A stretch of 64,000 nt of DNA from Acidimicrobiia bacterium (lineage in GTDB: Bacteria > Actinomycetota > Acidimicrobiia > Spongiisociales > ZC4RG35), in contig JANQRA010000023.1 in assembly GCA_028284765.1 (NCBI GenBank), forward strand, positions 1-64,000, read 5' to 3'. Positions 1-64,000 of the stretch are shown here, in pieces; position 1 is the stretch's first letter, and the number at the start of each line of letters is the position of its first letter. The notes beneath the pieces were generated by a model. That model made no database searches and was not told the DNA's origin. It was given only the letters and a program-made list of their open reading frames with translations. The position numbers and the translations under genes are program-made.

Positions 1-2085
1 GATGGGTTGGGTGTCGGTGAGTGGTGTTGGTGTTCCGTTGTCGGTGACTGTGATGTCGAACGTGTAGACGCCGGGACCCTGCAGTTCGGTCGGTGTCCAT
101 GAGAAGACACCACCCGGCGTGATGGCTGCACCGGCAGGCTCGCCAACAAGTGAGAACGTATGGCTGTCGCTTGGGTCGGCGTCCGTCACGGTCGCGGTGA
201 ATCCAAGGTTGTCCATCTCGTCGACCGAGAATGGGCTCCCCAGAGGGTTGATGGTTGGAGGGTTGTTGCCAACCACCACAGTCTCGGCGCCTGAGAACTC
301 CGAGGTGTGGGCGAAGGCAGTGCACGACGTATTGGCACAGCGGGTGACAGTGGCAGTGAGTACAGACCCAACGGGTATGGAGCCTGTGTGCGTGTAGGTG
401 GCCGGTCCGCCTCCGGGATGGTTGACGACCACAGAGGACTCATAGATCTGTCCCTCTCCGAACCCGGAAGGATCGGTGCCACCTGGATTCGAGAAGAACT
501 CGACTCTGTGCCAACCGGCCGTGACGTCGAGTTGGAAATCTATGAAAGCGGTGGGGCCAGCAGTCTCGGCGCTGACCAGCGTCGGGTGGTTGATCAGCTG
601 GTTGGGGCCGACGTCGGGGTCGCCGAAGTCGTTGGTGTTTTGGCCATCAGGTGCGATGTCTATTCCCAGGCCACCGTTGCCGAAGATCGAGTTGCCGAGG
701 ACAGCTGCGTCCACTGACCCGTGAGTTCTGAAAGACACACCGTCTGCGGCGTTGAAGGCGATGACGTTCGCGTCTCCGGCGCTGGTGCCTCCAATAATGG
801 ATCCACCGGTACCGGAGCCGGTGTCGATTCCTGACTGTCCGTTGGGCACGGGCGAGGCGCCGCTGTTGTCCGTACCAATTCGGTTGCCACGGACCACGGC
901 CCCAGTGCGTTCGAGGAGAATGCCATTGCCGGCGTTGCCGGATATAACGTTGTCGGTCATCAAGACATCGTCTGCGTCGACCCTGATGCCGTCATCACCG
1001 TTGGGCACCGCGCCGCTCCCGGCAGAGTTGGTTCCGATCCGGTTGGCGTCGACCCAAACCCCAGTGGCTCCAAAGTTGAGGTCGACCCCGTCGTCATCGT
1101 TCCCGGAGATCACGTTGTTTCTTATCGTGACTCCGGAGACCACCGAGTCGACCACGATTCCGTTTCCTTCGTTGGAGACCGCTGAACCTCCGTCAGAGCT
1201 CGTGCCGATGAGCGAGCTGAAGACAGTTGTGTTCGAAGCCAGGTGGATGCGGACGCCGTCGTCTTCGTTCCCCGAGATGACGTTCCCCGGCCCGATTTCG
1301 TTGTTGTTGCCCCCGAATTGGACTGCAACTCCGTCGTCCTCGTTGGGGATCGCCGCCGTGCCTGAAGCGTTGGTGCCGATGAGATTGCCGACGACCTGGT
1401 TCCCGTTGGCATCGTCGATCGACACACCGTCGTCTTCGTTGCCCGAGATCAAGTTGCCCTCGATTCGGTTGTTGTTGCCTCGAATGAGGACTCCGTCGTC
1501 GTTCCCTTCTTCTGAAGTTCCGGTGACGTTGACACCGATCCAGTTGCCAACGATCAGGTTGTTGTTGCCAAGAACCTCGATGCCCTCGTCGTCGAACTCC
1601 TGGATGTTGAGACCCCGGATCACGGAGTTGTTTGCGTCGATTCTCAGTCCGTCGCTGCCGTCGGCCTCGTCTCCATTGATGACAATGACCGGTCGCCCCG
1701 TATACCCAGGTTGGGTCGAGCCGTCGATCGTCACGGCGCTGGTGATCGTCGGCAGACGAGGATCGGGTTCGATCAGGAACCGCAGAGGCGAGGCGGAATG
1801 GCCTGAGTCTGACGTGGGTATGTCGAAGTGGATCTCATCGACCAGCGGCGACGCGTTTGCCTCTTGGATGGCAGCGCGGAGCGTGCAGCGAGCAACGAGG
1901 TCTACGAGCGGTCCTCCCGTATCGCAAACACCGTCGCCAGGGTTGTTGTCGGACGCGTTTCCGGTGTGGTTGACCACTACGGTCGGCATGGCGTGTGCTG
2001 TGCTGATAGCCAGAGTGGCTACCGAGCCAACCGCCAGCGTGAAGGCGAGCGCCAATCGGCCAAAGCGGGCGATGGCATCCGACAT
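1..2085 (-). CDS. Secreted parallel beta-helix repeat protein (C-terminus beyond the window)
   Basis: The minus frame is open from ATG at 2085 to the window edge, so 695 residues are visible and the C-terminus is missing. Residues 10-32 form a signal peptide. A CSLREA-like segment follows (CTLRAAIQEANA, 67-78), then a right-handed beta-helix at about 115-480 built of Asn/Asp-rich units. ISGNEDDGV-type segments start at 213, 270, 326 and 381, and IGTN...DDG-type segments at 183, 236, 293, 350 and 403, giving a period near 56 residues. Residues from about 590 resemble a cadherin/dystroglycan-like Ig domain (NPPTIN, VTDADPSDSHTFS). Family knowledge suggests an exported surface or adhesive protein; the ligand is unknown. 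The start lies 4 bases after the stop of the sensor kinase gene, so the two are probably co-transcribed. Confidence 0.85.
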   Translation of the reverse strand, partial: MSDAIARFGRLALAFTLAVGSVATLAISTAHAMPTVVVNHTGNASDNNPGDGVCDTGGPLVDLVARCTLRAAIQEANASPLVDEIHFDIPTSDSGHSASPLRFLIEPDPRLPTITSAVTIDGSTQPGYTGRPVIVINGDEADGSDGLRIDANNSVIRGLNIQEFDDEGIEVLGNNNLIVGNWIGVNVTGTSEEGNDDGVLIRGNNNRIEGNLISGNEDDGVSIDDANGNQVVGNLIGTNASGTAAIPNEDDGVAVQFGGNNNEIGPGNVISGNEDDGVRIHLASNTTVFSSLIGTSSDGGSAVSNEGNGIVVDSVVSGVTIRNNVISGNDDDGVDLNFGATGVWVDANRIGTNSAGSGAVPNGDDGIRVDADDVLMTDNVISGNAGNGILLERTGAVVRGNRIGTDNSGASPVPNGQSGIDTGSGTGGSIIGGTSAGDANVIAFNAADGVSFRTHGSVDAAVLGNSIFGNGGLGIDIAPDGQNTNDFGDPDVGPNQLINHPTLVSAETAGPTAFIDFQLDVTAGWHRVEFFSNPGGTDPSGFGEGQIYESSVVVNHPGGGPATYTHTGSIPVGSVLTATVTRCANTSCTAFAHTSEFSGAETVVVGNNPPTINPLGSPFSVDEMDNLGFTATVTDADPSDSHTFSLVGEPAGAAITPGGVFSWTPTELQGPGVYTFDITVTDNGTPTPLTDTQPI

Positions 2086-2089
2086 CGAA

Positions 2090-3508
2090 CTATCCCTCTA
2101 CCGAGGCCGCGTGGTCGCTCGGATCGAAGTGCGGGACTACGACACTGGTTGGGTCCGTCAAAGGAAGCCGAACAGTGAAGACCGTCTTCTCGTCCTGGCG
2201 AGAGTAGGTGACGCTGCCACCCATGCCCTGAGCCAGGGCGTGGACAATCGCCAGACCCAATCCGACGCTGTCGCTGACTCCGCTCCGACCCTGGTGGACG
2301 AACCGCTCGAAGATCTTCTCGCTCATGTCGGCAGGAACACCCGCACCGTCGTCACGAACTTCGCAACGATAAGTGCGCCCTTCGACACGACCCACGACCT
2401 CGATGTGAGGCCCTCCGTACTTCTGAGCGTTGGATAGGAGGTTTCGGAGCACCTGCCGAGTCCTGAGGCCGTCGGCTCGAACTAGAGCGGGCTCGCAGTC
2501 CCAAGTGACCTCGAGACCATTCCGGCCCAGCGGCTCGACAACTTCCTTCACGACGTCCTCAATTGCGATGTCCTCGTAGTCGAACTGGAGAGCGCCGGCA
2601 TCGAGACGGGCCGTCGTCAGGAGGTCTTCCACCATCCGGGAAAGGTCATCCGATTCGGAGATGATCAGTCCGAGTAGCTCCGTCGCACTCTCCGAGCGGG
2701 CAATCGCTGGATCTTCAGTGAGAATCTGGGCCAAACCTGTGATGCCGGTCAGGGGAGTGCGGAGCTCGTGTGAGGCGTTGGCAATGAACTCCTCGCGGGC
2801 TCGCCCGAGCTTGCGTTCGGATTCGAGTCGACCTTCGAGTTCCGCCTGGCGGTGCTGACGGAGGAGCAGCTCGCGATAGATGAAGATCACCGCAGCAGGA
2901 ACGAGGAAGGCCACGAGGAAACGAGCGATCGTCCCCACCCGGCCGAGAAAGACGTCGGACTCGGCAACAGACTCGGCGAGAGCGTTGCGGACCGATTCGA
3001 GGCCGCCGAGGAGTTCTTGGAATTGCTCGTCTTGTTCCCCGGCAGCGGCAACGGCAGCTCGTGGCTGCTGGGTCTCGACGAGGGTCAGGATCTCGGTGCT
3101 CGTTGCGGCGAACTCCCGAGCGTCCTGCACACTTGCCGTGGCATCTATCGACTCTGCAACTTCGAGCCGATCGACACCGACACGGAGGTCATCGAGGGCA
3201 ATCTCGGCTTCTGTCAGAGAGAGTTCGATCGCATCCTCCGAGTTCGTTCCAAATGTCTCGTCCATCGAGAGCAGGTGAACCGCAAGTCCGGTTTGGGCTC
3301 GAGCGACGGTCGCCGACCGCAAACTCTCATTGGCGCTGTGAAGGTCGGTTGCTCGTGATGTGATCTGTTGAGAACCTTGTGCAATGGAGAAGACCAGGCC
3401 CAGGATGACGAGCAATCCAAGCCCTGAGACCAGAGTTATGGCCAGGGCTCGGTCGAATCTTCGACGGCTCGAAGACGCGTCAGGGGATGTCGTTGGCCGA
3501 CGTCGCAT
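2090..3508 (-). CDS. Membrane sensor histidine kinase
   Basis: The protein has 472 residues. A membrane segment at about 22-44 and a second at 193-213 flank an external helical region of about 150 residues with no recognised ligand fold. A HisKA domain follows with phospho-acceptor His247 in SHELRTPL, then an HATPase domain with N-box NLLSNAQKYGG, G1 box DDGAGVP and G2 box GLGLAIV. It would autophosphorylate in response to an envelope signal and pass phosphate to a response regulator, but no regulator gene lies nearby. It reads into the beta-helix gene 4 bases downstream and is divergent from the synthase gene across 90 bases. Confidence 0.93.
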   Translation of the reverse strand: MRRRPTTSPDASSSRRRFDRALAITLVSGLGLLVILGLVFSIAQGSQQITSRATDLHSANESLRSATVARAQTGLAVHLLSMDETFGTNSEDAIELSLTEAEIALDDLRVGVDRLEVAESIDATASVQDAREFAATSTEILTLVETQQPRAAVAAAGEQDEQFQELLGGLESVRNALAESVAESDVFLGRVGTIARFLVAFLVPAAVIFIYRELLLRQHRQAELEGRLESERKLGRAREEFIANASHELRTPLTGITGLAQILTEDPAIARSESATELLGLIISESDDLSRMVEDLLTTARLDAGALQFDYEDIAIEDVVKEVVEPLGRNGLEVTWDCEPALVRADGLRTRQVLRNLLSNAQKYGGPHIEVVGRVEGRTYRCEVRDDGAGVPADMSEKIFERFVHQGRSGVSDSVGLGLAIVHALAQGMGGSVTYSRQDEKTVFTVRLPLTDPTSVVVPHFDPSDHAASVEG

Positions 3509-3598
3509 GGCTTAGATATCGGACCATTCCTAGATTGGCGGTATAGGCCGAAAACCCCATGCCAGGGACTAGTCATCCATTGCCGCCGTGCGTGAGCA

Positions 3599-4909
3599 AT
3601 GCCCACCTATCGTGACCAAACCCCAAGTCAATACATGACCAAATCACTCAGCCACACACGCGCGGATCGCGCCATCGACGGGTTCCTCGAGATCAACCGT
3701 CTGTCCCAGCAGGCTGGGGTAGTCCGACAGCTGATCGAAGACGACGAATTTCACGGCGACACGATCACCCTTGACGGAAACACCGTCTCGAACTTTGGCC
3801 TCTGTTCGTATCTCGGTCTAGGAGACGACCCGCGATTGGTAGAGGCAGCAAAGGACGCAATCGACCGATACGGCAACAGTTACTCGTCCTCCCTGGCGTA
3901 TACGGGGCTCGGCCTGTACGGAGATTTGAGGGCCCGAATGCAGGAGGTGCTTGGCGCACCGGTTGTGATCACGGCCTCAACCACGCTGGCCCATCACGCC
4001 TCGTTGCCGGTGCTGGTGAGGCGGGGCGATCTTGTGGTCGTCGACGCCCAAGCCCATGCTTCGATTCTGTCGGTTCTGCCTGCTCTCTCGGGCAACGGCG
4101 CTGAGGTCGCGCAGGTTCAACACAACGACCTGGACGCAGTTGCCGATCACGCTTCGTCCACCAAGGGGCGAGTGTGGTACCTGTTCGATGGCCTCTATTC
4201 GATGCACGGAGACACTGCACCGGCCGAGGGGGTTTACGCCTTGCTTGACGCGTCACCCAACCTCTGGGCGTATTGCGACGATGCCCACGGCCTCGGTTGG
4301 GCGGGCGAGAAGGGAAAGGGTCAGTTCTTGCATCGAACGGGCTGGCACGAGCGTCTCATCATGTCTTTCGGTCTCGCCAAGTCTTGGGGCTCGATGGGCG
4401 GTGTGATAGCCGCCGAGGACGAGAAGTTGATCGAAACGGTCGAGGCGACCGGGGGTCCCATGGTCTTCGGTGGGCCGTTACCGCCCGGCGTGCTCGCAGC
4501 GAACATCGCATCGGCCGATATCCACCTCTCGGATGAGCTTCCCTCGTTACAGGACGAGCTGATGGAGCGCATCAGATTCGTGAACATCACTGCCCAGAAG
4601 TACGGAGTCCGACTAGCCAATCGTGAAGAGACGCCCCTCTGGTACGTCGAGATCGGCGCCTCGATGAAAGTGCTCAGCACTGTCAAGACCCTGCTCAATA
4701 GGGGCCACTACGTCAACGGAGCAGTTTTTCCCGTGGTGCCGCGAGGCAAAGGCGGAATCCGATTCACCGTCACTCGCTACAACTCTCTAGAACAGATCGA
4801 GGACCTTCTGTCCTCAATCGGGGAAGTCCTCGCCGAATACCAGGGTCACGATGACATCGTCGATCTCACTGCCCTCGAAGATGCCGCCGAGACGGCTGAC
4901 GACTCCTAA
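3599..4909 (+). CDS. PLP-dependent alpha-oxoamine-synthase-like enzyme
   Basis: A 436-residue fold-type I PLP enzyme. The cofactor motif DDAHGLGW and the Schiff-base lysine in SFGLAKSWGSMGG place it with the alpha-oxoamine synthases (BioF, serine palmitoyltransferase, KBL, CqsA/LqsA), which join an amino acid to an acyl-CoA with loss of CO2. GNSYSSSLAY and the C-terminal RFTVTRYNS are also family-like. The substrate cannot be read from sequence; no biotin or sphingolipid gene lies near. An alternative ATG exists at 3635. The stop is 31 bases before a multi-spanning histidine kinase, and another kinase lies divergently upstream, so a role in making a signal is possible but unproven. Confidence 0.8.
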   Translation: MPTYRDQTPSQYMTKSLSHTRADRAIDGFLEINRLSQQAGVVRQLIEDDEFHGDTITLDGNTVSNFGLCSYLGLGDDPRLVEAAKDAIDRYGNSYSSSLAYTGLGLYGDLRARMQEVLGAPVVITASTTLAHHASLPVLVRRGDLVVVDAQAHASILSVLPALSGNGAEVAQVQHNDLDAVADHASSTKGRVWYLFDGLYSMHGDTAPAEGVYALLDASPNLWAYCDDAHGLGWAGEKGKGQFLHRTGWHERLIMSFGLAKSWGSMGGVIAAEDEKLIETVEATGGPMVFGGPLPPGVLAANIASADIHLSDELPSLQDELMERIRFVNITAQKYGVRLANREETPLWYVEIGASMKVLSTVKTLLNRGHYVNGAVFPVVPRGKGGIRFTVTRYNSLEQIEDLLSSIGEVLAEYQGHDDIVDLTALEDAAETADDS

Positions 4910-4940
4910 ATACAGGCGGCGATTCGACCGATAAGGGTGC

Positions 4941-6635
4941 GTGGGAAGCGCACCATTTGTGGGAGGTGGCCGTTGGCTCCTTACCGCACCGATTGTCGCC
5001 GTGCTCCTTGGCGGGGCGGTTGTCACCTGGCAGTTCGAAGAATTCGCACCCCAGGTGGGTTTCCTGACGCTCATCATCGGGTTGTCAGCGACCTCAGTGC
5101 TCTTCTTCACGCGATCGCGCACACTCAGGCCGGGCGAGCGTCGTGCATGGCGGCTGGTCGGGCTGGGCGTGAGTCTCTTCATGGCCGGGGTCGTCGTCAT
5201 CGGGATCCTGAGTGCGAGCGGTGTCGAACTGAGAGCCTTTGGCGTGTTCGACATCTTCTTCATCGCTGCATATGTGTCGATCATTGCCGCGCTCTATCGA
5301 CTGGCGCGTCTCGACAGCGGAGGTCAGGAATGGGCTCTCACTGCGATGGATGCCTCAGTAGGTGCGATAGCTCTCGCCGCTCTCGTGTGGAACGCGTTCT
5401 TCAGCCAATTGGTCGAGATCTTCGATGCAGTTCCTTGGTGGGAAGGGATGATCGCGGTCATCTATCCAATCACGGACATCGCTGTCGTAATCGCAGTGAT
5501 GACACTCGTGATGCGAAGGTCGAACTACCACCTCGACATCCGTCTCGTGTTTCTCGCTGCTGGAGCCGCCATCCAGGTTCTTGCCGACTTCGTGTTCATG
5601 TCCAGATCGATTGGAGAGGACTTCGCTCCCGGTGAGCCGGCCTGGGCGCTGAACCTCACTGCGGCCGCCCTGCTATTGGTCACTGCCACCATCGTGGATC
5701 GAACCCCTCGAAAGAGAGAGTTTCCGGAGGCTCCAACGCCACTTTGGGCACTGGCTTGGCCGTACGCCCTGGCGGCTGTCCTTCTCGCAGTGCACTTCCA
5801 GAGCTACCGCCGTATCGCAACCTCCGCCGAGGAAGTCGTGCTCCTCGACGCCGTGATCCTCATCGGAGTCGTGATCTTCATGCGTCAGGTCTATGTCATC
5901 TATCGGGATCGCAACCGAGTCGATGCAAAACGCGCCGAACTGGTCGCATCGGTTTCACACGAGCTTCGGACACCGCTGACAGCCATGGTCGGGTTCCTCA
6001 CACTCCTCGACCAGCACGGAGAGGAGTTCCCTCCTGAAGCTCAGGCAGAGATGATCGCTGAGGCGGCAGACCAGGCCAGACACATGTCGAGGCTTGTCTC
6101 TGACTTGCTGATGCTGGCAAAGGGAGACCCTGGGCAACTGGCGCTCGAGAAGCAGAACGTGCGGGCGGTCGGACTGGTCGTTTCCGTGCTGCGCGATCTC
6201 GATCCATCCGACACCAAGATCGAAGAAGACCTGGCTGCTGACGTGACAGTCAATGTTGATCCAGACCGAATCAAACAAGCTCTCTCCAACCTGATGAGCA
6301 ACGCTGTCCGGTACGGCGGTGACCGCGTGTTGATGGTCGCCAAGGTCAATGGCACTGATCTGGTATTCGAGGTCCATGACAACGGCCAGGGCGTGCCGAC
6401 ACGATATGAGACCGCGATTTGGGAGCATTTCGAACGCGGCGATCATCGACTTGACGCCACGACACCGGGACTGGGCATTGGCCTTACGATCGTCAAGGCA
6501 GTCGCTGGCTCGCATGGGGGGAGTGCGGACTATCGGGTCTCCGAACGGCTCGGAGGCGCAGCGTTCTCAATTGTCATCCCTGACTGTGTCGTCGTGGCCA
6601 GACCGGTGGAAGACGAAGTCGCCGTGGGTAGCTAG
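4941..6635 (+). CDS. Multi-spanning membrane sensor histidine kinase
   Basis: The GTG start gives 564 residues. About eight or nine hydrophobic segments fill residues 12-320 with very short loops, suggesting a sensor that detects a ligand in or at the membrane. HisKA follows with His340 in SVSHELRTPLTAM, then HATPase with NLMSNAVRYGG, DNGQGVP and GLGIGLTIV. No response regulator is adjacent. The gene starts 31 bases after the PLP enzyme on the same strand, so an operon is likely. Its stop codon shares the bases CTAG with the stop of the convergent hydroxyproline dehydratase gene. Confidence 0.92.
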   Translation: MGSAPFVGGGRWLLTAPIVAVLLGGAVVTWQFEEFAPQVGFLTLIIGLSATSVLFFTRSRTLRPGERRAWRLVGLGVSLFMAGVVVIGILSASGVELRAFGVFDIFFIAAYVSIIAALYRLARLDSGGQEWALTAMDASVGAIALAALVWNAFFSQLVEIFDAVPWWEGMIAVIYPITDIAVVIAVMTLVMRRSNYHLDIRLVFLAAGAAIQVLADFVFMSRSIGEDFAPGEPAWALNLTAAALLLVTATIVDRTPRKREFPEAPTPLWALAWPYALAAVLLAVHFQSYRRIATSAEEVVLLDAVILIGVVIFMRQVYVIYRDRNRVDAKRAELVASVSHELRTPLTAMVGFLTLLDQHGEEFPPEAQAEMIAEAADQARHMSRLVSDLLMLAKGDPGQLALEKQNVRAVGLVVSVLRDLDPSDTKIEEDLAADVTVNVDPDRIKQALSNLMSNAVRYGGDRVLMVAKVNGTDLVFEVHDNGQGVPTRYETAIWEHFERGDHRLDATTPGLGIGLTIVKAVAGSHGGSADYRVSERLGGAAFSIVIPDCVVVARPVEDEVAVGS

Positions 6636-7666
6636 CGAAGCAAGAAACCCTCTCCAAGGGTGTCGCTGGGGTCGATCCAGAATTCGCTTCGTCCGACGAT
6701 ATGGGCCGATCCCGTGATTTCAGGAATGATTGCTGGACGGTCACCGATCTTGGTCAAGGCGTCGATCTTTCCGGAGAATGTGCTTCCGACGATGCTCTCA
6801 ATGACGACGGTTTCTCCTACAGCTAGCCCTTCGCGTTCACGAAGCAGCGCAAGGCGAGCACTAACACCTGTACCTGTTGGCGACCTATCGATCTCACCGT
6901 CGGCGAACACGCAGACCTGCCTGCTGTGATTCTCTTTAGATTCAGCCGGCCCTGTGAAGATGACGCCGTATAGAAAGCTCAGATCTTCTGATTCGGGATG
7001 ATTGGTCAGTTCCAATCGAGAAACCGCACTTTTGATGGCACGGCCAGCGGTGATGAGAGCAGCCGGATTGTCGAGGTCGATCCCCACCGTGCCAGCATCC
7101 ACATACGCGTAGAACGCACCTCCGTACGCGACGTCGAAGACCACTTTTCCCGCAACACCAACATCGACGGTGACGTCGAGAGCCGTGACGAAAGAAGCAA
7201 CGTTGGTGAATGAAGTGGACGTGACTAGGCCTTCTTCTCGTGACGAGCAGGTGTGGATCTGACCGGCGGGGGTGTCGATGTCAAGCCTTGCCGTGTCTGA
7301 GTCGCACTCCACGAGACCCAGATCGAGGACCACCTTCGCCAGCGCGATTATCCCGTGGCCGCACATCGTCGAGAAGCCCGAGTTGTGCATGAACAGGACA
7401 GAGAAGTCGCTGTCCGATCGTTCCGGAGGGCCAACCAGTCCTCCGTACATGTCGGCATGGCCCCGCGGTTCCCACATCAGAATTCGACGCAGCCAATCCA
7501 ACTCCGTCATGGCGAACCGCCGCCGGTCCAGGACCGCGGCACCCGGGATCGAAGGGGCGCCGGCGATGACAGTGCGGAAGGGCTCGCCACCTGTGTGCGC
7601 ATCGATAACTGTGATCCGTGCCCAGTCGTCGGGCGGATTCCACGTCTGAGCGGGGCGCAGGTCCAT
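6632..7666 (-). CDS. Trans-3-hydroxy-L-proline dehydratase (proline racemase family)
   Basis: The protein has 344 residues from ATG at 7666; longer in-frame starts would overlap the divergent gene. It belongs to the proline racemase superfamily. The first catalytic position is Cys102 (MCGHG). The second is Thr264 (RSPTGTG) rather than the Cys of true racemases and 4-hydroxyproline epimerases. In this family the Cys/Thr pair marks trans-3-hydroxy-L-proline dehydratase, which removes water to give pyrroline-2-carboxylate. The substrate assignment is family knowledge, not seen directly. Only 25 bases separate it from the divergent Nif3 gene, so at least one of the two probably has a very short leader. 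Confidence 0.85.
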   Translation of the reverse strand: MDLRPAQTWNPPDDWARITVIDAHTGGEPFRTVIAGAPSIPGAAVLDRRRFAMTELDWLRRILMWEPRGHADMYGGLVGPPERSDSDFSVLFMHNSGFSTMCGHGIIALAKVVLDLGLVECDSDTARLDIDTPAGQIHTCSSREEGLVTSTSFTNVASFVTALDVTVDVGVAGKVVFDVAYGGAFYAYVDAGTVGIDLDNPAALITAGRAIKSAVSRLELTNHPESEDLSFLYGVIFTGPAESKENHSRQVCVFADGEIDRSPTGTGVSARLALLREREGLAVGETVVIESIVGSTFSGKIDALTKIGDRPAIIPEITGSAHIVGRSEFWIDPSDTLGEGFLLR

Positions 7667-7691
7667 CGACTGGAGCTTACGATGCCTCCGC

Positions 7692-8465
7692 GTGATCACT
7701 GTTGAGAAGCTCATAGAGGACCTCGCCCGGCGAACCCAACCCGGGAACACCCCAGACTGGGATCCAGTAGGCCTTCAGCTAGGTGACAGAGAAGCCTCCG
7801 TTTCGACCATCGCTGTCTGCCACGAGGTGACTGAGGAGGTCGTTGCCGAGATCGAGGCATCACCTGTGGATCTCCTGATCACCTATCACCCTCTGCTCTT
7901 CATCCCAACGAACCGTGTTCTCCGCGAGCGCTCGCCTGGTGGTCGTGCGTTCCGACTGATGGCCCAAAATGTGAACCTGCTGGTAACGCATACCGATTTT
8001 GACGCCGCTGAGGGTGGTACAGCTGATGGTCTTGCCGAGCTGTTCGACCTTCGGGAACCTGAACCGTTTGGTGGAGACCAGGAATCAGGACTCCCGAACA
8101 TCGGGCGAGTCGGAGCCTTTGTCGGAACTCTTGGGACAGTCGAAGCCGTCATAGCGGACACCTTTGGCCCGATGGGCACGCGCGTTTCGGGAGATCGTGC
8201 CAAGAGGGTTGAGAGACTTGCCGTCGTGCCGGGCTCGGGGTCCAGCTTGATTCGGGAGGCCGCAACTCTTGCGGATGCTCTCGTTACGGGCGACGTTTCT
8301 CATCACAACTGCGTGGAGGCACTCGATTTGAGGCTTGCCATCGTTGATCCCGGCCACATCATCACGGAGCGCCCTGGCATGGTGAACCTGGTGGAGATGG
8401 TGAGAGAAGTGAGTGATCAAGAAGTCGTCGATCTCACCGGGTTCAGCCCGAGAACTTGGTCATGA
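7692..8465 (+). CDS. Nif3-like dinuclear metal centre protein (DUF34)
   Basis: The GTG start gives 257 residues. The family metal ligands are visible: the H of TYHPLLF near residue 64, the H and D of THTDFDAAEGG, and a late GDVSHHN plus GHIITERP. Family members form toroidal hexamers with two metal ions per subunit; some are linked to GTP cyclohydrolase I, but the exact role is unsettled. The gene is shorter than the ~370-residue versions with an inserted PII-like domain. It is followed 25 bases later by the zinc-ribbon gene, a neighbour often found beside Nif3 in actinobacteria. Confidence 0.92.
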   Translation: MITVEKLIEDLARRTQPGNTPDWDPVGLQLGDREASVSTIAVCHEVTEEVVAEIEASPVDLLITYHPLLFIPTNRVLRERSPGGRAFRLMAQNVNLLVTHTDFDAAEGGTADGLAELFDLREPEPFGGDQESGLPNIGRVGAFVGTLGTVEAVIADTFGPMGTRVSGDRAKRVERLAVVPGSGSSLIREAATLADALVTGDVSHHNCVEALDLRLAIVDPGHIITERPGMVNLVEMVREVSDQEVVDLTGFSPRTWS

Positions 8466-8490
8466 AAGAGGGCTACTCTCACTGCCTCTG

Positions 8491-9198
8491 ATGCAGCTGA
8501 CGAGCCTCGCCGACCTACTCGATCTACAGGAGCTCGACCTCGCCATCGATCGATTGCTGGATCAGCGTCAGTCGTTGCCCGAGCTCGATGTCTACAAAGC
8601 AGCCCATGAGCAGCTCAAGAGCCTGCAGGCGGATCGAGAGGCGAAAGCCGTGACGTTGAAGGATCTGGAGCTACAACTCGACAAGGCGGAGGGAGAACTC
8701 GAGATTCTCGAGATAAAGGTCGACGAGCACGAAACGCGATTGTTCGCTGGGGGCATGAGCTCAAGGGAAACCGAACACATGCGCTTGGAAGTCCAGAGTC
8801 TCAAGGCTCAGCAATCTGCAATGGAAGAGCGGGTCCTCGGCCTACTCGATGCAGTCGACCCCGCACGTGAGGCCGTCACTTCGGTTGATGCTGAAATCGA
8901 GAAAGTGGAGGCGGCAAAAGCCGAGCTCGAACAGTCGATCAAAGCCCAATGGAAGACCATTGATGCCGAGTTGGGACGGAAGGAGGAGCGGAAGAAGTCC
9001 GCTCTCGAACCGATAGATACCGATCTCTTGGAGTTGTACGAGAAGATGAGGGGCATCAAGGAGGGGGTCGCTGTTGCCTCCTTCGACAACGGTGTCTGCG
9101 GGGGCTGCCACATGACCCTTTCGCCGGCCGAACAGGAAGAGGCCTTCGCCGATGAACTACCGCGATGTGTTCACTGTCGGCGAATACTCGTTGTCTGA
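8491..9198 (+). CDS. Coiled-coil protein with C-terminal C4 zinc ribbon (DUF164 family)
   Basis: I chose ATG 8491 (235 residues); the open frame reaches further upstream but would overlap nif3. Residues 1-170 are almost entirely heptad-rich coiled coil (Glu, Lys, Leu and Ala), as in the DUF164 family. The end carries a zinc ribbon with Cys203/Cys206 (CGGC) and Cys226/Cys229 (CVHC). Related proteins bind nucleic acid or act as regulators; the function here is not established. The following membrane protein starts four bases after the stop, so nif3, this gene and the next two probably form one unit. Confidence 0.88.
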   Translation: MQLTSLADLLDLQELDLAIDRLLDQRQSLPELDVYKAAHEQLKSLQADREAKAVTLKDLELQLDKAEGELEILEIKVDEHETRLFAGGMSSRETEHMRLEVQSLKAQQSAMEERVLGLLDAVDPAREAVTSVDAEIEKVEAAKAELEQSIKAQWKTIDAELGRKEERKKSALEPIDTDLLELYEKMRGIKEGVAVASFDNGVCGGCHMTLSPAEQEEAFADELPRCVHCRRILVV

Positions 9199-9201
9199 GA
9201 G

Positions 9202-9738
9202 ATGCTGTTCTGGCATCTAGGCGGCACGCTTTGGCTGTTCAGATGGATATTCAGAGACCCCAAGGTCGATATCCGCTTTCTGCTGTTCGGTGCCATCCTT
9301 CCTGACTTGATAGACCTCCCGGTCGGCACACTTCTACTGGCCGATCGCTTCTCTACTGGAGAACTGTGGTTTCACTCTCTGATCCTGCCGTCGCTGTTCA
9401 TGACACTTGTCGTCATATTCACCCGTCGAGGGAGACGTCGTCGCGCCTGGATGGCGTTGGGGATCGGTTGGCTGTTGCACCTGCTTCTGGATGGAATGTG
9501 GACCAGTCAAGAGGTATTCGCCTGGCCGTTCTTCGGCTGGGAGATCCCACAAGGAGAGGCTCCGTTCTGGCCACTTGCTTGGGAGCGAGCGCTCTCCGAC
9601 CCATGGCGGTGGATCAAGGAGGCAGTGGCTTTGGGCTATCTCGCCTGGTTGTGGGTCGCACTCGGAATGGGTCAACGAGCCCGTCGGGAGTCAACGATGA
9701 AGACGGGCAGGCTGCCTGACTATGTCGAGGCGAGCTAG
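9202..9738 (+). CDS. Membrane-bound metal-dependent hydrolase-like protein (YdjM/DUF457 type)
   Basis: A 178-residue integral membrane protein with about four hydrophobic segments. Conserved polar positions inside them, HLGGTLW near the N-terminus, LPDLID, FHSLILPS and LLHLLLDGMW, match the His/Asp pattern of the YdjM/DUF457 family predicted to bind metal in the membrane. The biochemical reaction of this family is not known with confidence. It starts 4 bases after the zinc-ribbon gene and its 3' end overlaps the next lipoprotein gene by 17 bases, so translation is likely coupled. Confidence 0.75.
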   Translation: MLFWHLGGTLWLFRWIFRDPKVDIRFLLFGAILPDLIDLPVGTLLLADRFSTGELWFHSLILPSLFMTLVVIFTRRGRRRRAWMALGIGWLLHLLLDGMWTSQEVFAWPFFGWEIPQGEAPFWPLAWERALSDPWRWIKEAVALGYLAWLWVALGMGQRARRESTMKTGRLPDYVEAS

Positions 9739-10396
9739 CTGGATCACCGCGCTGGCGGCTTTGGCGGCCCTGACCGCATGCTCGCCGTCTGAAGATCCGG
9801 CCGCGACGACAGTCGCCGAGTCGAGGGGCGCCGAGTCGGCGCTCGAAGCGGTTGAGTCGGTTGTTGCAGCGGTGTCTGAGGGCAGCTTCGAGGAAGCCGG
9901 ACTTATCGCGGTCGAAGGGCAGGCCGCACTTGCAGCTCTCGCCGAGGGAGCCAGTTTCAGCGATGTCGCCGTGGCACTTCGTGAATCAGACCCTGAGGTC
10001 GCAGCCAACTTCTGGTCCGGCTTCGCCCAAGGTGCCGGGTCGTATCTCGCAGGGACCGTTTCCTATTTCGAAGGCGAGACCACGGCGGTTGATGGGGTTG
10101 CCTTCGAATCGATTCGGGTGCTCCCGGCCGATGGTTCAGAACGGACCCTATGGGTTCGGAACTCGGCTGGATACAAGGTCGATTTGTTCGCGTCCTTTGG
10201 TGTCGGCCTTGCCGACAAGATGATTGGGCCCGTAGAGCGGCTTCTTTCTGCTCAGACCGATGACTCGAGATACATCTTGGGTCGGCTTCAGTCGGTTGTG
10301 TCTTCTTTGTCGCTCGCTGCAGACAGTCCCGGGGTCAGCACAGAGACGAGGCAACAAATCCTCGCCTTGGTCGAGCTGATCACCAGGGTCAGCTAG
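9722..10396 (+). CDS. Predicted lipoprotein of unknown function
   Basis: A 224-residue protein with a lipoprotein signal peptide: positive N-terminus, hydrophobic core and lipobox LTAC with Cys20. A Ser/Thr/Ala-rich linker follows, then a mixed alpha/beta domain with no family I recognise. It is expected to be anchored on the outer face of the membrane. It overlaps the preceding membrane protein by 17 bases. Its stop codon shares CTAG with the stop of the convergent F420-type oxidoreductase. Confidence 0.75.
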   Translation: MSRRASWITALAALAALTACSPSEDPAATTVAESRGAESALEAVESVVAAVSEGSFEEAGLIAVEGQAALAALAEGASFSDVAVALRESDPEVAANFWSGFAQGAGSYLAGTVSYFEGETTAVDGVAFESIRVLPADGSERTLWVRNSAGYKVDLFASFGVGLADKMIGPVERLLSAQTDDSRYILGRLQSVVSSLSLAADSPGVSTETRQQILALVELITRVS

Positions 10397-11376
10397 CCAT
10401 TGCGAAGCAGCGGTAGGACTTCCTTGCCGAGTCGCTCGATCAGCGCAGGCTGATCCAACGCTGCCATCTGGAAAGTCACGACGTCAGCGCCGATGTCCTC
10501 GACGAGAGGCCGGTATGCGTCTGCGATCTCTTCGACGCTGTTCACCAGCGTGTAGCGCCCCAGGACTTCTTCCCTCGGAAGCTCGTCGGCACGCTCCCGC
10601 AATGTCTGCGGGTCGACTGCCTCGAGCCTGCCGGGTGCCCGCAACCCCCTCCAGGAGTAGAGGGCGTCCCAGGCCTCGTCCTCGTTGGCCGCAAAGAGGG
10701 ACCATCTGGTGGCGAGGATCATCGGGTCGGGCTTGCCAGCTTCGGAGGCGGCCGCCCGCAATGGGTCGATGACACGTTCGATGGTTTCGGACGGGTCTTT
10801 GACTGAGGTCACAACTCCCTGTGCCTTCTGACCAGCCAGTGTTGCCGACTTGGGTCCGCCTGCAGCCATCAGGATCGGAACTGGTCCCAGCGGCGGCGAG
10901 TAGAGCTTGGCGCGGTCGGTCTCGTAGTAGTCACCCTCGTACGTCAACTTCTCCCCGTCGAGGAGACGTCGCATGATCTCGAGTGATTCGGACATACGGG
11001 CGTTGCGTTCCGCGTACTTGGGGAACTCGTAGCCGAGCGGCCCCTCGTTGATGTTCTCTCCGGTTCCCACCCCCAGCATGAACCTGCCACCCGAAAGACG
11101 GTCCAAGGTGGCGGCCGCTTGAGCGACTACGGCCGGGTGGTACCGGAAAAGAGGCGTGGTCACACCTGTGGCGAACTCGATCTTGCTGGTCGCGGCGGCC
11201 ATGGCGCCGATCGTCGAGAACGCGAACCCTGAGGCTGAAGCATCGTCGACCCAAGGGTGGAAGTGCTCCGACACGACAACTGCGTCAAACCCGCTCTCTT
11301 CGGCGAGGACGGCATGTCGAACGAGCTCTTCAGGTTGCCACTGCTCGTGGCCGCAGAAATATGCAAACTTGGTCAT
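10393..11376 (-). CDS. F420-dependent LLM-class oxidoreductase (glucose-6-phosphate dehydrogenase-like)
   Basis: A 327-residue luciferase-like TIM-barrel protein. The N-terminus FAYFCGHEQW, the SEHFHPW segment, the GVTTP strand and GVGTGENINE loop match the F420-dependent G6PDH-like subgroup (TIGR03557 type). These enzymes transfer hydride between coenzyme F420 and a sugar phosphate, alcohol or hydroxyl; the substrate here is not certain. Length is typical. It is a monocistronic minus-strand gene by position, convergent with the upstream lipoprotein gene. Confidence 0.88.
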   Translation of the reverse strand: MTKFAYFCGHEQWQPEELVRHAVLAEESGFDAVVVSEHFHPWVDDASASGFAFSTIGAMAAATSKIEFATGVTTPLFRYHPAVVAQAAATLDRLSGGRFMLGVGTGENINEGPLGYEFPKYAERNARMSESLEIMRRLLDGEKLTYEGDYYETDRAKLYSPPLGPVPILMAAGGPKSATLAGQKAQGVVTSVKDPSETIERVIDPLRAAASEAGKPDPMILATRWSLFAANEDEAWDALYSWRGLRAPGRLEAVDPQTLRERADELPREEVLGRYTLVNSVEEIADAYRPLVEDIGADVVTFQMAALDQPALIERLGKEVLPLLRNG

Positions 11377-11416
11377 CAGTGTGATCTTGCCACGTCGCGG
11401 GGGTTCTCCGGTCCGG

Positions 11417-13084
11417 CTATTGGTAGCTCACGAAGACCGGTGTGGGCTGCTTCGACATGGTCGATTCAGGGGTTGGTGGCCCAGGTTCGTCTTCGTCGAA
11501 GAAGTTCTTCCAGCCCCAAGCCCAATGAGCGTCTTCGGCGCCTTCCTGAAGGACGCTCCAGGTGTTGTCTTTCTGTGGCTCCGTGCCGTCACCATCCATC
11601 TGGATAACCATCTGGATCTCAGGCCTCTCGATGATGTCGCCTCGATTCTGAATCATGGAAGTGCGGAACTGATGGACGATCATCATCTTCTGTGGCAATC
11701 CGTTGTCACGGACGAGGTCTGCCACCCAGTTCACAGTCTCATTGACCTCGGAGGCCTGTACTGATCCGACTTGTTCCAGGTGAACCTGGTCGGGGAGGAG
11801 ACGCCATTCGGGGTCGAGAGCGAGTCCGACGTATGGAAGACGCAGTAGGTCTTCGTAGATCTTCGCTTGTGTCAGAAAGTCGGTTCGTCCGGACTGCAGG
11901 TCGAGGATCACGTACATGTCGTTGTCGCCTGCGTACTCGATCCATTCGGTGAACGTTTCCGGCGGCCATTCGTAGCTGTAGTTGCCGTCGTCACCGGCCC
12001 CGGCAGACGCTACGGAAGCGATGATCTCGAACGTTGGGATCACTTGAGCGCCGTCGCCCGAATAAGCGTCGACGAACTCCTGCATCAAGGCCCTGGTCTC
12101 GGCCGGGCTTTGCTCGCCGAGAATCCCCAGGTCGTCGGTGCCGGGAAAGCCATAGAAGGCGACGTAGCGTCGAAGTCCTTCTTTCGGGAGGACATAGAAG
12201 CCTCCGCCCGGGACCTGCTGACCGTTCGTGAGTACGGCTCGCTCCCACTCCGAGGAGTTGCTTTGTTCGCCAATGGGCCGCATGGAGCTAGGAGACTGAC
12301 CGTTGAGGGCTTCTGCAACCTCTGGGTAGCCCAGCAGATCTTCGCCATCCACGGCGATCACCGATGCCCCAGAGGAGGCAGCGGTTGCGGACCCCAGGAG
12401 AATCGTCTCCGGGTTGGATGCATCGATTAGCCAGATGGAGCCGCCCGTCGGAGGTTGGGCGAGACCGACGACCACTTCGCTGGTGACAATGGAAGGTTCG
12501 GGTGGTGTGGAACCGGGCGGTGTGAGTTGTGGGCGAACGACACGGTCGCCAGCACTAATCGCTTCGGCAGTTTCGATAATAGTTGCCGAGTTCACCTCAG
12601 ATCCGAGTGCGATTTCAGTCTCGACGCCGAGGGCTTCCTTGGCGGCATCAACCGCACTGGTGATGTCGTGGGTAACGGTCTCGGCTCCTCCAGGAGCGTC
12701 CACGGTGATCGATCCCACCACGTGGACGCGCGACGCCTTGAGCCGTCCCAACTCCGCCGCCAGCCGAGGTTCCGGGAAGAACAGCGGGCCCTGCAGGGCA
12801 GCTGCGAGCTGGGATGCCACTGCGATTTGGTTGAGGTCTCCTTCGCCCACAACTACGACGTCGTTCGCACAGGTAAACGTCTCAGCTGCCAGAAAGAGGG
12901 CATCGCTCGAAAGAGCACCGGTGTCTAGCGGCGTGTTGTCGGCGGTTGTCCGAATGCACTCCGCGGAGGGCGGGTTGGTGGCGGAGGTGCCTGCTGTGCC
13001 TTCAGGATCGTCGCCCAGGATCGATGAGCAAGCCGTGACCAGGACGGCGACGAATCCAGCGACTAGGAGGGTGGAACGCTTCAA
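11417..13084 (-). CDS. Large lipoprotein with CWB2-like N-terminal region and a glycosidase-like barrel
   Basis: 555 residues. The lipobox is VTAC with Cys19. Residues 60-300 contain alternating short motifs (ASQLAAALQGPLFF, SRVHVVGSI, ASVIAVDGEDLLG) that resemble cell-wall-binding repeat 2 modules. Residues 310-520 (GFYVLPKEG, VILDLQSG, VGLALDPEW, MMIVHQF) look like a TIM-barrel hydrolase domain of unknown specificity. The likely place is the outer face of the membrane, touching the wall. Both domain calls rest on reading motifs by eye. The gene sits 18 bases behind the permease gene on the same strand. Confidence 0.7.
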   Translation of the reverse strand: MKRSTLLVAGFVAVLVTACSSILGDDPEGTAGTSATNPPSAECIRTTADNTPLDTGALSSDALFLAAETFTCANDVVVVGEGDLNQIAVASQLAAALQGPLFFPEPRLAAELGRLKASRVHVVGSITVDAPGGAETVTHDITSAVDAAKEALGVETEIALGSEVNSATIIETAEAISAGDRVVRPQLTPPGSTPPEPSIVTSEVVVGLAQPPTGGSIWLIDASNPETILLGSATAASSGASVIAVDGEDLLGYPEVAEALNGQSPSSMRPIGEQSNSSEWERAVLTNGQQVPGGGFYVLPKEGLRRYVAFYGFPGTDDLGILGEQSPAETRALMQEFVDAYSGDGAQVIPTFEIIASVASAGAGDDGNYSYEWPPETFTEWIEYAGDNDMYVILDLQSGRTDFLTQAKIYEDLLRLPYVGLALDPEWRLLPDQVHLEQVGSVQASEVNETVNWVADLVRDNGLPQKMMIVHQFRTSMIQNRGDIIERPEIQMVIQMDGDGTEPQKDNTWSVLQEGAEDAHWAWGWKNFFDEDEPGPPTPESTMSKQPTPVFVSYQ

Positions 13085-13102
13085 AAGCGACCTGAATCGT
13101 AC

Positions 13103-14293
13103 CTAGTGCCCCCGTGTATAGAGGGTTTTCCACAGGAGACCGACCACCAGCAGCCCCGCTCCGGTGAGCCAGATACCTAGGGGCACGAAGAAGCTCAGGA
13201 ACACACAGCTGGCCAGACCGAGCCATGAGACGACCCGTCGACGGTCGACTGCGAGGGCTGCAAGGTTGGTGATTCCGTAGTAGAGGAGAACGGTCATCGC
13301 GGAGAAGCTCCAGGTCGTGGCAAATCCTTGGAATTGAGTGACTGCTGCAATCGCCACTCCGGCCAAGACCGTGGCAAAGAGCGGCTGATGATTCGAGTCG
13401 AGGTGGGCGAGCGGCTTTGGCATGTCACGACGCCTTCCCATGGCAAGCCATACCCGGGACAGGCCCAAGACCAGGTTCACAAGGACTCCCACCATCGCCG
13501 TGATCGCGCCTATTCGAATGACGAGGCTCGGACTGAAGCCGATTTGAAGGCCAACCCCCCAGAACTCGCCACCTCTGGATCGACCGCCCAGTTCGACGAG
13601 CAGGTAGAGAACGGTGGCGACGAAAAGGGTCACGACGACGGCTCGGGGGATGATGCGGGCCGGATCTCTCACCTCTTCACCCAATGTGGCGATGCGTCCG
13701 TATCCGGTGAAAGCCACGAAGAGAAAAGCGATGGCACCGATCGGGTTGGGTGGATCGCCAACCGCAACGAATCCCTGTGCCCCGTCTGAACTGATGGCAA
13801 ACCAAACGATTGCGGCAACGGTGATCGCTACCAGAAGAGCGTTGACGGCCGTTGTCCGTCGCAAACCGAGCGCTACCAGGCCCGTGACCGCCAGCGTCGC
13901 CACGACCGGGAACCAACGGTCATCGATTCCCAAATACAAAGCGATTCCCAGCGCGGCCGTGGCGGCCGAAGCTGTCTTTGCCAGCAGGAATAGCCATCCA
14001 GCGCTAAATCCGAGCCAAGGGTTCAGTGTCCGATGTCCGTATTCGTATGTTCCGCCTGCGACCGGGAATCGACCTGCGAGGAAGGCGGAGGACAGACCGT
14101 TGAAGACGGCCACCAGCCCGGCGAGAGGAATCGCATAGATCACGAAGTCACCCCACCTGCCGGACGCAACCCCGATCGCCACGAAGGCACCGGTGCCCAG
14201 AATCGAGCCGAGCCCGGTGACGATCGCACCAAACAGGCCGAGTTCTCTCTTCAGTGACCCTTCGCTCACTTCAGAAGAGTGTCTCCGGCTCAA
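13103..14293 (-). CDS. APC-family amino acid permease
   Basis: A 396-residue integral membrane protein with about eleven hydrophobic segments. The N-terminus KRELGLFGAIVTGLGSILGTGAFV-like region has the family's Gly-rich unwound first helix that binds substrate, and TYEYGHRTLNP follows helix 3. It is somewhat shorter than usual (430-480), losing about one helix at the C-terminus. It probably imports an amino acid by proton symport. The substrate is unknown. Its 5' end overlaps the 3' end of the SRAP gene by 23 bases. Confidence 0.88.
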   Translation of the reverse strand: MSRRHSSEVSEGSLKRELGLFGAIVTGLGSILGTGAFVAIGVASGRWGDFVIYAIPLAGLVAVFNGLSSAFLAGRFPVAGGTYEYGHRTLNPWLGFSAGWLFLLAKTASAATAALGIALYLGIDDRWFPVVATLAVTGLVALGLRRTTAVNALLVAITVAAIVWFAISSDGAQGFVAVGDPPNPIGAIAFLFVAFTGYGRIATLGEEVRDPARIIPRAVVVTLFVATVLYLLVELGGRSRGGEFWGVGLQIGFSPSLVIRIGAITAMVGVLVNLVLGLSRVWLAMGRRRDMPKPLAHLDSNHQPLFATVLAGVAIAAVTQFQGFATTWSFSAMTVLLYYGITNLAALAVDRRRVVSWLGLASCVFLSFFVPLGIWLTGAGLLVVGLLWKTLYTRGH

Positions 14294-14954
14294 TCCGATC
14301 CCGCAGATCAGGGGTGTTGTTGCGGACGCTGTTCACCTTCCTGGACACCACATGCTCCATCAGGCTCTCAGGGTCCTCCGGGGTGATCAAGCCCCTAGCC
14401 ACCTCGGAGTCTGTCAGTTCTCTGTCCAGCCATGCATCCCAAGAAGACCGGGCCAGCGAGATGGGCATCCGATCGTGAATCTCAGCAATCAGACCGTCGG
14501 CAGCTGCGGTGAGTATCGAACATGTGCGCTGCCACTCCTGGGAGTCGTCGTCGAAGCGACTTGCCCAGATGCCGGCGAAAACCATGGGATGTCCGTCTGC
14601 TTTATATACCCAGTGGGGAGTCCTTCCCTCTTCTGGTGGCTCCCATTCGTAGAAGCCGTCCGCCGGGATCAGACAGCGTCGTTTGGCGAACGAGTCTCTG
14701 AAAGCTGCGGTTGTGTCAACCGTTTCGCTGCGCGCATTGATATGGATCGACTTGGTGTTTTTGGCCCAATGGGGGACCAGGCCCCACTTCATCGACCCAA
14801 GTTGTCTCACTCCGTCACGTTCAGCGATCACGTACACGGGATCGGTTGGTGCCACATTCCAACTCTTCTCCAGCTGATCCGTGACGACCTCATCGACGCC
14901 GAAGTACTCCGCGTAGAAGTCGAGGTCACCGGTAATCGAGAATCTGCCACACAC
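14271..14954 (-). CDS. SOS response-associated peptidase (SRAP/YedK, HMCES family)
   Basis: 227 residues. Cys2 right after the initiator Met (MCGRF) is the catalytic residue that forms a thiazolidine crosslink with abasic sites in single-stranded DNA. NVAPT with the active-site Asn, MKWGLVPHW, INARSET and CLIPADGFYEW are all present, as is the late His in HDRMP. The protein shields abasic sites during replication. It overlaps the permease gene and lies 10 bases behind the truncated haemoglobin gene, so it may be part of a minus-strand run beginning at rnpB. Confidence 0.95.
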   Translation of the reverse strand: MCGRFSITGDLDFYAEYFGVDEVVTDQLEKSWNVAPTDPVYVIAERDGVRQLGSMKWGLVPHWAKNTKSIHINARSETVDTTAAFRDSFAKRRCLIPADGFYEWEPPEEGRTPHWVYKADGHPMVFAGIWASRFDDDSQEWQRTCSILTAAADGLIAEIHDRMPISLARSSWDAWLDRELTDSEVARGLITPEDPESLMEHVVSRKVNSVRNNTPDLRDRIEPETLF

Positions 14955-14964
14955 AAGAACCCGC

Positions 14965-15378
14965 CTACTTGTTGATCATGTGGTCGGCGAGAGGAGAGAG
15001 CCTCGAGTCGAGGAATGAAGCCAACGGATCGCCAATCTCCTCCCGGGCGATTGCCTCTCGCATGCAGCGCATCCATTCAGCTGCCTCCTCGGCGCCAATC
15101 GGAAAGGGCATGTGACGCCTCCGAAGCTGGGGATGGCCCCACTTCATTTCGTACAGCGGAGGCCCGCCGAGCCACCCCGACAGATACATGTAGAACTTCC
15201 GTCGAGTGTTCACTGTGTTCTTGGGCAACATCGCCTGCAGGGTCGGTGAGGATTCTTCGACCACGTCGTAGAAAGAGTTGGCCAACGCGTTAACGGCATG
15301 GTCGCCACCCAGCTGGATGTAGGGAGAGGCCTCATCACCCCATGGGTGGGTAGCAGTGGGCTGGCCGTCGATAGTCAT
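14965..15378 (-). CDS. Group 2 truncated haemoglobin
   Basis: 137 residues from ATG at 15378; the frame runs on upstream only because it crosses rnpB. The proximal haem ligand is His89 (RRRHMPF), and Trp102 at the G8 position (AEWMRCM) is the group 2 hallmark. The FYMYLSGWLGGPPLY segment is also typical. These proteins bind oxygen or scavenge NO and peroxide near the membrane. No ribosome site is visible. The gene starts only 12 bases past the rnpB 3' end with no terminator between, so it may be read from the rnpB promoter. Confidence 0.92.
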   Translation of the reverse strand: MTIDGQPTATHPWGDEASPYIQLGGDHAVNALANSFYDVVEESSPTLQAMLPKNTVNTRRKFYMYLSGWLGGPPLYEMKWGHPQLRRRHMPFPIGAEEAAEWMRCMREAIAREEIGDPLASFLDSRLSPLADHMINK

Positions 15379-15390
15379 CTGGTGGTTGGG

Positions 15391-15762
15391 TGCGAGCCCG
15401 TCTGTAAGCCGGATTCTGTGCTCTGTCGGGTGCGACAGGCGACGATCATCCATCTGGGCGCTCCGTTGCCGGAGCGCTCATGCGGCCTACCCGAGGCAGT
15501 CGGGCGGGCAACCCTGCCTCTGCTTGGCCTTGCTCCGGGTGGGGTTTTCCTAGCCGGCCCCGTTGCCGGGGACGCTGGTGGTCTCTTACACCACCGTTTC
15601 ACCCTTGCCGTGCGGGCCGAAGCCCACGTTGGCGGTCTGTTCTCTGCGGCACTTTCCGTCGGGTCACCCCGCCTGGAAGTTATCCAGCACCCTGCCCTTT
15701 GGAGTCCGGACTTTCCTCGATGACAAGTGGGACCAGTCACCGCGATCGTCCGACGGGCTCGC
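15391..15762 (-). ncRNA. rnpB: RNase P RNA (bacterial A type)
   Basis: The minus strand holds the universal rnpB signatures: the CR I block GAGGAAAGTCCGGACTCC at 15718-15701 and the 3' block ACAGAATCCGGCTTA at 15419-15405. The two ends pair perfectly (15762-15752 with 15402-15392) to form helix P1, which fixes the ends to within a few bases. It is the catalytic RNA that trims 5' leaders from tRNA precursors. All plus and minus frames crossing it are spurious. The plus strand here has no gene. Confidence 0.97.
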
Positions 15763-15769
15763 ATGGCAC

Positions 15770-15799
15770 ATGATAACGATGACCGAGTCGGCAGCATCA
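15770..15799 (-). promoter_or_regulatory. rnpB promoter
   Basis: On the minus strand, TTGATG (15799-15794) and TATCAT (15775-15770) are separated by 18 bases, and the -10 lies 7 bases before the predicted 5' end of RNase P RNA. The -35 overlaps the stop codon of the upstream membrane protein gene. Confidence 0.7.
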
Positions 15800-16174
15800 A
15801 GCGGCACCTCTCAGAGTCCTGCCCCCGAGCCATCCGCCGAGACCGGAAATGGCCGCAGACAGCAATGCCAGCCAGAGGATGGTCAGAGCCCCGGCATTGC
15901 TTCCTCCAAATCGGGCGATGGCCATGATCACAAAGGCGAGAAGCAGCCCCGTGACCATTCCGTGAAAGCGGTGGGAGTGGACGGCTCGTCGCCCGCCAAT
16001 CCATCCGCCTGCGAAGAGCCCGAGAACGACGCCGACCACCAGACCCACGTCGGCGCCCGATTCGAGCCCAACGATCGACAGGACGCCGCTCAGGCTCAGT
16101 GCGATGACGGTGGCGACGAGTCCGCCGGTGGCCACGCCCAGCAGAAGCGCGCCAACGTTCAAGGCGGCAAGCAT
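15797..16174 (-). CDS. Small four-helix membrane protein (TIGR04086-like)
   Basis: 125 residues with about four hydrophobic segments and Gly-rich helix contacts (GLFAGGWIGGRR, GLGGWLGGR), the pattern of the TIGR04086/DUF3792-like family. The function is unknown. It ends 34 bases before the rnpB 5' end, and its stop codon forms part of the rnpB -35. It is divergent from the aquaporin gene. Confidence 0.6.
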   Translation of the reverse strand: MLAALNVGALLLGVATGGLVATVIALSLSGVLSIVGLESGADVGLVVGVVLGLFAGGWIGGRRAVHSHRFHGMVTGLLLAFVIMAIARFGGSNAGALTILWLALLSAAISGLGGWLGGRTLRGAA

Positions 16175-16290
16175 GCAGCTGATGATGGCATAAATCCGGA
16201 AGACCCGAAGACGCTCGAAATAGCCTGATCACGAAACCTTTGTCGGTTGATCCAGGTCGTAGACCCGGAGATAGAAAAGAGGAGACCAAG

Positions 16291-16938
16291 TTGGTAATCA
16301 ACAAGTATCTGGCAGAGCTCCTGGGAACCCTGATCCTGGTTGGACTGGGTTCGATGGGAATCCTCGCAGTCGGAGGAGCCACGGGTGCAGCTGAGATCAT
16401 GGCGATCGGGTTCGGGTTCGGGTTGGCACTGCTCGCTGGCATATGGGCGGTGGCCCATGTCAGTGGCGCCCACTTCAACCCTGCGGTGACGCTGGCGATG
16501 CTGCTCGACGGGCGGATCTCGCTGAGTGACGCGATTGGCTATTGGATCGCTCAGTTCGCAGGAGCAACGGTTGGTTCGCTCATCGTGCTTGCGGCTGCTG
16601 GGGAGCGTTCCGCAGTGGCGGCAACCGCTACTGGCTACACGGACTTCGGAACCGGCCTCACCGTCGAGATCCTGCTCACAGCCGTGTTCGTTTGGGTGAT
16701 CATGGCTGTAACGCGGACCGGTCACAATCATGCTCCGGCGGCCATTGCTTTGGTCTTGGTTGGGATCCACATCGTCGGTATCCCGTTCTCAGGAGCCTCG
16801 GTCAACCCCGCACGCTCCTTTGGCCCGGCCGTTGTGGGCGATCCGTTCAACGATCAGTTGTGGCTCTACCTGTATGCACCTTTGATTGGTGCGGTAGTGG
16901 CTTACGCCCTCTACAAGCTGTTCCCAGCAGACGAATAG
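16291..16938 (+). CDS. Aquaporin (MIP family)
   Basis: I chose TTG 16291 because an AGAGGAG ribosome site lies about 10 bases upstream, giving 215 residues; a longer TTG frame at 16240 adds a charged tail with no hydrophobic value. Six membrane segments and two NPA boxes are visible (residues 63-65 in HFNPAVT and 172-174 in VNPARS). NPARS rather than NPARD, and a His in the fifth helix (GIHIVGIP), favour a water channel of the AqpZ type over a glycerol facilitator. It is a single-gene unit closed by a strong terminator. Confidence 0.92.
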   Translation: MVINKYLAELLGTLILVGLGSMGILAVGGATGAAEIMAIGFGFGLALLAGIWAVAHVSGAHFNPAVTLAMLLDGRISLSDAIGYWIAQFAGATVGSLIVLAAAGERSAVAATATGYTDFGTGLTVEILLTAVFVWVIMAVTRTGHNHAPAAIALVLVGIHIVGIPFSGASVNPARSFGPAVVGDPFNDQLWLYLYAPLIGAVVAYALYKLFPADE

Positions 16939-16958
16939 GAACCGCGGAACCGATCCGG

Positions 16959-16982
16959 AAAGGGGCCCTTCGGGGCCCCTTT
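16959..16982 (+). terminator. Strong hairpin terminator behind the aquaporin gene
   Basis: A 10-bp stem (AAAGGGGCCC with GGGCCCCTTT) is capped by a TTCG tetraloop in the very stable C(TTCG)G context. It sits between two converging genes, abutting the stop at 16983, and may work in both directions. Confidence 0.85.
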
Positions 16983-17441
16983 CTACATGAAGAGGGGGTC
17001 TTCTCCGAGGTCTTCTAAGCCCAGCACCCAACCAGCTGGCAGATTCCAATGACGAGCGCCATTGACCATTGCTTCCAAGTACTCAGGGCTCGGCCGGAGC
17101 TCACCGTTCGCCGGTTCGGAGGTAACAAAGGTGAGGCAATCGTGTTTGTTGCCTTCCCGGTCCACGGCCTTGAGGTCAAAGCCCGGGACCCGGCCTTCTG
17201 CCGCCTCCGCTTCGGCTACGGCTGAGATCTCCTCATCGGGGAGTTCGAAGACACCGCCCCAGACGGTGTTGCCGGCCGCCTTGGTGAGAGTTGGCACCGC
17301 ACCCTCATCGTGGTCGACGAAATCGAGTCTCGTCTCCGGATAGTGGGCGATGAACGCAAACTTCGACCCCGGGGCGATCTTCGAGATCCTCTCGGGGTCT
17401 AGTAACGATCCGTATGCGAAGTACAGCGTCGTCTTGGGCAC
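16983..17441 (-). CDS. Gamma-glutamylcyclotransferase-like protein
   Basis: The GTG start gives 152 residues. The fold signature YGSLL lies at residues 10-14 and a candidate general-base Glu82 sits in EAAEGR. Family members cleave gamma-glutamyl amino acids to 5-oxoproline, or act on gamma-glutamylamines; the substrate here is unknown. A TACTAT box lies just upstream of the GTG, consistent with a nearly leaderless transcript. The gene is divergent from the TGA-containing thioredoxin gene across 89 bases. Confidence 0.85.
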   Translation of the reverse strand: MPKTTLYFAYGSLLDPERISKIAPGSKFAFIAHYPETRLDFVDHDEGAVPTLTKAAGNTVWGGVFELPDEEISAVAEAEAAEGRVPGFDLKAVDREGNKHDCLTFVTSEPANGELRPSPEYLEAMVNGARHWNLPAGWVLGLEDLGEDPLFM

Positions 17442-17530
17442 GGGTCAGGGAATAGTACATGTCGCTCACCCAATGCATGGCAACCGTCGCTTTACATCGC
17501 TTATACAGAGATCGGTCTACGGTTCCGGCT

Positions 17531-18145
17531 GTGCGTCGAGTTTTGCTAGCCGTGATGGTGCTGTCGTTGCTCGTTGCCGCGTGCAGCCCGGCAACGGATT
17601 CAGCAGGTGAATCCACCGCTCCGACTTCTGACCAGGGGAGCACCTCTTCGGCGGGCGGGTCATCGGGAGAGGATGGCTCGACAACAACCGGCCAATCCGG
17701 TGACACGACCACGACGTCAGACAGGCCGCTTGCGCCTGACTTCAGACTTGAACTTGGCAATGGTCAGGGGACATACGTTCTCTCCGAAGAGTCGAAACCT
17801 GTGTTCATGATCTTCTGGGCCGAGTGGTGACCATCTTGTAGGCGGGAGTTGCCCGTCGTCGACGGCCTTGCGGCCGAGTACGCCGATCGAGTCGACTTCG
17901 TGGCGCCCGCTTGGAAGTCGAGTTTCGAGGACACAGCCAGCCGGGCCAATGAGCTCTTGGACTCCGGGCTCGTCTACTGGGGCCTGGACGAAGACGAAGC
18001 GATTTTCGAGGCTTACGGAGTTCCTTACCAACCAGTCACCGTCTTGATCGCCGCCGACGACACGGTTGTCCAATCCTGGGCGGGGCTCAGAGATGAGTCT
18101 GAGATGCGTGCAGCACTTGACGAATTGATAGCCCTTTCTGGCTGA
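17531..18145 (+). CDS. Thioredoxin-fold lipoprotein, probable selenoprotein (in-frame TGA at the catalytic Cys)
   Basis: Reading from GTG 17531 and treating TGA 17828-17830 as selenocysteine gives 204 residues. The lipobox is LVAAC (Cys18), followed by a Ser/Thr/Gly linker to about 66 and a TlpA-like thioredoxin domain. The active site reads FWAEW-U-PSC with Sec100 and resolving Cys103; cis-Pro168 in PYQPVT completes the fold. After the TGA the same frame stays open for 105 codons with all thioredoxin features intact. A small stem-loop lies at SECIS-like distance. Expected role: extracytoplasmic thiol or peroxide redox chemistry at the membrane. A -10-like TATACA (17502-17507) supports the GTG start; an in-frame ATG at 17459 lies upstream of it. 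The alternative is a nonsense mutation of an active-site cysteine codon. Confidence 0.78.
17828..17857 (+). promoter_or_regulatory. Candidate bacterial SECIS element with its UGA codon
   Basis: GGCGGG (17841-17846) pairs with CCCGTC (17852-17857), one G-U pair included, closing a five-base loop AGTTG. The second loop base is G, as bacterial SECIS loops require in the first two positions. Exactly 16 bases separate the TGA from the loop, the short end of the known spacing range. The stem is short, so this is suggestive, not proof. Confidence 0.55.
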
Positions 18146-18171
18146 ATTCCGACTTAGTCTGTGCGGAGCCC

Positions 18172-18561
18172 ATGACCGGCCTCCCAAGACACAAGACCCG
18201 CCAGCACCCCTGGTTCCACATTTTGCGAACCAAGGAGATGGAACTGCTCGATCCGACCGTGCGCGCCAATCCGAGGAGGGTGCGGGAGTTGCTCCACGAC
18301 GATGTGCTCGAGTTTGGGAGCACGGGGAGGGTCTACAACAAGCGCATGCTTCTCGACATGCTCAGTGGGGAGCAGCCGAGCTCGGTTGTGATTCGAGAGT
18401 TCGCCGTCCGCCAACTCGCGGCGGATACCGCCCTGGTCACTTACAGGACCGTCGGTGAAGGTGGTCAGGAGGCCCGCCGGAGCTCGATCTGGATTCGCAC
18501 CGACGGCGTGTGGCAACTCAACTTCCACCAAGGGACCCGCATCTCGCGGTACGGCTTCTAG
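18172..18561 (+). CDS. SnoaL/NTF2-like protein (DUF4440 type)
   Basis: 129 residues. LLDPTVRANPRRVRELLHDDVLEFGSTG-like and the late WQLNFHQGT are characteristic of the DUF4440 branch of the NTF2-like fold, a small cone that binds diverse ligands. No catalytic set is evident and the ligand is unknown. A shorter start at ATG 18238 would begin right at the conserved domain; the 18172 start adds 22 basic residues. It lies 26 bases after the candidate selenoprotein on the same strand. Confidence 0.75.
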   Translation: MTGLPRHKTRQHPWFHILRTKEMELLDPTVRANPRRVRELLHDDVLEFGSTGRVYNKRMLLDMLSGEQPSSVVIREFAVRQLAADTALVTYRTVGEGGQEARRSSIWIRTDGVWQLNFHQGTRISRYGF

Positions 18562-18591
18562 ACCGCTGACCCCTCTTATTCTCACGACGCC

Positions 18592-19992
18592 TTGAGACAG
18601 TTCGAGCTGATCCTCTTTTTCGCTTGCATCTTTGCTTTGGGTTGGCCGGTGGTCTTCGGGACTCGCCCGAGACGGGGACTGGTTGCAGGACTACTGGTGA
18701 TAGCCGTTGGCCTCCAGTTCCAATTCGAAGGGTTCCGCTGGCAGATGGTCCCTCTCTATCTGACAGCCATCGGCCTCGCCATAGGCGACGTCTTCTTCCT
18801 GGAACGACGGGTGGAATGGAGCAATCGAATTACCAGGGGTCTCCTTGGGATGCTTGGTTTGGTTGCTGCTGTCGCTCTTCCGCTGATTCTCCCGGTGCCC
18901 GAACTGCCTGTCCCGTCGGGCCCCGAGGCCGTTGGTACGACATCGGTCCAGATCATTGATCGTTCACGAGATGAGCTCTATGGGCCGCGTCCCGGCGGGC
19001 CGCGAGAATTGATGGCGCAGGTCTGGTATCCGGCGGAGTTGTTGGATGAGTCCACAGTCACCCAGTGGAGTGAGGATTGGGACGTAGTGGCCCCAGCCAT
19101 GGCGCGAGATCTCGGATTTCCATCCTGGTTTCTGAACCACACTCGCTACACCGATTCACACAGCAGCCGCCCAGCCACGCTGGCCGACGGCTCGTACCCA
19201 GTGATCATCTACAGCCACGGATGGACCGGTTTCCGCACGGTGGCGGTCAATCAGATGGAGTTGCTCGCCTCCAACGGTTTTATCGTGATCGCCCCTGATC
19301 ACACCTACGGGTCTGTAGCGGTGCGCTTCGATGACGGAGACGTCGTCCTAAACGATCCGAACGCCCTTCCCGACGAGGAGACCGTGGATGCGGAAGCCTA
19401 TGCCGAAGCGTCGACCGCTCTAGTCGACACGTATGCGGCTGACATCGTTTCCATCCTCGACGAGTTGGAGTCAGGTGAGGCTGGTGCGTTCAGCGAAATC
19501 GTGGCGGGTGTTGACCTCAACCTCATAGGGGTCTTCGGCCACTCCACCGGGGGTGGCGCGGCCATAAAGGTCTGCCTTACAGATGACAGATGTGATGCGG
19601 TTCTGGGTATGGACCCGTGGGTCGAACCTCTGGTCGAGCGAGATCTGAGGAACAACATGACGCGACCGGCCCTGTACATGCGGTCCGACGGGTGGCGTGA
19701 CACGCCCAACGATGCCTTGCTGAGGGGCATCGCTGCTCGGGCCGAGGAGATCACCTATTGGCTATCGATTGAAGGCGCCGCTCACAACGACTTCACCGTG
19801 GCGCCTTTTTTCTCCCCTGTAGGCGGGCAGTTCGGCCTGGTGGGTTCCATCCCGGCCGGACGCGTCGTCCCGATAGTCGACAATTACCTACTCGGCTTCT
19901 TCGATGTCTTCCTTCTGGGCACTGGTCCTGCTGCCCTCGACTCGGTGACATTCGACGAGGTGGGAGTGGTGGTGATTGAACCAACCGGCTGA
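18592..19992 (+). CDS. Membrane-anchored alpha/beta hydrolase (PAF-acetylhydrolase/dienelactone type)
   Basis: The TTG start gives 466 residues. Three or four hydrophobic segments fill residues 1-100, followed by an external hydrolase domain. YSHGWTG is the oxyanion strand, and Ser318 in GHSTGGG is the nucleophile. An Asp in GMDPW and a His in GAAHNDF probably complete the triad. The layout resembles PAF-acetylhydrolase-like and chlorophyllase-like esterases. The substrate is unknown. Its TGA stop abuts the TCA of the convergent ccmG gene (TGATCA). Confidence 0.8.
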   Translation: MRQFELILFFACIFALGWPVVFGTRPRRGLVAGLLVIAVGLQFQFEGFRWQMVPLYLTAIGLAIGDVFFLERRVEWSNRITRGLLGMLGLVAAVALPLILPVPELPVPSGPEAVGTTSVQIIDRSRDELYGPRPGGPRELMAQVWYPAELLDESTVTQWSEDWDVVAPAMARDLGFPSWFLNHTRYTDSHSSRPATLADGSYPVIIYSHGWTGFRTVAVNQMELLASNGFIVIAPDHTYGSVAVRFDDGDVVLNDPNALPDEETVDAEAYAEASTALVDTYAADIVSILDELESGEAGAFSEIVAGVDLNLIGVFGHSTGGGAAIKVCLTDDRCDAVLGMDPWVEPLVERDLRNNMTRPALYMRSDGWRDTPNDALLRGIAARAEEITYWLSIEGAAHNDFTVAPFFSPVGGQFGLVGSIPAGRVVPIVDNYLLGFFDVFLLGTGPAALDSVTFDEVGVVVIEPTG

Positions 19993-20586
19993 TCAGCCGT
20001 CGGGAGACTGCTGCGTGCTCCCCGTGACTTTCTGGCCCGGATCTTCGCCTCGCTTGATGGCGTCGATCGTTGCCCCGAGCGTCAAAGCATCCGTTTCGCC
20101 AATGATCTTGCCGACCACTGTGCCGGTCTCGTCGATGAAGTAGGTCTCCGGTATGCCAAACACCCCGTAAGCGATTGCTGTGCGACTTCCCGGATCGGCC
20201 AGATAGAGAGTCGATTCGGCTCGTCCAGCTGTGACCAGATAGTCGAGGGAGGCCGGCGGGCTTTCTTGGTACGCAACCTGTATGAAAGTGACCCCCTGGT
20301 CTTCAAATGCGTTTGCCGTCGACACCAGATCGTCATGTTCGGCCCGACACTCGGGACACCATGAGGCGAAGAAGTTCAGAACTACCACATCACCTTGGAG
20401 GGAGTCAAGGGCGACCGGTTCGCCACCCTCGAGCGGTGAGAGGTTGAACTGCGGCGCCGGCTCCCCGAGTAAGGGCGAGTCAACCAGGCCGGGGTTGGTG
20501 CCGAATCGTGACGCCAGGACGACCGCAAAAATGACCCCGATCGCAGCGATGCCGAGGCCTGTCCAGCGGAGGGCTTTGGAGTTCAT
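19993..20586 (-). CDS. ccmG: Cytochrome c maturation thiol reductase CcmG/DsbE-like
   Basis: 197 residues with an N-terminal membrane anchor (about 8-27) and an external thioredoxin domain. The redox site is WCPEC (Cys77, Cys80), and the cis-Pro is in FGIPETYF, where the Glu-Thr after Pro is typical of CcmG. It reduces the apocytochrome CXXCH thiols, working with CcmH, before haem attachment. It is the last gene of the ccm operon and overlaps ccmH by 4 bases. Confidence 0.9.
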   Translation of the reverse strand: MNSKALRWTGLGIAAIGVIFAVVLASRFGTNPGLVDSPLLGEPAPQFNLSPLEGGEPVALDSLQGDVVVLNFFASWCPECRAEHDDLVSTANAFEDQGVTFIQVAYQESPPASLDYLVTAGRAESTLYLADPGSRTAIAYGVFGIPETYFIDETGTVVGKIIGETDALTLGATIDAIKRGEDPGQKVTGSTQQSPDG

Positions 20587-21567
20587 GTGCAGGCAGCTCC
20601 AGCGTTGAGGGCGTCCAGGTCGGACTCGACAACAGACCTGGTGTCGGACTCGAGCGTCGGATCCTCCAGGACTCGACCAAACAGGCTCGCCGCTTCATCG
20701 AGGTCGGTCGCCGAGCACCACAAGACCTGGCCTTTGAGGAACAAAGCGGTCGCCGAAGTGTCGTCAATGGCCAACGCCTCGTCGAAGAGTCCGACAGCAG
20801 CGTCGACCTCGCGGTTCCCTTCCCATGCCATCCACCCAAGCCGGACCAAAGCGGTCACCGCCTGAGGATCTGAAGCATCTGGTGACTGTGCCACCTCCAG
20901 ATAGTGGGGGAAAGCGGAACTGAAATCGCCGACTTCGAAATATCTCTCGGCCAGGGCGAGTCGCATTCCTGAGACTTCCGGGTGATCTGCGTTGGCGGCG
21001 ATCACGGCCTCCATAGTCTCGTTCGATACCTCCTCGAGGTTGTCAGTGTCGATGGCCGCCGCGCCGGTGTTTGGTCCGTCTCTGTCCTGAACGAAGAACC
21101 CTGCTACGACGACGATGGCGGCGAGTGAACCGGCGAGGAACAGGATCGGGGCCAGCTTCCTCGGTTTTTCTTCCTTGACTTCAGGCTGTGTGGCTTCGGT
21201 CGGGTTTCGGCGCCACCAGAGAATCACTCCTACGCCGACGACCAAGACCACGGCCGGAGCTAGCCAGAGCAGGAGGGTCGATCCGCTTGCCGGTGGGTCC
21301 AGGAGGACCGCGCCGCTGTAGGAGGCGAGCAGTTCGTCGACGATCTCCTGATCCGATGCGCCTTCATCGACCCTCTGGGAAACGAGGGCCATCATGTCCC
21401 TCGCCATCTGGGCCGGTGAGTCGCCGATCGACTCTCCTTGACAGACTGGGCACTTGATCGCTTGGCCCAACTGCTCGACACGGTCAGTGTCGGACTCGAA
21501 AGTGGACATCAAAAACACCAACGCGACGGCCATCACGGCAATCGCGACGGCAAACAGGCGGTTGGTG

Positions 21568-21575
<8 letters not shown>
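20583..21575 (-). CDS. ccmH: CcmH thiol-binding protein fused to a CcmI-like TPR domain
   Basis: 330 residues. An N-terminal anchor (8-24) precedes the CcmH domain with redox pair Cys42/Cys45 in KCPVCQGESIGDS. A second membrane helix at about 104-120 and a third at about 145-163 lead to a C-terminal region (about 190-320) of TPR-like helices (MRLALAERYFEVGDF, ALFLKGQVLW). This is the order of CcmH followed by the CcmI haem-lyase chaperone in one chain. It overlaps ccmG by 4 and ccmF by 8 bases. Confidence 0.9.
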
Positions 21576-23591
<2,016 letters not shown>

Positions 23592-23595
<4 letters not shown>

Positions 23596-23996
23596 GATTC
23601 CGCGTAGTTCCCCTCGTCAGGGACGTCGTAGTTCTCGTCGTGGCGGATGAGGGCTTCCTCAGCGGTGAAGACGTCCCCATTCCAATACCCATCGAGAAGG
23701 ACCGGCACGTCCTCGTTGAACAGAGGCGGGGGAGTGTTCAAGAGGATGACATCGATTGACTGTGAACCATCGGTGACTCTGAATTCGAGGTCGTTGTCGA
23801 CTTCGGACAATGAGCCCACAACAACCTGCCCGGCCAAGCGGAATCTCTCTCCGTCAGGGAAGTCCGACTTCTGAGCCACGGCTTCGTTGGGGTATAGGTA
23901 ATAGGTGAGGTTGTCGTTGAGGCTGGCGACGGTGATTCCCACCACCAGCGCGATTACCCCGACGATGCCGAAAAGGACGAACTGTCTCTGGCCCAT
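23592..23996 (-). CDS. ccmE: Haem chaperone CcmE
   Basis: 134 residues: one membrane anchor (about 6-25) and an external OB-fold. The covalent haem-binding residue is His119 in IRHDENY, with Tyr123 as the second conserved residue, so this is the classical His-type CcmE and not the Cys-type seen in some archaea and Desulfovibrio. It carries haem from CcmC to CcmF. It starts two bases after ccmD. Confidence 0.95.
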
Positions 23997-23998
23997 GG

Positions 23999-24103
23999 CT
24001 ACCCCCCGGCGCGTCGCCTGCGGATATGGAGGTATCCCGCGTACCCGAGGATCGCGCCATACGACATCAGGAAAGTTCCCACGACGACGACTGTCTCAGA
24101 CAT
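23999..24103 (-). CDS. ccmD: Small cytochrome c maturation protein CcmD
   Basis: A 34-residue single-span protein starting at ATG 24103, inside the end of ccmC (8-base overlap). One hydrophobic helix is followed by the basic tail HIRRRRAGG, the usual CcmD plan. CcmD holds the CcmA/B/C complex together and helps release holo-CcmE. Size, position between ccmC and ccmE, and topology support the call even though sequence conservation is low. Confidence 0.85.
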   Translation of the reverse strand: MSETVVVVGTFLMSYGAILGYAGYLHIRRRRAGG

Positions 24104-24806
24104 CTTCGACCTCGTCCAGGCGAGGAGGAAGAACTGCTTCTCCCGCGACCACGGGCTCTTTAGATGAGTGCTCCTCTGCGACCGCGACGTCGATCCGAGC
24201 CAGCATGAGTGCGATGTAGAGGACTGTGAATGCGAGAACGTTGACCAACATGGCAACGAGCATCTCGTCCGGCATCGTCGACCCGTCAGGCCTCAATGAT
24301 TGTGTTTGGTGGAGTGTCCGAAACAGGTTCACCGAGAAGTAGACGAGCGGGATCTGTACGACTGCGACGGCCCCAAGAACGGCGCTGCGGCGGGCCCGCA
24401 CGACGGGATCATCTATGGCGTGGCGGAGGGCGATGTAGCCCAAGTACACGAAGAACATGACTGCGGTGCTCATCAGTCGCGGGTCTTGCCAGTCCCACGG
24501 TGTGCCCCAGACAGCTTGACCCCACACCATTCCGGTGAACAAGCCGATGGCCGTGAACACGACGCCAACCTCAGCTGAAGCGGCAGCCAGTCGGTCCCAT
24601 CGGGTCTTTTTTGTCACCAGCCAGAGAATCGATCCGAAAGCGGTCACACCGAATGCCAGGAATGCAAGCCACAGCGAGGGGACGTGGATGTTTATCAACC
24701 GGCTGTATTCACCCTGAAGGGCGTCCGGTGGAGCGGTCAGGGCGAACCAGAGGCCGATGGCCACAGCTACGCCAGCCAGGCTCATCCAGACTCTTACCTT
24801 CGTCAT
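24096..24806 (-). CDS. ccmC: Haem exporter/handling protein CcmC
   Basis: 236 residues with six membrane segments. The WWD-type motif WGQAVWGTPWDWQDPR lies at 95-110, flanked by the axial-ligand candidates His41 (NIHVPS) and His129 (ALRHAID). CcmC presents haem to CcmE. The C-terminal tail of about 30 residues is acidic and cytoplasmic or external, and is longer than in proteobacterial forms. It overlaps ccmB by 4 bases. Confidence 0.95.
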   Translation of the reverse strand: MTKVRVWMSLAGVAVAIGLWFALTAPPDALQGEYSRLINIHVPSLWLAFLAFGVTAFGSILWLVTKKTRWDRLAAASAEVGVVFTAIGLFTGMVWGQAVWGTPWDWQDPRLMSTAVMFFVYLGYIALRHAIDDPVVRARRSAVLGAVAVVQIPLVYFSVNLFRTLHQTQSLRPDGSTMPDEMLVAMLVNVLAFTVLYIALMLARIDVAVAEEHSSKEPVVAGEAVLPPRLDEVEDV

Positions 24807-25477
24807 GCGTTTGCTTCCTCGAGTGGTTTGGCCAGTGCGACTCCGGTCACGGCGAGAGCGAGGTCACAGGCGATCAAAAGCAGTATCCATGGGAGGATAC
24901 TTGTCTCCCGGCCTACTGCTTCTACGGCCTGTGAGGCCCCCAGCAGGATCGGCAGGGCAAGGGGAGCAATCACCAGAGAGGCGAGTGAAGTCCTGCTCCC
25001 GAGGCCCGCAGCGATCTCCCCTGCGATGGTTCCCAATTCAGACAGGCCAAGGCCGGCTAGCAGTGTGGCAACCACAAGCACGGGCCATACCCCGGAGCTT
25101 GGCTCTGGTGTGAACAACACGACGGTGGCAAGGCCAAGGGCGACCAGGAATCCAATCATCAGGACTGTGGCGGAGATGCTGCGACCGACGAATCGAGCTG
25201 CCGGGTCGACACCGATAAGACGGAACATGTCTCTTCTTTCCTGGCTGTCGTTGACGAGTTGCCTCAGGGCTACTTGAAGGCCAAAGAGAAGCCCGAATGC
25301 CCAGTACAGACCGAAGGCGACCTCCGATATCAAGGACAGGCGAAGGTCGAGAGCCATTGGAATGATCATCAGCGCCACCACGGCGAACGGCACCACGAGT
25401 CTGAATGTCTCGCCGGCACGGCCTTCCGTCACTAGATCGACGCGAGCGATTTCGATTGCGTCGGACCAGAATCTCAT
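24803..25477 (-). CDS. ccmB: Haem export ABC permease CcmB
   Basis: 224 residues, about six membrane segments, starting with a cytoplasmic helix. The LRQLVNDSQERRDMF stretch before the second membrane pair resembles the CcmB coupling region. It forms an ABC transporter with CcmA whose ATP hydrolysis drives release of holo-CcmE. It overlaps ccmA by 4 and ccmC by 4 bases. Confidence 0.93.
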   Translation of the reverse strand: MRFWSDAIEIARVDLVTEGRAGETFRLVVPFAVVALMIIPMALDLRLSLISEVAFGLYWAFGLLFGLQVALRQLVNDSQERRDMFRLIGVDPAARFVGRSISATVLMIGFLVALGLATVVLFTPEPSSGVWPVLVVATLLAGLGLSELGTIAGEIAAGLGSRTSLASLVIAPLALPILLGASQAVEAVGRETSILPWILLLIACDLALAVTGVALAKPLEEANA

Positions 25478-26109
25478 GGCGTTGGAGCCAATCGTCCGGC
25501 GGTCAGGATGAGTGTCCTCGAGCAGGTCTTCGCTAGGTGGCTCTTGTCGTGGGAGACCATGATCACGGCTCCCGACCGCTCGGCAGTGAGTCTCACCAAC
25601 TCGGCCAGAAGCTGGTGCGCGTCGTCATCCAGCCCGGAGTAAGCCTCATCGAGCAAGAGCAGCCGCGGCCGGTCCAGCAGCTGCTGTGCGATCTCAACGC
25701 GTCTCAGCATCCCGAATGAGGACGCCCCGGCACGCCGGTGAGATGCTCCTTCAAGCCCAACCACTTGAAGTGCTTTGTCTGCTCGTTCGGAGGAGAAGCC
25801 TTGCAGTCGGGCGATGTGGTGGAGGTTCTCTGAAAGCGTCAGATGAGGAAGCAGATACGGCCGATGCCCGATCAATCCGATACGCCGGCGAGCCTGGGAA
25901 TGGTCCATCCCGCCGAACAGCGCTAGCTCGCCCTCAGAGTTCGAGGTCAGGCTGGCAAGCGCCCGTAACAGAGTTGTCTTGCCACTGCCGTTGGGCCCGG
26001 ATATTCCGACGACCTCGCTGGTGTCGACTGTGAGATCGATTCCGTCGAGAATCCGAAAACCTGCACGCTCGACGACCAGGTCCTTTGTCTCGACAATCCG
26101 CTCCACCAC
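25474..26109 (-). CDS. ccmA: ABC transporter ATPase CcmA
   Basis: I chose GTG 26109 (211 residues) because an AGGGGAG ribosome site lies just upstream; the open frame extends further without homology. Walker A is GPNGSGKT (38-45), the signature is the degenerate SSFGMLRR rather than LSGGQ, and Walker B is LLLLDEAYSGLDD. The H-loop is MVSHD. The degenerate signature is common in CcmA. It powers the CcmABCD complex. Confidence 0.92.
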   Translation of the reverse strand: MVERIVETKDLVVERAGFRILDGIDLTVDTSEVVGISGPNGSGKTTLLRALASLTSNSEGELALFGGMDHSQARRRIGLIGHRPYLLPHLTLSENLHHIARLQGFSSERADKALQVVGLEGASHRRAGASSFGMLRRVEIAQQLLDRPRLLLLDEAYSGLDDDAHQLLAELVRLTAERSGAVIMVSHDKSHLAKTCSRTLILTAGRLAPTP

Positions 26110-26137
26110 GTGAGTCTCCCCTGGAGAGGGGATGCAC

Positions 26138-26809
26138 TCAAGTTGGCGTTGCTGACTGGCGGTGTCGTAGCAGTCCAAGGGCAATGAGACCGATGCCCGC
26201 CAACAGTCCAGCGAGATACCACCCGACCGGACCGCCGTCGAGACTCGGTCGCATCGGTTCCGTGGCCAATCGTGCGAGGGAGGCCACGGTGAGTGCAGCG
26301 CCAGAGCGAAGCCAGGGCCTCCACCCGAGCCGGGATACGAGAATGGCTCCTACGACGAGAAGTAATGCTGCGTAGATCTCGACTGGATGGCGGGTGATGT
26401 CGCTTCCGGGCTGGGCGACCGCCCAAGGCAAGTCCGATGCAGTGCCGAGACAAGCGCCACGCCATAGGCATCCCGCCTGCCAGCCGGCAAGACCCAGCAA
26501 AATCGACGGACTCAGTGCGTCAAGATTGGACAGCTGACGGCGATTGGTCCACCCAAGAAAGAGAATGAAACTCAGAGCTGCGATCGGCGTGGCAACACCC
26601 CCACGCACGATGAGCAGTTCCCCCGGGTTGGTCAGAGGATTGATTCCCTGGTCGACCATGGCGGCGAGTCGACCAACAGCCAAGCCCGTCACCGACGCTC
26701 CGATCAGCTGATCGAATGCACGCTCCGGGAGGCGATCCGGCCAGATACGAAGGCCTAGCCACGCCGCAGCAGCGCCGGTGAGCGCAGCGAAGAGGAGTGT
26801 GAACTCCAT
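26138..26809 (-). CDS. Lgt-like membrane protein (prolipoprotein diacylglyceryl transferase family)
   Basis: 223 residues and about seven membrane segments. GACLGTASDLPW and TRHPVEIYAALL match the Lgt signature around the catalytic region, but the chain is shorter than true Lgt (about 260-300), and the family's long periplasmic arm region is reduced. It may be a paralogue specialised for the neighbouring lipoprotein or for another lipid transfer. Its ATG directly abuts the tlpA stop (TGAATG), and ccmA follows after 28 bases. Confidence 0.7.
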   Translation of the reverse strand: MEFTLLFAALTGAAAAWLGLRIWPDRLPERAFDQLIGASVTGLAVGRLAAMVDQGINPLTNPGELLIVRGGVATPIAALSFILFLGWTNRRQLSNLDALSPSILLGLAGWQAGCLWRGACLGTASDLPWAVAQPGSDITRHPVEIYAALLLVVGAILVSRLGWRPWLRSGAALTVASLARLATEPMRPSLDGGPVGWYLAGLLAGIGLIALGLLRHRQSATPT

Positions 26810-27295
26810 TCAGGAGTCGAGCTGGAGCAGTTCGTCGATATTCAGAGCGAGAGTTCGTTCGTCCACAATCCCATTGTGCGTCGACACCAGCTCACCATGT
26901 GGACCAAAGAAGAAAGTGATTGGTGTGCCAAGTCCGCCGAGTGAGTTCGGAACCGACCGATTGCGGTCGAAAAAGTGGTCGAAATCGAGGCCGAACTCGG
27001 CAAGGAATTCCTTGGCACCAGCCTGCGTGTCTTGCACATCCACGCCAATGAACTCGATTTCATCGCCATATTGCTCGAAGGCTGTGTTGAGGAGGGGTGC
27101 CTCGGAGCGGCACGGCAGACACCACGATGCCCAGACGTTGACAACCGCGGGTCGATCGATGGTCTCGAGGTGGGCTGCGAAAGAGACGGCGTCAGTCTCC
27201 GGCAGGTCTGGAATAGCTGCCGCTTCAGGGTTGTCACTGATGCCGTTCCCGCAGGCGGCAACTACAAATGCGATCAGCACGAGCTTGCGGATCAT
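26810..27295 (-). CDS. TlpA/ResA-like thioredoxin lipoprotein
   Basis: 161 residues. The lipobox is VAAC (Cys15). The thioredoxin active site is WCLPC (Cys59, Cys62), and the cis-Pro is in GTPITFF. It is expected to be membrane-tethered outside the cell and to reduce apocytochrome or another ccm partner. It is the first gene of the ccm operon. It uses Cys at the position where the lipoprotein at 17531 has TGA. Confidence 0.88.
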   Translation of the reverse strand: MIRKLVLIAFVVAACGNGISDNPEAAAIPDLPETDAVSFAAHLETIDRPAVVNVWASWCLPCRSEAPLLNTAFEQYGDEIEFIGVDVQDTQAGAKEFLAEFGLDFDHFFDRNRSVPNSLGGLGTPITFFFGPHGELVSTHNGIVDERTLALNIDELLQLDS

Positions 27296-27323
27296 GTCGA
27301 ATGGAACCGCCTCCGCAGGTTGG

Positions 27324-28964
27324 TTATGCCGCGAGACGGCGGGAGATGGTCAGCTTCTGGACATTTGCGTATGGGTATGCAAGCGAACCGCTGGCATGGG
27401 TCAGTTTCAGTGGCTGTTTTTCGATGAAGTTCCAGATGAGGGTGGCTTCTTCGGCAACCTGGACGTTTGGGGGCACTGGAGTACTTGCCACAGGATCAGG
27501 CGTGTTGATGGGGAGCTCGCCGGGCTGGAAGGTTCCGACGAAGAGTCCGTTGTCGATGGAGATCGCCCACCCGTCGAGGTGTTCGAAGACGAGGTTTCCT
27601 GCCGATGCCAGCGCCTCCCACTGCCACTTCTTCCTCAAGGCGTTGACCAGAGCATCATGACGGTCCCGCACCCAACCTGCTTCTTCGTACCGCTGATCTA
27701 TCGACAGCCGATTCATCCGCTCGACCAGGTTGTCCAGGAGGTGGGTTGGGGCACCGTCTATGGCTGCGAGAAGTGTCTCGACTGCACTGCTGTATTCAGA
27801 GAGGCTCAGGTCGCCATCGCAGGGGCACATGGCCACTCCCAATTGAGACTGGGCGCACTTCGCCGATCGTGAGCCAGGGCGGTTGTTGCAGCGACGAATG
27901 GGCACGGCGTCCCAGATCGCATGGACTACGAGGTCGGCCGCTCTCTTCGAACGGAAAGGACCCAGATAGGCGAGGCCGTCTTCTTTCAGAGTTCGCACTA
28001 CAGAGAGGCGGGGGTACTTCTCCTTCGTGACCTTCACGAAGTGGGATGTCTTCGGCGGCTTCGACCTTCGGTTGTATCGAGGGCGGTGGGCGTGGATCAA
28101 ACGCACCTCGGCAATCTCTGCTTCGAGCAAGGACTCGCAAACCTGATGTTCGACCCGGTCGAGCTCCTTCATCATGTTGGCGATCGTCCTCCGTTTGTCT
28201 CCGTAGAAGTACTGGCGTACTCGGGCCCGTAGGTTCGACGCCTTGCCGATGTAGATGGGAGTGTCGTTGCGGTCGCGGAAGACGTAGACGCCAGGCTTCC
28301 GTGGAAGTTCGTCGGTCAGCTTGATCTTGCTGTAGTGCGAGCTTCCCTTGGCCGTCGGGAGTTGCAGCAAGTCGTCGAGGTTGGTCACGCCTAGCGACCC
28401 GGCCCGCTCCAGCAGTGCATGGAAGACGTGGGCGGTGGCTCTTGCGTCCTCCAAAGCCCGGTGGTTTGGCTTTGTCGGAGACCTGAAGTGCGCGGCGAGA
28501 GTGCCAAGCCGCAGGTTCCTCACCTCCTGGCGAATCAGGCGTCGCGCGAGCGAGGCAGTGTCTGCAGATTTGTTGGGGAGCTTTCCGTATCCGAGCCTGA
28601 TGGCTGCGGCGTTCAGGAATGAGAGGTCGAACCTCACGTTGTGGCCAACGATCACCGAGTCGCCGATGAACTCCAGGAAAGAGGGGAGTGCGGTCTCGAT
28701 TTCAGGGGCATCAACGACCATCGCATGGGTGATCCCGGTGAGGAGGACGATCGAAGGTGGTATCGGTGCCCCAGGGTCCACAAGGGTCTGGAAGGTCCCA
28801 ATGAGTTCGCCTGCTCGATACTTGACGGCACCGATCTCGGTGATCTCACAGTCCGCCGGGGAACCGCCGGTGGTCTCCAAGTCCAGAACACAGAAGGTGA
28901 CATCAATCAGAGGTGTCGACAGGTCGTCGAAGCTCGGCTGAAAGTGTGAGATGCCTTGGCGCAA
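27324..28964 (-). CDS. DEDDh exonuclease fused to a GIY-YIG (UvrC-like) domain
   Basis: 546 residues. The N-terminal exonuclease (about 20-190) has the DEDDh set: Asp28/Glu30 (LDLET), Asp113 (HNVRFDL), His168 and Asp173 (NHRALEDA). The GIY-YIG domain begins at about 220 with GVYVF and YIGKASNLRARV (225-250), followed by a UvrC-like stretch to about 310. The remaining ~200 residues hold a Cys cluster (RRCNN, SRSAKCAQ, CPCDG) that may bind metal. Likely role: DNA repair or proofreading-type trimming combined with incision. This architecture is known in actinobacteria, but its pathway is not settled. The repeat region lies just upstream. Confidence 0.9.
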   Translation of the reverse strand: MRQGISHFQPSFDDLSTPLIDVTFCVLDLETTGGSPADCEITEIGAVKYRAGELIGTFQTLVDPGAPIPPSIVLLTGITHAMVVDAPEIETALPSFLEFIGDSVIVGHNVRFDLSFLNAAAIRLGYGKLPNKSADTASLARRLIRQEVRNLRLGTLAAHFRSPTKPNHRALEDARATAHVFHALLERAGSLGVTNLDDLLQLPTAKGSSHYSKIKLTDELPRKPGVYVFRDRNDTPIYIGKASNLRARVRQYFYGDKRRTIANMMKELDRVEHQVCESLLEAEIAEVRLIHAHRPRYNRRSKPPKTSHFVKVTKEKYPRLSVVRTLKEDGLAYLGPFRSKRAADLVVHAIWDAVPIRRCNNRPGSRSAKCAQSQLGVAMCPCDGDLSLSEYSSAVETLLAAIDGAPTHLLDNLVERMNRLSIDQRYEEAGWVRDRHDALVNALRKKWQWEALASAGNLVFEHLDGWAISIDNGLFVGTFQPGELPINTPDPVASTPVPPNVQVAEEATLIWNFIEKQPLKLTHASGSLAYPYANVQKLTISRRLAA

Positions 28965-29014
28965 GGCTTCTCGAGGCTAGGTCGAACGTATGTTCGAGTC
29001 AATGACCCAAGGGT

Positions 29015-29138
29015 TCGAGCCTGCATGACGCTCCGCACAGCGCGATTCTGTGCAGACTCGACGAATCGACGGACCTCGAATCTCCTCGAGCCTGCATTCC
29101 GTCCCGCAAGACGCGACGCTGTGCAGGCTCGACGAATC
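29015..29138 (-). repeat. Two tandem palindromic hairpin units
   Basis: Two 53-base copies (29015-29067 and 29086-29138, period 71) share TCGAGCCTGCA near one end and TGCAG(A/G)CTCGACGAATC at the other, so each folds into an 11-bp stem with a variable loop of about 25 bases. The single difference in the stem keeps pairing as G-U only if the minus strand is transcribed, the direction of both flanking genes. A third, decayed half-copy (GCGAGTTTGCAT) lies at 29143-29154. This fills the 199-base gap between the methyltransferase and nuclease genes; no tRNA or gene is seen here. Confidence 0.75.
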
Positions 29139-29163
29139 AGGGGCGAGTTTGCATGGAACGCGT

Positions 29164-29919
29164 TCATTCTGGGGAACGACTTCTTTGTCTAACCCCCTCA
29201 AAAAGGGCTATTCCTGCCGCCACCGAAGCGTTCAGGGAGTCAGTCGCGCCGTCTGCCTGGGGAATGGTCACGGTTTGGGTTGCCAACTCGAAGGCCCGGT
29301 CAGAAAGCCCCACATCCTCCGCACCCACCGCGATTGCCGTGGGGCCCGTCATGTCGACATCCCAGATAGCGGCCGTCGCCTCGGGTGATGTTGCGATCAA
29401 TTGGGTTCTTGTCAACCAGGACCCGATTTCGTCCCATGACCCCGCTGCCATCGGCACCGAGAAGATGGCCCCGGTCGACGCCCGGAGCGCATTCGGGTTG
29501 AAAACATCGACAGGTTCACCCACTGCAACGACACCGCTAGCCCCGGCCGCAGCAGCCGTTCTCAGCATCGCACCGACATTGCCTGGCTTCTCGATGTCTT
29601 CGGTGACCAGCACGAGGCTCCGGTCTGCGATGTTGTCGAGACCGAGCGACCACTGCTCGAAGACTGCGATCACACCCTCCGACTTGGACCTGTACGAAGC
29701 CTTGTCGAGGACCTCAGGAGCAACGGTTGTTGTTTCGTGACCTTCCACCGGCGTCGACGCATAGACCTCAAGCGGATGTAGGCCGGACTCGACAGCCCGT
29801 TTGAACAGGCGACTGCCTTCTACCACGAAGACTCCTTCGGAGTTCCGGTGCCTACGGTCCCGCAGGCGAACCAAGCGCTTGATCCGCTCGTTCTGCTGAG
29901 AGGTGATTTGATAGCTCAT
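29164..29919 (-). CDS. TrmH/SpoU-family RNA 2'-O-methyltransferase
   Basis: I chose ATG 29919 (251 residues), which makes an ATGA overlap with the nitroreductase stop. An N-terminal RNA-binding domain (NERIKRLVRLRDRRHR) precedes the SPOUT domain. EDIEKPGNVGAMLRTA is motif 1, AIAVGAEDVGLSD motif 2 and NASVAAGIALFE motif 3, which together form the knotted SAM pocket. The target is probably rRNA or tRNA ribose, but the nucleotide is unknown. Confidence 0.9.
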   Translation of the reverse strand: MSYQITSQQNERIKRLVRLRDRRHRNSEGVFVVEGSRLFKRAVESGLHPLEVYASTPVEGHETTTVAPEVLDKASYRSKSEGVIAVFEQWSLGLDNIADRSLVLVTEDIEKPGNVGAMLRTAAAAGASGVVAVGEPVDVFNPNALRASTGAIFSVPMAAGSWDEIGSWLTRTQLIATSPEATAAIWDVDMTGPTAIAVGAEDVGLSDRAFELATQTVTIPQADGATDSLNASVAAGIALFEGVRQRSRSPE

Positions 29920-30512
29920 CCGCCCCAACGGTCCTGGAAGACAGCGTCGGCTGCTGTCTTCTTGTGGCGGTCGAGCGACCCCGACCTCCGGTCCGGAGCC
30001 GGGTGACCCAACGTGACGATGCCTATCGGATGGAAATCCTCGGGAATGCCAAGAAGCGCTGAGAGGTCCGGGACGGAGTGAACCCCCAGGAATCCGGCAG
30101 CAAGCCCCTCATCCACGGCGGCCATCAGCACCGCCATCATCGATGCACCCGCATCGACCCACCAGTAGGGGACGGGCCATTCGACCGTCTCTCCATCTGG
30201 ACCGAGTTTGTCCGGCTCGCTGTATCGATCGCGATAGATCTTCTCGCTCACCGACACGATGATGTGAGCGGGAGCGCGCGAGATCCAGGGGTCGAAGCCG
30301 GCCTCGACATAACTGGGCTCATCCGCCAGCTCGGCAATCCGGCTTCGAACTGCTGCATCGGTCACCACGACAACACCGATGGCCTGACTGTTCCCCGCAG
30401 ATGGTGCTCGCAGTGCGGCTTCAGCCACCCGGGCGACAGAGTCGGCGGCCACGGGTTCTTCTGTGTAGTTCCGCACCATTCGGCGTCGGGCCAATACCTC
30501 TTTGAATTCCAT
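29916..30512 (-). CDS. Nitroreductase-family FMN oxidoreductase
   Basis: 198 residues. RRMVRNYTEEPV near the start and APSAGNSQAIG provide the FMN phosphate and ring contacts, and FLGVHSVPD lies in the C-terminal half. Family members reduce nitro groups, quinones or flavins, or dehalogenate, using NAD(P)H or, in actinobacteria, sometimes F420H2. The substrate is unknown. It is co-directional with trmH (4-base overlap) and divergent from the Usp/CBS gene across 120 bases, which hold no other obvious element. Confidence 0.88.
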   Translation of the reverse strand: MEFKEVLARRRMVRNYTEEPVAADSVARVAEAALRAPSAGNSQAIGVVVVTDAAVRSRIAELADEPSYVEAGFDPWISRAPAHIIVSVSEKIYRDRYSEPDKLGPDGETVEWPVPYWWVDAGASMMAVLMAAVDEGLAAGFLGVHSVPDLSALLGIPEDFHPIGIVTLGHPAPDRRSGSLDRHKKTAADAVFQDRWGG

Positions 30513-30632
30513 GGTTCATGATTCTGTCACTCGTGAGTGTCAGGGTGTAGCCAAAACACTTGATGTGAAAGTCGACAGAGGGTCTAGTGTGAATCACGAG
30601 GTGGAACACAAAGCGAAGGTTCGGCCCATGCC

Positions 30633-31526
30633 ATGAGCTCGGTCGAGTCGATGAACGTCACGTGGACACGTGGCAAGGGGTGTAGCGAGTTGGCTCGTGT
30701 CCTCGGTGGGGACGACGCCACTCGGATCCAGGGCGACCTGGCCGAAGCGTGCATTGCCGAGCGGACCGACCTGCTCATTTCGAAGAAGTTCCCTTCATCG
30801 TTCGACCTAGTGAACGTCGTGGTTCCGGTCGGGTTCGAACCTGACCAGGTGACCAAGGTCGTTGCTGCGGTCGCCGGTGGACCTCACAGCGAGTTGTCTG
30901 CGGCCACTGCTTCCCGGATAGCCACCGCGCTGGGCGTCGAGGCAGAGATGGTCTCAGCCGCGAGCAATGAGGAGGAGAGCGAAGCTGCCGGGGAAGTCTT
31001 GGAGAGGTTGGGTCTATCCCATCCGTCGATGAGCAGACGGGTGGTTGTCGTCGGCGGCATGGAAGAGCTTGTCGACGATCTCGACGAAGGAACTCTCTTA
31101 GTGCTGGGTGCAGGTGGTGGGAGCTGGTTGAGTCGGTCTCGAACCGGACCGGGCGCCAAGTTGCGTCGAACAGCTCAGGCAGGCGCCATCATCGCGCGAA
31201 GCGCACCCGACCGTGTGTTCAGGTTCATGGACGATCCGGTCTACGTCGCTCCACTCCGCCAAGCCGATGACACGCTCAGGTTCCATCCTGAGGCGACGCT
31301 TGCTGTAGCGGACGAAGGTCGTCTCATTGGTCTGGTCCGTCGGGCGGGACTCAAGTCGGCTGGCAGCGATCCCGTAGCGTCGGTTATGGAGGACGCATTG
31401 TCTGCAAAGGTCGACGAAACCCTCGAGGAGGCCTCGGTCTTGCGCCCTGAGTTTGGGGTTGACCCGATACCGGTGACCGATCACGAAGAGCACCTTGTTG
31501 GAGCTCTATCGTTGAACCAGGGTTGA
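30633..31526 (+). CDS. Usp-like domain protein with C-terminal CBS-like pair
   Basis: 297 residues. The central part (about 60-190) has the alternating strand/helix pattern of a universal stress protein (DLVNVVVPVGFEP, VVVVGGMEEL, GTLLVLGAGGG). The end (about 195-297) resembles two CBS motifs (ATLAVADEGRLIGLVRRA and TLEEASVLRPEFGVDPIPV). Such pairs usually sense adenine nucleotides. The first 50 residues match nothing I know. Both domain calls come from reading the sequence and are moderate. No catalytic residues are obvious. Confidence 0.6.
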   Translation: MSSVESMNVTWTRGKGCSELARVLGGDDATRIQGDLAEACIAERTDLLISKKFPSSFDLVNVVVPVGFEPDQVTKVVAAVAGGPHSELSAATASRIATALGVEAEMVSAASNEEESEAAGEVLERLGLSHPSMSRRVVVVGGMEELVDDLDEGTLLVLGAGGGSWLSRSRTGPGAKLRRTAQAGAIIARSAPDRVFRFMDDPVYVAPLRQADDTLRFHPEATLAVADEGRLIGLVRRAGLKSAGSDPVASVMEDALSAKVDETLEEASVLRPEFGVDPIPVTDHEEHLVGALSLNQG

Positions 31527-31550
31527 TCTGAGACCAGAATCAACTGGTCT

Positions 31551-32462
31551 ATGAACTCGAGAGGCGTTTTTCGTTCCATCATCTGGGGGCTGGTAGCTCT
31601 CTTCATCGTGGCCCACCTTGCGGGTGGGTGGCACTTCTCCAATCGGGTGATTGACGAAGGCTTCACGCCGGCACCAAACCCAATCGTCGCCACTGACGTC
31701 GATGTTCCGTTCGAAGAGGTCTCTTACACCTCGACGTTGGGTGCCTTCGACGCGTGGTACATGCCAGCGTCTTCGACGACCTGGGTGATCCACGTCCATG
31801 GATTGAACGCAACGCCAGCCGAGCCAGCATCGTTGTTCGCTGACATCCAGACGGCCGGCTACCCCCAGCTCTCAGTCACGTATCGCAACGACGAGAATCA
31901 ACCAGAGGACCCCTCAGGAATCTTCCAGTATGGGGTAACCGAATGGGAAGAGATGTTCGCTGCTGTCGAGTACGCCCAGGCCAACGGTGCCACGCAGATC
32001 GTCTTCGCCGGCTACAGCACCGGTGCCTCGCACGTCCTGAGCTATGTCTTCCGTCACAACTTCGACGAAATCGTGGGTGTGATCATGGACTCGGGGAACA
32101 TCGATTTCGGGACCACACTCGACTATCAAGCCTCGTTGGAGGATCTCCCGGTGATCGGACTACAGGTGCCCATAACCATGGCCTGGGTTGCCAAGTTCTT
32201 CACGTCTCTCCGAGTCGACGTCAACTGGAAGTCCATTGACTACGTAGACAAGGCCGAGAGGAGCCTGCGTGTCCCCGTTCTCGCCTTCCACGGCGAGGAG
32301 GATATGACGGTGCCGATCGAGACCAGCATCGAGCTGGCTGAGGAGAACCCTGACCTCGTGACACTCATTCAGGTACCCGATGCCGGTCACGTCGATTCGT
32401 TCAACGTTGCCTATGACACCTACATCGCCGAGGTATTGGCCTTCTTGGAAAGTGTCAGCTGA
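31551..32462 (+). CDS. Membrane-anchored alpha/beta hydrolase
   Basis: 303 residues with one N-terminal anchor (about 9-26) and an external hydrolase domain. The HVHGLNA oxyanion strand, nucleophile Ser156 (GYSTGAS), Asp251 (HGEEDMTVP) and His280 (DAGHVDS) complete a catalytic triad. The closest recognisable group is the BAAT/peptidase S9-like 'lysophospholipase' hydrolases. The substrate is unknown. It starts 24 bases after the Usp/CBS gene; the ABC transporter follows after 58 bases. Confidence 0.85.
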   Translation: MNSRGVFRSIIWGLVALFIVAHLAGGWHFSNRVIDEGFTPAPNPIVATDVDVPFEEVSYTSTLGAFDAWYMPASSTTWVIHVHGLNATPAEPASLFADIQTAGYPQLSVTYRNDENQPEDPSGIFQYGVTEWEEMFAAVEYAQANGATQIVFAGYSTGASHVLSYVFRHNFDEIVGVIMDSGNIDFGTTLDYQASLEDLPVIGLQVPITMAWVAKFFTSLRVDVNWKSIDYVDKAERSLRVPVLAFHGEEDMTVPIETSIELAEENPDLVTLIQVPDAGHVDSFNVAYDTYIAEVLAFLESVS

Positions 32463-32520
32463 GATCATTTAGGGTCATCGGGTCACCCACTGGGAGCTTC
32501 CGAACTTGACCTCTGACCCG

Positions 32521-33606
32521 ATGATCAAACTTGTCGACGTCACGAAGACCTTCCCCGGGTCGTCGACACCTGCGGTCCGCACCCTCAGCCTCGACATCGG
32601 TGAGGGTGAGTTTGTCACCCTCGTTGGTCCATCGGGCTGTGGCAAGACGACCACCTTGAAGATGATCAACAGGATCATCGAGCCAACCTCCGGTTCGATC
32701 ACGGTGGGCGGCGTGGACGCGATGAACATCGAACCGCACGAGCTGCGTCGGTCCGTCGGATACGTGATTCAACAGATTGGCTTGTTCCCGCATCGCACGA
32801 TCGCCCAGAACATCGCCACGGTTCCGAACCTCCTCGAATGGGACCAGAAGAAGACCGACGAACGGGTGCGCGAGTTGGTCCAGATGGTCGGTCTCGAAGA
32901 AGAGATGCTCTCCCGATACCCGAGCGAGCTCTCGGGCGGCCAGCAGCAGCGTGTCGGAGTCGCCCGTGCGCTTGCAGCAGACCCACCGGTCATGTTGATG
33001 GACGAGCCTTTCGGGGCGGTGGATCCGATTGTGCGAGGTCGGCTCCAAGACGAGTTTCTCGCGCTCCATCAACGTCTGGGTAAGACGGTGGTCTTCGTCA
33101 CCCACGACATCGATGAGGCCCTGCATTTGGGCACCCGAGTCGCGATTCTCAATGTCGGCGGAATCCTCGAGCAGTACGACACACCAGAGAACATCCTCTC
33201 CGCCCCTGCCAACGATTTCGTCGAAGATTTCCTAGGTGGAGAGAGGGGACTCAAACGGCTGGCGCTGCGTCCGATCGACTCCACGCAGACGACTAGGGGA
33301 CCAGTGGTGGACGTCTCTGGGTCTGTTGATGAGGCTCGAGCCATCATGAACCAGCACGGAGTGGATTGGATAGGTCTTCTCGACGGCGAAAGGATGCTCG
33401 GCTGGGTCGGAGCCTCTGAGCTGCGGGAACCGCTGTCCGAAAACTCAACGAGACCATTTGCTGTTGCCCTCTCGCCGAGATCATCTCTTCGTGACGCCCT
33501 TGATTCGGTGGTCACCAGCCATTCCAGGGTTGCGGTGGTGCTCGAGGGTCAGCGGTACCTAGGGATGCTCGACCTCGAGGCGATAGCGGAGGGGATCACA
33601 GAGTGA
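32521..33606 (+). CDS. Osmoprotectant ABC transporter ATPase with CBS tail (OpuCA/ProV type)
   Basis: I chose ATG 32521 (361 residues) over TTG 32506 since IKLVDVTKTF is the conserved beginning. Walker A GPSGCGKTT, signature LSGGQQQR, Walker B VMLMDEPFGAVD and FVTHDIDEAL are all canonical for the quaternary-amine uptake group. The C-terminal ~95 residues form a CBS pair, which in OpuA-type transporters senses ionic strength or c-di-AMP. It overlaps the first permease by 4 bases. Confidence 0.93.
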   Translation: MIKLVDVTKTFPGSSTPAVRTLSLDIGEGEFVTLVGPSGCGKTTTLKMINRIIEPTSGSITVGGVDAMNIEPHELRRSVGYVIQQIGLFPHRTIAQNIATVPNLLEWDQKKTDERVRELVQMVGLEEEMLSRYPSELSGGQQQRVGVARALAADPPVMLMDEPFGAVDPIVRGRLQDEFLALHQRLGKTVVFVTHDIDEALHLGTRVAILNVGGILEQYDTPENILSAPANDFVEDFLGGERGLKRLALRPIDSTQTTRGPVVDVSGSVDEARAIMNQHGVDWIGLLDGERMLGWVGASELREPLSENSTRPFAVALSPRSSLRDALDSVVTSHSRVAVVLEGQRYLGMLDLEAIAEGITE

Positions 33607-34241
33607 TCGATTGGGCTTGGATCGACCGGAACTCAGGACAGATCCTCGACCGGACGCTCGAACACCTCTACCTGACTCTCGTTTCAGTCGGCCTCGGGAT
33701 CATCATCTCGCTCGGGCTCACCCTCATTGTCCTTAGGTGGCGCCGGGCATACGCACCCATAACCATCACGGCGGGGATCCTCTATACGATCCCTTCACTG
33801 GCCCTGTTCGCCTTCCTGATCCCAATCGTTGGCGTCAACGCAACCAACGCGATCATTGCTCTGACGTCGTACACCCTTCTCATCCTCGTCAGGAACTTCG
33901 TCGCAGGAATCGATGGCGTTCCGTCTGCCACTCTTGAGGCAGCCGACGGAATGGGGTACACCGCACGCAGCCGTTTCTGGAAGATGGAGGTGCCGCTGGC
34001 CATGCCGGTGATCATCGCTGGCGTCCGGATAGCCACTGTCACCACCGTCGGTCTGGTGACCGTGTCGGTCGTTCTCGGCTTGGGCGGATACGGCTTCTTC
34101 ATCCTGCGCGGGTTCCAGTCGAGGCAAATCACCCAGACCCTCGTCGGACTGTTGCTGTCAGTGATTCTCGCCACGCTTCTCGATCTGCTCTTCATTCTCG
34201 CTCAGAAGCTGCTGACCCCGTGGCATCGGAGGGCTAGCTGA
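33603..34241 (+). CDS. Osmoprotectant ABC transporter permease 1 (OpuCB type)
   Basis: 212 residues, about six membrane segments. The coupling loop NFVAGIDGVPSATLEAADGMGYTARSRFWKMEVPLAMP-like region carries the permease EAA motif that docks on the ATPase. GTG start. It pairs with the next permease to form the channel for glycine betaine, choline or a similar compatible solute. It shares one base of its stop with the start of the second permease (TGATG). Confidence 0.92.
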   Translation: MIDWAWIDRNSGQILDRTLEHLYLTLVSVGLGIIISLGLTLIVLRWRRAYAPITITAGILYTIPSLALFAFLIPIVGVNATNAIIALTSYTLLILVRNFVAGIDGVPSATLEAADGMGYTARSRFWKMEVPLAMPVIIAGVRIATVTTVGLVTVSVVLGLGGYGFFILRGFQSRQITQTLVGLLLSVILATLLDLLFILAQKLLTPWHRRAS

Positions 34242-34927
34242 TGTTCTGGGAGCAGTTGACGGACTATCTGGGTGATCCAGATACCTGGTCAGGACCCAAC
34301 TCGATACCAGCGCTGATGTGGGAACACGTTTGGGTGAGCGTCGCAGCCACCGTCGTCGCTGCCGTGTTGATCTTTCCTCTTGCCCTCTGGCTGGGACATA
34401 CAGGCCGCGGGGCGACTGCGGCTGGCGCCGTCGTGAACATCGGAAGAGCTGTTCCTTCGTTCGGCATCCTCGTCTTGACGGTGATGATCCTCTTGGAGCT
34501 TGGAGCCAGTGTCTTGAGTGTCTGGCCTGTCCTAATAGCGCTGATTGCCTTGGCTGCCCCGCCGATCTTCACCAACACGGTCGCCGGTATGCAGGGCGTC
34601 ACCCCTTCAACAGTCGAGGCTGGCAGGGGAATGGGGCTCACCGAGGCTCAGCTGGTTCGTGGGGTTGAAATGCCACTGGCTTCGCCTGTCATCTTGGAGG
34701 GCTTGCGAATTGCGCTCGTCCAGGTGATCGCCACGGCGACCCTGGGCGCTCTCGTCGCGTGGGGCGGCCTGGGACGGATAATCGTCGACGGCTTCTCTCA
34801 GCAGAATCAGGGCAAAGTCGTGGTTGGTGCCGTCCTCGTGGCTTTGCTTGCTGTCATCGCAGAGATCGGGCTGTCGGCGGCGCAAAAGGCGGCGACTCCC
34901 CAGGGGCTCAAGGTTTCTCACAATTAG
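34241..34927 (+). CDS. Osmoprotectant ABC transporter permease 2 (OpuCD type)
   Basis: 228 residues and about six membrane segments. The EAA loop is GVTPSTVEAGRGMGLTEAQLVRGVEMPLA-like, at the expected place. Having two different permease genes plus a separate binding-protein gene matches the OpuB/OpuC layout of Bacillus. The gap to the binding-protein gene is 82 bases and has a good ribosome site (AAGGAGAAA) but no clear hairpin. Confidence 0.92.
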   Translation: MFWEQLTDYLGDPDTWSGPNSIPALMWEHVWVSVAATVVAAVLIFPLALWLGHTGRGATAAGAVVNIGRAVPSFGILVLTVMILLELGASVLSVWPVLIALIALAAPPIFTNTVAGMQGVTPSTVEAGRGMGLTEAQLVRGVEMPLASPVILEGLRIALVQVIATATLGALVAWGGLGRIIVDGFSQQNQGKVVVGAVLVALLAVIAEIGLSAAQKAATPQGLKVSHN

Positions 34928-35009
34928 GGAATCTCCCACCTACTCCTATGGTTGGGGTTTGTGGTCGGGCGTCCTGTCCGGCTTTTGTCTATAGATCAAG
35001 GAGAAACCC

Positions 35010-35927
35010 ATGCGGAGACGCTTCCGCAGCCGCACTGTTGGGGCGGTCCTGGCCATGGCGCTTGTCGCGACGGCCTGTGGATCGGGTGACAGTACGGATG
35101 GAGATCCGATCGCCGTCTCGTCGTTCAACTTCAACGAGTCGACGATCGTCGCCGAAATCTATGCCCAGGCTCTAGAGCGGGCTGGATACACGGTTGAAAG
35201 AAAACTGAACCTCGGCAACCGCGAGGTCCTCAAGCCGGCTCTCGAGACCGGCGAGGTCGACCTCGTCCCCGAGTATGTAGGAACGATCAACTCATTCCTG
35301 GGTGGTACGCCCACGGCGGACTCTCAGTCGACCTGGGAAGAGGCCAAGGAGCTGTTTGAAGAGCTGGGTGTGACCCTGCTCGACTACAGCCCCGCTCAGG
35401 ACAAGAACGCCTATGTCGTCACCGCTGAGACTGCGGAGGCGAACGGCCTTGTGCAGATCTCTGATCTGTCCGATGTCGCAGGCGACTTCAAGTTCGGAGG
35501 GCCACCCGAGTGTCCCGAGCGTGAGTTCTGCCTGCAGGGTCTGGTCGACGTCTATGGCCTGAACTTCGGTGAGTTCGTGCCGCTGGACGCCGCCGGGCCG
35601 ATCACCATCGCAGCTCTCGAGGCTGGCGATGTTGATGTTGCGCTGCTGTTCAGCAGCCAGGGCGTCATCGCCGAGAAGGGCTGGGTCCTGCTCGAAGATG
35701 ACATGGGTCTACAGCCAGCAGAGAACCTGGTGCCCGCAATTCGTCAAGACGTAATCGACGAGTACGGGTCTGCCCTGTCCGACCTTCTGAGTGAGGTCTC
35801 GGGCAAGCTGAATCAGGAAGACCTGACGGAAATGAACAAGAGAGCTGACATCGACGGCGAGGACCCGGCGGTCATCGCTGGAGATTGGCTCGATGACAAC
35901 GGCTACGAGGACAACTCGGACTCGTAA
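35010..35927 (+). CDS. Osmoprotectant-binding lipoprotein (OpuAC domain)
   Basis: 305 residues with lipobox VATAC (Cys23) and a type II periplasmic-binding fold. VSSFNFNESTIVAEIYAQALERAGY is the OpuAC N-lobe and GEVDLVPEYVGTINSFLGG the family's ligand-pocket turn; aromatic cage residues cannot be placed with certainty. It captures betaine-like solutes and delivers them to the permease pair. It is the last gene of the operon, followed by a long hairpin. Confidence 0.93.
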   Translation: MRRRFRSRTVGAVLAMALVATACGSGDSTDGDPIAVSSFNFNESTIVAEIYAQALERAGYTVERKLNLGNREVLKPALETGEVDLVPEYVGTINSFLGGTPTADSQSTWEEAKELFEELGVTLLDYSPAQDKNAYVVTAETAEANGLVQISDLSDVAGDFKFGGPPECPEREFCLQGLVDVYGLNFGEFVPLDAAGPITIAALEAGDVDVALLFSSQGVIAEKGWVLLEDDMGLQPAENLVPAIRQDVIDEYGSALSDLLSEVSGKLNQEDLTEMNKRADIDGEDPAVIAGDWLDDNGYEDNSDS

Positions 35928-35951
35928 AGCCGGCTTACCCAGCGTTGCAAT

Positions 35952-35990
35952 CGGGACGAATACCGCTCAATCCGAGTGGTCTTCGTCCCG
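35952..35990. terminator. Bidirectional terminator between the Opu operon and CNNM gene
   Basis: CGGGACGAA pairs with TTCGTCCCG, and a further inner stem (ACCGCTC with GAGTGGT, one wobble) closes a five-base loop. A T-rich stretch follows on the plus strand. The hairpin contains the stop codon and last seven codons of the convergent CNNM gene, so terminator and coding sequence overlap. Confidence 0.75.
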
Positions 35991-37286
35991 GTTTGCGTTT
36001 GGGTCGATCGTCAACTCGACCTCTCTCACTCTACGACCATCCATCCGGCGCACCCCCATGGTGAAGCCAGAGCCGACCACTGTGTCGCCCCTCCGTGGGA
36101 CTCTGCCGAGCTCCGACATCAGGTAGCCACCCACGGTCTCGAACTCGCCCTGCTCCACCTTGGCCCCGACTTCGACCAGACGGTCCGCTCTCGTCTGGCC
36201 AGCGACCAGATAGCGATTGCGCCCTGCCGGCCTGATTTCCATGACCTCCCGGATGTCATGTTCATCTCGGATCTCACCCACGATCTCTTCGGCGATGTCC
36301 TCGAGTGTCACCAGCCCGGAGACGGTTCCGTGCTCATCCACAGCGATCGCCATGTGGACCCCTTCCGATCTCATCATCTCCATGACCGGGGATATCGGAG
36401 TTGTCTCCGGAACCACAGGCACCTTTCGCACCAGGTTGTTGGCGAGAGGGCGGTCGAGGTTCTGCTCAGTGACTGTTATCAAGTCCTTGGCGTGGACGAA
36501 CCCGCGAACGTCGTCCAGGTTTTCCCCGAACACCGGGATCCGGGAGTGTCCCGTTGAAACGACCGTGTGCTCAAAATCCATCGGCGTGCTTTCGACGGGC
36601 ATGGCCACGAGGTCTGGCCTCGGGATCATGACCTCAGAAACAACCGTTGACTGGAATCCGAGCGCCGAAGTGAGCAATCTCGAGGAGCTTGGGTCAATGA
36701 TGTTGCCGGCCCCCACCGATTTCACCAGTGATGCGATGTCCTCCGCTGAGTGTGTCGCTTCAACGCTGTGCTTCGTGCGCACTCCGAAGAGCCGCAGCAG
36801 ACCGCTGGCGACCGCCGATAGCGAGACGATTATCGGTCGGAACAGAAGTGAGTATCCGCGAAATGGGGCTGCGAGGAACAGTGCAGCCTTTTCGGGCGCT
36901 GTGATCGTGGCGTTCTTGGGAGCCATCTCTCCAAAGACGTTGTGAACGAAAGAGACAATCAGAAGGGCTGTCGCCAATGAGAGAGGTGTGACTGCGCCCG
37001 ATGGCAGGCCAAGGTTCTCGAAGAGAGTGTGGAAAGCCACCTCGAGGCTCCCCTCGATCACGAACCCCAGACTCAGGGACATCGCCGCCACTCCCAACTG
37101 TGCTCCGGCGAAAGTGACCGGCAACTCGTCCATCGAAGCGAGGGCCCATTTGGCCAGGCGGCTTCCCTGCGCTGCCATGTCCTCTAGAGGGGGGCGTTTG
37201 GCAGCAGTGAAGGCAAACTCGACCGCGACAAAGAACCCGTTTGCAATGACCAAAAGGATCGCCACTATCAGGGCCGTGAAGCTCAC
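35967..37286 (-). CDS. CNNM/CorC-family membrane protein (hemolysin-like), copy 2
   Basis: 439 residues. A DUF21/CNNM membrane domain (about 1-190; FFVAVEFAFTAAKRP, GASQL-like GAQLGVAAMSLSLGF) is followed by a CBS pair (VMIPRPDLVAMP, GTVSGLVTLEDIAEEIVGEI) and a CorC_HlyC domain near 355-430. Such proteins act in Mg2+ or Co2+ efflux or homeostasis. It is the downstream gene of a tandem pair, overlapping its paralogue by 4 bases. Confidence 0.92.
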   Translation of the reverse strand: MSFTALIVAILLVIANGFFVAVEFAFTAAKRPPLEDMAAQGSRLAKWALASMDELPVTFAGAQLGVAAMSLSLGFVIEGSLEVAFHTLFENLGLPSGAVTPLSLATALLIVSFVHNVFGEMAPKNATITAPEKAALFLAAPFRGYSLLFRPIIVSLSAVASGLLRLFGVRTKHSVEATHSAEDIASLVKSVGAGNIIDPSSSRLLTSALGFQSTVVSEVMIPRPDLVAMPVESTPMDFEHTVVSTGHSRIPVFGENLDDVRGFVHAKDLITVTEQNLDRPLANNLVRKVPVVPETTPISPVMEMMRSEGVHMAIAVDEHGTVSGLVTLEDIAEEIVGEIRDEHDIREVMEIRPAGRNRYLVAGQTRADRLVEVGAKVEQGEFETVGGYLMSELGRVPRRGDTVVGSGFTMGVRRMDGRRVREVELTIDPNANRDEDHSD

Positions 37287-38575
37287 ATCGAACCCGGTGG
37301 CGCAGTTAGGTTCACTGAATCGACTCGGACGCCGTCGATCGTCTTCACCTCGAGAACCCAGCCCTCGATCTCAACGACATCTCCGACTTCAGGGAGTCGC
37401 CCCAGCTCCGCAGTGATCAAGCCCCCGAGGGTTTCGTAACGGCCTTCGGGCCAGGCGAAGCCGATCATCGACTCCACCTCATGCCGATGCAGAAGCCCCG
37501 ACAGATCGTCGGTCGTGGCCACAGCGACCGGCGGGTCGACATCGTGCTCGTCGCGGATCTCGCCGACCAGCTCCTCGAGGAGGTCCTCCGACGTGACGAT
37601 GCCTGCTGTTCCGCCGTATTCATCTGTGACGACGGCCATACCCGACCCTTTGGTCCGCAGCTCGAACAGAACAGAATCCAGTGGTTGCGTGTCGGGGATC
37701 ACGAGTGCAGGGCGCATGTGGTCGACGACCATCTCGTGCTTGCGCTCCGAAGGTGGCACCCGGAGGCTGTCCTTGACATGGGCAACCCCCAAAATGGTGT
37801 CGAGGTCGCCCTCATAGACGGGAAATCTCGAGTGTCCCGACGAAGCCGCTGCCCGCTGAAGGTCTCTCACCGACGCCGTCGATTCGAGTCCGACCACTTG
37901 GACTCTGGGGATCATGACGTCGGAAGTCATGTTCTCTGTGAATGCGATGGACCTGGTTAGGAGGCTCAACTCCTCGGTCGTGAGGGTCCCTCCTTCGCCC
38001 GAAGCCCGGATGATGAGTTCGAGCTCTTCCATAGAACGGACTCCGGCCAGTTCTTCTCGAGGTTCCATGCCGAGCAGACGAACTGTGGCGTTGGCCGCTG
38101 AGTTCAGGAATCGGATGATGGGCGAGAGGAAGCCATTTACGGCCAGCATGGGTATGCCAACCCGGAGTGAGGTCGGGTAGGGGTAAGTGATCGCCAGGTT
38201 CTTCGGAACTAGTTCGCCGAGGACCAGTTGGAGTGATGTGCCGATCGCGAGCGCAATTGCGACCGAAAGCGCATCGCGCGCCCCTTCGGGGACCGAGAGC
38301 CAGTTCAGGACTGGTTCGATGAGAGGGTTCAGTGATCGCTCGGCCACGAGACCCAGCACCAGGGACGAGATTGTTATCCCCAGCTGGGCCCCCGAAAGGT
38401 GGAATGACAGCCGGGACAACCCGTTTTGGATCCTGATGGCCGCACGATCGCCTTCTTCGGCTCTGCGAGCGACGCGACTGCGCTCGACTGTGACTAGAGC
38501 AAACTCTCCAGCCACGAAAAAGGCGTTGACGATCAGGAGAAACGCGATAACTGCCAGACCGGCGAGGGTGCTAAT
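37283..38575 (-). CDS. CNNM/CorC-family membrane protein, copy 1, probable ATT start
   Basis: The domains match its paralogue: DUF21/CNNM, CBS pair (VMIPRVQVVGLE, GTAGIVTSEDLLEELVGEI) and CorC_HlyC. The only standard start, GTG 38515, would cut through the first membrane helix (it is the Val of FFVAGEF). Upstream codons ISTLAGLAVIAFLLIVNAF continue the helix and align with the paralogue, whose Met corresponds to the ATT at 38575. A TGA lies eight codons further up, with no ATG, GTG or TTG between. CTG 38557 is the other option. With ATT the protein has 430 residues. Confidence 0.85.
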   Translation of the reverse strand: MSTLAGLAVIAFLLIVNAFFVAGEFALVTVERSRVARRAEEGDRAAIRIQNGLSRLSFHLSGAQLGITISSLVLGLVAERSLNPLIEPVLNWLSVPEGARDALSVAIALAIGTSLQLVLGELVPKNLAITYPYPTSLRVGIPMLAVNGFLSPIIRFLNSAANATVRLLGMEPREELAGVRSMEELELIIRASGEGGTLTTEELSLLTRSIAFTENMTSDVMIPRVQVVGLESTASVRDLQRAAASSGHSRFPVYEGDLDTILGVAHVKDSLRVPPSERKHEMVVDHMRPALVIPDTQPLDSVLFELRTKGSGMAVVTDEYGGTAGIVTSEDLLEELVGEIRDEHDVDPPVAVATTDDLSGLLHRHEVESMIGFAWPEGRYETLGGLITAELGRLPEVGDVVEIEGWVLEVKTIDGVRVDSVNLTAPPGSM

Positions 38576-38664
38576 GGCCTGACACTCTGGGTTTCACAGT
38601 CGCCGGAGGATAACCACACACAATCTGTCGTACCCGGCTCCTACGTTGGAGGCAGGAGGTCAAA

Positions 38665-38853
38665 GTGCTGATCGATTGCGAACAATGTGCGATGCGGGAC
38701 ACAAGTGCTTGCGACGATTGTGTCGTCACCTGTCTCTTGGGCGACGGGCCCGTTGAGGTGAGTGACACCCAGATGGATGCCATCGAGGTGCTGGCCGAGA
38801 ATGGGCTCGTGCCCAAGCTTCGGCTAGTGCCGACAGAACGTCGAGTGTCCTGA
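38665..38853 (+). CDS. Small cysteine-rich protein
   Basis: 62 residues from GTG 38665 behind a strong AGGAGGT ribosome site. Five cysteines occur in the first 23 residues (CEQC, ACDDC, TC) and could bind zinc or an iron-sulfur cluster. The rest is acidic and helical. Similar short Cys-rich proteins are known in actinobacteria without assigned function. It starts the plus-strand run that follows the divergent CNNM genes. Confidence 0.75.
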   Translation: MLIDCEQCAMRDTSACDDCVVTCLLGDGPVEVSDTQMDAIEVLAENGLVPKLRLVPTERRVS

Positions 38854-38878
38854 TGAGCCGGGGGTACGCTCGCCTCCG

Positions 38879-39166
38879 ATGATCACCGTCTATGCGATTG
38901 CCCTCGGCCTCGGCTGCTTGGGATTGATAGCCCTCATCTTCTCCGCGGCGTTCTCGGCCAGCAACGACAAGACCGACCTAGGCGATCGGCTGGGCCTCGC
39001 CGGCAGGACCATCCTCGGAGGGGTTTTGGGATTCGGAATGGGTGGCATGGCGGCCGAATTCTCACCCCTAGATTTCAGCTGGGCTGTTTCGCTCGTGATT
39101 GCTGTCGCGGGTCTGTTGATCGGAGTTGCTTGGACTCGATACGCCGTGCGTAAGGCGGCAACCTGA
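38879..39166 (+). CDS. Small membrane protein of unknown function
   Basis: 95 residues with three hydrophobic segments: about 4-26, a Gly-rich one at 44-58 and a third at 68-86. No family recognised. The stop shares one base with the next start (TGATG), so it is translated together with the phosphoesterase. Confidence 0.65.
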   Translation: MITVYAIALGLGCLGLIALIFSAAFSASNDKTDLGDRLGLAGRTILGGVLGFGMGGMAAEFSPLDFSWAVSLVIAVAGLLIGVAWTRYAVRKAAT

Positions 39167-39954
39167 TGCTCTTTGTCTCCGATGTGCATGACAGTCCCGG
39201 AGCCCTACGAAAGCTTGTGGGAATTGGCGAGGAGGTGGCGATCCTCGGCGACCTGGTGAACCTCAATGACTATCGAACGGGTCGTGGCGCCGTTGCTGAC
39301 GTCCTTGGATCGGAGTTCGCTGAAGCGACCGCCGACGCTCGAGCAAAAGGGGACTACGAGCACATGCGTCAGCTCTGGGGCGAGTACGCAGAGCGCCACG
39401 GCACTGACTTGCGCCGCGATATCGGGAAGGCGATAACCGACCAGTATCGGGCCGTTGGTGAATCGCTCAGCGGAGGACGAGGCCTCGTCATCCACGGCAA
39501 TGTGGATCGCCCTGATGAGCTTCGCTCGGTGCTGCCAGAGGGTTGGGCGTATGTCCATGGAGAACGCGTTCAGCGTGATGGCGTGACTCTGGGGTTCATC
39601 GGTGGTGGTGTTGTCACGCCGCTGAGAGCAGCGGGCGAGATCAGTGATGAAGAGATGGTTGCCATGCTCGGCGAGTTGGGCCCGGTGGATGTTCTCTGCA
39701 CCCATGTTCCGGCCGCCGTACCGTCCATGCGACGAGACGTGATCACCGGCCAAATCGAGCGCGGATCCGAGCCGATACTCCAATACCTCCGAGACGTCCA
39801 ACCCCGATTGCATATCTCGGGAGACGTTCATCAACCCCAGGCGACCAGTTGGAGGGTCGGAAGGACTCGGTGCTTCAACGTCAGCTATTTCCGTGCCACC
39901 GGGCGGTACCTGCGACTCGACGGCGACGTCGTCATGGTTGGTGGTGTGGGCTAG
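39166..39954 (+). CDS. Calcineurin-like metallophosphoesterase
   Basis: 262 residues. The five metal-binding blocks are visible: SDVHDS (Asp6, His8), GDLVN (Asp29), IHGNVD, CTHVPA and the final GDVHQPQ. The active site holds two metal ions and cleaves phosphodiesters or phosphomonoesters. A mid-protein helical insertion (residues 40-95) is larger than in simple phosphodiesterases. The substrate is unknown. Confidence 0.85.
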   Translation: MLFVSDVHDSPGALRKLVGIGEEVAILGDLVNLNDYRTGRGAVADVLGSEFAEATADARAKGDYEHMRQLWGEYAERHGTDLRRDIGKAITDQYRAVGESLSGGRGLVIHGNVDRPDELRSVLPEGWAYVHGERVQRDGVTLGFIGGGVVTPLRAAGEISDEEMVAMLGELGPVDVLCTHVPAAVPSMRRDVITGQIERGSEPILQYLRDVQPRLHISGDVHQPQATSWRVGRTRCFNVSYFRATGRYLRLDGDVVMVGGVG

Positions 39955-39963
39955 ATTTGGCCC

Positions 39964-40404
39964 ATGGCAGAAGGAACCTTCTCAACTCTCGAGATCGACG
40001 CCACCCCCGAAGACCTCTATGCGGTGGTGTCAGACGTTGCTACTTACCCGGAATGGGCCAGTGGTGTGAAAGAAGTCGAGGTCCTATCTACAGACTCAGA
40101 AGGCAGGGTGGACCGCGCGCGTTTTGTCCTCGAAGGGTTTGTGAAGGAAATCGAATACACCCTCCAGTACACGCATGACGCTCCGGACTCGATCAGCTGG
40201 GAGGCTGAGGACAGCCCCGATGTGAAAATGCTCGAAGGCTCTTACAAGTTCGGACCAGCAGAGAACGGAGCGACCGAGGTCGTATACACCCTTGCTGTGG
40301 ACCCGAACTTCACGATCCCGGGATTCATCAAACGCCAGGCGGAGAAGCAGATCGTCACCACGGCTCTACGGGGTTTGAGAAAGAGGGTCGCCGCCCAGGG
40401 CTGA
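39964..40404 (+). CDS. SRPBCC/START-like ligand-binding protein
   Basis: 146 residues. The polyketide-cyclase/START pattern is clear: an N-terminal strand with EIDATPEDLYAVVSDVATYPEWASG, mid strands, and the long C-terminal helix IPGFIKRQAEKQIVTTALRGLRKRV. It forms a hydrophobic cavity for a lipid-like ligand. In actinobacteria this gene often stands next to an ArsA-like ATPase, as here (3 bases apart). Confidence 0.85.
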   Translation: MAEGTFSTLEIDATPEDLYAVVSDVATYPEWASGVKEVEVLSTDSEGRVDRARFVLEGFVKEIEYTLQYTHDAPDSISWEAEDSPDVKMLEGSYKFGPAENGATEVVYTLAVDPNFTIPGFIKRQAEKQIVTTALRGLRKRVAAQG

Positions 40405-40407
40405 GTC

Positions 40408-41583
40408 ATGCGAATCGTTCTCGTCACCGGCAAAGGGGGAGTCGGTAAGACCACTGTCGCCGCGAGCACTGCGATAGCGGCTGCCGATTCCGGTCTTCGC
40501 ACACTGGTGACATCTACCGATCCGGCACATTCGCTGAGTGACGCCCTGACAGTCGATCTCGGCACCCAGCCCACTGACGTCGTCGATCGGCTTCACGGCC
40601 AACAAATCGACACCCAGGAACAGCTGGACAACTACTGGGGCTCCATCCGAGACCAGCTGATGAACGTGCTCGATTGGGGAGGCGTCGCCGGTATCGAAGC
40701 TGAGGAGTTTCTCGTTTTCCCGGGTATGGACGAGCTCTTCGCGTTGATGGAGGTGAACAAACACGCCCGCTCGGGCGAATACGACCTGATTGTCGTCGAC
40801 TGTGCGCCGACGGCGGAGACGCTCCGTCTTCTCTCTCTTCCTGAGGTCCTCTCGTGGTATTTCGAGAAGGTGCTCCCGACCGAGCGCCGGATCATGAAAG
40901 CGGCTCGTCCGATCCTCAATCGGTTGACAGATCTCCCTCTGCCCGAGGACGAGGTCTTCAACGCTGCCCAGTCGGTTTTTGAGTCTGTCGAGGGCGTGAA
41001 GGAGCTGATGTCCCAGCCCGAGATCACATCCGCCCGTTTGGTGGTCAACCCGGAGAAGATGGTCATCGACGAAGCGCGGAGGACTTACAGCTATCTCGGT
41101 CTGTTTGGCTACGGCGTGGACGGCGTCGTTGTCAACCGGGTGCTTCCAGATCTGGTCGCCGATCCATACTTTGAACGCTGGCGCTCCATCCAGAAGGGTC
41201 ACCTCGACACTGTTGACGATGCCTTCGCCGAAGTTCCGAGGCTTCGCTTGCGACTGTTTGATGACGAAATGGTTGGGGTAGACCGGCTTCGACTGATGGC
41301 GTCAGAGCTCTACGCAGATCGAGACCCCGTTGCCGATTTCAAAGCTAAAAGCCCATTCCGGGTAGTGGAACGAGGGGAGCAGGTGGCGATGGAGCTCGAC
41401 GTGCCTTTCTTTGAACGTTCGGAGCTCGACGTGTATCGCATAGGAACCGAGCTGTATGTCACCCTCGGCTCGTATCGCCGGTCTTTTGTGCTCCCTGATG
41501 CCTTGCAGAGGCGGGAGGTCACTGGCGCCAAGCTCGACCATGGCACTTTGACTGTCGTCTTCGGCGAAACAGGGCAGAAATGA
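40408..41583 (+). CDS. ArsA/Get3-family ATPase
   Basis: 391 residues. The deviant P-loop GKGGVGKTT lies at 8-16, switch I is STDPAHSLSDAL and the A-loop region is VDCAPTAETLRLLS. The last 80 residues form an alpha-crystallin-like strand domain as seen in bacterial ArsA-like proteins. No arsenic genes lie near, so arsenite efflux is unlikely; a role in membrane-protein or lipid handling with the SRPBCC neighbour is more plausible. It overlaps the next small gene by 4 bases. Confidence 0.9.
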   Translation: MRIVLVTGKGGVGKTTVAASTAIAAADSGLRTLVTSTDPAHSLSDALTVDLGTQPTDVVDRLHGQQIDTQEQLDNYWGSIRDQLMNVLDWGGVAGIEAEEFLVFPGMDELFALMEVNKHARSGEYDLIVVDCAPTAETLRLLSLPEVLSWYFEKVLPTERRIMKAARPILNRLTDLPLPEDEVFNAAQSVFESVEGVKELMSQPEITSARLVVNPEKMVIDEARRTYSYLGLFGYGVDGVVVNRVLPDLVADPYFERWRSIQKGHLDTVDDAFAEVPRLRLRLFDDEMVGVDRLRLMASELYADRDPVADFKAKSPFRVVERGEQVAMELDVPFFERSELDVYRIGTELYVTLGSYRRSFVLPDALQRREVTGAKLDHGTLTVVFGETGQK

Positions 41584-41774
41584 ACTCCACCTCAACCAGA
41601 GATGCGCTCGTCAGAGCGGGGAGGCGGGTTGGCTTCCACTTGATTCAGGCGACGATCGAAGGGCTGAAGGCCGTTGAAGCTGTCATCGAAGAGATTGGCG
41701 GAATTGGCGATCACGGCGACAATGGCGACGAAGACAGCACCGCCAGAGGTGTGCAGAGGATCGATATCGAATGA
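41580..41774 (+). CDS. Small protein, function unknown
   Basis: 64 residues. An amphipathic helix (about 8-39) is followed by the Gly/Asp-rich tail GGIGDHGDNGDEDS. ATGA overlaps at both ends, with the ArsA-like ATPase and with the YkvA gene, support real translation. I do not recognise a family. Confidence 0.6.
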   Translation: MNSTSTRDALVRAGRRVGFHLIQATIEGLKAVEAVIEEIGGIGDHGDNGDEDSTARGVQRIDIE

Positions 41775-42205
41775 CCAGCAAGAACGATAACCAGAGCGTC
41801 CGACCTGATGAGGTGCTTCCGCCTGATGGTTCCAGCCTGCAGGCACGACAGCTGATCACTGATGCCGTGTTGATGATGCCGAACATCATCAAGCTTGTGG
41901 TCCGACTCCTACAGGATCCCAGGGTTCCGAGGCGGGCAAAGATCACTCTGGGTCTGGCCGCTGCATACGTGGCCAGCCCAATCGATTTCATTCCGGAAGT
42001 CATTCCCGTTGTCGGCTGGGCAGACGATGTGATCATCGTCATGTTCGCTATCGACGCCCTCATCGAGAGGGCGGGGGAAGAGGTCGTCGAGGAGCATTGG
42101 GACGGCCCCGGCGACCTACTGTCGCTGGTGCGCGATGTCGTTGCGCTCTCGCGCAACATTGTCCCGAAGCGTCTCGGTCAGATCATCGATCGCCTCAGCG
42201 GCTAG
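41771..42205 (+). CDS. YkvA-family (DUF1232) membrane-associated protein
   Basis: 144 residues. The DUF1232 signature is clear: RRAKITLGLAAAYVASPIDFIPEVIPVVGWADDVIIV-type sequence with SPIDFIPE and GWADD. The N-terminal 30 residues are polar. The function of the family is not known. It ends the run that began at 38665. Confidence 0.85.
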   Translation: MTSKNDNQSVRPDEVLPPDGSSLQARQLITDAVLMMPNIIKLVVRLLQDPRVPRRAKITLGLAAAYVASPIDFIPEVIPVVGWADDVIIVMFAIDALIERAGEEVVEEHWDGPGDLLSLVRDVVALSRNIVPKRLGQIIDRLSG

Positions 42206-42238
42206 AGCCGGTCCGAAGCCTGGCCCTATCATCTGAAT

Positions 42239-43264
42239 ATGCCCTTTAGTGACGGCCTCGCCGACTTCAGATCTGACACCGTCACCCGGCCGACGCCTGC
42301 GATGTACCAAGCAATGGCAGAAGCCGAGCTCGGCGATGATGTCTATCACGACGATCCGACCGTTCTTGCCCTCGAGAGAGAATCTGCCGAGGCGGTTGGC
42401 AAAGAGGATGCCGTCTTTGTCCCGACCGGCACGATGGGAAATCAGCTCTCTATCCAGTTGCACACAAACCCCGGGGAAGAGGTCATCTCCAATGCTGCGA
42501 GCCATCTCAGGTCAATCGAGCGGGGAGCGGCTTCAGCGTTCGCCGGTGTGGCCTTTCGCTCGGTGGAACGCCCAGGGGGCCAAATCGAGCCCGAGGATGT
42601 GGACAACGCCATGGGAATGGCGGGTTTCTTCCCGCGCATCAGCTTGTTGACATGGGAGAACACCCACAACCTGTCAGGCGGGAGGGTCGTTTCGTTTGAC
42701 CTGATGAAACGCACATCGGGGGTTGCCCGGGAACATGGCCTGAAGATCCATCTTGACGGGGCTCGTCTGTGGAATGCGGTCGCGGCTACCGGCATCGACG
42801 GTCCGGATTGGGGGGAACTGGCCGACACGATTCAGTTTTGTTTCTCCAAGGGTCTGGGAGCTCCGATCGGTTCCGTGGTTTGTGGCGACAGCGAGACGAT
42901 CGCAGAGCTTCGCTATCTCCGCGGACGTGCCGGTGGTGCCATGCGTCAAGCGGGCGTCGTCGCAGCAGCCGCTCGAGTTGGACTAGCTGAGCGTGAACGG
43001 CTGGCTGAGGATCATCTGCTGGGGGACAAGCTCGCCGTCGGACTCGCCGAGCGATTCATCGGTTCAGTCGATCCTGGGGCGGTGGAGACCAATATCGTGA
43101 ACGTCGACTTCGATGCTCTCGGGATGGCGTGGACCGAGGTATCGGGGCGCCTGGATGGCGCCGGTATCAAGGCCAATGGACCGATCGGTCCGGTATGGCG
43201 TCTGGTGACTCATCGGAATGTCGACGACTCTGATGTCGCCCGACTCTTAGATATTCTGGCGTAA
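42239..43264 (+). CDS. Low-specificity L-threonine aldolase
   Basis: 341 residues, fold-type I PLP enzyme. DFRSDTVTRPTP at the start, DDVYHDDPTV, the cofactor Asp in HLDGARLWNA and Lys204 in FCFSKGLGAPIGS are diagnostic. It cleaves L-threonine or L-allo-threonine to glycine and acetaldehyde; family members also act on other beta-hydroxy amino acids. Gene length is normal. It is separated by 33 bases from fabD. Confidence 0.92.
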   Translation: MPFSDGLADFRSDTVTRPTPAMYQAMAEAELGDDVYHDDPTVLALERESAEAVGKEDAVFVPTGTMGNQLSIQLHTNPGEEVISNAASHLRSIERGAASAFAGVAFRSVERPGGQIEPEDVDNAMGMAGFFPRISLLTWENTHNLSGGRVVSFDLMKRTSGVAREHGLKIHLDGARLWNAVAATGIDGPDWGELADTIQFCFSKGLGAPIGSVVCGDSETIAELRYLRGRAGGAMRQAGVVAAAARVGLAERERLAEDHLLGDKLAVGLAERFIGSVDPGAVETNIVNVDFDALGMAWTEVSGRLDGAGIKANGPIGPVWRLVTHRNVDDSDVARLLDILA

Positions 43265-43297
43265 CGACTGCCGCGGGCACGGAGTCGAAATCTGCAG

Positions 43298-44230
43298 ATG
43301 AGTGTTGCTGTCTTGTTCCCAGGCCAGGGGAGCCAATTCGTGGGGATGGGGTCCGAGCTGTTCGAACGTCGTCCTGACCTACTCGGTAGCTCAGCCGACG
43401 AAATCCTTGGGTGGTCGCTGCGCGAGGTCTGCCTCGAAGGGCCAGAGGAGAAACTGACACGAACCGAGTTTGCCCAGCCTGCGCTCTTTGCTCTGGCCTA
43501 CGCCTGCTACGTCGAGGCTGAGGAGGCTGGACTTGCGCCTGACGCGGCAGCGGGGCACTCCCTCGGGGAGTACACCGCGCTCACCGCTGCGGGGGCATTG
43601 ACGTTCGAGGACGCATTGCGGGTGGTAGTTGCACGTGGTCTCGCCATGGCGCAGGCAGCAGATCTCGAGCCGAGCGGGATGGCAGCCTTGATCGGGGCGG
43701 ATGAAGCCAAAGCCCAGGAGGTCGCAAAGGCCAACAACGCCAGTGGAGGACGTCTCCAAGTGGCGAACCTCAACGCCCCGGGCCAGATCGTCGTTGCCGG
43801 GTCCAAAGCAGACATCGAATGGCTGGAAGAGAACGCCCGGGACCACGGGATCCGAAGAGCGATCCCCCTGAAAGTCGCCGGAGCTTTCCATTCCTCATTC
43901 ATGCAATCGGCGTCTGATGCGGTTGGTGCCGCACTCGCAGAAGTGAGCTTTGGCGAGACGAGCTTCCCGGTATGGGCAAACACCACGGCTGCCCCCCACG
44001 TTTCTGGAGAGATTGCCTCGGAACTCGCCGATCAAGTTGTCTCTCCGGTCCGGTTCGAGGCAAGCCTCAGAGACATGGCCGCACGAGGTATCGATCGCTA
44101 CATACACATAGGGCCTGGGGACGTGACCGCAGGAATGGCGCGCCGTATCGTCGATGGAGACGCAGTGTCGGCGATTTCATCCATCGAAGATGTCGGTCCT
44201 GTACTGGATTCGGTCGGTACGATCGCCTGA
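43298..44230 (+). CDS. fabD: Malonyl-CoA:ACP transacylase
   Basis: 310 residues. GQGSQ is at 9-13; catalytic Ser88 in GHSLGEY, Arg113 and His198 (GAFHSS) form the expected active site. It loads malonyl groups onto ACP for fatty-acid elongation. It heads a compact run fabD-fabH-fabG-acpP with gaps of 12, -4 and 28 bases. Confidence 0.96.
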   Translation: MSVAVLFPGQGSQFVGMGSELFERRPDLLGSSADEILGWSLREVCLEGPEEKLTRTEFAQPALFALAYACYVEAEEAGLAPDAAAGHSLGEYTALTAAGALTFEDALRVVVARGLAMAQAADLEPSGMAALIGADEAKAQEVAKANNASGGRLQVANLNAPGQIVVAGSKADIEWLEENARDHGIRRAIPLKVAGAFHSSFMQSASDAVGAALAEVSFGETSFPVWANTTAAPHVSGEIASELADQVVSPVRFEASLRDMAARGIDRYIHIGPGDVTAGMARRIVDGDAVSAISSIEDVGPVLDSVGTIA

Positions 44231-44242
44231 TCAGGAGACTCA

Positions 44243-45328
44243 ATGATCAACGCTGAAATCACGGGCTGGGGCAAGTGCATGCCACCCAACGTCCTGTCCA
44301 ACCACGATTTAGAGCAAATCGTGGACACGACTGATGAGTGGATCACGACTCGAACTGGAATCAAGGAACGGCGAATCAGCCATGTCGACACTTCGGAAAT
44401 GGCGTATGTGGCGGGAATGCGGGCCCTGTCAGCTGCCGGGAAAACGCCCGAAGACATCGATCTGCTGATTGTCGCCACGTGCTCTGGCGACTCGATTATC
44501 CCGTCAACAGCATCGATCGTTCAGAAGAAGCTGGGTGCTTCGGGTGCGGCTGCCATGGACCTCAACTCCGCCTGTTCAGGGTTTGTGTACTCCATGGTTG
44601 TCGCCTCCAACATGATCAAAGGCGGGGCCAACAAGACTGCCCTCCTCATAGGTGCCGAAAAGCTCCACTACGTGACTGACTACACGGATCGTGCCACCTG
44701 CATCCTGTTTGGCGACGGTGCGGGGGCGGTGGTGATGGAGGCAACGGAAGAGCCCCACGGAGTGATGGCGACCGATTTGGGCAACGACGGGACGATCTAC
44801 GACCTGCTTCAAGTACCGAAGGATGGGACGATGGGTGAGCCCGGTCAGCGTGACCCACAGATGCAGGCCATCTCCATGCAAGGTCAAGGCGTCTTCAAGC
44901 AGGCCGTCACCGGAATGGCCGAGTCGGCCACGATCTCAATGGGGAAGGCGGGAGTGGGCCTCGAGGATGTCGACCTGCTGATCCCTCATCAGGCGAATGT
45001 GCGGATTATCGATGCGACGGCTCGTCGTCTGGGTCTCGACGACTCGAAAGTCTTCGTCAACATCCACTCTTATGGCAACACGTCTGGAGCCACGATTCCT
45101 GTTGCCCTCACCGAGGCTCTGGAACAGGGTCGAATCCAACCTGGGAGCACGGTGGTCTTTGCGGCCTTCGGTGCGGGTATGAGCTGGGGCTCAATGGTGT
45201 ACAAGTGGGGATCCAGGGTTGATCCGCTGGCCACTCCTGAAATCGACCTACCGCCAACCGACCAGACGACAATGGACATTCTCTCGGCGAACTTTGACTT
45301 CTTCGGCATGCCGGAGAAGTTGGCGTGA
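44243..45328 (+). CDS. fabH: Beta-ketoacyl-ACP synthase III
   Basis: 361 residues. The catalytic triad is Cys111 (SACSGF), His249 (PHQAN) and Asn279 (YGNTSG). It condenses a starter acyl-CoA with malonyl-ACP. The chain is about 30 residues longer than usual at the C-terminus (after YKW), with an extension ending FDFFGMPEKLA. It overlaps fabG by 4 bases. Confidence 0.95.
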   Translation: MINAEITGWGKCMPPNVLSNHDLEQIVDTTDEWITTRTGIKERRISHVDTSEMAYVAGMRALSAAGKTPEDIDLLIVATCSGDSIIPSTASIVQKKLGASGAAAMDLNSACSGFVYSMVVASNMIKGGANKTALLIGAEKLHYVTDYTDRATCILFGDGAGAVVMEATEEPHGVMATDLGNDGTIYDLLQVPKDGTMGEPGQRDPQMQAISMQGQGVFKQAVTGMAESATISMGKAGVGLEDVDLLIPHQANVRIIDATARRLGLDDSKVFVNIHSYGNTSGATIPVALTEALEQGRIQPGSTVVFAAFGAGMSWGSMVYKWGSRVDPLATPEIDLPPTDQTTMDILSANFDFFGMPEKLA

Positions 45329-46071
45329 CCGACGCTACGCCAAAGGTCGCTCTCGTTACTGGCGGGTCTAGAGGACTTGGCAGAGCCATCGCCATCGGCT
45401 TGGCTGCCGACGGCTACCACGTCGCCGTCAACTACGCACGTAATGAGTCTGCCGCGCAGGAGGTCGTCTCTGCGATCGAGGAAGTCGGTTCGAGGGCCAT
45501 CGCCGTTCAGGCGGACGTTGGTGATGAAGAGGCAGTCGCTTCGATGTTCGAGGCCGTCCGCTCGGAGCTGGGGCAACCGACCGTTCTTGTCAACAACGCT
45601 GGCATCACGAAGGATGAGCTCATGTTGCGGATGTCGTCAGATGGCTTTGATGAAGTCATCAAGACCAACTTGAGGTCGGCCTTTCTCTGCACGAAGGCTG
45701 CGATGAGAGGAATGCTCAGGGCTCGGTTTGGTCGGATCATCTCGATTGCTTCCGTTGCCGGTGTCGTCGGTAACCCTGGTCAAGCCAACTACGCGGCGTC
45801 CAAGGCAGGCATGATTGGGCTCGCTAAGTCGGTAGCCAAGGAGGTGGGGTCGAGGGGGATCACCTCGAATGTCGTGGCGCCTGGATTCATCGAGACCGAC
45901 ATGACGGACGAACTCGGTGAAGATGTCAAAGCGTCGATTCTTGACTCAGTCAGTCTTGGTCGCTTTGGGCAGGCCGAGGAAGTGGCCGGACTGGTCCGCT
46001 TTCTCGCATCAGATGAAGCTTCATATATAACCGGCCAGGTGATCGCCGTTGACGGTGGCCTGGCCTTGTAA
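45325..46071 (+). CDS. fabG: 3-oxoacyl-ACP reductase
   Basis: 248 residues from a GTG start inside the fabH stop (GTGA). The nucleotide-binding TGGSRGLG lies at 12-19, NNAG at 90-93, and the catalytic Ser143, Tyr156 and Lys160 (NYAASK) are present. The end ITGQVIAVDGGL is typical of FabG. It uses NADPH to reduce the beta-keto group in the elongation cycle. Confidence 0.93.
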   Translation: MTDATPKVALVTGGSRGLGRAIAIGLAADGYHVAVNYARNESAAQEVVSAIEEVGSRAIAVQADVGDEEAVASMFEAVRSELGQPTVLVNNAGITKDELMLRMSSDGFDEVIKTNLRSAFLCTKAAMRGMLRARFGRIISIASVAGVVGNPGQANYAASKAGMIGLAKSVAKEVGSRGITSNVVAPGFIETDMTDELGEDVKASILDSVSLGRFGQAEEVAGLVRFLASDEASYITGQVIAVDGGLAL

Positions 46072-46099
46072 GTTGCCCCCAACACAATAAGGAGAACCC

Positions 46100-46342
46100 A
46101 TGGACAGAAATGAAGTATCGGAGCGAATGAACGGCGTTCTCGTCTCTGAACTAGGTCTTGATGCGTCCAAGATCAAAGACGACGCCCATTTCGAGGAGGA
46201 TCTGGATGTCGACAGCCTCGGTGTAGTGGAGCTGCTCATGGCTCTCGAAGACGAGTTCGACGTGAAGATCCCCGACGAAGAGGCAGAGTCAATCGTGACA
46301 GTGGGCCAGGCCATCGATCTGGTGCACGGAAAACTCAGCTGA
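46100..46342 (+). CDS. acpP: Acyl carrier protein
   Basis: 80 acidic residues with a four-helix pattern. Ser39 in DVDSLGVVEL receives the phosphopantetheine arm. A clear AAGGAG ribosome site lies 6 bases before the ATG. No fabF follows: the next genes are on the opposite strand behind a terminator. Confidence 0.97.
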   Translation: MDRNEVSERMNGVLVSELGLDASKIKDDAHFEEDLDVDSLGVVELLMALEDEFDVKIPDEEAESIVTVGQAIDLVHGKLS

Positions 46343-46345
46343 ACT

Positions 46346-46388
46346 AGAACCCGATCCTCGACCGCATGCGGACCCGTGGTCGGGTTCT
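46346..46388. terminator. Bidirectional terminator after acpP
   Basis: AGAACCCGA pairs perfectly with TCGGGTTCT around a 25-base loop, and the loop can form a smaller inner stem. TTCT follows on the plus strand. It stands between acpP and the convergent membrane-protein gene ending at 46390. Confidence 0.75.
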
Positions 46389-46389
46389 T

Positions 46390-46635
46390 CTACGTCCGCT
46401 CTTGCCACTCGGCCAGGCTGCGGAAGACCAATACGAGGAGGAGTCCGACTCCGATAGTTGCGGCGATGAAGGACACCGCTGCAATCAGGACTGACCAGCC
46501 ATAACAAGGCTGTGAAAGGCCAGTGATATCGGGCTGTCTGCAACTCACGTCGGTCACCACCCAGCCGAGTGCTCCGGCCAGCAGACCCATGAGCAGCGAC
46601 GGTATGGCGATCCACGGATTGGGGAACCGTCTCAC
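46390..46635 (-). CDS. Small two-helix membrane protein
   Basis: I chose GTG 46635 (81 residues), which overlaps the stop of the upstream gene as GTGA. Hydrophobic segments lie at about 8-27 and 46-70. Two cysteines (Cys31, Cys43) in the external loop between them could form a disulfide. The frame extends further upstream but without sensible composition. I do not recognise a family. Confidence 0.6.
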   Translation of the reverse strand: MRRFPNPWIAIPSLLMGLLAGALGWVVTDVSCRQPDITGLSQPCYGWSVLIAAVSFIAATIGVGLLLVLVFRSLAEWQERT

Positions 46636-47375
46636 ACCGGATTCCCTTGGTCGTCTATCCCCGCAGCGTCGAGGATCTCGGTGGGTGCCAGCTCTGGCGG
46701 TATCGGGAACGAAGTGCCGGATTCGACCGGAGGGTGGAACGAGGCTTTCACAGCTGGGTTCCAGGCGAGCGCGGCCACACCAAATCCGATCAATGCTGTC
46801 ACGGTGCCCGCTATCCATCCCATGAATGGCGAGGTCCCAACGGCCAGGACTGGCCATACGGCGCGGACTCCTGCGAGACCACCCCACACGACCCTGGAAT
46901 ACAGAAATGCAAAGACGAGTGCGGACCCTCCGATCAGGATGGATGCCCAGGCTGGAGAGTCACTGGACACGAAGCCGACGACGGCAGGTGTGAATAGAAG
47001 TGCGATAGCCGGTGCGATTGCCCGGGGCGGCGGCCCTGACGCCGACGGCAACGTTCGTATCGAACCAATCAGCCAGGGCGATAGCAGCGAAGCAACCGCC
47101 ACAGCCGTCGCTCCGAGGCCAGCCCACCACAACAGGTCGATGGGGCGGGCGGCAGCCACTATCAGTGTTAGGCCCACCGAGCCGAGTGCGAGGCGATGAC
47201 TCCAGCGGCCATGGCTGACAATCATGCCAACGGTCCCGACCGTAGAGGTTGCGAGGATTCCGGTCCCTATGAGTAGTGCTCCCGCTCCGGTCCACGGATC
47301 GCTGTCCACCACGAGGGCGATGGCCCAGGTGATTGTGCAGAGAACTGCGGTGCCTGCGAGGAGCGAGAGTTTCAC
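46632..47375 (-). CDS. Polytopic membrane protein, function unknown
   Basis: 247 residues from GTG 47375; the upstream extension would run into the phosphatase gene and is basic and low-complexity. About eight hydrophobic segments of similar length fill residues 4-200. The C-terminal tail (HPPVESGTSFPIPPELAPTEIL) is polar and proline-rich. No family recognised. Translation is coupled with the small downstream gene. Confidence 0.65.
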   Translation of the reverse strand: MKLSLLAGTAVLCTITWAIALVVDSDPWTGAGALLIGTGILATSTVGTVGMIVSHGRWSHRLALGSVGLTLIVAAARPIDLLWWAGLGATAVAVASLLSPWLIGSIRTLPSASGPPPRAIAPAIALLFTPAVVGFVSSDSPAWASILIGGSALVFAFLYSRVVWGGLAGVRAVWPVLAVGTSPFMGWIAGTVTALIGFGVAALAWNPAVKASFHPPVESGTSFPIPPELAPTEILDAAGIDDQGNPV

Positions 47376-47400
47376 GCCGCGAGTTTCGCAGCGTCGAACG

Positions 47401-48075
47401 TCAAGCCGAAGTTGGCCCGTCTCCCGGTGACCCCGCTGTGACGACCCGCAAGTCTGACCGTTCGCCAAAACGTGGCGTGTCTGTCGGTCCCCAGACGGTT
47501 TCTTCGATCCAAGTGGCACCGGGGCGGAGCGTCACCACCGCACCAGTGGCGGGCGGTTCATCGTGCAGCGAAGAGAGACTGGCGCCGGTCAGGAGCAACC
47601 GACCGGCTTGAACGACGTCGCGGTGAGTCACGATCACGACATCGCCGTGGGGGTGCGAGGCATCCAACTCTCTGGCAACCCCTGCGACTCGGTCTGCGAC
47701 GTCTCGAAGCTGTTCCGGGCTGAAGGAGAGCGACGTCGGGTCGTCCAGATACGACTCCAGTTCTCCGGGGAATCTCTCGGAGATCGTGTTCCAGGGGTGC
47801 CCTTTCCACCTGTCGGTGAGGGACCAGGGTCCAAGGTCAGCATGCACTCGGACGGGGACGGTTGATCGATTGGCGATTTCTTCGGCAGTTCGTAGAGCGC
47901 GCTGGACCGGAGAAGACCAGATCGCCACCACTGGGCGTGGGCCCAGGTAGCGGCCCACTCGGCGGGCCTGCTCCAGCCCGTTCGGTGACAGGTCGAAGCC
48001 GGCCAGAGAACCACAAACGAGATCGTCGGGGTTGTCGACTTCAGCGTGTCTAACGAGGTGAACAAGTGCCGCCAT
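47401..48075 (-). CDS. Histidine phosphatase family protein
   Basis: 224 residues. The phosphohistidine motif is VRHAE (His10), and the second His lies in IVTHRDVV. SSPVQRALRTAEEI is the standard branch-1 core. Substrates in this family range from 2,3-bisphosphoglycerate to cobalamin intermediates and cannot be set here. It lies 25 bases before the membrane-protein gene. Confidence 0.9.
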   Translation of the reverse strand: MAALVHLVRHAEVDNPDDLVCGSLAGFDLSPNGLEQARRVGRYLGPRPVVAIWSSPVQRALRTAEEIANRSTVPVRVHADLGPWSLTDRWKGHPWNTISERFPGELESYLDDPTSLSFSPEQLRDVADRVAGVARELDASHPHGDVVIVTHRDVVQAGRLLLTGASLSSLHDEPPATGAVVTLRPGATWIEETVWGPTDTPRFGERSDLRVVTAGSPGDGPTSA

Positions 48076-48139
48076 TGACTTCAGTTTGGCGGCTCAGATC
48101 TCAAACTCATGTCTTTCCAGCAGCTGTATCTTCGGAGAC

Positions 48140-49330
48140 ATGAACTGGTCCGAGCCGATTCTGCACATCGACATGGACAGCTTCTTTGTCGAAGTCGAGC
48201 GTCTCGAGGACCCACGGCTCAAAGGTCGGCCTGTGGCAGTTGGAGGCGTTGGTCCGAGGGGTGTCGTCGCGAGCGCTTCTTACGAGGCTCGGGAGTTCGG
48301 GGTCAGATCGGCGCAACCCACATCTGTCGCGAAGAGATTGTGTCCAAGTCTCGTTGTCGTGCCGTCCAGTCACGGGAAGTACGGAGATGTCTCCGCAGAC
48401 GTGTTTCGGATCTTCAGGGACTTCACGCCGAAGGTCGAAGGTCTCAGTCTCGATGAGGCGTTCCTAGATGTGGGTGGGCTTCGCCGCCACTTCGACACAC
48501 CGGAGGAGGTCGGCTACGCGATCAGAGCAAAGATCCGTTCGGAGCTCGGGCTGCCCGCATCGGTCGGAATCGCCGGGGTGAAGTTCGTGGCGAAACTCGC
48601 CAGCGAGGACGCCAAACCGGATGGGCTCCTCTGGATAGCTGCCGAACAGCAAGTCGACTACCTGCGGACCTTGGACGTGGGCCGGATGTGGGGTGTAGGG
48701 CCGGCGACACTGGCCGCGCTGCATCGTCTTGGCGTAGCCACCATCGGGGATCTGGCTGACCTGGACCGAACGGCCTTGGTTGGTGCCGTCGGTAGCGCCA
48801 CGGGCTCGCACCTACATGAACTCGCCCACGGTCGTGATCCAAGGGCCGTGGAGCCTGATTCAAAGGCGAAGTCCATCTCCGTCGAGGAAACCTTTGAGTC
48901 CGATCTTGAGGGGGTCGAGGTCGTCACCGCAGCTTTGCTGGGACACAGTCACCGGCTTTCTGGACGCCTCCGCCGAGCGGGCCTCCGCGGTCGCACTGTC
49001 ACCCTGAAGGTCCGCTTCTCTGACTTCCGGACCGTGAGCCGCTCCACGACACTGCAGGGGAGCACAGACGGCTCGAAGATGCTCTACGAAACGGCAACAG
49101 ATCTACTCGAAGCAGTCGAGTTGACGGAACCTGTGCGGCTTCTTGGGCTTGGTGTCACATCTCTGGAGAGTGCGGCACAACCATCGCAACTCGACTTTGA
49201 CACGAACTCCGAATGGGAGAAGGTCGAAGACGCAATCGCGGACGTGCGTGAGAGGTTTGGGGCCTCATCCTTGCGCCCCGCAAGGCTGGCGCGGAGGCCC
49301 GGCGATTCAGACTCAGGGCAAGAACCTTGA
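48140..49330 (+). CDS. dinB: DNA polymerase IV (Y family)
   Basis: I chose ATG 48140 (396 residues), starting at the conserved ILHIDMDSFF. Catalytic acids are Asp11 and Asp105/Glu106 (SLDEAFLD). The helix-hairpin-helix region WGVGPATLAALHRLGVATIGDLA and a little-finger domain follow. It performs error-prone bypass of damaged DNA. No LexA-type box is obvious upstream. A C-terminal beta-clamp motif is not clear. Confidence 0.93.
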   Translation: MNWSEPILHIDMDSFFVEVERLEDPRLKGRPVAVGGVGPRGVVASASYEAREFGVRSAQPTSVAKRLCPSLVVVPSSHGKYGDVSADVFRIFRDFTPKVEGLSLDEAFLDVGGLRRHFDTPEEVGYAIRAKIRSELGLPASVGIAGVKFVAKLASEDAKPDGLLWIAAEQQVDYLRTLDVGRMWGVGPATLAALHRLGVATIGDLADLDRTALVGAVGSATGSHLHELAHGRDPRAVEPDSKAKSISVEETFESDLEGVEVVTAALLGHSHRLSGRLRRAGLRGRTVTLKVRFSDFRTVSRSTTLQGSTDGSKMLYETATDLLEAVELTEPVRLLGLGVTSLESAAQPSQLDFDTNSEWEKVEDAIADVRERFGASSLRPARLARRPGDSDSGQEP

Positions 49331-49390
49331 GTGGTGTCTGCCAAGCCGGTGTATTGTTTGGGCAAGGCGAAGCCAACGAAGAGTGAGTCG

Positions 49391-49693
49391 ATGCCGCTGG
49401 ACGACAAAGAGCAACGGATCCTCGAGGAGATAGAGCGTCAGTTCTACGAGGAAGACCCGCAACTCGCCCGCGCCGTTCAGAAGATCGAGAGACCATCTCG
49501 CATCGGCCCGAAGCTCTCGCTTCTCGGTGTCGTCCTCGGGCTGGTGATCGTGATTGCTTACGTCAGCAATCTCTGGGTCGCAGTTGGAGGGTTCGCCGTG
49601 CTGGTGGCCTCAGCTACCTCTTTGGTCAATTCTCTACGCCTCAAGGGATGGGGCACAGAAGCCAAAGAGAACCAAGAATCGCCTTCTGAATAA
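49391..49693 (+). CDS. DUF3040 family membrane protein
   Basis: 100 residues from ATG 49391. LDDKEQRILEEIERQFYEEDPQLA is the DUF3040 hallmark, and one hydrophobic hairpin of two helices lies at about 40-78. The family is almost confined to actinobacteria, and its function is unknown. A TTGAGT/TATTGT pair (49327-49357) with a 19-base spacer is a possible promoter. Confidence 0.88.
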   Translation: MPLDDKEQRILEEIERQFYEEDPQLARAVQKIERPSRIGPKLSLLGVVLGLVIVIAYVSNLWVAVGGFAVLVASATSLVNSLRLKGWGTEAKENQESPSE

Positions 49694-49790
49694 GCGTTGA
49701 TTTTCGCGATCTGCGGCGTCCGTTATGACCCGCTATTGTTCCCGCCCCATCGGTCATGGATTGGGCCCAAGATCGATTGGAGGAGGAGCG

Positions 49791-49810
49791 CAGACCCCGC
49801 CCCGGGTCTG
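49791..49810. promoter_or_regulatory. Palindrome upstream of the MerR gene
   Basis: CAGACCC and GGGTCTG form a perfect 7-bp inverted repeat around six C/G bases, 28 bases before the TTG start. It could be an operator for the MerR protein itself or a short hairpin. The rest of the 144-base gap shows nothing else beyond the GGAAGG ribosome site. Confidence 0.4.
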
Positions 49811-49837
49811 TCCGATTGAAGTTTTTGGAAGGACACC

Positions 49838-50338
49838 TTGGAGCAAGCATTCACCGCCGAGCAAGCTTGCCGGCTCAGCAACTGCACACATCATCAGCTG
49901 AGGTATTGGGACAAAGTGGGCCTCGTCAGCCCGTCAGTACAGCCCACGGGAGGTAGACCCGGGGTTCGCCGTCTGTACTCGTTCCGTGACCTCGTGGCGC
50001 TACGGGTTGTCAGAAGCCTTCTCGACAACGGAATGTCCCTTCAGCGAGTTCGCCGGGCTTGGGACTACCTCAGACGGGAAGGTGACATGGAAGCTCACCT
50101 ATCCGATGTGAGGCTCGTGACTGATGGTCAGAGCATCTTCACCGTGAGCAGCGATGAGGGTGAGATCATGGACGCCATTCGCGAGGGCCAGCTTGCCTTC
50201 TTCGTCGAGATCAGCGAGATAACGCGAGAGGTCGAAGAGGACGTCACCCGATTCGAGCTAGATCGTGATCAGTTCCTGACGATGTTGCGGCGTGTTGAAG
50301 ACGATGTGACAGAGGAGCGCAGGGCCTCTGGCTCTTAA
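49838..50338 (+). CDS. MerR-family transcriptional regulator
   Basis: TTG start with GGAAGGACA upstream; 166 residues. The winged helix (about 1-75) reads FTAEQACRLSNCTHHQLRYWDKVGLV-type with the RRLYSFRDLVALRVV wing region. The C-terminal part has coiled-coil helices rather than a metal or drug pocket. The closest group is the HspR/short MerR regulators. The effector is unknown. Its stop shares TTAA with the stop of the convergent tgpA-like gene. Confidence 0.88.
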   Translation: MEQAFTAEQACRLSNCTHHQLRYWDKVGLVSPSVQPTGGRPGVRRLYSFRDLVALRVVRSLLDNGMSLQRVRRAWDYLRREGDMEAHLSDVRLVTDGQSIFTVSSDEGEIMDAIREGQLAFFVEISEITREVEEDVTRFELDRDQFLTMLRRVEDDVTEERRASGS

Positions 50339-52650
50339 CCCTTGAACAGGGATCGCCAGTTGAATCTGGCGAACAAACGTTGGGAGGCGTCGTACTCCCT
50401 GTCGATCCACCACTCCACACCGGTCAGATCCGCTTCCTTCGCTCCAACACTTCGCTCTCCATAGATGGCCTCGGAGTAGCTCCGAGCGAGGGGTACCAGG
50501 GCGCGGTCTTTGGCCCGTGCGATCTCCATCGGTGTCATCGTCTCCGGTATCTCCTCGCCGAGGTCTGTCAGCCGGTCCACGATCTCGTCCCATGCAGCCG
50601 TGATGTCTCCTTCTTTGATCCTTGCCAATCTGTTTCGACGGCGGATTGCTTTGAACACCGGCGATGCGAAGACGAGGAGGGGAACGAGGATCGCACCTAT
50701 CAACCACCAGTTGGTGGGCGGCGAGAAGTCGGTTGTTGCGCCGGGTTCATCGAGGATCAGCTCCCCGCCGAAGTTGGAGCGGGGTGTGTCGGTGGGCGCT
50801 TCGATCGGATCTGCCTCGAATTCCGGAACTCGTTGGATGGCGTCGAATCCAGCGGTGATACTCGGTGCCAGAAACTCGCCACGGGGCGTGGGGTCGAACG
50901 GGAACCAACCATATGGCTCGAGAAAAACCTCGACCCACGCATGGGCATTGGTGTCCCTGACGATCACTTCGGTGAACCCATCCTCGGTCACTCTCGTGTC
51001 GCCAGGGGTGAATCCCCAGATGACCCTGCTGGGGACATCCAACGCTCTGAGCATCACCGCCATCGACGCGGCGAATTGCTCGCAGTAGCCGGTCCGATAG
51101 TTCTCTGATTCAGGATCCGTTAGCCAATCCTGCAGTACCAAGGAGCCATGACCGGTTGATACGTCGGTGCTGTAGGTGAAGTCACCTGTCTCCCGGAACC
51201 ACGACTGCAGGATCCAGGCCCGTTCAAAATCGGTAGCGGCACCGTTGGTTATCTGCCTGGCAAGTTGCCTGATTCGGGCCTGATCGTCATCGGGAAGGTC
51301 CGTGTATCGATCAATGTCGGTAGGTGCCAGGGCCTCGCCGTTGACGGTGTCTGGGTTGTGAGGGAACTCTCCAGCATCGAAGGCGGCCTGGAACATTGGT
51401 GACAGTTCTCCGTCGACTGAAGCCAAGGCTCCGAGGTCGGCTGTCCTGTCACCGAGCCATGTCGTTACTTGGTACTGATCACCGCTCTGGAGACCGTTCA
51501 GGTAAGCGATCTCGGCAGAGGGCAGGATGTGGAAGTCTTCAGGTTCGAGCACGTCTGGATCGTCTGCCGAAGGGAGGGCAACCGGGACGCCCAGTGTGGG
51601 TGCGATTGCCGACGAGAGCTTCCGCACGGTCACGCGCTGCGTGACCTGGTAGGTGGTTCCCTGGTACACGTCGTCTTCGCTGGCCAGTGCTTCGTCCTCC
51701 CGGTAACGCTGCGAACCTGCGCTGGAGCTCCATTCGTCGCCGTTGAACACGTCCAGCGTCTGCATCCGCCAGTAGAGACCCGAGTCAGGCAGGTCACCGT
51801 CTACAGAAGCAGCGAAGACCGGGGTGTTGTCGCGATTGATGACCATCTGCTGTAAGCCGACGAGGCCATCGAAGTTGATGCCGCCTCCCGGCCCATCTCC
51901 GAATCCCGAGCCGCCCGACCGCCATGGAAGGTTTCCGTACTCAGACACGAAATCCTTGGCTGTGGTAGCCAATGCAATTGCAGACACCGAGAGAATCGCG
52001 GTGATGGCCACGGCAAGCCCGACAGTTCGCCGGGGGAGTGGTCTCCCGCCATCGTCACGCGCTCGGCCAGATTCGCCCCGGGACTCCAACGCCAGCGAGA
52101 TCAATCCCAGGGAAAGGACCAAGGCGCCACCGACTAGCCAGTACGTAGGCACTTCGCGACGGTCCCAGACCGCAAACTGGAGGTACATGACGAGACTCGG
52201 CAACCACATGGCCGCATATGGGCCTCGTGTCGAGCCCCATGAGTAGAGCCCTCCAATCGACCACATCACCAGAGAAAGGACGGAGATGACGCCGGGCCGT
52301 GGCAGAACCGGAGGCACGCCCGACCTGATCGTTCGGAACGCCTCGTCCATCTCCGCCGAGATTGCGTCGAGGGTCTCAGGACCGGGAAGGAAGACGTAGT
52401 TCAGAGTGTCGGCCGCGATGATTCGGAGGGCGAGTAGGACTCCACCCAAAGCGAAAACAGTTAACCGCAGGGGAGTGCTCGAGGTCACCTGGCTCAAGAG
52501 CCACCAGCCAACCGCCCCCAGGAATGTCGCTGCGGCCAGGATCATCTGCCACTGCGGTTGCAGGGGGCCGGTCTCGAGCAGCCTTCCGAGCCGTCCGAGC
52601 ATTAGCACAAAGGCAAGGGCTCCCGCTACTTGACCAATTCGGCGTCCCAC
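50335..52650 (-). CDS. TgpA-like membrane transglutaminase-fold protein
   Basis: 771 residues. Six or so membrane segments (about 8-220; DUF3488), an external transglutaminase-like core and a late membrane helix near 650-670. The catalytic triad is visible as Cys in TGYCEQFAASM, His in NAHAWVEV and Asp in FPFDPTPR. The C-terminal cytoplasmic part resembles DUF4129. The function of TgpA is not settled; it is essential in Pseudomonas. It overlaps the DUF58 gene by 25 bases. Confidence 0.93.
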   Translation of the reverse strand: MGRRIGQVAGALAFVLMLGRLGRLLETGPLQPQWQMILAAATFLGAVGWWLLSQVTSSTPLRLTVFALGGVLLALRIIAADTLNYVFLPGPETLDAISAEMDEAFRTIRSGVPPVLPRPGVISVLSLVMWSIGGLYSWGSTRGPYAAMWLPSLVMYLQFAVWDRREVPTYWLVGGALVLSLGLISLALESRGESGRARDDGGRPLPRRTVGLAVAITAILSVSAIALATTAKDFVSEYGNLPWRSGGSGFGDGPGGGINFDGLVGLQQMVINRDNTPVFAASVDGDLPDSGLYWRMQTLDVFNGDEWSSSAGSQRYREDEALASEDDVYQGTTYQVTQRVTVRKLSSAIAPTLGVPVALPSADDPDVLEPEDFHILPSAEIAYLNGLQSGDQYQVTTWLGDRTADLGALASVDGELSPMFQAAFDAGEFPHNPDTVNGEALAPTDIDRYTDLPDDDQARIRQLARQITNGAATDFERAWILQSWFRETGDFTYSTDVSTGHGSLVLQDWLTDPESENYRTGYCEQFAASMAVMLRALDVPSRVIWGFTPGDTRVTEDGFTEVIVRDTNAHAWVEVFLEPYGWFPFDPTPRGEFLAPSITAGFDAIQRVPEFEADPIEAPTDTPRSNFGGELILDEPGATTDFSPPTNWWLIGAILVPLLVFASPVFKAIRRRNRLARIKEGDITAAWDEIVDRLTDLGEEIPETMTPMEIARAKDRALVPLARSYSEAIYGERSVGAKEADLTGVEWWIDREYDASQRLFARFNWRSLFKG

Positions 52651-53804
52651 GCCCCTCCTATCTCGCTAGCCCACTCAGTGGCCCAGTCCTCGCCTGGCGC
52701 AACCGTGACGGTGACAACACCGAGGCGGTGAAGGCCCGACAGGGTCTGTGGCGTTGTGGTCGAGGTGCCCATGAGAACGGTTGTCGGGTAGTCCCTAGCC
52801 AGAAGCTGGTGGAGACCGACCAACGTCCGGTCTGCGGAGCCGGTGACCAAGACAAGGGCTCCACCTCCACCCTTCTGTCGGATCTTGCTACCCACGGCAT
52901 TGAGGTTGATTGACGGATCAGGTTGGACCAATGCCAGCTTTTCCATCGCAGCCGCATAGCTGCTTGCATCGATGGTCTCCGGCGAGCCAGCCCACAGATC
53001 GGTGTCGAATCCTGCTCCGACGAGGTGCGTGATGACGGTTGCTGCGCCCGAGACCGCCGTCTCGAAAGCTTGGGTCGATTCATACACGTCGGAGCGCACA
53101 TCCAGGAGAACTAACGCACGGGACTGCCAAGGTGTCTCCAATTGTCGGATCATTAGCTGATCAGTTTTTGCCGACGTCGGCCAATGGACCCTCCGGAGAT
53201 CATCGCCTCGTTGGTACTCCCGCAGCGTGTAGAAGTCCTCACCACCACGCTGGGCATGTTCTGGTCTCGCGGCCGCGAGCGTCGGATCCTGTCCACGGAC
53301 GACGGGAAACCCCTGAAGGACTTCCACCCTCGGATAGACGATCAAGTTGTCGACCGGGCCTTCCGGTGCGGCCAGCTCAGCGATCCGAAGTGGGTCGGAG
53401 GAGCTGCCTCTTGCCGGCCCAACCGTGTACACCCCTCGAGGCCGGCACATGACCCGATACGAAGCGGTGACACTGGACTCGCCGTCCACCTCGGCGATCT
53501 CGAATCGCGCCGCGCCAAGCGAAACAACCTCGTCCACAAGCGAGATGTTGCTGATCTTGCGGTGGCTGGTGTTGCTAACGCTGAGCGTTACCTGCACGGT
53601 GTCGCCGTCGTGTACTGCGGCCGAACCAAGACGACGAGAGATTCGTGCCCGCGGTGGGTGGAGACGGATGTAAATGAGCGCGACCAGAAGTGCGCCCAGC
53701 ATGAACACCGCTGCCAGAAGAAGCTCTCTATCCCCAAGGACGTACCAAAGGGCGATCAGCCCAAGTCCGGCGCCGGCCAAAGTCCAGCCCCGGGTGGTTG
53801 GCAT
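52626..53804 (-). CDS. DUF58 protein
   Basis: 392 residues. Two hydrophobic segments at about 8-46, then the DUF58 core with RRGEYTV-like PRGVYTVGPARG and the signature LREYQRGDDLRRVHWPTSAKTDQL. A degenerate von Willebrand A fold follows (ALVLLDVRSD). It is the middle gene of the conserved moxR-DUF58-tgpA unit. Start and stop share one base with moxR (TAATG). Confidence 0.92.
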   Translation of the reverse strand: MPTTRGWTLAGAGLGLIALWYVLGDRELLLAAVFMLGALLVALIYIRLHPPRARISRRLGSAAVHDGDTVQVTLSVSNTSHRKISNISLVDEVVSLGAARFEIAEVDGESSVTASYRVMCRPRGVYTVGPARGSSSDPLRIAELAAPEGPVDNLIVYPRVEVLQGFPVVRGQDPTLAAARPEHAQRGGEDFYTLREYQRGDDLRRVHWPTSAKTDQLMIRQLETPWQSRALVLLDVRSDVYESTQAFETAVSGAATVITHLVGAGFDTDLWAGSPETIDASSYAAAMEKLALVQPDPSINLNAVGSKIRQKGGGGALVLVTGSADRTLVGLHQLLARDYPTTVLMGTSTTTPQTLSGLHRLGVVTVTVAPGEDWATEWASEIGGAWDAELVK

Positions 53805-54793
53805 TAGGTGGCGATCCTCGACGTTGCGCCGGGAACCCGTGTTCTGTCGAGAACGTCATCGATCACCGAAGCGACAGACTCGCCTCGCATGTGAGCCTCA
53901 GGGCGAAGGGCCAAACGGTGTCCGAGCACCGGCGCCGCCAGTTCCTTGATGTCGTCAGGCATGACGAAGTCCCGTCGCAAGGAGGCAGCCCGTGCCCGAG
54001 CGATTCGCTGGAGGAAGAGACTGGAGCGAGGCGAGGCTCCGAGCTGGACGTCGGGATGATGTCGAGTGGCTTCCATGAGGTCGACGATGTAGTCCTTGAC
54101 CGAGGACGCAACTGCTACCTCCCTCGCAGTGAGGACCATCTCTATCACTTGTTCGAGAGACACCACAGGTTCCAGGTCGAGAAACGTTGACCGAACGCCG
54201 TGCGTATTGAGAATCTCGAGCTCCTTCTCGCGACTGGGATACCCGATGACAACCCGCATCATGAACCGGTCGAGCTGAGCCTCGGGCAGGGGATAGGTGC
54301 CCTCGTGCTCGAGCGGGTTTTGGGTGGCGATGACCATGAAAGGTGGCTCGAGGGCGCGGGTCGTGCCGTCGGAGGTGACTTGCCGCTCCTCCATGGCTTC
54401 GAGCAGAGCGGACTGTGTCTTGGGGCTCGCTCTGTTGATTTCGTCTCCGACAATGATGTTGGCGAAGATTGGACCCGGCTGGAACTCGAATTCCCCTTCG
54501 GTCCGATCCCAGATCGAGACCCCGGTCACATCCGACGGGAGCAGGTCCGGGGTGAACTGGATCCGGTTGAAACGTCCCTCGATCGAACGGGCGAGCGACT
54601 TGGCCAGTTGAGTCTTGCCGACTCCCGGCACATCTTCGATCAAGACGTGACCCTCGGACACCAAGGCCAGCACAACCAGTTCGATGACCGACCTCTTGCC
54701 CTGAATGACGGTCTCGACGTTCGAAGCGATTGCATCGAACCGCTCCCCGAACACTTCCATGGATTTGGACGACGATGACGATGAATCAGCCAA
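53804..54793 (-). CDS. MoxR-family AAA+ ATPase
   Basis: 329 residues. Walker A is DVPGVGKTQLA, Walker B IIVGDEINRA, sensor 1 MVIATQNP, and the MoxR-specific PEAQLDRFMM follows. The protein probably acts as a chaperone that remodels a partner carrying a von Willebrand-like domain, here most likely the DUF58 protein. It heads the three-gene operon. The 62-base gap to the divergent gene has no obvious operator. Confidence 0.94.
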   Translation of the reverse strand: MADSSSSSSKSMEVFGERFDAIASNVETVIQGKRSVIELVVLALVSEGHVLIEDVPGVGKTQLAKSLARSIEGRFNRIQFTPDLLPSDVTGVSIWDRTEGEFEFQPGPIFANIIVGDEINRASPKTQSALLEAMEERQVTSDGTTRALEPPFMVIATQNPLEHEGTYPLPEAQLDRFMMRVVIGYPSREKELEILNTHGVRSTFLDLEPVVSLEQVIEMVLTAREVAVASSVKDYIVDLMEATRHHPDVQLGASPRSSLFLQRIARARAASLRRDFVMPDDIKELAAPVLGHRLALRPEAHMRGESVASVIDDVLDRTRVPGATSRIAT

Positions 54794-54885
54794 GTGCAGT
54801 TTCTCCCTCTATTGGGTGCGAATCCTAACGAGGGCGTGATTTTGGGTGGCCTAGAATGGGGTCGTCGAGGTTCATGGGAGGCGTT

Positions 54886-55113
54886 TTGAATCTGGAGCGG
54901 GGTGCGATTGCGGAACTAGTTCGCCGTCCGAGCCTGTGGATAGAGGCGGTCAGGGCATATTGGGCTTCTCGGTCGCTCACGTCCACGGCCTATCTCCGAT
55001 GGAGACATGCGACCGCATACGGTGACGAGGTAACCACCATGAGCGCGCACGATCTGGTTAACTATCTCTCGTGGCGTAGGGAGATGCGCAAACTGCGGAA
55101 TGGGAGTGGGTGA
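54886..55113 (+). CDS. Small basic protein of unknown function
   Basis: I chose TTG 54886, which follows GGGAGG at good spacing; it gives 75 residues. LVRRPSLWIEAVRAYWASRS is followed by the helix-rich AYLRWRHATAYG and a basic end. Similar short proteins occur near the division cluster in actinobacteria, as I recall, but I cannot name a function. It overlaps the next gene by 14 bases. Confidence 0.65.
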   Translation: MNLERGAIAELVRRPSLWIEAVRAYWASRSLTSTAYLRWRHATAYGDEVTTMSAHDLVNYLSWRREMRKLRNGSG

Positions 55114-55669
55114 GGTGACATCCAGTTTGGCGAGTCGGCTCGGGGACATACCCGGAGTCGCCTCTGTCGAAATCGACCTTGACGGCTTTGGTCGGGGCAT
55201 CGATGTCCGTCTCGAACCAGACGCCAACGAAGAGGAAGTGATGAGTCAGCTTCGTGCTCTTCTTGCCGCCTACGGAGTGAAAGGCGAGCGGCAGCCATCG
55301 CTGCAACTGGACACCCCCGCACCAAGGCCGGAAGTCGGCGTCAACGTCCGTATCACTCCGATCCGTGGTGGTGCGCGAGTCGAAGTCGAAAGCCGGAAGG
55401 TGAAGTCGTTTCGTGTCGTCGCCGCCAATCCGGCCGCAATCGCCCAGGGCCTCGCTGATGCTTGGTGCCAGGTAGTCGGTCGGATTCCCGTCGAAGTGGT
55501 CGAAGTGTCCGTGACGCCCGGCGGGGTGCTCAGTATCACCTGTGTCGATGGTGAGACTGAGACGATAGGAACCGCCGACGTCGGCCAAGGATGGGAGCGA
55601 GCTCTCAGGGATGCAATTGCCGAAGCCCTCTTCTCAAGAAACGGGCACAGAGGCGACCTGGCGAGCTGA
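55100..55669 (+). CDS. Protein of unknown function
   Basis: 189 residues with regular strand/helix alternation and no membrane segment. The first 60 residues (VASVEIDLDGFGRGIDVRLEPDANEEEVMSQL-like pattern) have the look of an ACT-like or YbaB-like small beta-alpha domain. A second similar domain seems to follow at 75-170. I do not recognise a family. GTG 55115 is an alternative start. Confidence 0.6.
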   Translation: MGVGEVTSSLASRLGDIPGVASVEIDLDGFGRGIDVRLEPDANEEEVMSQLRALLAAYGVKGERQPSLQLDTPAPRPEVGVNVRITPIRGGARVEVESRKVKSFRVVAANPAAIAQGLADAWCQVVGRIPVEVVEVSVTPGGVLSITCVDGETETIGTADVGQGWERALRDAIAEALFSRNGHRGDLAS

Positions 55670-55726
55670 AGCCTGCCTTATAGGCAAGCAAGAGTCGAAG
55701 AATCGGTACCATCATGTACGGCGGAT

Positions 55727-56230
55727 ATGAGTCGTGCCTTGGTACTCAATGCGAGCTATGAGCCTCTCTCGGTCGTCAGCGAGCGGAGAGCGGTGGTGCT
55801 CGTCCTGAATGAGAAAGCTTCCGTCCTCGTTGCGCGAGACGAGACTTGGGCGTCGGAACGTACGTCGTTGCCGTTGCCGTCTGTCGTTCGCCTCACCAGG
55901 TACGTGAAGGTCCCGTATCGCAGGGCGGTCCCGGTGACACGGCGGGCTGTATTCGGGCGAGACGGTCACTCATGTCAATACTGCGGCGGGCCGGCCGAGT
56001 CGATTGATCACGTCCAGCCACGTTCTAGGGGAGGCGGGCACACCTGGGAGAACGTCGTCGCGTGCTGTCGGCCTTGCAATGTTCGCAAGGGAGACCGAAC
56101 ACCCGCTGAGAGCGGATTCACTCTCCGGACCCAACCGGGGCCTCCACGTCGGTTCGGGTGGATCTACGCCTCAACCGGCTTCGACGTCGACCCCAGCTGG
56201 CACCCCTACCTCCTGGCCCAACCCGCCTAA
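55727..56230 (+). CDS. HNH endonuclease
   Basis: 167 residues. The HNH core with structural zinc is complete: Cys83/Cys86 (CQYC), Asp94-His95 (DHVQPRSRGG), Asn109 and Cys114/Cys117 (CCRPCNVRKGDRTP). The N-terminal LNASYEPLSVVSERRAVVLVL region marks the widespread chromosomal group found in actinobacteria and cyanobacteria, not a phage or restriction enzyme. The substrate is unknown. Three to four palindromes follow before mraZ. Confidence 0.92.
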   Translation: MSRALVLNASYEPLSVVSERRAVVLVLNEKASVLVARDETWASERTSLPLPSVVRLTRYVKVPYRRAVPVTRRAVFGRDGHSCQYCGGPAESIDHVQPRSRGGGHTWENVVACCRPCNVRKGDRTPAESGFTLRTQPGPPRRFGWIYASTGFDVDPSWHPYLLAQPA

Positions 56231-56277
56231 CGACCCCTCAATCCACGGTGTGGCCCGGAGGCCACCAGTTCCCTCGT

Positions 56278-56324
56278 TTCTGTGTCAGTTAAGGGACCTA
56301 TAGGGGGGAGAAACTGACACAGAA
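56278..56324. repeat. Perfect 13-base inverted repeat between the HNH gene and mraZ
   Basis: TTCTGTGTCAGTT (56278-56290) and AACTGACACAGAA (56312-56324) are exact complements around 21 bases. A smaller hairpin (GTGGCC-CGGA-GGCCAC, 56250-56265) precedes it. Neither is followed by a T-run, so a protein-binding site or a Rho-type end for the HNH transcript is as likely as a simple terminator. Confidence 0.65.
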
Positions 56325-56364
56325 GTCATCGTTTGACGCCGAGGTGTCAGCTCGTGCCCATGTG

Positions 56365-56409
56365 GTGGGAAGAAAGGTTGACAAGTGGGGGGAAGTGGGC
56401 CATAGTGGC
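56365..56409 (+). promoter_or_regulatory. mraZ promoter with MraZ-type direct repeats
   Basis: TTGACA (56378-56383) and CATAGT (56401-56406) are 17 bases apart. GTGGG boxes stand at 56365, 56385 and 56395 and GTGGC at 56405, all on a 10-base grid and overlapping the promoter. This is the known arrangement for MraZ binding to its own promoter, so autoregulation of the division cluster is likely. Confidence 0.8.
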
Positions 56410-56468
56410 GACTACGCCCCAGGCAAGGGGGTGCGGACGGTGAGGACGATGAACGGAGAAGAGCAGAA

Positions 56469-56885
56469 GTGTTCCTTGGCGAGTACTTCCACAGCCTCGA
56501 TGGAAAAGGGCGGCTGGTCATGCCCTCCGGCTTCCGCCGTCGTCTCGAAGACGGTTGTGTCATCACCAAGGGACGTGACGGTCAGCTTCTCATCTTCGCT
56601 TCCGAGGACTTCGAGCAGAAGGCCACCGAAATGATCGAGCAGCAGCCAGAGGACAAGGAAGGGCGTCGTTTTGCTCGCACGGTTTTCGCCGGTGCCGACC
56701 TCCAGACCCCTGACAAGTCAGGTCGCGTGATCGTCAAGCCCGATCTGCGTGACTACGCCGACCTCGAGCCCGGCAACGAGATAGCCGTCCTCGGTGTCTT
56801 CGACCACATCGAGCTCTGGGAGAAAGGTCGCCACATCGAAGAGAAGGCGTCAGGCGATGAGAGCTACCTAGAAGGAGAGGACTGA
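56469..56885 (+). CDS. mraZ: Transcriptional regulator MraZ
   Basis: GTG start, 138 residues. Two SpoVT-AbrB-like halves: FLGEYFHSLDGKGRLVMPSGFR-type at the start and GADLQTPDKSGRVIVKPDLRDYA in the second half. It forms a ring that binds TGGG repeats and controls the dcw genes. The usual length is 140-150. The predicted leader is about 56 bases. It is followed after 103 bases by rsmH, with a long hairpin in between. Confidence 0.95.
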   Translation: MFLGEYFHSLDGKGRLVMPSGFRRRLEDGCVITKGRDGQLLIFASEDFEQKATEMIEQQPEDKEGRRFARTVFAGADLQTPDKSGRVIVKPDLRDYADLEPGNEIAVLGVFDHIELWEKGRHIEEKASGDESYLEGED

Positions 56886-56906
56886 TCGAAAGCACATGGT
56901 TTGGGC

Positions 56907-56992
56907 TCATTGCGAGCCTCCCGGAACCAATTGGAAGGCCCCTGACTCCGCCCGCCTCTCATTGGTACCAGCGCCCGGGGGGCTCGCAATGA
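56907..56992 (+). promoter_or_regulatory. Long hairpin covering the rsmH ribosome site and start codon
   Basis: Bases 56907-56924 pair with 56975-56992 over 18 positions in RNA (17 Watson-Crick and one G-U). An inner six-base stem, ACCAAT (56926-56931) with ATTGGT (56961-56966), stacks above. The 3' arm contains both the GGGGGG ribosome site (56977-56982) and the rsmH AUG (56989-56991), so translation of rsmH would be blocked while the hairpin is closed. No T-run follows, which argues against a terminator. Confidence 0.7.
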
Positions 56993-57924
56993 ACCAGGAC
57001 CGGCAGAACGAGACGGCCGAGTACCACCGGCCGGCCCTGGTCGAAGAAGTCGCCGAGATGTTGGCGCCGGTGCTGCCGGGAGTGGTTGTTGATGCCACTT
57101 TTGGTGGCGGTGGCCACACCCGGCGCTTGCTGAGTGAATTTGGAGAAGACGTGACGGTGATTGCGATAGATCGGGACCCGGAGGCGCTGGCGAACGCAGC
57201 AGACCTCCCGATCACGGCCGTCCAAGGCAACTTCTCAGAAATCAAAGAGTTGGTTAGCGAAGCGACCCCTGCGCCGATCAGAGGCGTGCTCTTCGATTTC
57301 GGTGTCTCCTCTCACCAACTCGATGACGCCGATCGGGGCTTTTCCTACAGATTCGATGGCCCGCTCGACATGCGCATGGGGCCCGATGCTGAACAGACCG
57401 CCGGCGACATCGTCAATACGTGGGACGCCCGTGAACTCTCACGGATCATCCGGGTCTTCGGCGAAGAACCACTCTCCCGTCGGATTGCCAACGCCATCGT
57501 TGATGCGCGTCCGCTCACCAGCACAGCTCACTTGTCCACCGTCATCGCACAGTCAATGCCAGCGGCCCGACGTCGGGCGGGTCATCCCGCCCGACGCACA
57601 TTCCAGGCCATTCGCATTGCGGTGAACGCTGAGCTCGATGCAGTTCGAGAAGGCCTGGAGGCAGCTCAGGACCTGGTCGATCCCGGTGGTCGCGTCGTTG
57701 CGATCTCGTATCACTCGCTCGAAGACCGGATCGTCAAGCAGAGCTTTGCCGTCAGGGCTACAGGCTGCACATGTCCGCCTGACCTACCCGTATGTGGCTG
57801 TGGCAACACGGCTGAGATGAGGGTTCTGACCCGCAAGCCGATCAAGGCCAGCGAAGCCGAGGTGCAATCCAACAATCGAGCGAGATCGGCAGTCCTCAGA
57901 GCAGCGGAGAAGGTGGCGTCGTGA
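56989..57924 (+). CDS. rsmH: 16S rRNA m4C1402 methyltransferase
   Basis: I chose ATG 56989 (311 residues): the conserved YHRPALVEEV comes 12 residues later, whereas the longer frame adds unrelated residues made of the hairpin. VDATFGGGGHTRRLL is the SAM site, FDFGVSSHQLDDADRGFSY the RsmH signature, and SYHSLEDRIVK lies near the end. It N4-methylates C1402 in the ribosomal P site. It overlaps ftsL by 4 bases. Confidence 0.96.
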   Translation: MNQDRQNETAEYHRPALVEEVAEMLAPVLPGVVVDATFGGGGHTRRLLSEFGEDVTVIAIDRDPEALANAADLPITAVQGNFSEIKELVSEATPAPIRGVLFDFGVSSHQLDDADRGFSYRFDGPLDMRMGPDAEQTAGDIVNTWDARELSRIIRVFGEEPLSRRIANAIVDARPLTSTAHLSTVIAQSMPAARRRAGHPARRTFQAIRIAVNAELDAVREGLEAAQDLVDPGGRVVAISYHSLEDRIVKQSFAVRATGCTCPPDLPVCGCGNTAEMRVLTRKPIKASEAEVQSNNRARSAVLRAAEKVAS

Positions 57925-58313
57925 CTATCAGCCCACAGCCGCGGCCAGCGCTCGAAGAACGACTCCGTGTCCTCGAGGGCAAAAAGGCGCGAAAGCGACG
58001 CCCGTCGATGGCACCGTGGATGATCATGGTGGTCATCGCCGTCGTGGCGTTCCTCGGTTTGGGCTTTGCTAGCACCAGCCTTGACCGCTCAGCATTCGAC
58101 CTGGCCGAACTGAACAAAGCGATCGACAACGAGCTCGCTTTGAACCAACAGCTGCGGTTGGAAGTAGCCCGACTCGAAAACCCGGCTCGCATTGCCCCTC
58201 TTGCGGACGAGTTGGGTCTTGTCCTTCCTATTGAGACGAATCAACTGCTCGTCGACCTCGACGCAGTGGAACCGGTGGTGGCCGACGCTGCCGATGACGG
58301 AGCCAATCAATGA
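57921..58313 (+). CDS. ftsL: FtsL-like cell division protein
   Basis: GTG start, 130 residues. A basic cytoplasmic tail (KKARKRRP), one membrane helix at about 32-50 and a leucine-zipper-like coiled coil (LNKAIDNELALNQQLRLEVARLEN) followed by ARIAPLADELGLVLP. Position between rsmH and ftsI and topology identify FtsL, which pairs with the DivIC/FtsB partner in the divisome. The 75-base gap to ftsI holds a short GGGGC/GCCCC hairpin. Confidence 0.85.
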   Translation: MTISPQPRPALEERLRVLEGKKARKRRPSMAPWMIMVVIAVVAFLGLGFASTSLDRSAFDLAELNKAIDNELALNQQLRLEVARLENPARIAPLADELGLVLPIETNQLLVDLDAVEPVVADAADDGANQ

Positions 58314-58388
58314 ACCCTGGACGCGCTGGTACCGGGTTGATCTGCGGGGCGCCGCCCCTCCGGTTGACCACCCGGAGAGTCGGACCCC

Positions 58389-60155
58389 ATGGCCTCGATT
58401 AAGAAGCGTCCTAGCTCCTCCACAGTTCGTCTGGGGTTGATCGTTTTCATCGTCGTGGCGGCGTGGATCGGTATGGGCTACCGACTCTTCGATATTCAGG
58501 TGGTCAAGGCTGAAGAACTGGCTGAGCAGGGCCTGAACCAACGCCTCGAGACTCGAGAGATGGCGCCGCAGCGAGGGAAGATCTACGACCGAAACGGTGA
58601 CCTGCTGGCGCTCACGGTTGAGTCTCAGAGCCTCTTCGCCGATCCGAGTCAGGTCAGCGAACCGCTTTGGGTCGCTCAACAAATTGGCACTCTGCTTGGT
58701 GTGGACTCTGACTCTCTTTTTGAGCGTCTAACCAGTGACAAGAGATTCGTCTGGATCAAACGTCAGGTCGACGGCGTCCTCGCCGAACAGGTTCTCGATC
58801 TCGAGATGGATGGGGTCTATTCACTACCCGAGCCGAAACGCGTCTACCCAGCCGGACCCGTGGCGGCACATGTCACCGGCTTCGTGAACATCGACGGTGA
58901 CGGCCAGGAGGGGATGGAGCTTGTCTACGACACTCAGCTGCGCGGTGTTCCCGGCACCGCCGTCTACGAGCGTTCGCCCAACGGCATCGTCATTCTCCAA
59001 GGCGACAACAACATCGTCCCCGCCGATCCAGGGATGGATCTCAACACGACCATCGACCTGCCGCTCCAGTATCAGGCCCAGCAGTCCTGTGTCGATGCCG
59101 TCGACAGAACGGGAGCAGATTCTTGTTGGGCTGTCGTTCTCTCTGTCGAAACGGGTGAGATTCTCGCGATGGTCGGAGCTCCCGTCTTCGATCCTCAGAC
59201 CAGGCAAACCGTTGACCCACGCTGCGACGACGCTGAGGACCCTGCGACCTGTAGGGCTTTCTCGAACTTCGTAGTGCGCGGCATCTTCGAGCCCGGGTCC
59301 ACTCAGAAGATGATCACCGTGGCTGCAGCCCTCGAAGAAGGCAAAGTCCAGGTTGGAACGACGATCCCTGAAGTAGCGGACGAGCTGGAACTGTTGGAGG
59401 ATGCCTGTCGTTCCGGCGATGATGACGTACACGGCTGCTACCGGGACTTCCACGAGCACGAAACCCAGGACATGACTGTGGCTGAGATCTTCACCCGGTC
59501 CTCCAATATCGGAACCATCAGGGTGGCTGAGACGCTCGACCAAGATGTCCTCGTCGACTACATCGAAGCGTTTGGCCTCGGGTCGAGAACTGGCGTCGAC
59601 TACACAGTCGAGGCCGAGGGCCTGTTGCGATTCGATGCGGGCTGTCAAACGTGTTGGGCGTCTGCAGCCATCGGCTACTCCGTGGCTGCTTCCCCGCTCC
59701 AAATGGCGGCGGCCTACGCCGCAATCGGCAACGACGGGGTATGGACCACTCCACACATCATGTCCACCATGGTGGACCCCAACGGGAACACCGAGGTCGC
59801 TGGGATCGAGACGAAACAGGTGGTCTCGATCGGAACCTCGATCCTGGTGCGGGAGCTGCTTGCTTCGGTAGTGGAGGAAGGCACCGGAACCAATGCTGCG
59901 GTGGACGGATATCGGGTAGGCGGCAAGACGGGAACAGCCAACAAGCTCGGCCCGGACGGCCGGTACACCGAGGAAACGCGAGCCTCCTTCGTAGGCATGG
60001 CACCAATCGACGACCCGCAGGTAGTCGTCGCGGTCGTGATCGATTCGCCGGACTTCGACTATCGGACAGGCGGCCTGTCAGCGGCGCCGGTGTTCTCAGA
60101 GATCATGGAACAGGCGCTTCATCGATTCGGGGTGAGCCCGGATGTCAACCGGTAG
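58389..60155 (+). CDS. ftsI: Division transpeptidase (penicillin-binding protein 3)
   Basis: 588 residues. One membrane anchor (about 14-35), a pedestal domain with RGKIYDRNGDLLA, and the transpeptidase domain with Ser304-x-x-Lys307 (GSTQK), SSN 371-373 and KTG 513-515. It crosslinks septal peptidoglycan with FtsW. The outer domain carries eight cysteines (234, 246, 279, 288, 340, 350, 419, 422), an even and clustered set suggesting disulfides. It overlaps murE by 14 bases. Confidence 0.95.
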   Translation: MASIKKRPSSSTVRLGLIVFIVVAAWIGMGYRLFDIQVVKAEELAEQGLNQRLETREMAPQRGKIYDRNGDLLALTVESQSLFADPSQVSEPLWVAQQIGTLLGVDSDSLFERLTSDKRFVWIKRQVDGVLAEQVLDLEMDGVYSLPEPKRVYPAGPVAAHVTGFVNIDGDGQEGMELVYDTQLRGVPGTAVYERSPNGIVILQGDNNIVPADPGMDLNTTIDLPLQYQAQQSCVDAVDRTGADSCWAVVLSVETGEILAMVGAPVFDPQTRQTVDPRCDDAEDPATCRAFSNFVVRGIFEPGSTQKMITVAAALEEGKVQVGTTIPEVADELELLEDACRSGDDDVHGCYRDFHEHETQDMTVAEIFTRSSNIGTIRVAETLDQDVLVDYIEAFGLGSRTGVDYTVEAEGLLRFDAGCQTCWASAAIGYSVAASPLQMAAAYAAIGNDGVWTTPHIMSTMVDPNGNTEVAGIETKQVVSIGTSILVRELLASVVEEGTGTNAAVDGYRVGGKTGTANKLGPDGRYTEETRASFVGMAPIDDPQVVVAVVIDSPDFDYRTGGLSAAPVFSEIMEQALHRFGVSPDVNR

Positions 60156-61620
60156 TTCGATGGCCGACCTCGCCGCATTGGTCGATGGTGTTCTCACGAG
60201 AGAAGCGTCGGTGCGCATCGTAGACGTGACACACCGATCTGACCAAGCAGCCGTCGGGACGCTGTTCGTCGCGATCGAGGGTGCGAACGCGGACGGACAC
60301 GATTTCATATCCGACGCCGTTGGACGTGGCGCATCCGCAGTTGTTGTGAATCGTCCCGTTGCCGTGGACTTGCCAACAATGGTCGTCGACAACACCAGGG
60401 CGGCTTTGGGGCCCCTTTCCGCGGCAGTTCATGGCGATCCGTCCCAGGACCTAGAAGTGGTGGGGGTCACGGGGACAAACGGTAAGACGACGGTCACCCA
60501 TTTCATCCATTCGATGTCCACTCACATGGGTCACCATGCAGGTTTGATCGGGACGATCAACACCAAGATCGACGAGGAGACGATCAGCACCGATTTCACT
60601 ACCCCAGAAGCGCCAGATCTGCAACGTCTGTTGGCACTGATGCGGGACCGAGACGTCAGTGTCGTCGCGGCTGAGGTCTCGTCACACGCTCTCGAATTCG
60701 GACGTGTCGACGGCACCAGATTCAAGGTGGCGGCTTTCACCAACCTCAGCCAGGACCATCTCGATTTCCACGGCTCAATGGAGGATTACGCAGCGGCGAA
60801 GATGAAGCTGTTCACCGATCACGACGTGGATATCGCTGTCGTGAACATCGACGACCCTGTTGGCTTGGACATCGCAGGTCGGTTCTCGGGCAACCTGGTC
60901 ACGGTAGGGCTTCTGGGCGATATCAACTTTTCTGATATCGAGGTGGTGCCCGGCGGCACTCGATTCCGATTCTCGAGCCCATGGGGATCCGAGTCGTTGG
61001 TAGCTCCTGTGGTTGGTGACTTCAACGTTGCGAATCTCACGCTTGCCGCGGCATGTTGCCTGGCGCAAGGCCGAGAGTTCGCTGATGTGGTCAGGGCGAT
61101 GGAGAACGTGTCCCAGGTCCCGGGCCGCTACGAGGTGATTTCGGGAGACGACCCGATCCAAGTCGTGGTCGACTATGCCCATACTCCGGAAGGTGTTGCG
61201 AGAGCTGTGGAAACTGCTCGCGCCGTATCCGCAGGTCGAGTCGTTGCGCTCGTGGGCGCCGGGGGCGACAGGGATCGTGACAAGCGTCCGTTGATGGGAC
61301 AGGCGCTGTCCTCCGCAGACGTGGCGATCGTCACGTCAGACAATCCCAGGACAGAGGATCCAGGAAGCATCGTTGCCGCAGTTGCGACCGGGGTTTCAAA
61401 CACCAAGTTGATTGTCGAGGTCGATCGGCGCGAGGCAATCGATCGAGCGCTTCGCGAGGCGTCGGATGGGGACATCGTCCTGATCCTCGGTAGGGGACAC
61501 GAACCTTTTCAGCACCTGTCCGATGGGAGAATCGATTTTGACGACCGGGTTGTGACCGGAGAGCGGCTCAGAGCTCTCCGCGACGACTCAGCGAATAGGC
61601 CAGGAGCCGAAACGGCATGA
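60142..61620 (+). CDS. murE: UDP-MurNAc-tripeptide synthetase
   Basis: 492 residues. ATP loop GTNGKTT at 111-117, carbamylated Lys220 (YAAAKMKLF), and DNPR at 400-403, the motif that selects meso-diaminopimelate. It adds the third residue of the stem peptide. The N-terminus could also begin at Met7. The stop overlaps mraY as ATGA; the usual murF between murE and mraY is missing. Confidence 0.95.
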   Translation: MSTGSSMADLAALVDGVLTREASVRIVDVTHRSDQAAVGTLFVAIEGANADGHDFISDAVGRGASAVVVNRPVAVDLPTMVVDNTRAALGPLSAAVHGDPSQDLEVVGVTGTNGKTTVTHFIHSMSTHMGHHAGLIGTINTKIDEETISTDFTTPEAPDLQRLLALMRDRDVSVVAAEVSSHALEFGRVDGTRFKVAAFTNLSQDHLDFHGSMEDYAAAKMKLFTDHDVDIAVVNIDDPVGLDIAGRFSGNLVTVGLLGDINFSDIEVVPGGTRFRFSSPWGSESLVAPVVGDFNVANLTLAAACCLAQGREFADVVRAMENVSQVPGRYEVISGDDPIQVVVDYAHTPEGVARAVETARAVSAGRVVALVGAGGDRDRDKRPLMGQALSSADVAIVTSDNPRTEDPGSIVAAVATGVSNTKLIVEVDRREAIDRALREASDGDIVLILGRGHEPFQHLSDGRIDFDDRVVTGERLRALRDDSANRPGAETA

Positions 61621-62687
61621 TTGCCCTACTGGTTGCCGCGGCGCTGGGACTCGCGATCTCGATTTTTGGCACCCCTTACGCCATACGTGTTTTGCGACGA
61701 AGGGAGATCGGCCAGTTCATCCAGGAGGACATCCAGGGCCAGCACGGCCACAAGCAGGGAACCCCCACGATGGGTGGAGTCGTGTTCGTCACCGCCGCCG
61801 TCATCGGGTGGTTTCTCGCCCATGTCAGGCTGTGGACGCCAGACACCGGTATCACTTTCAGCTTCCGGGAGTTCCAGCCCGGAGGTTGGCTGGCGGTCCT
61901 GGCTCTCGTCGGCATGGCAACGGTGGGGCTTCTCGACGACTGGGTCAAGTACTCGAACAAGAGAAGTCTTGGTCTCTCCAAGGCGGCCAAGTTCGGTGGT
62001 CAACTCGGCATTGCTGCGATATTCGCCTTTTTTGCGACGAATGCGGGGCTCAACACTGAGATCTCGTTTGTGCGTCCGCTGGGGATAGATCTCGGCGTGT
62101 TCTTCGTGGTTTGGGTGCTCCTGATGCTCACAGGGGCCGCCAATGGTGTGAATCTGTCGGATGGGATGGACGGCCTCGCCGCCGGCGCTTCGGCCTTGGT
62201 GGTCGGTGCCTACACGATCATCTCCTTTTGGAAGTGGCGTAACGGGGAGGAGTTTCTCGACAACCCGATCTATGAGGCGCTGTCTCCTCTCGAGCTGGCC
62301 ATCATCTCAGCCGCCATGTTGGGCGCATTGCTGGGGTTCCTGTGGTGGAACGCACCTCCGGCGAAAATCTTCATGGGAGACGTGGGATCGCAGGGCATCG
62401 GCGGGCTCCTCGCTGCTCTTGCCCTCCTAACAAACACCCACCTCTTGCTTGCGCTCGTCGGTGCGATCTTTGTGGCTGAGACCGTGTCGGTGATTCTCCA
62501 AGTCGGCAGTTTCAGGCTGACGGGGAAACGGATCTTCAGAATCGCACCGATTCACTTTCACTTTGACCTTGGAGGGTGGCCGGAGACCACAGTGGTCATA
62601 CGGTTCTGGATTCTCACCGGGATAGGTGTCGCGCTGGGCCTCGGCCTCTTCTACGCAGACTTCCTGAGAATCGGTGGTCTGCTGTGA
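61617..62687 (+). CDS. mraY: Phospho-MurNAc-pentapeptide translocase
   Basis: 356 residues, ten membrane segments. GTPTMGG (52-58 region), LLDDWVK, NLSDGMDGLA and the HFHFDLGGWPE loop with the conserved His cluster are all present. It moves the phospho-MurNAc-pentapeptide to undecaprenyl phosphate to make lipid I. It overlaps murD by 4 bases. Confidence 0.97.
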   Translation: MIALLVAAALGLAISIFGTPYAIRVLRRREIGQFIQEDIQGQHGHKQGTPTMGGVVFVTAAVIGWFLAHVRLWTPDTGITFSFREFQPGGWLAVLALVGMATVGLLDDWVKYSNKRSLGLSKAAKFGGQLGIAAIFAFFATNAGLNTEISFVRPLGIDLGVFFVVWVLLMLTGAANGVNLSDGMDGLAAGASALVVGAYTIISFWKWRNGEEFLDNPIYEALSPLELAIISAAMLGALLGFLWWNAPPAKIFMGDVGSQGIGGLLAALALLTNTHLLLALVGAIFVAETVSVILQVGSFRLTGKRIFRIAPIHFHFDLGGWPETTVVIRFWILTGIGVALGLGLFYADFLRIGGLL

Positions 62688-63973
62688 ACCGAGTCTTGGT
62701 CCTGGGAGCAGGGGTGTCAGGCCGCGCTGCGGTCCGCCTGGCCAAGAAGCTCGGTCTGTCGGTCACGATGTACGAGCAAACTGCCAACGCTCCTTTCGAC
62801 CTGGGTGTTGGTGTCGCAACAGGACCTTGGGACCGCGAGCTTCTGAACGGCATCGACCTCGTGGTGTCGAGCCCAGGATTCTCCGAGCGCTCGCTGCCCG
62901 TGGTCGAAGTCCTGGAGAGCGGGCTGCCTTTGTGGTCCGAGATCGAATTCGCATCGAGGAACATCAGCGTTCCATTCGCCGCGGTAACCGGAACCAACGG
63001 CAAGACCAGCGTCACGGAGGCAGCGTCATCGATGTTGCTGGCCTCCGGGATGGACGCGCCCGCTACCGGCAACATTGGCGCTCCGCTCTCCGACTTCGCA
63101 GACGAAGAACACGACTGTCTGGTGGTTGAGGTGTCCAGCTTTCAGCTCCGCTTCACCGAGACCTTTCACCCCGTCGCAGCCGGCATCACCAACGTGGCGG
63201 TCGACCATCTCGACTGGCACGGATCAGTCCACGCCTATCGGAGCGCCAAGGGCCGAATCTTCGCCAACCAGACCGCTACCGATCTCTTGGTGTATGACGC
63301 TGACGATGCCCATGCAACCGAGCTCGCTACCTCGGCATCAGCCAGGCTGCACCCGATTTCTGGGAAGAGCCTCCCGTCTGGGGGGTCCGGCGTTGAAGGA
63401 GGCAGCCTCTTCATCGGCGAGATCGAGATATCTCTGGAAGATCTGGCGTCAGATGATCCGACGCACATCGCCAACTTGGCGATGGCGGGTTCTCTTGCTC
63501 TCAGTCTCGGCGCATCTGCGGACGGCGTCGTCACGGGGGCCACGTCGTATCGCCCAGGAGATCACCGTCGGGAGATAATCGCCCAAAACCGAGGCGTGAC
63601 CTGGATCGATGATTCGAAGGCGACCAACCCTCACGCAGCGTTGGCTTCCATTCGTGCCCTCGACCGGGTCGTACTCATTGCAGGAGGTCTAGCCAAATCA
63701 ACCGATGTGTCGGTCCTCGCCTCTGAGCCAAACGTCGTGAGACTCATCGGGATCGGGGAATCTGGACCGCAGCTGGTGGAGGCCGCAAAGGACCGGGGGC
63801 ACTTGGCCGGGACTCTCGATTCCGCCGTTTCTTTCGCCGCTGAGATAGCTGCGGAAGGCGACACGGTGCTTCTCGCCCCGGGGTGTGCCAGCTTCGATCA
63901 ATTCGACTCCTACGAAGATCGAGGGCGGAGATTCCAGGAACTCGTGCACGACTTGATTGGAATGGGCTCGTGA
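62684..63973 (+). CDS. murD: UDP-MurNAc-L-alanine:D-glutamate ligase
   Basis: I chose GTG 62684 (429 residues), inside the mraY stop; the longer frame starts within mraY. LVLGAGVSGRAAVRLA is the N-terminal nucleotide-like fold, GTNGKTS at 103-109 the ATP loop, VDHLDWHGS the central site and WIDDSKATNPHA the C-terminal signature. It adds D-Glu to the stem peptide. The stop overlaps the next start as GTGA. Confidence 0.96.
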   Translation: MNRVLVLGAGVSGRAAVRLAKKLGLSVTMYEQTANAPFDLGVGVATGPWDRELLNGIDLVVSSPGFSERSLPVVEVLESGLPLWSEIEFASRNISVPFAAVTGTNGKTSVTEAASSMLLASGMDAPATGNIGAPLSDFADEEHDCLVVEVSSFQLRFTETFHPVAAGITNVAVDHLDWHGSVHAYRSAKGRIFANQTATDLLVYDADDAHATELATSASARLHPISGKSLPSGGSGVEGGSLFIGEIEISLEDLASDDPTHIANLAMAGSLALSLGASADGVVTGATSYRPGDHRREIIAQNRGVTWIDDSKATNPHAALASIRALDRVVLIAGGLAKSTDVSVLASEPNVVRLIGIGESGPQLVEAAKDRGHLAGTLDSAVSFAAEIAAEGDTVLLAPGCASFDQFDSYEDRGRRFQELVHDLIGMGS

Positions 63974-64000
63974 CCGCGAATATCACGTCGCTCTCCAAGG
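63970..64000 (+). CDS. Start of the next dcw gene, probably ftsW (truncated by the window)
   Basis: Only ten codons are visible from GTG 63970 (MTANITSLSK), overlapping the murD stop by 4 bases. ftsW normally follows murD in this cluster; the call rests on position alone. Confidence 0.4.
   Translation, partial: MTANITSLSK

Follow-up and report, generated by a model that had tools for sequence, protein, structure and literature searches.

The gene at positions 17531–18145 (+) of the window, i.e. of the whole 64,000-nt stretch of Acidimicrobiia DNA that was analyzed, very probably encodes a selenoprotein, most likely a lipid-anchored, extracytoplasmic selenol-disulfide reductase of the ResA/TlpA type. 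Its frame runs from a GTG start codon at 17531 to a final TGA stop codon at 18143–18145 and is open apart from a single internal TGA (17828–17830, +). Read through, the gene yields 204 residues, and the internal TGA becomes U100, the first position of the redox motif W-U-P-S-C (within the peptide ...FMIFWAEW-U-PSCRRELPVV...). Comparison of homologues makes selenocysteine (Sec) at position 100 near certain. A sequence-only reading of this DNA had placed the TGA at the first of the two Cys positions in a WCxxC motif, within a frame that continues past it, and direct reading of the codons bore this out. The frame is indeed open to a natural stop; the 105 codons given for its downstream part are, more precisely, 104 sense codons and the stop codon. 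Standard annotation breaks the gene, as had been proposed: translation with table 11 returned only a truncated ORF (17459–17830).

The read-through protein consists of a signal peptide with the lipobox LVAAC (Cys18), a low-complexity linker rich in S, T, and G (residues ~20–65), and a thioredoxin-fold domain (residues 66–204). Two Pfam domains scored above the gathering score, i.e. Redoxin (39.8 bits, gathering score 26.6) and Thioredoxin (34.2 bits), and AhpC-TSA matched as well. The lipoprotein signal, the resolving Cys, and the cis-Pro that had been recognized from the sequence all held up in an alignment of 65 sequences, where the invariant positions were Cys18, F95, W96, A97, E98, W99, U/C100, Cys103 of the UxxC motif (TGT, 17837–17839, +), P108, W150, Pro168 (CCA, 18032–18034, +), and G185. 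The cis-Pro at position 168 is preceded by a near-invariant Gln167.

A first scan of public genomes recovered ten clear relatives, of which nine carried TGA at the site and the other TGC; the named records among them were mostly Acidimicrobiia or unclassified Actinobacteria. In a sample of 395 genomes from the window's class, a profile search detected the gene in 98, with homologues that were 70–35% identical. Presence in about one quarter of the sampled genomes makes it look like a real selenoprotein family. Reading the codon in the DNA of 110 copies gave TGA in 104 cases, TGC in five, and TGT in one, and the TGA copies came from 92 further genomes belonging to eight families of the class. 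A lipobox was detected in 100 of the 110 copies, while the remainder were mostly cut or had a box outside the search pattern. Across a phylum-wide sample of 396 genomes, the family was confined to the window's order. The sole match beyond this order (G681, same phylum), examined as a UAG-Sec variant with a TAG inside, carries the active site WCGPC and was rejected as lying outside the family. Plasmid records were also searched for the gene, without a match.

Several genomes displayed additional copies. Two or three consecutive homologues, all with TGA at the redox motif, were found in one genus (g7; L063 3279–5696, and also L074, L075, L064, and L156); the third copy is shorter (~175 aa) and has a WUPVC-type or WULVC motif. 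Genome G257 (L070 58–492, G257:C20, and L071) contains a TGA copy together with a distant TGT copy (FWAEWCHTC), which begins near a contig end and sits on a very long branch. At L072 3603–4403 (G270:C1), two in-frame TGA codons occur within the matched stretch.

The simplest alternative is a pseudogene or a sequencing error, in which the TGA would be a nonsense mutation and the remaining frame a relic. TGA is a stop codon in table 11, and one-base changes from TGC or TGT to TGA are common. However, the codon is TGA in 104 of 110 copies, across 92 further genomes and eight families, and the hairpin described below is conserved. Selection also acts past the TGA in distant as well as close pairs. 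For the window gene and a relative with 70% identity, the region 3′ of the TGA displayed a pN of 0.135 and a pS of 0.713; for a close pair, the values were 0.021 and 0.388. Among 21 homologues of equal length, differences at the first, second, and third codon positions numbered 689, 438, and 1302. Because pN lies far below pS, the sequence after the TGA is, by this measure, translated and useful, and under purifying selection. The sequence-only reading had argued that a random nonsense mutation would rarely hit this very codon, and both the recurrence of the TGA at the identical codon and the low nonsynonymous relative to synonymous divergence downstream exclude a chance event. Close homologues with Cys and a strain-specific TGA accompanied by decay had been named as the pattern that would speak for such an event; the homologues instead carried TGA nearly throughout, with a conserved downstream domain. 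As the TGA recurs with an intact domain behind it, we consider the pseudogene reading refuted, with a negligible residual probability.

A SECIS-like hairpin follows the TGA at 17841–17857 (+; core GGGAGUUGCCC). With the T of the TGA numbered as 1, positions 14–19 pair with 25–30 in a 6-bp stem (GGCGGG/CCCGUC), and positions 20–24 form the 5-nt apical loop AGUUG (17847–17851), which starts 16 nt after the UGA. The minimum free energy (MFE) was about −10 kcal/mol (−10.0 to −10.6). The published model of bacterial SECIS elements has a loop of 3–9 nt with G in the first two positions and a stem of 4–16 bp, together with a spacing of 16–37 nt and an MFE of −7.5 or lower (PMC13188914). The window hairpin agrees with this model, with the loop G at position 2 and the spacing of 16 nt at the lower limit.

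Since amino acids also constrain the bases of the hairpin, synonymous codons were shuffled among sequences within amino acid and column as a control. The outer three pairs were formed in 95.8% of cells versus 87.6 ± 0.8% after shuffling (no value as high in 1000 shuffles), and the mean MFE of the region was −11.0 versus −9.5 ± 0.1 in the codon-shuffled sets. Among 96 distinct sequences, pair 14–30 was G-C in 62, A-U in 22, C-G in three, and U-A in one; its 26 double-change cells were spread over 13 or more tree changes. The stem thus carries more compensatory change than the codon-shuffled control. Tree-based independent pairs for the stem pair (five supported) had the expected direction and were too few for significance. 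The Leu codon in the loop was TTG or TTA in 84 of 96 sequences, versus 15% elsewhere in the same genes. For the Cys homologues, the corresponding count was 0 of 6, and the stem was broken. In a minority of copies, e.g. the third tandem copies, the pairing was displaced by one position, and in a few divergent copies it was poor.

The source genome (2.9 Mb, 98% complete) was searched for the Sec machinery family by family. Absence of selA, selB, selD, or tRNA-Sec had been foreseen as evidence against a selenoprotein, and all four were present, so that the genome appears, by comparison, capable of decoding Sec. These genes comprise (i) selA (C11:39–1322, 416.7 bits); (ii) selB, directly 3′ of selA (C11:1334–3079); (iii) the tRNA-Sec with anticodon UCA (C19:39873–39964, 74.7 bits with a gathering score of 47); and (iv) selD (C6:88929–89855, 384 bits). 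Three weaker matches of the tRNA-Sec model in the genome were examined and discarded as ordinary Ser and Leu tRNAs. The selD gene holds one in-frame TGA itself (L030 1531–1533, G000:C6), within GAG-U-ACK and followed by strong hairpins, at a site that we take to correspond to the region around the catalytic Cys17 in E. coli SelD. SelD of this genome is accordingly a selenoprotein candidate on its own, and the TGA inside selD would serve as an internal positive control for the use of Sec by this organism. Across the class-wide sample, 259 of the 395 genomes contained selA, far more than carry the gene and including many genomes of ~1 Mb (family f12), which points to widespread use of Sec in this class.

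The UGA might also be decoded as another amino acid, by a global reassignment (e.g. to Trp) or by a near-cognate or Cys-charged opal suppressor tRNA. Routes of UGA readthrough other than Sec exist in nature, and opal tRNA-Cys variants as well as recoded tRNA-Sec occur in some bacteria. TGA is, however, the ordinary stop of the gene at 17531–18145 and of many other genes in the window, and the tRNA-Sec was the only opal tRNA sought and found, with tRNAs scanned in the window and the loci. Under such decoding the hairpin would be purposeless, and it would not be expected that copies with TGA track the Sec machinery and copies with Cys its loss. We regard decoding as another amino acid as very improbable and retain Sec as the reading of this codon.

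The association of codon and machinery was assessed among the carriers of the gene. In 84 of 93 genomes with a TGA copy, selA was detected. The other nine, considered as counter-examples, were interpreted as assembly gaps rather than exceptions, because three contained tRNA-Sec, one contained selB, and five were at most 77% complete. Four of the five genomes with only a Cys form had neither selA, selB, nor tRNA-Sec at a completeness of 95, 93, 96, and 97%; the fifth (G198) retains all three. Restricted to genomes that were at least 90% complete, TGA was accompanied by a Sec marker in 61 genomes and by none in zero, while Cys alone was found with a marker in one genome and without in four (Fisher p = 7e-6, uncorrected for phylogeny). 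A minimum of four changes on the protein tree is required to account for the Cys forms. Tree-based independent pairs for machinery loss versus Cys had the expected direction; as only three were supported, too few for significance, this tree-aware test of co-occurrence is without power. The Cys form of G198 (L067, G198:C64) groups as sister with those of two genomes that lack the machinery, and the change from Sec to Cys may, judged from this placement, precede the loss of the machinery. Both G198, with machinery and Cys, and G257, with both forms, indicate that Sec is not strictly required.

To place the protein structurally, its fold was predicted by AlphaFold2 with the 65-sequence alignment. 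The mean pLDDT was 84.8, with values above 90 for residues 66–204 and a disordered linker. By comparison with solved structures, the nearest was ResA (Foldseek E 9e-13; Z 21.5, rmsd 1.5 over 136 residues); the best 15 Foldseek matches were all of the ResA type, and TlpA, CcmG, DsbF, and Etrx types followed as further neighbors. The model thus displays a ResA-type thioredoxin fold, the cis-Pro, and a Glu after the redox motif, as in proteins of the ResA/TlpA kind. The residue preceding the cis-Pro groups thioredoxin-like enzymes by activity, and Gln at this position, versus Leu in ResA, implies that substrate and redox direction may differ. The Glu, E106, with a conservation of 90% or higher, lies three residues past the resolving Cys and matches E80 of ResA, a residue required for recognizing the substrate (PMC5909903). 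One CcdA/DsbD_TM gene was found in the genome (C12:90656), on the same contig and 27 kb past the window end; electrons for proteins of this kind usually come from a CcdA-type donor (PMC3884852).

Possibly, the selenoprotein has another activity, i.e. that of a peroxiredoxin-like selenoperoxidase, an oxidase, or an isomerase rather than a reductase. This fits the best Pfam match being Redoxin, the additional match to AhpC-TSA, the occurrence of peroxiredoxins further down the fold list, and the Gln before the cis-Pro, which is unlike ResA. The motif is nevertheless UxxC with both positions invariant, as opposed to the TxxC/TxxU of peroxiredoxins, the top structural matches are exclusively ResA-like, and no NCBIfam peroxiredoxin model matched. 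On balance, such an activity is unlikely, and a reductase remains the preferred function. In the mechanism that we propose, the hairpin at 17841–17857 would direct tRNA-Sec(UCA) and SelB to decode UGA 17828 as Sec. The product would be exported, lipid-modified at Cys18, and tethered outside the cytoplasmic membrane by the flexible linker. The selenolate of Sec100 would attack a disulfide of the substrate, Cys103 would resolve the mixed selenenyl-sulfide, and the oxidized protein would be re-reduced from the cytoplasm via the CcdA-type membrane protein. The comparisons above bear out the capacity to decode Sec, the position of Sec, the hairpin, and the fold, and we infer the lipidation, the reductive direction, and the CcdA partner.

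Upstream of the gene, TACGGT (17518–17523, +), a −10-like TANNNT motif 7 nt 5′ of the GTG start, is a probable promoter for a leaderless mRNA. Among homologues, TANNNT mostly occurred 5–9 nt before the start (peak at 6–8), with 67 of 100 in the interval −18 to −4 versus 3 of 100 in a control interval, and SD-like sequences were scarce (16 of 100). Given the closeness of this motif to the start and the few SD-like sequences, the mRNAs of the selenolipoprotein genes are probably leaderless. The divergent upstream neighbor (16983–17441, −) resembles a gamma-glutamylcyclotransferase by eye and had no NCBIfam match. Downstream are a small SnoaL/DUF4440-like protein (18172–18561, +; assigned by eye, no NCBIfam match, found in five genomes of the family) and a gene encoding membrane segments and an alpha/beta hydrolase (18592–19992, +), the commonest downstream neighbor in the family (18 of 24 genomes). 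They are followed by an apparently complete System I cytochrome c maturation cluster with ccmA, B, C, E, F, G, and H (19993–26184, −). Its first gene encodes a membrane-anchored CcmG/DsbE-like thioredoxin protein with Cys (WCPEC, 19993–20586, −), and the others are ccmH-TPR, ccmF, ccmE, ccmC, ccmB, and ccmA (20583–26184, −; ccmF, ccmB, and ccmA assigned by eye). A second thioredoxin-like lipoprotein, also in the Cys form (WCLPC), is encoded at 26810–27295 (−). Thus, the other two thioredoxin-like proteins of the window both carry WCxxC, in line with what had been read from the sequence.

This arrangement raises the question of a reductase dedicated to cytochrome c maturation, i.e. a selenoprotein ResA/CcmG acting on apocytochrome c. 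In favor of it are the ResA fold with the equivalent of E80, the full ccm cluster that begins 1.8 kb downstream, and the recurrence of ccmG-, ccmH-, or ccmF-like neighbors in part of the family (ccmH-like genes near the selenoprotein gene in 13 of 24 genomes of the window's family). Yet the ccm cluster comes with a Cys CcmG of its own, and the ccm neighbors are encoded on the other strand and are missing in most of the other genomes. In other families, the neighbors were trpD, an aquaporin, fur, or cbiM. No operon partner was universal across the carriers, the commonest being an upstream trpD (55 genomes); as neighbors differ between families, the partners are not fixed. With ccm neighbors in part of the family and others elsewhere, a role in cytochrome c maturation is possible but doubtful, and we keep to the broader assignment as an extracytoplasmic selenol-disulfide reductase.

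The family was compared with known systems. ResA of Bacillus subtilis, an extracytoplasmic protein of cytochrome c maturation System II, is alike in fold (26% identity), in its membrane-anchored extracytoplasmic location, in a redox motif that starts helix 1, and in the Glu three past the resolving Cys. It differs in that the window protein has Sec for the first Cys, a lipoprotein anchor, and Gln rather than Leu before the cis-Pro, and in that the ccm genes beside the selenoprotein gene belong to System I with its own CcmG. The ResA model NF002854 scored 50.1 bits, below its cut-off of 170. The Rcas_1661 (seleno)lipoprotein family NF041057, described as DsbG-like with UxxC (PMC13188914), likewise consists of thioredoxin-like lipoproteins with Sec or Cys first in the motif, but the window protein reached only 18.3 bits (cut-off 190), aligned with its N-terminal part only, and represents a separate family. 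The ResA-like WAxxUGC protein NF041054 shares a ResA-like domain with Sec; it has a UGC motif and ~354 residues, whereas the window protein has UxxC and scored 19.6 bits (cut-off 300). The pneumococcal Etrx1 and Etrx2 are similar as lipid-anchored surface proteins with a thioredoxin fold (the best PDB sequence match was 4hqs, 1.3e-20), but have CxxC without Sec and come from another phylum. Marine metagenome surveys reported Sec forms with many Cys homologues in a Redoxin family (PF08534, UxxC) and in Trx-like 1 (COG0526, UxxC) (PMC2398784, PMC13188914). These bins share the UxxC motif, and the Redoxin domain PF08534 is also present in the window protein above the gathering score; they are, however, domain-level bins without named orthologous families and were compared by description, so the window family may coincide with one of them.

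None of the NCBIfam models reached its cut-off in a scan of 11 members, a literature search found no paper describing a selenoprotein of Acidimicrobiia, and the deep-Sep and review papers on selenoproteins did not mention Actinobacteria. The family looks unnamed, because no NCBIfam model covers it and no such paper was found. Selenoproteins with a thioredoxin fold and UxxC, lipoproteins included, are already known, and the Acidimicrobiia family looks like a new member at the family level, possibly listed earlier within the published bins. Tentatively, we suggest an undescribed orthologous family of ResA-type selenolipoproteins, nearly always with Sec across one Acidimicrobiia order, with Cys mostly where the machinery is gone, and with tandem arrays of two or three Sec copies in a single genus, that might serve a selenium-needing extracytoplasmic reduction, possibly in cytochrome c maturation.

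In about one in four of the class genomes sampled, standard annotation misses this gene, although its product ranks with the better conserved redox proteins of these genomes. An annotation model built on the FWAEWUxxC motif and the hairpin, both distinctive enough for this purpose, would recover such genes. Paired Sec and Cys forms, along with gain or loss of the machinery, provide a natural experiment on the benefit of selenium to a ResA-type reductase, and the gene marks a part of the Actinomycetota that would use selenium outside the membrane.
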